From positions 1-27,436 of IMG/VR virus record IMGVR_UViG_3300006921_000112: 27,436 nucleotides of DNA; one strand, written 5' to 3'. The DNA comes from a virus. The notes under the pieces were generated by a model that did not search any database, had not been told where the DNA came from, and saw only the letters and a list, made by a program, of their open reading frames with translations. A program made the position numbers and the translations under genes. Shown in pieces: positions 1 through 27,436 of the stretch. Every line of letters starts with the position of its first letter. Within the stretch, counting starts at the first letter, position 1.

Positions 1-6
1 AAGTCA

Positions 7-79
7 TTTATGAAGTTTGTTATCTTTATGAAGTTTGTTAAACTGCTTTTGTGTAAGTTACTTATGTTTGTGTAAGTTA
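7..79. repeat. AT-rich direct repeats (iteron-like) at left edge
   Basis: A 16-bp sequence TTTATGAAGTTTGTTA occurs at 7-22 and again, identical, at 25-40 (period 18). A second 13-bp sequence TTTGTGTAAGTTA occurs at 48-60 and 67-79 (period 19). Both pairs are non-coding, AT-rich and tandem, with nearly the same period. The array may continue left of the window. Such arrays can be protein-binding iterons (replication origin, partition or terminase recognition). Which of these applies cannot be told from the sequence. Confidence 0.6.
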
Positions 80-132
80 GCTAAACCCGTCACCGCCTTC
101 TTCACAGTGGACAGGGAATGACCGCACTATAT

Positions 133-299
133 TTTGACTAGCCGTGAAAAGGGCGTCCCCCTTTGAACCCTTGCTAGTCAAACTCTTAGGCGAGTGCAGA
201 GCAGGAGCTAACCCGATACGCTTCTCCAATGGATGCACGCGCTATGTGACACCATCCCTTGATGGTGTTCTCTTCGGGTGGCAAGAGCGAACCTCTTGC
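133..299 (+). ncRNA. Candidate structured RNA of four consecutive stem-loops
   Basis: Four helices follow one another with short linkers. H1 is 133-142 with 173-182 (10 perfect pairs), enclosing an inner hairpin 148-153/159-164. H2 is 189-198 with 234-243 (9 pairs and one A-G mismatch), enclosing 203-208/220-225 with one G-U. H3 is 249-256/261-268 (8 perfect pairs, 4-base loop). H4 is 281-287/293-299 (7 perfect pairs, 5-base loop). The G-U pairs at 189-243, 205-223 and 248-269 favour the plus strand slightly. I do not recognise the family: no tRNA, tmRNA, RNase P or common ribozyme core is visible. Possible roles include a cis-acting antitermination leader (like HK022 put), a packaging RNA or a regulatory RNA. 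A weak TATATT lies at 128-133, but no well-spaced -35 was found. A reading frame across 144-389 is judged spurious. Confidence 0.45.
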
Positions 300-426
300 A
301 CTGGACAAGTGTTCAGTAGTGGTGGTGGGATAAGCCAGTCTTACCACTGTACAAGTGTTCAGTACTGTACAGGTGTTCAGCTGGTATAACTCATATCAGT
401 TATAATGTACTGCTCATCCGTTCAGT
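300..426. promoter_or_regulatory. Array of four 18-bp dyad operator sites
   Basis: An imperfect palindrome ACTGWACANNTGTWCAGT recurs at 300-317, 346-363 and 364-381, with a degenerate copy at 409-426 that keeps the ACTG and CAGT ends. Start-to-start distances are 46, 18 and 45 bases. The two central sites abut, and the outer two are placed nearly symmetrically. Dyad symmetry, about two helical turns per site, and multiple copies beside a TATAAT are typical of operators for a dimeric repressor of the CI/Cro or LexA kind. The reverse strand reads GAAC-N4-GTAC, one base from the Gram-positive LexA core GAAC-N4-GTTC. The cognate protein is unknown; the HTH protein at 25042-25305 is one candidate in this window. 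Confidence 0.6.
385..406 (+). promoter_or_regulatory. Candidate -10 element overlapping a second palindrome
   Basis: A perfect TATAAT lies at 401-406 on the plus strand. It overlaps a separate 7-bp dyad, TATAACT-N6-AGTTATA (385-404). No good -35 hexamer is seen at 17-18 bases. The nearest upstream sequence is operator site 3, so the promoter may need an activator bound there or be blocked by it. If used, transcription would start near 413, within the degenerate operator copy at 409-426, and give a leader of about 190 bases before the RusA gene. Confidence 0.4.
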
Positions 427-433
427 AGGGGTA

Positions 434-505
434 GGGGGGGGGCCCCAATCTTGGCATGTCAACATATGGGGGGAGCCCCTAAAAAATCTGCGTTACTTTT
501 TTGGG
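434..505. other. G-run and inverted-repeat segment, candidate cos/pac region
   Basis: Nine consecutive G then four C (434-446) are followed by G6-A-G-C4 (468-479), in otherwise AT-rich DNA. A further inverted repeat pairs CCC-T-AAAAAA (477-486) with TTTTTTGGG (497-505), with one bulged T. GC-rich cohesive-end sites and pac sites commonly lie directly upstream of terminase genes, and that is the position here. The hairpin ending in T6 (497-502) could instead act as a weak terminator for upstream transcription. The segment is non-coding. Confidence 0.35.
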
Positions 506-516
506 TTTGGACAGTT

Positions 517-534
517 ATAGACCGTTTAAAGCAC
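517..534 (+). promoter_or_regulatory. Motif shared with the capsid leader, putative late promoter element
   Basis: ATAGACCGTTTAAAGCAC here resembles ATAGGACACGTTAAAGCAAC at 6036-6055 in front of the capsid gene: ATAG, then AC, CGTT, AAAGCA and C, with small indels. Both lie 58-70 bases before the start codon of the first gene of a block (602 and 6113). The layout recalls single-subunit phage RNA polymerase promoters, but no such polymerase is in the window. An alternative host-type reading (TTTACA 537-542 with TATAGT 564-569) has a 21-base spacer and is poor. Confidence 0.3.
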
Positions 535-601
535 GTTTTACATATTCAACTTTTACAGGAGTGTATAGTAGTATTATAGAAACAGTGTTTAAGGAGACAA
601 C

Positions 602-1045
602 ATGTATGATAATCTAGGAAAAGGTTTTGATAAACAAAACTCAAAAGTGCAGGTATTTTTTGTAAAGATGAATCCTGTAGCAAAGGGCCGTCCCCGTTTT
701 ACTCGTAAACTTGGGAGGACTTATACACCGAAAAAGACCAAAGAGGCAACGCAACAGATAGCGGATGTGTTATCAGCAGAGAGGCAGGATACCATCGAGA
801 AGCATCTTCCTGTTGCTGTGTATTTACGTTTTATGTGTAAGCGTCCAAAGGCTTTGAAGAAGGGTGATAGAATCTTGAAGACAACGAAGCCGGACATAGA
901 TAACTACATAAAACTTGTATTAGATGCTTGCAATGATGCGAAGGTGTGGCATGATGATAGTCAAGTAGTAGAGATTCTTGCACAGAAATGGTATTGTGCG
1001 GATTACCAAGAACCAGAGATACAGATACAAATCAGCAGGTTATAA
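602..1045 (+). CDS. rusA: RusA-family Holliday junction resolvase
   Basis: This 147-aa protein is the length expected for RusA, a homodimeric, Mg-dependent endonuclease that resolves four-way DNA junctions. In phages such enzymes debranch replicated DNA before packaging. The diagnostic core is KPDIDNYIK at residues 96-104 followed by D108 and HDDSQVVE at 117-124. D98, D100 and D119 are placed like the catalytic aspartates of E. coli RusA, and K104 like its active-site lysine. The N-terminal PVAKGRPRF (25-33) is the usual RusA basic strand. The ATG has an AAGGAG site at 591-596. It is the first gene of the packaging operon and sits one base before the small terminase, which fits a role in clearing branched concatemers for the packaging motor. 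Residues 1-17 are an extra N-terminal stretch of unknown meaning. Confidence 0.9.
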   Translation: MYDNLGKGFDKQNSKVQVFFVKMNPVAKGRPRFTRKLGRTYTPKKTKEATQQIADVLSAERQDTIEKHLPVAVYLRFMCKRPKALKKGDRILKTTKPDIDNYIKLVLDACNDAKVWHDDSQVVEILAQKWYCADYQEPEIQIQISRL

Positions 1046-1046
1046 C

Positions 1047-1427
1047 ATGGCAATGAAGATTACGAACAAGCATAAGAAAGCGGCCCTTCTCGTAGCGCAG
1101 GGGTATTTAAGTTTAAAGCAGATAGCGAATGAGTGCCAGGTCTCCAGACAGACGATTGTCAGTTGGAAGCAGAAGGTTGATTTTAAGGCATTGGTTATGC
1201 AGTACAGTGAGCCTCTTCTTGATACAGAAGTTCGTGAACGCAATCTGTTGGACACAGCCTACAAGACTCTGAAGATTGTGATGGAGGGATCAGCAAATGA
1301 TGGTGCGAAGGTCAATGCGGCTAAGTATGTCATTGATGTTTTCCGCAACAAGAAGGGAGTAAAGGGTAAGTATACAGTAGAGGACAATACAGAGATGGAT
1401 AAGATTTTAAAGCTGGTTAAGGAGTAA
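1047..1427 (+). CDS. terS: Terminase small subunit
   Basis: The product is 126 aa. Residues about 21-43 form a helix-turn-helix (LSLKQIANECQVSRQTIVSW), as in small terminase subunits that recognise the packaging site and present DNA to the motor. The rest is helical (61-103), as expected for the oligomerisation core, with a charged C-terminal tail that normally contacts the large subunit. An earlier in-frame ATG at 978 would overlap RusA by 68 bases and add 23 basic residues. I chose 1047 because it follows the RusA stop directly and places the HTH at the usual distance from the N-terminus. The stop overlaps the next start as TAATG at 1425-1429. The DNA target may be the G-run or repeat region upstream, or a site inside this gene. 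Confidence 0.85.
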   Translation: MAMKITNKHKKAALLVAQGYLSLKQIANECQVSRQTIVSWKQKVDFKALVMQYSEPLLDTEVRERNLLDTAYKTLKIVMEGSANDGAKVNAAKYVIDVFRNKKGVKGKYTVEDNTEMDKILKLVKE

Positions 1428-2971
1428 TGGGTAAGATTCCCTACATTTCGTACAAAGTTCCTCGTCGCCATCGAAAGAACCTTCAAGAAGTTTTATCTGA
1501 CCCGATAAAGTTTTTTAAGTTGCTTCGTGTCCAGGATAAGTACAGTGGTGCGTACAAGCAGTTTGATTTATATCCAGAGCAAGAGCAGTTGCTTAAGCAG
1601 GTGCAATCCAGTAATAAGATTGTTGTAGTCAAGCCTCGTCAGATTGGTGTGAGTACTGTATTGAGGGCATATGCTTTCTGGAAGATATACACATCGAAAG
1701 ACCCAATAAAGTATGGTGTTCTTTCGTTCCATGACCGTAGTGCAAAACATCTTCGTAAGATGGACAATCTTTTTTTGGGTGGGTTGCCAGAGATGTTGAA
1801 GAGACATTGCTCTATCGACAATACAACAGACTTGATTTTCGATGATACGCAGGCAGGATTGTCCTCGTATACTGCTCGCTCGTCTGGAGGAACAAGAAGT
1901 TTCACTCTGAACGCGGCACATCTCAGTGAGTTTGCCTTTTATCCAGATCAAGAAGAGGTGTTGGCACAGGTGGTGGCTACAGTAGGGAGAGGACAGATTG
2001 TGATTGAGTCCACACCGAATACGGTTGGAGATATATTTCACAAGTTGTGCAAGGAGTCTCCCGACAATGGGTGGACACTGGTTACATTTTGGTGGTGGCA
2101 ACACCAGAACTACAGGACTCCTGCTCCTACAGACATGATTTACACTGAACTGGAAGACAAACTACGTAAGTTGTATGGATTAGATGATGATCAGTTGCAG
2201 TGGAGACGTGAACAAGTTGCTACGATTGGCATTGATAAGTTTAAGCGAGAATACCCTGCCAGTATCGATGATGCATTTAGCTTTGGTTCGTCTGCTTATT
2301 TTGACCCAGATGCTTTGGACCAGATTGAGCCGATTATATTTGATGGGAATGAACGAGAGTATGAGGAGGTTTATCCTGACGATGTATATGCAATCGGTGT
2401 AGATACAGCTGGTGGAGTTGGTGGTGATTATAGTTGTATATGCGTTGTGTCTATGTCTTCAAGAGAGGTTGTTTACCAGTATCGTTGCAACACAATCTCT
2501 CCTGTAGAGTTTTCCGAAAAGATTATGGTGATTGGTCAAAAGTTTAATAATGCATTGATACTGGCTGAGAGCAATAATCATGGTCATGTGGTTATACAGA
2601 AGTTGATTGATTATGGGTATACAAACCTGTGGTATAGTAACGAAGGCAAGCATTGGGTTACCAGTGCCAAGAGCAAAATAGAAGCCTACGAGATTTTAAG
2701 AGAGATGATTTCTGCGAATATGTTATCAAGACTGGACATGACTACAATGATGGAGTTACGGAGTATGACGATTTACAAAGTAGCTCCAGAAGCCCCGAAG
2801 GGGTTGCATGATGATATGGCGGATGCAATGGCATTGGCCTACAGGTGTGCTAGAGATATACCAAGTTATATGGTTCGCAATGCAAAGCAGGGATTGATGG
2901 ATAGATTGATTAGCCATAAAAGAGCAAAACGGATACGATTGATGCGATTGCCTTACAGGAGTGCAGAATGA
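1427..2971 (+). CDS. terL: Terminase large subunit (packaging ATPase and nuclease)
   Basis: The protein is 514 aa, typical for a podovirus TerL, which pumps DNA into the prohead at the portal and cuts the concatemer. The ATPase half shows a Walker A variant VKPRQIGVST (68-77), a Walker B strand ending in SE (LNAAHLSEFAF, 161-171; E168 is the likely catalytic glutamate) and the coupling motif ESTPN (194-198). The RNase-H-like nuclease half shows GVDTAGG (324-330, D326), AESNN (380-384, E381) and HDDMADAMA (461-469). All expected acidic residues are present, so the enzyme looks intact. The start ATG overlaps the TerS stop, with GGAG just upstream. The end overlaps the portal start as ATGA at 2968-2971. 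Which packaging strategy it serves (headful or cos) cannot be decided from the sequence alone. Confidence 0.96.
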   Translation: MGKIPYISYKVPRRHRKNLQEVLSDPIKFFKLLRVQDKYSGAYKQFDLYPEQEQLLKQVQSSNKIVVVKPRQIGVSTVLRAYAFWKIYTSKDPIKYGVLSFHDRSAKHLRKMDNLFLGGLPEMLKRHCSIDNTTDLIFDDTQAGLSSYTARSSGGTRSFTLNAAHLSEFAFYPDQEEVLAQVVATVGRGQIVIESTPNTVGDIFHKLCKESPDNGWTLVTFWWWQHQNYRTPAPTDMIYTELEDKLRKLYGLDDDQLQWRREQVATIGIDKFKREYPASIDDAFSFGSSAYFDPDALDQIEPIIFDGNEREYEEVYPDDVYAIGVDTAGGVGGDYSCICVVSMSSREVVYQYRCNTISPVEFSEKIMVIGQKFNNALILAESNNHGHVVIQKLIDYGYTNLWYSNEGKHWVTSAKSKIEAYEILREMISANMLSRLDMTTMMELRSMTIYKVAPEAPKGLHDDMADAMALAYRCARDIPSYMVRNAKQGLMDRLISHKRAKRIRLMRLPYRSAE

Positions 2972-4653
2972 AAGCCAAGATAGCAGATGCGTTGTTTCGA
3001 CAACACGAATCCTATTGGGATGGACAGAAAGCAGAGTTGCGCAAACTGAGAGCCGCATATATGACTCGGTATTGGGACAAGAACTACGCACCCGATCAAG
3101 TATTGATTGAAACAACACGTGCGTATGAATACATCGAAGGCTATATTGCTTCGTTGTATGCTCGGAATCCTTCTGTGATTGTCAAGGGTGATGTACGAGG
3201 GAGAGGGGATTCAAACAAAGTACAAGCCCTATCCAATGCGTTCCTTGACAAGATCAGAACCCAAGTTGAAGATGTGTCTCGTCTTGCTTTAATATACCCA
3301 TGTGCATTTTTAAAGTTATATGCGACACAACATCCAGACCCTTTTAAACGTGTAGGTGTGTCTGCTGTACCTGCATGGGATGTGATTGTAGATCAAGATG
3401 CCCCGTCTTGGCAACAACAGAAGTATGTTGGGCATCGATATCACATTACACTGGAAGAAGCGAAAGAGAAGTATGGCAATAAAAAATATACATCTCATCG
3501 ATTGGTTCGCTTCTTGGATTATGACAACGATAGTTTAAACTCCAACTACATGGGTATTGATTTATCAGAACTCAACAAAAGCGGAGTAGAGACTGACTCT
3601 CCCTTTGAATATATCCAGGTTGTAGAGTTTTATGACTTGGCCAATAACAAAATGTATGTCTGGAGTCCCGATTACCAGAATGGTGAGAAGTGGTTGTTCG
3701 ATGGTGTGGAGATTGAGATTGGAGATGGAGAGAATACAGATGTACAAAAATACGATCAAATACCCTTTACAGATTCAGCCAATAACCCTCTTGCTCCTAT
3801 CGTGCCTTTATATTTCTCTCGTCAACCAGATATACCTATGCGTGGTTATTCTGCTTTACGCAGAGTCTACAGCCAAGTAGAAGAGACAAACATTATTCGT
3901 ACCTATCAATCAACGATGGTACGGAGATCAGCGCGTCAATGGGTAGTCAAGAAGGGAGTCTTTACTGATGAAGACATGGCAAAACTGGCTCTTGGTGCAG
4001 ACGGAGAATACATTGAAGCGGAGTTGTCTCCTTCTCAGAATCTTGCAGGTTCGATTCAACCTGTTCCTCATACTCCTGTACCAGCTGAACTAGAGACATA
4101 TGCTCGTCAAGTCAACGATGATTTTCAGCGCGGCAGTGTACTTGCTCCCTTTACAAGAGGTGAGGCTACACGCGCTACAGCCACAGAGATTACAGCATTG
4201 GCATCCTATAGCTCTTCGGAGATTGGACGTTTGGCTAGAGAGCGAGATGCAATGATTGAACATGCCGCAAGTGTTTATATTTCGATGATGAAAATCTTTT
4301 TGCAAGATGAAGCAGATGTTGTTGTCATCAATGGTAGTACTGAGGTCATACGTACAGATGACTTGAATGGTGATTTTTCATTCTACTCTCTTGATGCCGG
4401 AGCAACACCTGTTTCCGAGGCAGTAAAGAAACAAGACTTTTTGCAATCTATTCCTATCTTAATGGAGCTGGGAGTCTCAGCAGACAAAGTATTGCAAGAG
4501 TTGGTTCGCAAGTTAGATTTACCGGAAGACTTTATGGAAACACAAGTTGAAGGTATTCAAGATTTATCACAAACCCCTCAACAACCTTCCCCCACCGCAT
4601 CGATTGAGCAAGGCCAACAAGGTTCTCCTCAAGCCGTTGCACAAGTTTTATAG
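2968..4653 (+). CDS. Portal (head-tail connector) protein
   Basis: This 561-aa protein follows TerL with an ATGA overlap, the standard place for a portal. Portals form the dodecameric channel at one capsid vertex and dock the terminase and then the tail. Recognisable portal features are the N-terminal helical region with RAYEYIEGYIASLYARNP (51-68), the segment VSAVPAWDVIVDQDA (131-145), the following YVGHRYHITLEEAKEKYG (153-170), and the stem/crown helices around 396-430 containing TRATATEI and a long charged helix. The C-terminus (about 530-561) is Gln/Pro-rich and probably disordered. An AGGAG site lies about 8 bases before the start. The assignment rests on sequence pattern and gene order. 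Whether it is closer to the P22 or the T7 portal would need a profile search. Confidence 0.9.
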   Translation: MKAKIADALFRQHESYWDGQKAELRKLRAAYMTRYWDKNYAPDQVLIETTRAYEYIEGYIASLYARNPSVIVKGDVRGRGDSNKVQALSNAFLDKIRTQVEDVSRLALIYPCAFLKLYATQHPDPFKRVGVSAVPAWDVIVDQDAPSWQQQKYVGHRYHITLEEAKEKYGNKKYTSHRLVRFLDYDNDSLNSNYMGIDLSELNKSGVETDSPFEYIQVVEFYDLANNKMYVWSPDYQNGEKWLFDGVEIEIGDGENTDVQKYDQIPFTDSANNPLAPIVPLYFSRQPDIPMRGYSALRRVYSQVEETNIIRTYQSTMVRRSARQWVVKKGVFTDEDMAKLALGADGEYIEAELSPSQNLAGSIQPVPHTPVPAELETYARQVNDDFQRGSVLAPFTRGEATRATATEITALASYSSSEIGRLARERDAMIEHAASVYISMMKIFLQDEADVVVINGSTEVIRTDDLNGDFSFYSLDAGATPVSEAVKKQDFLQSIPILMELGVSADKVLQELVRKLDLPEDFMETQVEGIQDLSQTPQQPSPTASIEQGQQGSPQAVAQVL

Positions 4654-4661
4654 GAGATAAT

Positions 4662-5144
4662 ATGTCTATTCCACAAGAGATGATGATGCAGGCCGAAGCC
4701 ATTGGCGCAGGTATGGATTCAGCACAAGAAGAAGGTATGCAAATTGCATCCCCACAAGGCAAGTATACTGCCACTGCTTTAAATGCATTGGTAGATACTG
4801 TGAATCAAATACTACCCATGATGGGTCAACAACAACCGTATCCTACATTTGCAGAAGACCAAACGATGTTCCCAATGGAGTTTGTGAATGTTATCATGGC
4901 CATTATGACAGTAGCCCAAGACGCAGGTATTGCTATTGATATGGAGTTGTCACAGGTTGTTTCCGATCAAGATGTTGCAAAACTTTCTGCATTGTTGCAA
5001 CGATTGGTTACCGATGAAGCATTTAAAGATTTTTTAATGCCAGAAGAACCAGAAGTAGAAGAAGAAGTAATCGTAGAAGAATCGCCTATGTCTGAAGGTG
5101 AACCACAAATGTCAGACGAAGAACTCTTTGCATCCAGGATATAA
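4662..5144 (+). CDS. Acidic protein between portal and scaffold
   Basis: The product is 160 aa and not recognised. Residues 1-60 are rich in Met, Gln and Ala. The middle (about 70-125) is predicted helical and fairly hydrophobic. The C-terminus carries a strongly acidic run (about 127-140, mostly Glu) and ends in SDEELFASRI. A good GGAGA site precedes the ATG. It lies between the portal and scaffold genes and stops one base before the scaffold start, so it is probably made in comparable amounts and may be a minor head-assembly factor or a portal-associated chaperone (inference from position). The acidic tail could mimic DNA or interact with the basic inner shell. It has no signal peptide or clear membrane segment. 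Confidence 0.75.
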   Translation: MSIPQEMMMQAEAIGAGMDSAQEEGMQIASPQGKYTATALNALVDTVNQILPMMGQQQPYPTFAEDQTMFPMEFVNVIMAIMTVAQDAGIAIDMELSQVVSDQDVAKLSALLQRLVTDEAFKDFLMPEEPEVEEEVIVEESPMSEGEPQMSDEELFASRI

Positions 5145-5145
5145 T

Positions 5146-5991
5146 ATGTCAGAAGAAAATACAACAACAATAGAAGCCGACACTACATCAGAGGACACCG
5201 TCCAGGTCTCTGAACCAATAGAAGAAGGCAAGCCGTCACTTGATAACTATAAAGATGATTACGACAAACGCGTAGATGCGTTGTTGTCACGTCACAATGC
5301 GGAAAAAAATGGAGAGCCTGCCCCGACTCCCGAAGGATTACGAGATGGTGAATCTTGGGATACTTTGTACGAGCAGGCAGATGAAAATAGCCAACGTGCG
5401 ATGCAACAACTTCGTGCAGACTATACAAGAAAAACCCAAGAACTTTCTTCGCAAAGAAAAGAACTTCAAGAACAGGCTCAACATATTGAAGCAATGAAGA
5501 TGAGTTTGGAAAACAATGAAGCATACAAGGCAATACAAAAAGTTGCAGAAGAAGATGCAGGAGAGTTTGACCCATACGATACAGATTCGTTTCAACGATA
5601 TGTAAATAAAGTTGTTGCAGAAAAACTTCAGTCAGTATTACAGCCAATGGCCGAACAACAGATGAAAGCAAGCGCACAAGCCAAAGTCAAAGGATTTATG
5701 TCTGAACATACAGATCTACAAACTGATGATGTATTAAAAGCAGAAGTGCGCCAAACCCTTTTGGATAATGAATCTCTGTCTTTGCAAGATGCATACTGGA
5801 TTGTAAAAGGTAGACGTTCACATAGCGCATCAGAACGAACACAAATGCAACAGCTGGCATTTCAGAAAGCGGCCAAAGCAAGTGGACTCAAAATAGGTGT
5901 GGGTCAGAACAAGGGAACGACAGTGCCCAAAGGTGCTACATCCATGAAGGCGGCTGACTTGTATCAACATTTGTTGAAACAACAGAAATAA
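5146..5991 (+). CDS. Capsid scaffolding protein
   Basis: This 281-aa, acidic, highly helical, Gln/Lys/Glu-rich protein has no Cys and lies immediately before the major capsid gene, the classic scaffold position. Residues 1-70 are acidic and low-complexity. Residues about 86-126 form a coiled coil, and the C-terminal 40 residues are Lys-rich and end in a short helix (SMKAADLYQHLLKQQK). P22 and phi29 scaffolds use such a basic C-terminal helix to bind coat protein. An upstream in-frame ATG at 5098 would overlap the preceding gene by 47 bases. ATG 5146, one base after that gene's stop and with AGGAT upstream, is preferred. Scaffolds leave the prohead or are degraded; no protease gene is seen nearby, so exit intact is the simpler guess. 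Confidence 0.8.
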   Translation: MSEENTTTIEADTTSEDTVQVSEPIEEGKPSLDNYKDDYDKRVDALLSRHNAEKNGEPAPTPEGLRDGESWDTLYEQADENSQRAMQQLRADYTRKTQELSSQRKELQEQAQHIEAMKMSLENNEAYKAIQKVAEEDAGEFDPYDTDSFQRYVNKVVAEKLQSVLQPMAEQQMKASAQAKVKGFMSEHTDLQTDDVLKAEVRQTLLDNESLSLQDAYWIVKGRRSHSASERTQMQQLAFQKAAKASGLKIGVGQNKGTTVPKGATSMKAADLYQHLLKQQK

Positions 5992-6003
5992 ATATGTTAT
6001 ACA
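5974..6003 (+). promoter_or_regulatory. Sigma-70-like promoter candidate before the capsid gene
   Basis: TTGAAA at 5974-5979 (5 of 6 to consensus) is followed after 18 bases by TATACA at 5998-6003, with an extended TG at 5995-5996. It overlaps the end of the scaffold gene and would give a leader of about 100 bases for the capsid mRNA. The 121-base gap 5992-6112 is the largest between plus-strand genes after the leader, so it probably exists to hold transcription signals. Confidence 0.35.
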
Positions 6004-6035
6004 TTATTCATGTCGCAATGCTGATTCCCCTAGAA

Positions 6036-6070
6036 ATAGGACACGTTAAAGCAACTCCCCTCACGAAAGG
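6036..6070 (+). promoter_or_regulatory. Phage-RNA-polymerase-type promoter candidates in the capsid leader
   Basis: Two adjacent elements lie here. ATAGGACACGTTAAAGCAAC (6036-6055) resembles the RusA leader motif at 517-534. CCCTCACGAAAGG (6058-6070) matches 12 of 13 bases of the phage T3 promoter core CCCTCACTAAAGG, which would put the start site near 6069, 44 bases before the capsid ATG. The AT-rich upstream part of the T3 promoter is not conserved. No single-subunit RNA polymerase gene lies in the window, so this is suggestive only. Confidence 0.35.
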
Positions 6071-6112
6071 ATACGAGTGCGATACCCAACAACCTTAACG
6101 TAGGAGGCTTTC

Positions 6113-7249
6113 ATGCCCATCCAACCAGACATTCTTGCGTCAACCCTGCGTATCCTAAAAGATCGTGAGGTAGACAATACATTTAAAAACATTCCTCTTC
6201 TTGATGCTATCCGTTCACATGGAGCAGTTATTGAGAGTGATGGTGGTAGCAAAGTAAACTGCCCAGCCATCATGACAGAACACAGTATGATTACTCAACT
6301 TTCCAGTGGGTATGAATCTGTAAACCTTGCTGTCAAAGACCCTCTTCGTCAAACCGAATACAACTGGTGTGACTTTGTTGCTCCTGTAGTAATCACTGAA
6401 AAAGAACAACTTTCCAACAAAGGCGATCGTGCAGTAATAAACATTGCTGAAGCCCGTCTAAAGTCTGTAATGGGCATGTTGCAACGTGAGTTCTGTAAAC
6501 AAGTTGTAGGTAATACTTCTACTGTTCTTTCTGAACTAGAATCACTACATCCTTCACGTTCTGGAGGCTGGTTTGCTTTACAACCTTTTGGCGACCAAAC
6601 TACAGGAAGCGTAGGGGCTTTGTCAAGAAATACTTATAAAACAACTTTCCAGAATCAATATGTTGATGTACCTTCTGCTTTCCCAGGTATGACTGATCAA
6701 GCTACTCGTCTTTTCCGAGCAATGAGTAAACTGTATATTGATTCTCAAGTATATGCTCCCGAAGGCGAAGTTGACATTATTCTTATGTCTCCTCGTTGTT
6801 ATGAGCTTTACAAGAACTCTCTCTTTAATCAAGAGCGATACACATCGATTCAAGAACAACGAGACATGGCAGGTAAACTTGGACTTATGTTCAATGGTGC
6901 TAAAGTTTATGTTGAGCCGAATCTTGGACAAACTTGGGTAGCCGCTGATTTTGATGGAACCAACACAGGTACAGCTACTGATATGCAAAATGCTGCTATT
7001 GTCTTTGGTGGTGCTGCTGGTCAATATACTACAGATGGAAACGCGAGTGGTACTATTGATGCAATGTTCTTAAACAGTAAACTTATGTCTTTGTATTTTG
7101 ATCGTGATGCTTACTTTGAAATGAGTGAGTTTGAACGTATTTCTGGATACGCGGCTATGGCTGCTAATATTATGACTCGTACACAACTTGCAACAGCAAA
7201 CTTGTCTGGTCATGGTATCCTTGTAAATGCATTTGCAACCATTAACTAA
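6113..7249 (+). CDS. Major capsid protein
   Basis: The protein is 378 aa, follows the scaffold and has the best ribosome site of the window (TAGGAGG at 6102-6108). It builds the icosahedral shell. The sequence has an N-terminal amphipathic stretch (1-45), mixed alpha/beta content, VDIILMSPRCYELYK (218-232) as in the A-domain of HK97-fold coat proteins, and a Gly/Ala-rich C-terminal third. No prohead-protease delta domain is apparent, which agrees with a separate scaffold gene. Codon use differs from the neighbours: by hand count 13 of 17 arginines are CGT, whereas the flanking large genes favour AGA and CGA, which fits very high expression. The assignment comes from gene order, expression signals and general pattern. 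A structure prediction would confirm the HK97 fold. Confidence 0.88.
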   Translation: MPIQPDILASTLRILKDREVDNTFKNIPLLDAIRSHGAVIESDGGSKVNCPAIMTEHSMITQLSSGYESVNLAVKDPLRQTEYNWCDFVAPVVITEKEQLSNKGDRAVINIAEARLKSVMGMLQREFCKQVVGNTSTVLSELESLHPSRSGGWFALQPFGDQTTGSVGALSRNTYKTTFQNQYVDVPSAFPGMTDQATRLFRAMSKLYIDSQVYAPEGEVDIILMSPRCYELYKNSLFNQERYTSIQEQRDMAGKLGLMFNGAKVYVEPNLGQTWVAADFDGTNTGTATDMQNAAIVFGGAAGQYTTDGNASGTIDAMFLNSKLMSLYFDRDAYFEMSEFERISGYAAMAANIMTRTQLATANLSGHGILVNAFATIN

Positions 7250-7260
7250 AGGATAATAAA

Positions 7261-7764
7261 ATGGCTACTCAAAACTTATTACAACGACTTGATTCTGCGG
7301 CAGATACAACTGGATCTTCCGTCAATGTGTCAGATCGTAGAATCGAAGAAGTGTTCATTGCTTCTGAAGCTATCTCTGCTGGTGATTTTGTTTGTCTTGA
7401 TCTTGACAAATCGGACAACAGTGACAAAGCATTGTATGTTAAAAAACTTACTGTTACTCCTATATCTTCTTTGGGTATTGGTGTTGCGATTGCTGCTGCC
7501 GGCATTGGTGAAAATATACGTGTATGTATTCGTGGAATGATTTCTGCGAATGTTGATACAGGTATCAATCAAGGCTATCGTCTTATTGGTTCATCTACTG
7601 CTGGACGTGCTGTTGTTGCTCCATCTTATCGTTCTGATCAAAAAGAAGGTAGTGGTGGTGCAGGTGCAGGTGCAGTTACTCAACAAGCGCACATTCTTGC
7701 GATTGCTGTAGGAGCATCTGGTGGTACTAACGTTGCTACAGTATACGTTCTTCCAAGCTTTTAA
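7261..7764 (+). CDS. Probable head decoration (cement) protein
   Basis: This 167-aa protein directly follows the capsid gene (gap 11 bases with an AAAGGA site) and precedes a terminator, so it should be co-transcribed at capsid level. It is beta-rich, with a compact segment (ISSLGIGVAIAAAGIGENIR, about 63-82) and a repeated Gly/Ala linker encoded by three tandem GGTGCA units near 7657-7674. Its codon choice follows the capsid gene (many CTT, GCT, GTT and CGT). Decoration proteins sit on the outside of expanded capsids and stabilise them against internal DNA pressure. No signal peptide or membrane segment is present. The family is not recognised with certainty; a head-fibre base is an alternative. 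Confidence 0.7.
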   Translation: MATQNLLQRLDSAADTTGSSVNVSDRRIEEVFIASEAISAGDFVCLDLDKSDNSDKALYVKKLTVTPISSLGIGVAIAAAGIGENIRVCIRGMISANVDTGINQGYRLIGSSTAGRAVVAPSYRSDQKEGSGGAGAGAVTQQAHILAIAVGASGGTNVATVYVLPSF

Positions 7765-7782
7765 TATATAGTATTGTGTTTT

Positions 7783-7822
7783 GGGGCTAGGTTATTCCGT
7801 TGGTCTAGCCTAGCCCCTTTTT
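7783..7822 (+). terminator. Intrinsic terminator after the capsid-decoration block
   Basis: A 9-bp perfect stem GGGGCTAGG (7783-7791) / CCTAGCCCC (7809-7817) with a 17-base loop is followed by TTTTT (7818-7822). The next start codon is only 13 bases further (7836), with its AGGTGA site in between. No promoter can fit there, so the downstream genes must be fed by read-through. Confidence 0.85.
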
Positions 7823-7835
7823 ATATAGGTGATGC

Positions 7836-9143
7836 ATGAACTTACAAGAGATTCGCCAATACATAGCCAACATTATTGACTATGACCCATCGGCAAACAA
7901 AGAATATACAGAGCAGATTGATGATGTAGTTAATCATCATTATCGTATGTTGTTCTCCGAGAAGGCATTTACCTTTGCTCAGAAAGAAAAAAAAATAGAA
8001 GTATATACAGATGCATCAAGAACAGCGTCTGGTTCATATGTAGCGATCTCCAAACTTACTGTTGTTGATTCTACGACAGATTTACCCAAGTGGATTGAAG
8101 GCAACATTGTAGAAATAAATGGCATCGAATATGATGTGCTTTACAGAGATCCGTCAAACTTAACAAGATTTTTTATTGCTGAAAGCATGGCAACGTTTGT
8201 TGCTATAAATATAACTTTTAAACAACGATTTATACGTTTACCCCAAGACTGTGTATCTCTTCTTCAAGTAGGAAGACGCAGTTATACAATCGCTCCCACA
8301 GATGTAGGGAGATTTGTTCCTTTGACTCGGTATGAAGATGAGTATTACAATCTTCCTTTGGACGAAGTAAACATTCCCAACTACTGGATAATGCAAGACA
8401 GCATTTCAATGCAGACTCCTACAGTTGGCCCAGCTGTCAGTGCTGTTGCCGCCGCATCGGCAGGTCAAGGTGTGCGATCTGTTCGTGTGGCACAGACATA
8501 CGTCAAGTGGATTAAAAATGGAGATGAGCATCAGATGGAAAGCGGATTGTCTTTATTCTCTGATCCCATACAACTGAGTGATACTCAAAAGTTACGTATT
8601 ACTGTACCTGTGTTCGCATCAAGAATACCTTTTGCGCGTAACTTTTATATATACAATGCCAATACCACCCAAGATTTTAAAGGTGTGTATTTTGTAGCCA
8701 AAGCAGATGTAGGTGGTGGTGGTAACATAGACATAGATTTTACTCAAACTGCTTTTGAGACAGGAACGTTTGTACTTGAGAATGAACGATATAGTTTCTA
8801 TGATGGATACAATCAACAGATACGTTTGTATCCTCGCCAGAATGAAGATTTTCATCTTTCGGTTCGATATGTGTACCGTCCTCCTAGATTGCAAGAAGAT
8901 ACGGACACACCACAACTTCCACAGTCACATCATTTGGTCCTGGCATACGCTTGTCTTATGGACATACTGAACAAACATGACAATCCGACATTGGCAGGGA
9001 TTTATAGACGAAAGTATGAACGTGAACTTATAAAGATGGAACAAAGATTCTTGACACAAAAGCCCAGAAGATTTGTAAAAGGATTTATGAAAGAAAGCGG
9101 TGTTGATACTGTACCCATGTGGACTCCTTTGAAGAGAGTATAA
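7836..9143 (+). CDS. Head-tail adaptor protein
   Basis: The 435-aa protein has helical ends and a beta-rich middle. Residues 1-45 (MNLQEIRQYIANIIDYDP and on) and about 345-420 (helices ending in a Lys/Arg-rich tail) resemble adaptor proteins of the P22 gp4 / T7 gp11 type, which seat below the portal and receive the tail. The long central part (about 50-340) is an insertion of beta domains, so the protein is larger than the minimal adaptors and may contribute to a collar. The gene lies between the capsid block and the nozzle gene, the position adaptors hold in podoviruses. Its start has AGGTGA upstream, and the stop overlaps the nozzle start as TAATG at 9141-9145. Confidence is moderate, because the name comes from position and the terminal helices. 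Confidence 0.7.
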   Translation: MNLQEIRQYIANIIDYDPSANKEYTEQIDDVVNHHYRMLFSEKAFTFAQKEKKIEVYTDASRTASGSYVAISKLTVVDSTTDLPKWIEGNIVEINGIEYDVLYRDPSNLTRFFIAESMATFVAINITFKQRFIRLPQDCVSLLQVGRRSYTIAPTDVGRFVPLTRYEDEYYNLPLDEVNIPNYWIMQDSISMQTPTVGPAVSAVAAASAGQGVRSVRVAQTYVKWIKNGDEHQMESGLSLFSDPIQLSDTQKLRITVPVFASRIPFARNFYIYNANTTQDFKGVYFVAKADVGGGGNIDIDFTQTAFETGTFVLENERYSFYDGYNQQIRLYPRQNEDFHLSVRYVYRPPRLQEDTDTPQLPQSHHLVLAYACLMDILNKHDNPTLAGIYRRKYERELIKMEQRFLTQKPRRFVKGFMKESGVDTVPMWTPLKRV

Positions 9144-11215
9144 TGAAAGATACCAATGTCAAAATAGATATGCTTAAGGGTATTCACGAACAATACCCAC
9201 AACCACAAGATTCTGTGATGGAACTCATCAACTGGCAGGTAGACCAGTATACAGGAGGTTGGACTAATCGCATTGGGTATGAGAAGTATGACAGCAATGC
9301 CAGTACATTTAATCCGTTTGTAACGAATCGTGTTGATAGTTTGTTTTATGTACAACGGCATCAAGGAGCGCAGGATTCTATTTTGTTCGAACAAGCAGGT
9401 GTTTTGTACCAGCTGAATGATTTTGATGGTACGTTAAAAAAGAATGCATTGTCAACAGGAAGAACACAACCCAAGTCAACAGAGGTTTGTACACAGTATG
9501 CTCAGTTTGGACGTTTTATTTTGTATGCGAATGGATATGACAGACCAAGTAAAACTCACCTATGGCCCTGTACATCATATGCTACCAACTATTTAATAGA
9601 GTATCCATTGGGTTTTGATAATCTTCCTTCTTCTCCTGTGTTTTGGGGAATGGAAACTGATCCTACATTGACAGGTGCAAGTGGAGATGTGGCTTCGATT
9701 TGGTTTGGTGCAGATGAAAATAAAGGACTTGGGATTGCTGTTGCAACAAAAGAAAATAAATATAAATACAAAGTTTCTTTTGTTAATACAGCAGGTGCTG
9801 AAGGCCCGTTGAGTACTGAAAGCAGTACGATTGAATGGGAAACTCCGGCATCAAATATTCGGCTTGCTGGAGTAATCGAAATCCCCGTTGGCAATAATGA
9901 TGTTGTTGCAAGAAGGGTTTACAGGACGAAAAACTTTTCAGATGATGGAGGCAATGATGGCAATATCTATTATTTTGTTTCTGAAATACCCAACAATAAA
10001 GATGATTTTTTTATTGATGACGTTACTGATAGTGCTTTGGGCAGTTCAGCACCTTTGACAACTGACTCCATTGCGTTCCCATCGATGAAGTGTAGATACT
10101 TAGGAGTCTACAAGGATTGTTTGTTTATAGATGGTGGTATAGATAATGATTTAACTCTGTACTATAGTTATCCAGCTCAACCAGATAGATATGCGGCATT
10201 AAGTTTCTTGACGTTGGCTCATCGTCAAGGTGGAGGATTGACAGGATTATTTTCGTACTTCAACAATCTTTTGATTTTCCGAGAATACTCCATCGATATT
10301 GTTCGTGGTGACTATCCAAACTTTACTGCAACGAATCTCACACAATATATTGGCACACGTGCAACAGACACAATCACAGGTGTAGTTGGACTTGGAGTAT
10401 TATTTTTGAGCTATGATGGCATTTACAGCATCAACATTAATCTAGACTACAATGATAATCCGACAGTAAAAAATGTTACTCCTCATTTAAGAGATACATT
10501 TGAACGCATAAATAAAGATGCAATCTCCAAAGCCTCTGCTGTATATAGCAAAAAGCGAAGAGAATATATTGTACATTTTCCTGTAGATGGGAGTCCAATA
10601 AATAATCTAGGTCTTGTATATCACACAGATAAAGGAACATGGTCTATAAGGGAATCTATACCGGCTGGCCATTTGGTTGTAAATGCTGGTGGAGATGTTC
10701 TCTTTGGCACAGCAGACACAGTCCCCAATACAAATGTTGAACATGGTATTATGGTATTGTCTCGCAAACGCACAGCAGGTTCATCGATTGTTGAAGACAC
10801 AATGACAGACAATCCTCCTTTGGTATCAACAATAAGGTCTGCATGGTTAGATTTTGGGGACCCTGGAGCGAAGAAGAAAATACATTCTGTGTACTTGTTT
10901 ATTGCAACAGGTGGTGACCAGTCTATATCTTTGGATTACTACATGGATTTTGATTACAACAACACATATTCGACAGTGGCATTACGTCAACAAAGACCAG
11001 ACTTTTTCGACCAGAACGTGTATGATAAAGTACAACTAGATGTAGATGCGTATTGGGAAGAACCTTTGGTTACAACCATACGATATGATGTGCATAGTCA
11101 AGCATGTTCATATTTTCAGTGGAAAATACAAACACAAGAAGATGTACACATTATTGGATATGCGATTGATTTTACAAGTTCTGGCATGAGAGTTATTAAA
11201 GGTAAAAAAGTATGA
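9143..11215 (+). CDS. Tail nozzle, beta-propeller tail tube protein
   Basis: The product is 690 aa. Podovirus nozzle proteins (T7 gp12, P22 gp10) form a hexameric beta-propeller tube closing the tail. Propeller-like blades are visible: LFSYFNNLLIFREYSIDIVR, then GVVGLGVLFLSYDGIYSI (both in 360-440), then KASAVYSKKRREYIVHFP and LGLVYHTDKGTWSIRE (about 465-510). An N-terminal segment ELINWQVDQYTGGWTNRIGY (about 28-47) is typical of these proteins. A fibronectin-like insert (about 205-260) precedes the propeller repeats. A start at 9119 is possible but would overlap the adaptor gene by 25 bases; ATG 9143 in a TAATG overlap is preferred. The stop overlaps the next gene as ATGA at 11212-11215. Confidence 0.82.
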   Translation: MKDTNVKIDMLKGIHEQYPQPQDSVMELINWQVDQYTGGWTNRIGYEKYDSNASTFNPFVTNRVDSLFYVQRHQGAQDSILFEQAGVLYQLNDFDGTLKKNALSTGRTQPKSTEVCTQYAQFGRFILYANGYDRPSKTHLWPCTSYATNYLIEYPLGFDNLPSSPVFWGMETDPTLTGASGDVASIWFGADENKGLGIAVATKENKYKYKVSFVNTAGAEGPLSTESSTIEWETPASNIRLAGVIEIPVGNNDVVARRVYRTKNFSDDGGNDGNIYYFVSEIPNNKDDFFIDDVTDSALGSSAPLTTDSIAFPSMKCRYLGVYKDCLFIDGGIDNDLTLYYSYPAQPDRYAALSFLTLAHRQGGGLTGLFSYFNNLLIFREYSIDIVRGDYPNFTATNLTQYIGTRATDTITGVVGLGVLFLSYDGIYSININLDYNDNPTVKNVTPHLRDTFERINKDAISKASAVYSKKRREYIVHFPVDGSPINNLGLVYHTDKGTWSIRESIPAGHLVVNAGGDVLFGTADTVPNTNVEHGIMVLSRKRTAGSSIVEDTMTDNPPLVSTIRSAWLDFGDPGAKKKIHSVYLFIATGGDQSISLDYYMDFDYNNTYSTVALRQQRPDFFDQNVYDKVQLDVDAYWEEPLVTTIRYDVHSQACSYFQWKIQTQEDVHIIGYAIDFTSSGMRVIKGKKV

Positions 11216-11820
11216 AGAAGTGGACAGAAGCACATCCCAGAGATAATGCGATTGCAGATTATAAAGAGTTTAATCGTGGGTACAACGAGTACAAGTCTGC
11301 TTTAAATGGTGGTGTTGATCGCACTATGACTCCTCCCAATGTGTTGAACAGGACTACAGTACAACCTAGGGCTTTTCATGCAGTCAATATATTTAAACGT
11401 GGAGATATGAATGTACTTGTTGACCCAGCGACAGGTGCGCCTTTTGGTGATTTTCGTGGTTTGTCTTATAATACTTATGGGGGTGGCTGGGTTACTGTAG
11501 ATGAGTTTGCGATTACAAACTTTAAAGATGGTATGCTTCATTGGGAGTTTTCTTCTCATGTATACAACAATGTGTTTTATTCTGCAAACCCCAAGTCTGT
11601 AAGCATCCGATTGTTGTTCGATGGTGTTGAAGTCTGCAATGCATATAAACTTCCAGAACCCATATCTACATTTAGATTGGTGTGCGATGTTCCCATTACA
11701 GGTTCGCCCAATACAGTTGCAGTTCAAGCGCGCTCAGTTGCTCCTTCAGCTACAGAGAATCAAAAGTGTTTATTTTCATTGTTGGCAATGCAACATTTAT
11801 TTATAGGTAGATGGCGATGA
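11212..11820 (+). CDS. Beta-rich virion protein, first of three
   Basis: The protein is 202 aa and not recognised by family. It starts with a charged helical segment (1-32) carrying NEYKSALNGGVDRTM, then a Pro-containing linker and a beta-sandwich-like C-terminal region (about 85-202) with an alternating hydrophobic pattern (VSIRLLFDGVEV; TVAVQARSV). The ATGA overlap with the nozzle gene implies coupled translation and a role in the tail or neck. Small proteins with an N-terminal anchor helix and a jelly-roll-like domain in this position are often neck or tail appendages or receptor-contact proteins (inference). The next two genes have a similar layout. Confidence 0.7.
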   Translation: MKKWTEAHPRDNAIADYKEFNRGYNEYKSALNGGVDRTMTPPNVLNRTTVQPRAFHAVNIFKRGDMNVLVDPATGAPFGDFRGLSYNTYGGGWVTVDEFAITNFKDGMLHWEFSSHVYNNVFYSANPKSVSIRLLFDGVEVCNAYKLPEPISTFRLVCDVPITGSPNTVAVQARSVAPSATENQKCLFSLLAMQHLFIGRWR

Positions 11821-12614
11821 GTAGGATAACAAATACAAATCCTCCGAATCGAGGAGACAAACTTACAAGTGCAGATTTAAATACTTCATTTACAGAAGTA
11901 AACAATGCATTTCCAATGGATGCAGAGAATGTACGGAATGAAGGATTAGACCAACCATCTTTTGCTTTGGCTGGAACTTCTGGACAATCTGGTATTATTT
12001 TGATTAAAGCAGATGAGAATGACAACTCAGTATCTGTTATTGTAAATGCCAATACAGTTGCAGGTGCGCCTCCGTTTGATGCTCCAACTACTGTGCAAAC
12101 TTGGACAACTGGTATTGTTCCATTTAATCAAAATAAAATAATACGTGTGTATTGGCAGTTTGAAAATGTAATCTCCGGTATTTCTTCGATTGCGTCAACA
12201 ACAAATGGTATTAGTTGGGCTGTATGGCTGGAATGGCAGTTATCAAGTGGTGGTGCTTTTGTGCCTGTACCATTTCAGAGTGACTTTGAGGATATACAAA
12301 TATCACCGGCAACATATGGTGCATCTTCTTTGAAAACATATGCATCGACATTTGTGAATCATACGTATGTACGTTCTGGTGGTTATGATTTACCCCCTGC
12401 TCGTACAGGTTATGGTTGTTGGTTGTTTAAAGCAGATCAAAACTATGTCATATATGGATTGAGATTGAGAGCGAGAGGATTATTGACTGGTGAATACAAT
12501 GCTACTCCTGTATCTGGAGATCCTGTAAATATGTGGAGACTTGTACAAAGTCTTGCAGGTCAAATAACAATCAATAAAAGCTACATGGCTTATATGATAA
12601 TGGAGGAACAATGA
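11817..12614 (+). CDS. Beta-rich virion protein, second of three
   Basis: The product is 265 aa. Its N-terminal part (about 7-50) has NPPNRGDKLTSADLNTSF followed by AENVRNEGLDQPSF. This pattern is common at the virion-binding end of small phage fibre and collar proteins, where helices pack as a trimer. The rest is beta-rich, with a Trp-rich stretch (ISWAVWLEWQL) and a terminal helix ending in MEEQ. An ATG at 11811 is possible, but the GGTAG ribosome site at 11806-11810 would then touch the start. ATG 11817 overlaps the previous stop as ATGA and sits at normal spacing. The family is unknown; a tail or neck appendage is inferred. Confidence 0.7.
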   Translation: MSRITNTNPPNRGDKLTSADLNTSFTEVNNAFPMDAENVRNEGLDQPSFALAGTSGQSGIILIKADENDNSVSVIVNANTVAGAPPFDAPTTVQTWTTGIVPFNQNKIIRVYWQFENVISGISSIASTTNGISWAVWLEWQLSSGGAFVPVPFQSDFEDIQISPATYGASSLKTYASTFVNHTYVRSGGYDLPPARTGYGCWLFKADQNYVIYGLRLRARGLLTGEYNATPVSGDPVNMWRLVQSLAGQITINKSYMAYMIMEEQ

Positions 12615-13270
12615 GTATAACGTTTCCTAAAACCTTTGTCTCTGGTGAAACTTTACAGGCAGAAGATGTACGCAATAACTTGGGAGCAATGAGAGATAAG
12701 CAACAAAATCTTACTGGTACAGACATTTTGTTGTCTCAGTCTTGGGTAGATACGCACCACATAATGCAAAGTAGATACGAATCAACGAAGAACATTTCTG
12801 TAAATGTGTCTGGTGTTTTTGGTGGAAGAAACAATGGTGCATTTTTAAATAATCTTTCGTACTCTTCTAGATGGATTAGTGAAGGAACAAACAATAATAC
12901 AAGACGAGTTTATATTCCGTACACAAATATAACCTTTGATATACTTCGTCCATGTACACTATTTTTCCAATGGGCTATGATACATCAAAGCAAATCAGAT
13001 GTAGATGGAACACTAGGCAAAACTCTTTTGCATGCGTCCTTGAATGATAAGGCAATCGCAGGAAGTGGAGTTGACCATATTGTCTTTGAGCAACCAAACG
13101 CAAGCATAAATAATGTATTGGTAGATGGAACACGAACAACGAATGGTATTATTTTAAAGAATATAAGTAATCAAGTATTAGATTACAGTATAGGATTGAC
13201 TGGACAATCAACAGCAGGCAAATGTCAAAATGTTTCCTGGTCAGTTTCTCTTGAATGTTTTTATATGTAG
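12611..13270 (+). CDS. Beta-rich virion protein, third of three
   Basis: The product is 219 aa. The N-terminus FPKTFVSGETLQAEDVRNNL (5-24) is a short beta/helix anchor like that in the preceding gene (G-x-x-L-x-x-x-D-x-x-x-N). The remainder is predicted as beta strands with many Asn, Ser and Gly, ending in a strand with Trp and Cys (VSWSVSLECFYM). An ATGA overlap and a GGAGGA site link it to the preceding gene. It is probably a structural appendage in the same assembly as its two neighbours, perhaps a hetero-oligomer with them (inference). No enzyme motif is seen. Confidence 0.7.
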   Translation: MSITFPKTFVSGETLQAEDVRNNLGAMRDKQQNLTGTDILLSQSWVDTHHIMQSRYESTKNISVNVSGVFGGRNNGAFLNNLSYSSRWISEGTNNNTRRVYIPYTNITFDILRPCTLFFQWAMIHQSKSDVDGTLGKTLLHASLNDKAIAGSGVDHIVFEQPNASINNVLVDGTRTTNGIILKNISNQVLDYSIGLTGQSTAGKCQNVSWSVSLECFYM

Positions 13271-13279
13271 GAGTATAAA

Positions 13280-14146
13280 ATGGAACCAATGACAATGGCT
13301 TTGATTGCAGGTGCTGTTCAATCAGCAGTTAAAGGCGGTGTAAAAGCGTATGGTGAATATGGTACTGCACAAGATTTAAAGCTTACAGAAGAACAAAGAA
13401 GGCGATTGCGAGAGCTAGAACGCCTACAAGCCGAAGATGCTTTGGGAATGAGTACAGGCCAACGAGAACAGTATCGATCGCAAGCAATGTCTCCTGTACA
13501 GACTGCTGAACGAGAAGCGTTGGCTAGGTTTGGTGCGGCACAATCTGTTGCAGACATTGGTCAAGGTGCGGCTTTTCGTCAACAACAGGCTTTAAAGCAA
13601 GCAAGTGAAAATGCCAGAGCAGAAGTAAGCCGATCAGTTGCAGAACGAGATGCACAAGTAGCACAACAACAAGCAGAAGAGAAGGCTCGTCTTAAAACAC
13701 AGCAGAATCAAGCGAAAGCATTAGAGCGTCAAGCGGCTTTGTCCTTGGTAGGTGGAGTTGCTGATGGTGCTTTGGAGGCAGTACAGATTGGTGCAGAACA
13801 TAAGTATCAAGAACAGTTGTACGACAAACGATTAAAAGATTTACGTGGTGGTCAAGCGGTTACAAGTCAAGGCGCACAAAGTATGTTGGGTATATCTCCT
13901 CAAATGGAGGCAGTACAAAATACCAAAGCAACTCCTCAATCTTTAGGTGGTGATGCAAATAGATTTGTTGATGGAATGATTCCTACTACTGAAGATAGTA
14001 TGACATTAGAACAATATGCCAGCGGTCTTACTGGGAACTTAGTAGGAAGTTCATTATCGTCAGTTTTAAAGCATTTGTCTGGGGGCGGTATTCCAAGAGA
14101 TACATATGAAGCACTAATACAAAATATGCTAATAGGAAGTTATTAA
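13280..14146 (+). CDS. Internal virion (ejection) protein A
   Basis: The product is 288 aa and rich in Ala, Gln, Glu and Arg. A short hydrophobic N-terminal helix (about 5-22, ALIAGAVQSAVKGGVKAY) is followed by a long charged coiled coil (about 35-155), a second Ala/Gly-rich hydrophobic helix (ALSLVGGVADGALEAVQIG, about 154-172) and a Gly/Ser-rich tail. This layout matches small ejection or pilot proteins such as T7 gp14, which leave the head first and enter the outer membrane to start the DNA conduit. It precedes two larger candidate core proteins in the T7 order (small, medium, giant). Its start has TAGGAG eight bases upstream. Confidence 0.75.
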   Translation: MEPMTMALIAGAVQSAVKGGVKAYGEYGTAQDLKLTEEQRRRLRELERLQAEDALGMSTGQREQYRSQAMSPVQTAEREALARFGAAQSVADIGQGAAFRQQQALKQASENARAEVSRSVAERDAQVAQQQAEEKARLKTQQNQAKALERQAALSLVGGVADGALEAVQIGAEHKYQEQLYDKRLKDLRGGQAVTSQGAQSMLGISPQMEAVQNTKATPQSLGGDANRFVDGMIPTTEDSMTLEQYASGLTGNLVGSSLSSVLKHLSGGGIPRDTYEALIQNMLIGSY

Positions 14147-14147
14147 A

Positions 14148-15869
14148 ATGTCATTTGAATCCGCAAGAAGAATACTACAGCAGTATCAGCAATCAAATAC
14201 GCAACGCATTTCAGAGTCATTGGACTTTGCCTACAAGGAAGCGTTGACAGCGTATCAATCCGAAGAGAAGGCACGTGAAGCCGCCTTGAAGGTGTTGGAG
14301 AATGAAACAAAAATCTTCAATACATATCTTAAAGAGATACAACGTTCTCGGAGAGATATAATAAAAGGCAACATAGACATTGCAAAACAAAATGCAATCA
14401 ACGCACGAAAAAATCTTGTTGGTCAAGCCGAAGTAGATCGTAAGAATCAAAATGATGAAATCAAACGACAAAACAAGATAGCATTAAATAAGCATAAACA
14501 AGACGAAGCAAACCGAAGGTCAATAGAAAATGCAAGGCGCGATAGAGCAATAGCTAGTAGTGGCGAACCAAGAGGCTTGCAACAAGAAGCAGAGAACTAT
14601 TCGAATAAAAAAGTAAAAATGAGTAATATTGCAAATACACCTTTAACTGATAGTATTACAAATATTGCTACTCTTTTAAAGAGCAAGGTATCTCCAACTC
14701 AGTTGTACATCAAGGGGTTAGTGCCTTTGGTTAACCCTGCACATAGAATGTATACGGTAGCTCCTACGGCTTCCTCTGCGTATGATAAAGACATGACCGA
14801 AGCACTTCCTTTTCGCAAGGCAGATACTGCTCATCATATATTGAATCGATTACAAAAAGATGTTGAAGATTTTGATGAAGACCATCCTAAGTATCAACAA
14901 GTTTATGATTTTCTTTATGAAAAAAATAGTAAAGAAGACACAAAGAATGTAGGTGGTATGTTTTCTGATGTCAAAGATATAACTAGAGATGATGTTGATG
15001 AAGAATATAACAGGCAAATCAATGAATACAAACTAGACAAAGCAGGTACAGGTGGTGGTGGTCGTGGTAGAAGCTATACTCCTACAAGAGCAGGATTAGC
15101 ACCAGACCCAACACCATTAGTTAAGAGAAAGTTCATACCTCATGAAGAGATTGAAGAGGCAGAGGTAGATCTCAACTTGCGTAAACTTGCACAGCCTGTA
15201 TTTGATGCATTGCGCGATCGCAATACTCCGTACGAGTTGACAGAGGCAGAACGTTTTTGGGCAGGAAAAGAAGCGATTGATGCCTACGAAAAGTTGAAGG
15301 AAGTATCGATTAGAAATCCATTGGCTGTTACTAGAGATGAGCAGTTGTTGTTGGATGATTTGGCATTGCAACGTCAGCTAAACATTTATCGACAGAAAGA
15401 AAGGATTGGCAAGATGAATCCTCGGATGGCAAGTCCAGATAGAGTTCGGTCAAGAGCCGCAGACTTGATTGAGCCTACAAAGGTAAAAGAGACACCGCCG
15501 GATTTATCTCCTACGCAACAAAAGTATTTTGCTGTTGAACGAAAAGCCTTAGACCTATCAGAGAAGAGTGATGAAGACATTAGAAATATGGGTACTCCAG
15601 AGCAAGCTGGTTTGAGTATCTACCAAGAAATGTTTGATCAAAAACAAAAACAGTTTCTTCCTGGCAACTCATATGATACAGTTTTATCCAAACTTGAAGA
15701 GAACTTTCAAGGACTTCCTGAAGATTTCTTAAGAGCCAATGCCGCTTTTATAAGTAGAGCAATGGCATTATCAAGAGCGGGCAGTCCTATTTTACTGCCA
15801 GATGGTAAAAAGAATCAGTATTACTTAGATGCTTTAAAGTCTACAGGTCTTTCTCCAAAGGAAAAATAA
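14148..15869 (+). CDS. Internal virion (ejection) protein B
   Basis: The product is 573 aa, highly charged and mostly helical. Residues 1-150 form a coiled coil full of Gln, Arg, Lys and Glu. A Gly-rich spacer (about 300-308, GTGGGGRGR) separates it from a second helical domain (320-573). There is no membrane segment. It lies between the small and the giant internal proteins, the place T7 gp15 holds, so I infer a core or ejectosome tube component that spans the periplasm together with the giant protein. An AGGAAG site precedes the ATG, and the stop overlaps the next start as TAATG at 15867-15871. No enzymatic motif was seen. Confidence 0.72.
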   Translation: MSFESARRILQQYQQSNTQRISESLDFAYKEALTAYQSEEKAREAALKVLENETKIFNTYLKEIQRSRRDIIKGNIDIAKQNAINARKNLVGQAEVDRKNQNDEIKRQNKIALNKHKQDEANRRSIENARRDRAIASSGEPRGLQQEAENYSNKKVKMSNIANTPLTDSITNIATLLKSKVSPTQLYIKGLVPLVNPAHRMYTVAPTASSAYDKDMTEALPFRKADTAHHILNRLQKDVEDFDEDHPKYQQVYDFLYEKNSKEDTKNVGGMFSDVKDITRDDVDEEYNRQINEYKLDKAGTGGGGRGRSYTPTRAGLAPDPTPLVKRKFIPHEEIEEAEVDLNLRKLAQPVFDALRDRNTPYELTEAERFWAGKEAIDAYEKLKEVSIRNPLAVTRDEQLLLDDLALQRQLNIYRQKERIGKMNPRMASPDRVRSRAADLIEPTKVKETPPDLSPTQQKYFAVERKALDLSEKSDEDIRNMGTPEQAGLSIYQEMFDQKQKQFLPGNSYDTVLSKLEENFQGLPEDFLRANAAFISRAMALSRAGSPILLPDGKKNQYYLDALKSTGLSPKEK

Positions 15870-18800
15870 TGGCTGATCCGAAAACATCTCAGGCTGTACA
15901 AGATGCCATTCGTTTATTGGTTGAAAAATACAGAGAGAAACGTATATCATTAGAAGACTATGCAAAGGAACTTCAAGAGCAAACAAAACTTTTGTCATAC
16001 TATCAAGAGATAGAAACATATCCTAAGATAGACATTGCTTCTGAAGAGGAAGACCTTTCGATGCAGGTTCTGGATCAACAGGAAAAACTTGCTGGCGAAT
16101 ATGCCATGCTTGAAGAGGATGATCTTTCTGTCGAAGAAGCTTTTGCTAGAGGTAGAGCAAAAGTTGAAAAAGATTTGTTGCCACAGATGTATACAACATC
16201 AGATTTTGTCGAAAAGATACCTGCAAAAGTAGGTGTCAGTAATGTGCGAGATGCACAACGTGGATTGATAAGAGATCCAGATACAGGTATTTTACGCAAA
16301 GCAAGTAGATATGAGTTGCTGAAAGAGATTCCCTATCGACAGGTATTACAAACAGATTCTACGAAGAGAGAACTGAAAGCAGAACGAGCAAACAAGTATC
16401 AACAAATGTATTCTTCTTTGCGAAAGAAAGGATTTTCAAAAGAAGAATCAAAACAAAAAGTGCAAAATGCCAGAGATGTAGAAGAAGGTTTGTATCCGAT
16501 ACAACTTCAAAAAGATTATGAGATTGAAGGAGAAGATGAAACTGAGGGTCAGTTTTTGATTGAAGGCTTAGAAGATTTTGTAGAGAAACCAAGTAAAGAA
16601 ACGGCAATGGTAGTTGAGTCTCCGACAGCAACAGCCTTGCGATGGTTGAATGTACCTTCTGCTTTGACAGCAACATACCTTGAAGACATTAACAATGTGA
16701 TTGGTGTGATTACAGGTGCGCCAGTATCTACAAGGAAGGATGCAGGATACAAGCCACCAGAAGGACAGTTCAAGAACGAACTTGGTAGCCAGTTCTTAAC
16801 CAATGCTTTGCTTGGACAGGGTATTATTACACAACAACAAGCGCAGTTAAACCCAGCTGACGAAGACTATGATGGCCTGTTTAATATAGCAACACAAGGT
16901 AGTTATGGTTCTATGGGTTTGGGATTGATGGCAGAGTTTGGTGACTTGATGCCTCTTGATGTTGCACTAGGAGCAAAGGCACTAACGGCAGGAGCATTGA
17001 AGTCTACAAAGAGTGTACCTTTGCAGAAGGCAGGTATGGCTGTGGACTCTCCCCTAGAGCCTTTGAGGTACGCAGGTAGCAAAGCAGAAATCAAACGAGC
17101 CATGAAGTCTGTTGATGAAAACATCTCAGTAAAAGATTTAGAGAAAGAAATCGTAAACAATGGTGGTGTATTAAATAGAGGTAGTCTGCGAGACAAAGCA
17201 TCCGAAGCTGTTGGAGATGTCATAGGTGGATACAAAGCAATCAAAGAACACGTAAAGTCTATTCCTAGTAGTATGGGACAAGGAATAAAAAAAGTAACTA
17301 CTGCTGATATAGATGTACCACAATCTACTTTTATAAAAAACTTCTTTGGTAAAGATGGTGTTTTACAAGTTGAACAAATAAACAAAAAGATAAGACAGTT
17401 TGAAAGAAGACTAGCCAGTGTATCTCCTCGTGGAGAGAAGCAGGTTACGGCATTGAATAAAGTAAAAAGTATTGCAGATGATACAGTTGATTCTCTTATA
17501 CTGGGAACAAAACCTGTACGAGAAGGTAGGCAAGTCAATCGAGGTATTAACAGTGCATTGATGACAGAAACAAAAGTATGGGATGATTTAATAAAGGGAG
17601 GAAAGGTTACCGATGACCTTACAAAGGACTGGACACGTGGCCGAATACTTACATTACAATCTGCACGTCAACCTTTAAAAGCCTCAGAGATTATTGAACT
17701 TGGGGAAGTATGGAATAAAGTTACAAATGGTGGCAAGTCTATTGATAGAGGAATAAAACAAAGTTCTTCTACGATTTATCAATCTGTACGAAATAATGTC
17801 AGCGACACTTTGAAGGATAACTTCTTAAAAAATATACCGGATGATTATATTTATGTAACAAAAGATGTGGCTGTACCTTTTAAAAATACACAAGGGCCTT
17901 TGATAAAAAGATATCAAAAGGAGATACAATCTTATTTGCCTTCTTTGGGAGTATTGGACAAACCAAAGGCTATTCGTTTATTACAGTTGGAAAGAAAAAC
18001 AGGTCAATCATTTAGCAAACCAGTGCAACAAAAGTTACTCAAAAGTTTGGAAGGTCCTGTCAATGTATCTTTTAATCCCAGAGAGATACGAGAAATACAA
18101 TCTGTTGTTTCTTCTGAACTAGCTTTGGATTTTATGGGAGGTGTTCGATTACAAGAAGGAACTCTTACAGGCAAGATGGCAGAGTTGACAGGCACTGCTA
18201 GAACATCTTTTATCTCTCCAGAGAGTGGGAAGCTTTCTTCTTTCAACATTCAAACACAAGGTGTTCTTAATGCAGTTCGTTTGCTTACAGAGAATATACC
18301 TGCTGTGCAAGGTGTTTTTGATTGGGTATCTACAGGATGGTTCAATAATAGGTTTGGTTCGTTGTCTCCTACAATCAGTAGATTTAACAAAAGCCAACAG
18401 GATGCATCACGACTTGCTGTAGACCAAGTTACAAAACGTTTGTCTCAAACAGGGACTCAAGACCCAACAGTTTCTTTCAATAATAATCTTGAATACTACA
18501 ATCAAATGGGTATTGAGAATAGAAAAGTAAAGCTGGAGTCTACAAAGATTCGTTCTTCCGATGAGATTGCAGACATAGACCCATTGGCGCGATCTGAGTT
18601 TGTGGGCAAAGTAGATTATAAAAGTTTGTATAGACCTGTTGAGGAAGTAAAGAAAAAATCACAAGTACAAAAACAAAAAGTTTTATCTCAAGAATCACAA
18701 AAGATACAGCAAAGATTTGAACAAAGAGTACAAACTGCTGAGGATAGATTGATAAGTCTTTTTGAAAAAGATTTGGAAAGAATAAATAGAAAATACAACA

Positions 18801-21800
18801 GAAAAAAAATAGAACTTGGTTTACGAAAACAAAAACTTTCTTCTGATAAAACTCAAAAGAGTAAAACAAAACAAGATCGAATCACTTATACAACAGGATT
18901 TTTAAAACAAGAAGCACTTGCAGAAGTCGCAAAACATAAAAAGATGTACACAGAAACTCGTGCATTATTAGATGAGGCAACCAAACAAGAGCGCAGTTTT
19001 ATGTATGATAAAGTTGGAGAGATTGTTGATGGTAAAAAACTTCAAACTCTTCAGACAAAAACAGATCAGAAAATACAAAAACTCCAAGAAGCAATAGAAC
19101 AACGCATTGAAAAACTAGAGATAAAGGAAGTAGAAAAAAGTGCAACAGTAGCAAAGAACAGAAGATTACAGGCTGTGTCAGATAAATATGGACGAGACAA
19201 CGTAGAATCTTTTATGCAACAACAAGGTATTGGAAACACATATGAGGATTTAATCAACAACATTGAGTTCTTGGAAACCAATATGGAGGTTGCTGTTGAT
19301 CAGATATATCGAATGGATACTTGGAAGAAAGTTGTTGATAGATTTTTTACTGCTCCTGCTGGTACAAAAGAGACAGCAAAGGTAAACCTAAAATATAAGT
19401 GGATTGATAGAATCGAAGACATTGTTCGCATTGATAAAACGAAACCATATTGGATGCCTAATAATATACGTCCTTTGACGATTGAAGATTTTAAGGATGT
19501 GATTGCAAAACTACGTGAGATTGATAAAAGTTTAGAGAACTATGGCTTGACTACCATGAGGTTACCATTCGTCAAACAAAAGGAAATGTATACTCTTCCT
19601 TTGATTGAGCATATGATTAAAACGCAACGCACATCTAATATGTCTAGAGCAATAGATGATTTTATGAGAGAAGATGGTGAGATTTTTATCAATATGCAAA
19701 GAGATACGAATCAAACTTTGGGTTTAGAAAATACAAAAGCTGTATCAGAACAGATTACATTTCGTATAAAACAGATAACAACTATGGCTGTCCGAAACGG
19801 GTTGGTTGGCGAAGATGTTGTAAACACATTGCTTCATCAAATAAGAGAAACTCTTTTTGATGGAATGATGAAAGATGTATGGGCTTCTTCCGGTAGAAAT
19901 ATACAAGAAGGATTTTTAAATGCATACCTGCGGAAGATGGTAGAGGATAATACAACTGTTGTACGTGACATGGATGATTTTTTATCATCTTTGTATAGTG
20001 GGCCAAATCCTTTGTTAAAAAGCAACACTTGGAAAAATGTAGAAGCACAGGTTGATAAAGTAGTTGCACAACTAGAAGAAGATTTATCAACATTGCAGTT
20101 AACAACAAAAGAACAGAAAACTATAGACTACACAAAAGAACTTTTGTCTGAGTTAAAAAACTCAATGGGAACAGAATACACAAATGCTTTGCTTGTAAGA
20201 ACAGATGGAGTTTATGATGGAGTATTCTCTAGACAGCTACAAAGTTTAAATGATTATATGTCTCGGTATGGCATAGACCCCAATGTAGCAATGAAAAATA
20301 TAAAAGAACTCAGTCCTCGTTTTGAGTACATGGGAAGCAAGAATGTAGGTTTGATTTATGGGAACATAGAAGCATCAAAGATTGAAAAACTTATTGAACT
20401 TGCTTCCGATTCTGCCAGCTCAAAGTTGATGAATGATTTAATACAAACGTCTGCGAATCGTACACTACCATCTATGAGTGCCACGTATTTAAAAGATTAT
20501 GCAGGTTCAGCGGCAAATGCAACGAGAAGATGGGCAATCTCTACAATGTTGGGTGGGGCAATCACTGTGCCCAGCATGAGGTTTTTTACGATCAACCGAT
20601 TGACTGCTCCTATTATTATGATGGCTACTCTTGGCGATAAGATGAAGGTTAGCAGTATGGCACAAGCGACAGGTCTTGCTGTTACAGGTGGTCTGTTGTC
20701 TTCAAAGCGATTGCCTTTGCTATCAAAAATCAAGAGCAATCGATACATGTTTGCTCCAGATGATGAGATTATATTAACCACAGCCGATGGGGCAATCAGA
20801 GATTTTACAGCAAAAGAGTTGCGTACAATCTCGGAAGAACAGGGGGTTCTATATAGTAGAGCGGATTCAGATTTTTATGATACACAGTTTACCAAGTTGT
20901 TGATTGATAGTGGTATGACTGTAGATGGTCTTGGTCGATATACACAAGCAACTAAAAATAAAATACTACTTAAACTTTTGGGGCCAGAACGTGCGAAGAT
21001 TCCACAAAAGATTACAAATAAAGTATTAGATAATCTTGCACCTGGAAGAAACAATATATGGAATGAGTTTGCAAAGTTTCAAGATACAGAGATGAGGAGA
21101 TTTGTTTTTATCGATTCGTTGAAACAGGGCAAAACGATTGATGAGTCTGTAAGTTTAGCGAAACGAAGCATGTTGGACTACTCTTCGTTGTCAGATGTTG
21201 AACGTCAACATCTAAGCAAAGCGATTTACTTTTATTCTTTCATGCGTACGATGGGAGCAGAGACAATCAACAGTGTATACCGCAGTGTCAAAGCAGGGAA
21301 GATGAACACTGCTCTACGTTCAATGAGCATGATTGATAGGTATTATCGACAAACGGACAAGGACTATTCTTCTTGGGATAGCTTGATGCGTAGCAGATTG
21401 TATCAAGAATATATCGGTACAATAGATGGACACAAAATATATGCAGGTGGCGCACCCAATCCTATGATGCAAGGGTTTGAGTTTATGGCAATGGCTGGTT
21501 TGTATATGTTAGATTCCGTCAATACAGATAAGACTACAGCAGAACTTGAGTATAATCTTTGGTCTTCTTTTGCAGACATAGGAGCAACAGCAAGTACTAC
21601 TATAGCTGAAGGCAGTCCGTTTGGTGGGCTTGCTTTAGAGTGGTATAAACAGAATGACCCTTTCTTGACGAAACGTCCAACACCTTTTCCGAGCGAGTTA
21701 ATCGACAGGGCAGAGGAAGCTGGCTATCTAGATGAACTGGTAAATACATATGGATTGGTAAAGAGATCAAGAACTCCTGGCAGACCATTAAGCAAGGAAG

Positions 21801-22204
21801 GGGATTATTATGATTTCCCAACTACAGAACGTGGTAAAAGTTCATATCGAATGTATGTTTTGCATCGCATGATTGGACTTACAGCGTTTGCTATACCTGC
21901 ATATGCAATGGGATATACTGGCGCACAAACCAGAGGAATAAAGGATATGTGGAGGGCAAGGATGTTTGCAAAACCAGACATGACAGTGCCTTCCCCAACA
22001 GGAGAGGGCACAATCCGCATTCCAACGGCTTCTCCATTTTTAAAAACTTTGTCCAGTAATGAAATGGATGCTGCATTTTATCATTATTATATGGGTTTAT
22101 ATACACCCAATAGAGCCAGACCGTTAAGTGAAACAAGAGCATATCAACTAAAGTCAATGTTGTTTCAGATAAATAAAGCTCAAGATAGATTAGGGTCAGA
22201 TTGA
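15869..22204 (+). CDS. Giant internal virion (ejection) protein, 2111 aa
   Basis: This gene takes nearly a quarter of the window. T7 gp16, the nearest functional analogue by position, has about 1318 aa; N4 virion RNA polymerase has about 3500. Visible parts are an acidic helical N-terminus (1-150), a Gly-rich segment with GSYGSMGLGLMAEFGD (about 345-360), and a long Lys/Glu/Gln coiled coil (about 917-1110). Two hydrophobic stretches (about 1555-1615 and 2000-2020) could enter the host membrane. A C-terminal block SLAKRSMLDYSSLSDVERQH then FYSFMRTMG (about 1764-1795) is a signature seen in many giant phage virion proteins. I found no transglycosylase Glu motif and no T7-like polymerase motifs. 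The likely role is lining the ejection conduit through the cell envelope. It is open throughout without frameshift. Confidence 0.78.
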   Translation: MADPKTSQAVQDAIRLLVEKYREKRISLEDYAKELQEQTKLLSYYQEIETYPKIDIASEEEDLSMQVLDQQEKLAGEYAMLEEDDLSVEEAFARGRAKVEKDLLPQMYTTSDFVEKIPAKVGVSNVRDAQRGLIRDPDTGILRKASRYELLKEIPYRQVLQTDSTKRELKAERANKYQQMYSSLRKKGFSKEESKQKVQNARDVEEGLYPIQLQKDYEIEGEDETEGQFLIEGLEDFVEKPSKETAMVVESPTATALRWLNVPSALTATYLEDINNVIGVITGAPVSTRKDAGYKPPEGQFKNELGSQFLTNALLGQGIITQQQAQLNPADEDYDGLFNIATQGSYGSMGLGLMAEFGDLMPLDVALGAKALTAGALKSTKSVPLQKAGMAVDSPLEPLRYAGSKAEIKRAMKSVDENISVKDLEKEIVNNGGVLNRGSLRDKASEAVGDVIGGYKAIKEHVKSIPSSMGQGIKKVTTADIDVPQSTFIKNFFGKDGVLQVEQINKKIRQFERRLASVSPRGEKQVTALNKVKSIADDTVDSLILGTKPVREGRQVNRGINSALMTETKVWDDLIKGGKVTDDLTKDWTRGRILTLQSARQPLKASEIIELGEVWNKVTNGGKSIDRGIKQSSSTIYQSVRNNVSDTLKDNFLKNIPDDYIYVTKDVAVPFKNTQGPLIKRYQKEIQSYLPSLGVLDKPKAIRLLQLERKTGQSFSKPVQQKLLKSLEGPVNVSFNPREIREIQSVVSSELALDFMGGVRLQEGTLTGKMAELTGTARTSFISPESGKLSSFNIQTQGVLNAVRLLTENIPAVQGVFDWVSTGWFNNRFGSLSPTISRFNKSQQDASRLAVDQVTKRLSQTGTQDPTVSFNNNLEYYNQMGIENRKVKLESTKIRSSDEIADIDPLARSEFVGKVDYKSLYRPVEEVKKKSQVQKQKVLSQESQKIQQRFEQRVQTAEDRLISLFEKDLERINRKYNRKKIELGLRKQKLSSDKTQKSKTKQDRITYTTGFLKQEALAEVAKHKKMYTETRALLDEATKQERSFMYDKVGEIVDGKKLQTLQTKTDQKIQKLQEAIEQRIEKLEIKEVEKSATVAKNRRLQAVSDKYGRDNVESFMQQQGIGNTYEDLINNIEFLETNMEVAVDQIYRMDTWKKVVDRFFTAPAGTKETAKVNLKYKWIDRIEDIVRIDKTKPYWMPNNIRPLTIEDFKDVIAKLREIDKSLENYGLTTMRLPFVKQKEMYTLPLIEHMIKTQRTSNMSRAIDDFMREDGEIFINMQRDTNQTLGLENTKAVSEQITFRIKQITTMAVRNGLVGEDVVNTLLHQIRETLFDGMMKDVWASSGRNIQEGFLNAYLRKMVEDNTTVVRDMDDFLSSLYSGPNPLLKSNTWKNVEAQVDKVVAQLEEDLSTLQLTTKEQKTIDYTKELLSELKNSMGTEYTNALLVRTDGVYDGVFSRQLQSLNDYMSRYGIDPNVAMKNIKELSPRFEYMGSKNVGLIYGNIEASKIEKLIELASDSASSKLMNDLIQTSANRTLPSMSATYLKDYAGSAANATRRWAISTMLGGAITVPSMRFFTINRLTAPIIMMATLGDKMKVSSMAQATGLAVTGGLLSSKRLPLLSKIKSNRYMFAPDDEIILTTADGAIRDFTAKELRTISEEQGVLYSRADSDFYDTQFTKLLIDSGMTVDGLGRYTQATKNKILLKLLGPERAKIPQKITNKVLDNLAPGRNNIWNEFAKFQDTEMRRFVFIDSLKQGKTIDESVSLAKRSMLDYSSLSDVERQHLSKAIYFYSFMRTMGAETINSVYRSVKAGKMNTALRSMSMIDRYYRQTDKDYSSWDSLMRSRLYQEYIGTIDGHKIYAGGAPNPMMQGFEFMAMAGLYMLDSVNTDKTTAELEYNLWSSFADIGATASTTIAEGSPFGGLALEWYKQNDPFLTKRPTPFPSELIDRAEEAGYLDELVNTYGLVKRSRTPGRPLSKEGDYYDFPTTERGKSSYRMYVLHRMIGLTAFAIPAYAMGYTGAQTRGIKDMWRARMFAKPDMTVPSPTGEGTIRIPTASPFLKTLSSNEMDAAFYHYYMGLYTPNRARPLSETRAYQLKSMLFQINKAQDRLGSD

Positions 22205-22584
22205 TGGAACATTATAATATCACAGAGCAGTACGACACAGCAGTCACAACGAGTTTTGTAGGGTTTCCTATACAGCCAAGTGAACGTCAGAAGAGATCGT
22301 ACCCAACATTTTATGGAACACTATCTGCATTGACAATACATGGTGATACATTGTCTGGTACAAATAGTTTAACTGTACGAATCTCTGAGGATAGCGAGGG
22401 AGATAGAATGATACTTGGAGATACACAGGTAGGATTGTCTGTGGGAATCACAACTCCAACAATGACCTCATCCATTATAAAAATAGAGATTGATGTTGCT
22501 GATTCATGGCCCAGTAAAATCTGGATAAAAACAGACACAGGTACTCTGAACATTCGACAAGTCAAGTTAACTTGGAGAGTGTAA
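22204..22584 (+). CDS. Small beta-sandwich virion protein
   Basis: The product is 126 aa and all-beta by pattern: LTVRISEDSEGDRMILGDTQ (about 57-76), a GITTP turn, then strands ending in KIWIKTDTGTLNIRQVKLTW (about 105-124). I have seen this signature (ISxDxxGD, KTDxGT, LTW at the end) in small virion proteins of marine podoviruses and prophages; its function is not established as far as I know. The ATG is in a TGATG overlap with the giant protein's stop. A TTG three bases earlier is the alternative start. Its position between the ejection proteins and the fibres suggests an adaptor or tail-tip component. Confidence 0.7.
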   Translation: MEHYNITEQYDTAVTTSFVGFPIQPSERQKRSYPTFYGTLSALTIHGDTLSGTNSLTVRISEDSEGDRMILGDTQVGLSVGITTPTMTSSIIKIEIDVADSWPSKIWIKTDTGTLNIRQVKLTWRV

Positions 22585-22862
22585 TGTCTATACTCCCATC
22601 GAATGTTGATGCATTTAATAGTAGTAGTGGTGGAGCGTTTGGTTCGACTTCTATTGAATCAGATCTGAGTACACAAATCAATGGTGTTCGACAGACTTTT
22701 GTGACTCCTCTAGCGTATCATACATCAACATTGGTGATATATTACAATGGAGTGAGACAAAGAACAGGGGTGGAAATCACTGTAGTCGATGCTCGTACCT
22801 TCACAACTAACTTTATACCTGCTTCTGGAACTGTTCTGGTTGCAGTGTACCAACCTTTATAG
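22584..22862 (+). CDS. Short fibre-domain protein
   Basis: The product is 92 aa. It has a short N-terminal part (1-30) and a compact beta domain (about 32-92) with TFVTPLAYHTSTLVIYYNGV, then GVEITVVDARTFTTNF and a final GTVLVAVYQPL. The same strand pattern (x-F-x-x-x, vYxNGv, xItf, p-x-G-x-xlxVxY) recurs at the C-terminus of the next protein (about residues 213-288), so the two share a module. In fibres such modules are typically C-terminal domains. This gene is essentially the module alone and might be an extra tip or a chaperone-like subunit. The start overlaps the previous stop (TAATG) with GGAGAG upstream. Confidence 0.7.
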   Translation: MSILPSNVDAFNSSSGGAFGSTSIESDLSTQINGVRQTFVTPLAYHTSTLVIYYNGVRQRTGVEITVVDARTFTTNFIPASGTVLVAVYQPL

Positions 22863-22870
22863 GAGATAGC

Positions 22871-23737
22871 ATGGCTATACAACTAGTAAGAGATCAGTTA
22901 ATCGATTCGATTATCAATGTAAATAAAATAGACAACAGTGCAGTATCGTTTGTAAAACTAGATGGCGCAGATATTGAAACTTCCCTTGCCGGTGGAGTAT
23001 CTAAACTTGCAACAGCGGCCGCGATTAAAACTTATGTTGACGGACAACTTCCCGATCAGTTTTCTGGTGGAAACGGTATCCAGATTGATGCTTCTGGAGA
23101 TCCAGATGTAATCAATGTTGATCTTGCTACCAATCCTGGTATGCAGTTTACTTCTGCCAAACTGGATTTGAAACTTAAGAGTGAATCCGGTGGTAGCCTT
23201 ACCAAAGATGCGAATGGTTTGTACATTGCTGATAGTGCAATCTCCAATGCAAAACTTGCTACATCTACCATTAGTGGTATTGCTCTTGGAGCAAACCTTG
23301 CTGACCTTACAGCAGGTAATGGTTTGTCAATGTCAGCATACAACGGTGGTACTGCTCGCGTTATTGATATGTCTCTTGATGGTGCTACACTATCAAAAAG
23401 TAATGCTGGACTTAAGGTTGCTGATCTACAAATCGGAACTCAACAGCTTTCAAACTCTAGTGTTACTGCTGAAAAAATGGCAATCTTTCCAACTGTAGAT
23501 GCGTTGACTCCCAACGGAATCCTTACACAGTTTGACCTTACAAAGACTATGTCTGTTGGATATACCAGCTGTCTTGTTTTCCGTAATGGTGTTGCTTTGG
23601 AACAAGTTGCTTCTTCTCCAAGCGGAACTGATCAGTATGTAATCAATCGTACAGCAGGAACTGGTGGAAAATCTCAGATTGAGTTTGGTTCTGCTGTTTC
23701 GAATGGTGAATCACTACGTGTATTCTACATTGCATAG
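22871..23737 (+). CDS. Fibre protein (tail or head fibre)
   Basis: The product is 288 aa. Residues 1-65 contain FVKLDGADIETSL and a helix with AIKTYVDGQL, as at the base of trimeric phage fibres. Residues 66-200 are quasi-repeats of short strands and turns (GGNGIQIDASG; GLYIADSAISNAKLATSTI; AGLKVADLQIGTQQL), typical of a fibrous shaft. Residues 213-288 form the beta module also found in the preceding gene. The GGAG site is strong, and codon use leans to CTT, GCT and CGT like the capsid gene. A strong terminator follows. It is probably an abundant virion fibre. Whether it is a receptor-binding tail fibre or a head fibre cannot be told. Confidence 0.78.
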   Translation: MAIQLVRDQLIDSIINVNKIDNSAVSFVKLDGADIETSLAGGVSKLATAAAIKTYVDGQLPDQFSGGNGIQIDASGDPDVINVDLATNPGMQFTSAKLDLKLKSESGGSLTKDANGLYIADSAISNAKLATSTISGIALGANLADLTAGNGLSMSAYNGGTARVIDMSLDGATLSKSNAGLKVADLQIGTQQLSNSSVTAEKMAIFPTVDALTPNGILTQFDLTKTMSVGYTSCLVFRNGVALEQVASSPSGTDQYVINRTAGTGGKSQIEFGSAVSNGESLRVFYIA

Positions 23738-23745
23738 ATAAACAC

Positions 23746-23777
23746 AACCCCTCTATGTTTATAGAGGGGTTTTTTTT
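23746..23777 (+). terminator. Strong intrinsic terminator before the lysis genes
   Basis: An 11-bp stem (23746-23756 with 23761-23771, core CCCCTCTAT/ATAGAGGGG) with a 4-base loop runs into eight T (23770-23777). The next start codon is at 23788, and its TTGGAG ribosome site begins inside the U-run. Lysis genes must therefore be reached by read-through or antitermination. Confidence 0.92.
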
Positions 23778-23787
23778 GGAGTTTACA

Positions 23788-24024
23788 ATGACAAAAGAAG
23801 AATGGATGAGACATATCTTAGGACAAGGTGGAGCATTAACGATTGCCTGTGCTGCTCTTTGGTATATTTCTCAGTTATATGTTGATCAAATAAATGTTAT
23901 GATGCAACGGTGTGATAGTGATAGAGTAATGTATCAAGACCACATGGAAAAACTATCAGTAAAACTGGAAGACATCAGCAGAGATGTGAGAGATATTAAG
24001 GATGCCCAAGAAGTCAATAAATAA
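23788..24024 (+). CDS. Small single-span membrane protein, holin or spanin candidate
   Basis: The product is 78 aa. One hydrophobic segment spans about 14-32 (GGALTIACAALWYISQLYV), followed by a charged helix (45-75) with heptad-like spacing. This fits either a small holin or an Rz-like inner-membrane spanin with a periplasmic coiled coil. An upstream ATG at 23755 lies inside the terminator stem and is rejected; ATG 23788 has TTGGAG ten bases upstream. It is the first gene of the block that ends with the amidase, which supports a lysis role. No outer-membrane spanin partner with a lipobox was found nearby. Confidence 0.7.
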   Translation: MTKEEWMRHILGQGGALTIACAALWYISQLYVDQINVMMQRCDSDRVMYQDHMEKLSVKLEDISRDVRDIKDAQEVNK

Positions 24025-24286
24025 AAAAGCAATGAAGTGTAACTCTCCTCGCCCATTGAGAAAGGGAGAGCCTGGCTATGCTAAAAAGAAAAGAGTTGTC
24101 AAAGGTTGCAAAGCTGGAAGACAGGAACTTATTAAGTATGGAGCAAAAGGGTATCAACACAACTATAGTGCAAGTGCAAAGAAATCTTTTCGCGCTCGTC
24201 ATCGTTGTGATTCCGCTGATGATATATTGAGTGCGCGTCATTGGTCATGTAAGGACTTGTGGCCAAAGAATAAAAAGAAAAAATAA
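24002..24286 (+). CDS. Small basic Cys-containing phage protein
   Basis: The product is 94 aa and strongly basic, with Lys-rich ends. It has four cysteines at 13, 36, 69 and 83. The block YGAKGYQHNYSASAKKSFRA followed by RHRCD and SARHWSCKDLW (about 46-87) resembles a small protein I know from many marine phage genomes, usually near lysis or structural genes, with no established function. The spacing could allow metal binding or nucleic-acid binding (inference). The start overlaps the membrane-protein gene by 23 bases, with AAGG just upstream. No membrane segment or signal peptide is present. Confidence 0.72.
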   Translation: MPKKSINKKAMKCNSPRPLRKGEPGYAKKKRVVKGCKAGRQELIKYGAKGYQHNYSASAKKSFRARHRCDSADDILSARHWSCKDLWPKNKKKK

Positions 24287-24298
24287 TAGGAGATTATT

Positions 24299-24457
24299 AT
24301 GAAAAAGAAACTGCCTGGTTATAGACCATACGGAAAGTCAATGCCCAAAGGAAAGGTTGAGCGCAAAGCATACGCAACTGTAAAACCAAAGAAGGGCGGT
24401 ATGAAAAAACCATCTGTCTCTTTCAAGGGATATAGCTATCGGAGTTATAGCAAATGA
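24299..24457 (+). CDS. 52-aa very basic peptide gene
   Basis: ATG at 24299 with a TAGGAG site ten bases upstream opens a 52-aa frame ending at TGA 24455-24457. The peptide is about one quarter Lys, with several Tyr, Gly and Ser and no acidic residue except one Glu, and ends in YSYRSYSK. The stop overlaps the next start as ATGA. The ribosome site and overlap support a real gene despite its size. Such peptides can bind DNA or be minor virion components. I do not recognise it. Confidence 0.65.
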   Translation: MKKKLPGYRPYGKSMPKGKVERKAYATVKPKKGGMKKPSVSFKGYSYRSYSK

Positions 24458-24630
24458 AAATAGACATAACAGCAACAAGCTGGGGCAAGGTCTTTGCTCT
24501 TGTTGGTAAACTGGTTCGATATGCACAGGGTGGTTTTACTCAAGACGAGAAGTCGGAACTGATTGGAGATCTTCTTGAAGTTCTGGGAGTTCTCGCAGAA
24601 GACATTGGACAGGATATACGAAATGGCTAA
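24454..24630 (+). CDS. 58-aa small acidic helical protein
   Basis: ATG at 24454 (ATGA overlap with the previous gene, CGGAG upstream) gives 58 aa ending at TAA 24628-24630. The sequence has an amphipathic helix (SWGKVFALVGKLVRYAQGGF, 9-28), then QDEKSELIGDLLEVLGVLAE (30-49). It is moderately hydrophobic but has no clear membrane span. The next gene starts eight bases before its stop. Being embedded between small basic proteins and the amidase, it may modulate lysis. The function is unknown. Confidence 0.68.
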   Translation: MKIDITATSWGKVFALVGKLVRYAQGGFTQDEKSELIGDLLEVLGVLAEDIGQDIRNG

Positions 24631-25045
24631 GGGTAAAAGGCGCATTGATAAAATCATTGTGCATCATAGTGCCAGTCCTGTGCATACTACTGTTGATCAA
24701 ATAGATCAATGGCACAAGGCTCGTGGATGGAATGGCATCGGCTATCACTTTGTCGTCTTGGAGGATTGTAGTGTCGGCAAAGGTCGTAGTCTTAATCGTC
24801 AAGGTGCGCACACCAAAGGGCAGAATAAACATAGCATTGGTATATGTGTCACAGGAAACTTTGAGGACTATCATCTTCCGAAACCTAGATTCGATGCTCT
24901 GATTGAATGCATCCAAAGCAATCTGGATGCATATGGTTTGCGTTGGAATGATGTATATTATCACCAAGAGTTTGGTGCGACAGCATGTTGTGGACGTTAT
25001 CTTATTGAGCAACTGAAACAACATAGGTGTGGGAGAGTCTGTTGA
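24623..25045 (+). CDS. Endolysin, T7-lysozyme-like N-acetylmuramoyl-L-alanine amidase
   Basis: The product is 140 aa, close to T7 lysozyme (151 aa). It cleaves the amide bond between muramic acid and L-alanine in peptidoglycan. Expected zinc ligands are present: H14 in IIVHHS, H114 in YYHQEFGATAC, and C122. GIGYHFVV (38-45) supplies the conserved tyrosine (Y41), and GAHTKGQNKHSIGICVTGNF (61-80) is the family signature. Two oddities: the usual Pro after the zinc cysteine is Cys (ACCG), and the residue corresponding to T7 Lys128 is Thr, as in many amidase_2 members. There is no signal peptide, so release should depend on a holin. The ATG at 24623 has AGGAT upstream. An earlier in-frame start at 24563 would lie deep inside the preceding gene. 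Confidence 0.93.
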   Translation: MAKGKRRIDKIIVHHSASPVHTTVDQIDQWHKARGWNGIGYHFVVLEDCSVGKGRSLNRQGAHTKGQNKHSIGICVTGNFEDYHLPKPRFDALIECIQSNLDAYGLRWNDVYYHQEFGATACCGRYLIEQLKQHRCGRVC

Positions 25046-25305
25046 AAAAGTTTTTAAAGCAACATTTAAAACATGGGGAGTTGAAGACAGTCGCTTTACG
25101 CGCAGGTCTACATCCCAACTCTGTATATGCTTGGGTCAAGGGTCGGAACCAACCAAGTGTCGTGTCTCTCATTTGGTTTCTACGTGCAATGTCGGAACAC
25201 ACAGGAGAGGAGTACGAACTCCTTTGGATTGAGTATCTCTACACACTAGAGGGAAGTCCAGATGCCCATGCCCAGTGTGAGCAATGGGTACGAAGAGAAC
25301 CCTAG
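25042..25305 (+). CDS. Cro/CI-type helix-turn-helix regulator
   Basis: The product is 87 aa with an XRE-like HTH at about 13-34 (LKTVALRAGLHPNSVYAWVK), followed by QPSVVSLIWFLRAM as helices 4-5. I favour TTG at 25042, because it overlaps the amidase stop (TTGA) and has GGGAGAG at 25030-25036. GTG at 25027 is the alternative and would add five residues. A DNA-binding regulator as the last gene of a late operon is unusual and could shut down early genes or control superinfection. The four dyad operators at 300-426 are the only obvious operator sites in the window. The stop codon overlaps the convergent gene's stop at the palindrome CTAG (25302-25305). Confidence 0.78.
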   Translation: MKKFLKQHLKHGELKTVALRAGLHPNSVYAWVKGRNQPSVVSLIWFLRAMSEHTGEEYELLWIEYLYTLEGSPDAHAQCEQWVRREP

Positions 25306-25904
25306 TCTAGTGTCGGTAGGTATGGTGCGTTTTTATGTACCATCGGATGTTTATATTGGTGCAATCGATTCTTTATTTGTATCTCGTATCGATATGACAT
25401 GTCTTCCCATGTCGGTGTCTGCTTTGCTTTGCCAATATATCCGAATACCTTGTCTTCTTTTTTAAAGAGAATCCCTTCTCCTCTTCCACATTTTGTGGGC
25501 TTGCGTGACATGTGTCGTGCCTTCACTGCAATCGAGAAGAGATCTCCATCGTACCAATAGTGCATGCCTGTCGGCACATCTACATACACGATGTAGTCTG
25601 GGCTGTGTACCAGGTACTCCGCATATCCATTGGACCTGGTTTGTATTATCTCTGCAAAGAATGTGGTGTACCTGTCTCCACAGATCGCGCTCTTGACTTC
25701 GATGGACTTCAGTCTCATGTAGTCGTTCACCAGTGTCATCATGTGTATGTCGTATGGAAGAGCATCAACACACATGGCATGTTGTGGTTCATGGCACAGC
25801 AGGAAGGAGATGAACTCGCTGTTGTGATTGATCATATCCACAACAGCAAGTTCAGTGATGATGCCTTGTCGGAGTAGACTCCGAAACGATTTGTTATTTT
25901 CCAC
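25302..25904 (-). CDS. PD-(D/E)XK-type nuclease
   Basis: The product is 200 aa. Residues 14-24 (GIITELAVVDM) match the first helix of PD-(D/E)XK nucleases with its Glu (E19). The catalytic strand is IEVKSA (68-73; E69 and K71) after an Asp-containing stretch (D47, D52, D61 are candidates for the third acid). A later SNGYAEYLVHSPDYIVYVDV (91-110) fits the last core strands. The role could be host DNA degradation, recombination or repair. It starts at GTG 25904, with AGGT seven bases upstream, and overlaps the helicase gene by 11 bases, so the two form a minus-strand operon. The family name within the superfamily is unknown. Confidence 0.65.
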   Translation of the reverse strand: MENNKSFRSLLRQGIITELAVVDMINHNSEFISFLLCHEPQHAMCVDALPYDIHMMTLVNDYMRLKSIEVKSAICGDRYTTFFAEIIQTRSNGYAEYLVHSPDYIVYVDVPTGMHYWYDGDLFSIAVKARHMSRKPTKCGRGEGILFKKEDKVFGYIGKAKQTPTWEDMSYRYEIQIKNRLHQYKHPMVHKNAPYLPTLD

Positions 25905-27436
25905 TGGGTGACCTATAGATGCCAGTTTTATTTAGACCACCACGTCTACATCTACGTCCGTTGTTCTGTAGTTCAGCACCCAAGCGAATCAACAGAGACG
26001 GGTAGTAGTTCTCATAGTTGGCCGGCTTTGTGGTGCGCATGCTGTACACTTTGTCAATCATATCAGCTACCGTAAAGTAGCTGTCTGGATTCTCGGACAG
26101 GTACTGATCAACCAATGATTCGTGGATGCCAACGACAGAGTGACTATCGTTCTCCTCCTCTCTCCACTTCTCTTCCTCTGGTGAGAGATACCACTTCTCA
26201 CCCAGCTTGAAACGAGCAACAGCCTCTGCCCATATTTGGTCACGATTCTTTTTGAGAATGGCAGGGTCATATCCCATGTGGTGTTCGATGCTGTCACATA
26301 CCACATACCAATATCGTCTTGAGCCTGTCTTGTCCTTGAATATACCAACATCATCATCGTTGGTTGACCCTGTAAAGATTGACGTTCGTGGTACTTTGAC
26401 TTCGTACTTTGTGTATGCTCTTCGGAATGTATCATAGAGATCAGAGATGAAGTTTTTAATGGTATTCGCATCCTTCTTGGCCATGACTGCTAGCTCTGCC
26501 ATCTCATGTATCCATGCTGTACGCAGTATGGACTGACCATCCTTCTCTCCAATGTTTATCTTGGATGAGTTGTACCACGGGTAGTTGGTTATCGGACAGT
26601 GACCTGCCAGTATTCGGAAGAACGTTCCCTTCCCATGTCCTTGTCCGGCTTTGAGTACCAACATAGATTCCACTTGGCATCCTGGCGACATGGCTCTGGC
26701 AACAGCAGAGATAGCCCAGTATCTACCGTATGCTCTGTTGAGTTTGGTATCCTCCGCTTTCATGTAGTCGATCAGCAGAGTATCAAGTCGGTTCTTCCCA
26801 TCCCATTTGTCAGCCACAGACTCTAGGTATTCCACCAGAGTATTTTTGGTGTGGTCTGTAGCATGTAGTGTGATCGCCTGTTGCACACTCTTGAGATCCA
26901 GTGTACGCCCAACGAAAAAACGTTGTCGTAACTCATTCATTATTTTTAGTTCAAGAGCATCCGTCATCGGCTCGCCTTTCGAAAATATAGACTGTCGTAT
27001 CTCACACAACCATATGTCTAGGGAGAGAGAGTCCATCATCGTCATGAGATTGTCTACCGATTTGAGGTAGTGCCATGTGGTGTTTTTTGCACTGTACTGT
27101 AGCTCCAAACCATTGTATGTTGTGACGCAATCCATGTGCATTTTCCGTTTGTTGACCATTGAACAACGGAATCGGCTTACTCCCCATACGTCTGTCGCTT
27201 TGGAGATAAATGCACTTCCCATCGAATCACTTCCGGTAGCATAGCATTGGTACTTAGACTGTCGTTTGGGGAGGTTATCCCACTGCTCGATGTACCAGTC
27301 GAACGGATGTTGTTGTCCATCGTGTCCTGTAATCGGGTAGTGAGCTGGCACTGTGATTATTTTATATCGTTCTTCAGAATGAGAAGAACCACGCACATCA
27401 GTATGAGTATGAGTAGATACATTTGTTGTACGCTTG
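25894..27436 (-). CDS. VirE/VapE-type primase-helicase, 5' end outside the window
   Basis: The frame stays open to the right edge, so the true start probably lies beyond 27436. A GTG at 27396 would give 500 aa but has no clear ribosome site. Counting from that GTG, an SF3-like P-loop ATPase core shows Walker A AGQGHGKGTF (250-259, K256), Walker B AWIHEMAEL (294-302, E298), then VPRTSIFTGSTND (335-347) and TGSRRYW (357-363). These are the hallmarks of virulence-associated E family helicases, common in phages and mobile elements, often fused to an N-terminal primase domain that would lie off-window. It likely unwinds DNA at the replication fork. The C-terminal ~110 residues form a winged-helix-like region, ending Arg/Gly-rich (GRRCRRGGLNKTGIYR). 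Confidence 0.85.
   Translation of the reverse strand, partial: KRTTNVSTHTHTDVRGSSHSEERYKIITVPAHYPITGHDGQQHPFDWYIEQWDNLPKRQSKYQCYATGSDSMGSAFISKATDVWGVSRFRCSMVNKRKMHMDCVTTYNGLELQYSAKNTTWHYLKSVDNLMTMMDSLSLDIWLCEIRQSIFSKGEPMTDALELKIMNELRQRFFVGRTLDLKSVQQAITLHATDHTKNTLVEYLESVADKWDGKNRLDTLLIDYMKAEDTKLNRAYGRYWAISAVARAMSPGCQVESMLVLKAGQGHGKGTFFRILAGHCPITNYPWYNSSKINIGEKDGQSILRTAWIHEMAELAVMAKKDANTIKNFISDLYDTFRRAYTKYEVKVPRTSIFTGSTNDDDVGIFKDKTGSRRYWYVVCDSIEHHMGYDPAILKKNRDQIWAEAVARFKLGEKWYLSPEEEKWREEENDSHSVVGIHESLVDQYLSENPDSYFTVADMIDKVYSMRTTKPANYENYYPSLLIRLGAELQNNGRRCRRGGLNKTGIYRSPSGK

Follow-up and report, generated by a model that had tools for sequence, protein, structure and literature searches.

The lambda nut site, which comprises boxA and one short hairpin (boxB), recruits antitermination factors with an N-type protein, while the pRNA of phi29 is a non-coding packaging RNA whose ring works with the packaging ATPase and takes the place of a small terminase. 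In HK022, the put RNA brings about factor-independent antitermination through the β′ zinc-binding domain. The put RNA consists of two bulged stem-loops of approximately 70–80 nt and lies close to where a long operon begins (PMC9378689). The element described here lies near one end of the window (the whole stretch analyzed, a 27.4-kb virus record) and consists of a conserved hairpin, P1 (H1 in the initial annotation), followed in seven related phages by a second hairpin, P2. As a candidate phage leader RNA with two stem-loops (P1 and P2 in the seven relatives) it resembles put, but put belongs to early operons, 3′ of PL and PR, whereas the operon here is a late one, the linker between P1 and P2 is here approximately 13 nt, and P2 is not intact in the window. 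With lambda nut, as generally understood, it shares a leader hairpin (that of nut recruiting antitermination factors), but P1 has an asymmetric internal loop and a variable apical loop, and the relatives carry a second hairpin. With phi29 pRNA, again on the general picture of that phage, it shares a non-coding character, a similar length and a position near packaging genes, and a packaging role had been offered in the initial annotation. A packaging RNA of the phi29 type is unlikely, since a terminase large subunit (Terminase_6C) and a TerS-like HTH protein are encoded here and no match to the pRNA family was found in whole Rfam scans.

The element sits between a divergent minus-strand early operon, whose genes include a VapE-type primase, and the plus-strand rusA-terS-terL operon, which encodes RusA, the TerS-like protein, Terminase_6C, a portal, an SU10-type adaptor and, further on, an amidase. 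The window contains only part of the early region. Across the leader region a second contig (L002/L065) has the identical sequence, and it extends 1053 bases further upstream. A TerL search of IMG/VR gave 35 relatives, and no cultivated close relative was found by TerL. The initial annotation could place the RNA in no known family, and this is borne out by cmscan of the window against Rfam 15, which gave no match at the gathering level; at E ≤ 5 the matches were chance ones in other parts of the leader, with none over P1, and positions 1150–1600 of one carrier (L027) gave no match at that same threshold. Direct nucleotide search together with an exact pattern for 133–299 returned only the same phage, blastn against the relatives gave no match to this segment, a literature search for such a phage leader element yielded nothing specific, and a search for a co-occurring partner gene with two early proteins gave no lead. 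The open reading frame at 144–389 has no counterpart in the relatives and no coding frame is common to the carriers, in agreement with the earlier view that the segment holds no coding content to be trusted. Several frames look similar among the closely related carriers owing to the similarity of their DNA, but these have neither a start nor a stop nor a frame in common, and the frame of the window matches none of them.

At the level of sequence comparison, the decisive evidence is covariation in the relatives, and it supports H1 only. A covariance model made from the window alone (R1, 130–302) matched L053 and L025, and inspection then traced the element to seven phage contigs, the carriers besides the window (L025, L027, L028, L029, L030, L031 and L053). 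From an alignment of these seven with the window left out (A4), RNAalifold unaided returns two hairpins, P1 and P2. On the structure so named, 100% of the cells in A4 pair, 8 of the 21 pairs vary on both sides and none of the 21 shows a one-sided change (equaled by 0 of 500 shuffles), while pairing collapses in the slid-partner controls; the independent events are fewer than these cell counts, since L028 hardly differs from L029 and a number of the RusA proteins are 91–96% alike. The model built from A4 without the window (R2) finds a single match in the window, at 130–254, with 20.8 bits and an E of 3.3e-5.

Adding the window gives two-sided changes in 7 of the 8 outer-stem pairs of P1 across seven phages, a level that 0 of 500 shuffles reach, so the covariation in relatives to which the initial annotation had looked is present for H1. 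The outer stem occurs as UGACUAGC, GAGAUAGC, GACAGAGC, GAUAUAGC and GCGUAGUC, with matching partners (imperfectly in the last), and the internal loop is constant, its 5′ strand being C-GU-GA and its 3′ strand GA-AC-CCUU; in L025, the tandem GA/GA is replaced by Watson-Crick UC/GA. The R2 match, the outer-stem compensation and the constant sequence between the stems together mean that the window shares P1, and conservation of the P1-P2 block exceeds that of the sequence directly downstream. We are highly confident that the conservation of P1 as a structure is genuine. R2 run across 20 whole records found the element only in four known carriers, a model of P1 alone (R3) found it in no further relative, and neither model matched positions 26000–40000 of HK022 (NC_002166, a record without put annotation) at E ≤ 10. 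R2 matches in L034, L022 and L164 were set aside as poor fits or as covering the unstructured part only. A wider P1 pattern hit 72 contigs, and of these hits only those in carriers look genuine (the best one outside them, L084, lies in open coding frames), and P2 patterns hit carriers only, apart from L139 and L238–L245, which we judged to be chance.

The hairpins H1 to H4 of the initial annotation are all present in 133–299 (Table 1), H2 with eight pairs and one mismatch instead of nine pairs. The four-helix unit does not survive comparison with the relatives, as only H1 is kept, the P2 of the relatives differs from H2, and no counterparts of H2, H3 or H4 were found there. The proposed comparison of RNAfold energy with shuffled sequence gives a minimum free energy of −59.3 kcal/mol for 133–299 vs. 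−47.7 kcal/mol (sd 4.1) for 200 dinucleotide shuffles (z of −2.82), with 0 of 200 as low as the native sequence. Windows of 120 nt across the region score similarly on either strand (z of approximately −1.4 to −2.5), so the energy of the fold is by itself no more than moderate evidence. Within 133–299 the pair probabilities are near 1.0 for H1 (two end pairs excepted), 0.88–1.0 for H3 and approximately 0.97 for H4, and H3 and H4 are stable in all contexts folded. H2 depends on context, with a pair probability of approximately 0.9 in the fold of 133–299 and 0.08 in that of 85–420, and it uses nucleotides of the conserved UGCAGAGCA. P1 itself is stable in the shorter stretches folded but is displaced in the predicted fold of 80–620, which includes a G-run near 428–442; this opening is specific to the window and probably reflects pairing of the C-rich apical part with the downstream G-run. 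On reading the sequence, the 3′ half of H4 resembles the 3′ strand of P1 (GCGAACC-CUUGC).

P2 covaries in the seven relatives and has the internal loop GUA/A. The window keeps only UGCAGAGCA of P2; the flanking P2a stem is absent and no local pairing is predicted for the retained segment. A third helix 3′ of P2 was dropped, as it shows no covariation. At L030:1575–1645 there is a tandem duplication of a segment 3′ of P2 (AGCG..AACCGAGTCTC.CGACGAGGGAGCG).

Table 1. Coordinates of the leader features and adjoining genes in the window.
Feature	Position	Strand	Basis or remark
Upstream region	1..89	+	Alignment A7 with the relatives' repeats and TATAAT box
P1 (H1), conserved hairpin	133..182	+	Covariance-model matches in both directions; compensation; pair probabilities
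P1 outer stem	133-142/173-182	+	10 bp
P1 internal loop, first part	C143 unpaired, opposite CCUU 169-172	+	
P1 internal loop, pairs	GU 144-145 with AC 167-168	+	
P1 internal loop, tandem GA	146-147 / GA 165-166	+	
P1 inner stem	148-153/159-164	+	
P1 apical loop, CGUCC	154-158	+	
H2 stem, GCGaGUGCA/UGCACgCGC	190..242; arms 190-198/234-242	+	Window-specific
UGCAGAGCA, apical part of the relatives' P2	195..203	+	Invariant in 8/8 sequences; aligned by R2
H3 hairpin, ACACCAUC-CCUU-GAUGGUGU	249..268; arms 249-256/261-268	+	Window-specific
H4 hairpin, GCAAGAG-CGAAC-CUCUUGC	281..299; arms 281-287/293-299	+	Window-specific
rusA, first gene 3′ of the RNA	602..1045	+	Pfam RusA, E 8e-28
TerS-like HTH protein and terminase large subunit	1047..2971	+	Pfam HTH_Tnp_1_2, Terminase_5, Terminase_6C

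Two features of P1 favor the plus strand: its conserved tandem G-A pairs, which the opposite strand would turn into C-U, and a U-G pair in L031 that would become A-C; the RNAalifold energies are near-equal by strand (−26.1 vs. −25.2) and leave the choice undecided. Six carriers have a TATAAT box, preceded by repeats, approximately 55 nt 5′ of P1. In the window there is no good −10 at the place aligned with this box, and a start from the nearest sigma70-like match (108–135) would fall inside P1.

Our preferred reading, to which we assign a probability of roughly 0.4, is that the element is a structured leader RNA that would act in cis on the late operon. The RNA would be transcribed on the plus strand from the upstream promoter region, which would place the element near the 5′ end of a late transcript of approximately 25 kb. 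The conserved loops (C-GU-GA/GA-AC-CCUU in P1 and GUA/A in P2) would serve as a binding site for RNA polymerase or for a protein of the phage or its host, and this binding would act in cis and set late-gene expression. The lack of a clear −10 in the window, the loss of P1 in the 80–620 fold and the absence of the element from close relatives count against such a leader. Cis-acting antitermination by the leader RNA seems plausible, and modification of the polymerase as by HK022 put would be the single most likely mechanism. The leaky terminators attributed to the late operon in the initial annotation do not hold up, as terminator-like sites in the window are no commoner than in shuffles and there is one strong terminator, a bidirectional one at 23746–23771, ahead of the lysis genes. 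One strong terminator per late operon is found in 7 of 7 examined (the window, three carriers and three non-carriers), and the sequences of the matching-region terminators in six relatives (L232–L237) differ between groups. With a terminator present both with and without the RNA, antitermination is possible but unindicated. What stands of the earlier leader-RNA reading is a structured, non-coding and covarying leader of a late operon; the unit of four helices and the several leaky terminators fall away.

Acting in trans, a small RNA or decoy with a promoter of its own between the divergent operons could instead target a host factor or an mRNA. The compactness and conservation of the element, its non-coding surroundings, the conserved CCUU and AGA segments left unpaired and the TATAAT box upstream in six carriers would suit this reading. 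We consider this unlikely, as the plus strand of the window leader has no terminator-like site after P1-P2 and the order relative to rusA is fixed. The many palindromic repeats between the divergent operons, the fact that nearly all compensations are Watson-Crick and the ability of both strands to fold would fit instead with a hairpin acting at the DNA level, in single-stranded or supercoiled DNA, as a replication origin, packaging site or protein-binding site. This seems less likely still, in that asymmetric loops with tandem G-A and the U-G pair of L031 suit a plus-strand RNA better, and the stem sequence varies with pairing kept while operators in duplex DNA conserve both arms. Alternatively, the element could serve as a 5′ stabilizer or as a translational regulator of rusA or the late mRNA, with elongation unaffected; in favor of this, its hairpin is stable and lies close to where the very long mRNA presumably begins, and the conserved internal loops suggest a bound partner. 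We rate this lower again, since P1 lies far from the rusA start for direct translational control and a plain stabilizer would need no conserved internal loop. Finally, it is very improbable that there are only chance hairpins and no conserved element: H2, H3 and H4 have no counterpart and other parts of the leader also give energy z-scores of approximately −2 to −3, but the covariation of P1 and the independent R2 match refute this for P1, so that it stands for H2–H4 alone.

The element occupies one genomic place, the rusA-proximal divergent region, in the seven relatives, and in all carriers the distance from the P1 start to rusA is approximately 300–466 nt (the start used for L031 being 9 nt late). 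Close relatives without it (L003, L005, L006, L008, L011, L014 and others) mean that the element is dispensable in the phage family. By TerL and primase the window is nearer to non-carrier phages than to its fellow carriers, which means that the element has either been lost repeatedly or moved as a module. It is an uncatalogued RNA kept by a small group of uncultivated phages. The wider proposal of a new family of late-operon antiterminator RNAs, protein-free or factor-assisted and swapped in modular fashion among the members of an uncultivated phage family, is doubtful.

Other repeated sequences share the leader. Palindrome arrays of GAACA-N2-TGTTC and CTACT-N4-AGTAG, present at 303–378 of the window and in up to many copies per leader, are likely operator sites; the same arrays are found in the leaders of L003, L005, L006, L008, L009, L011, L014 and L017, and they occupy the same region in relatives without the RNA. 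Just upstream of rusA, at 441–502, lies a palindromic stretch (CCCCAAT..TTGRCATGTCAA..ATRGGGG, then AAAAAATCTGCGTTACTTTTTT) that is recognizable in most relatives and, in the carriers, is a part of the leader with very high conservation. In a relative without the RNA (L013:1–80 and L050:2755–2835), the rusA leader has two tandem copies of TTTGGCACGCTCTTTGCAA, which fits the sigma54 −24/−12 consensus (TGGCAC-N5-TTGC).

The comparisons do not identify the element as put RNA or as pRNA, and we class it as a new structured RNA of the leader that most likely would act in cis on late transcription. Conserved internal loops are rare among phage leader RNAs, and put, a well-studied leader RNA, altered the view of how RNA acts on RNA polymerase. 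Here an RNA backed by covariation precedes the entire operon for packaging and capsid, and its small size would permit a direct reporter test; its patchy distribution among related phages provides natural comparisons with and without the element.
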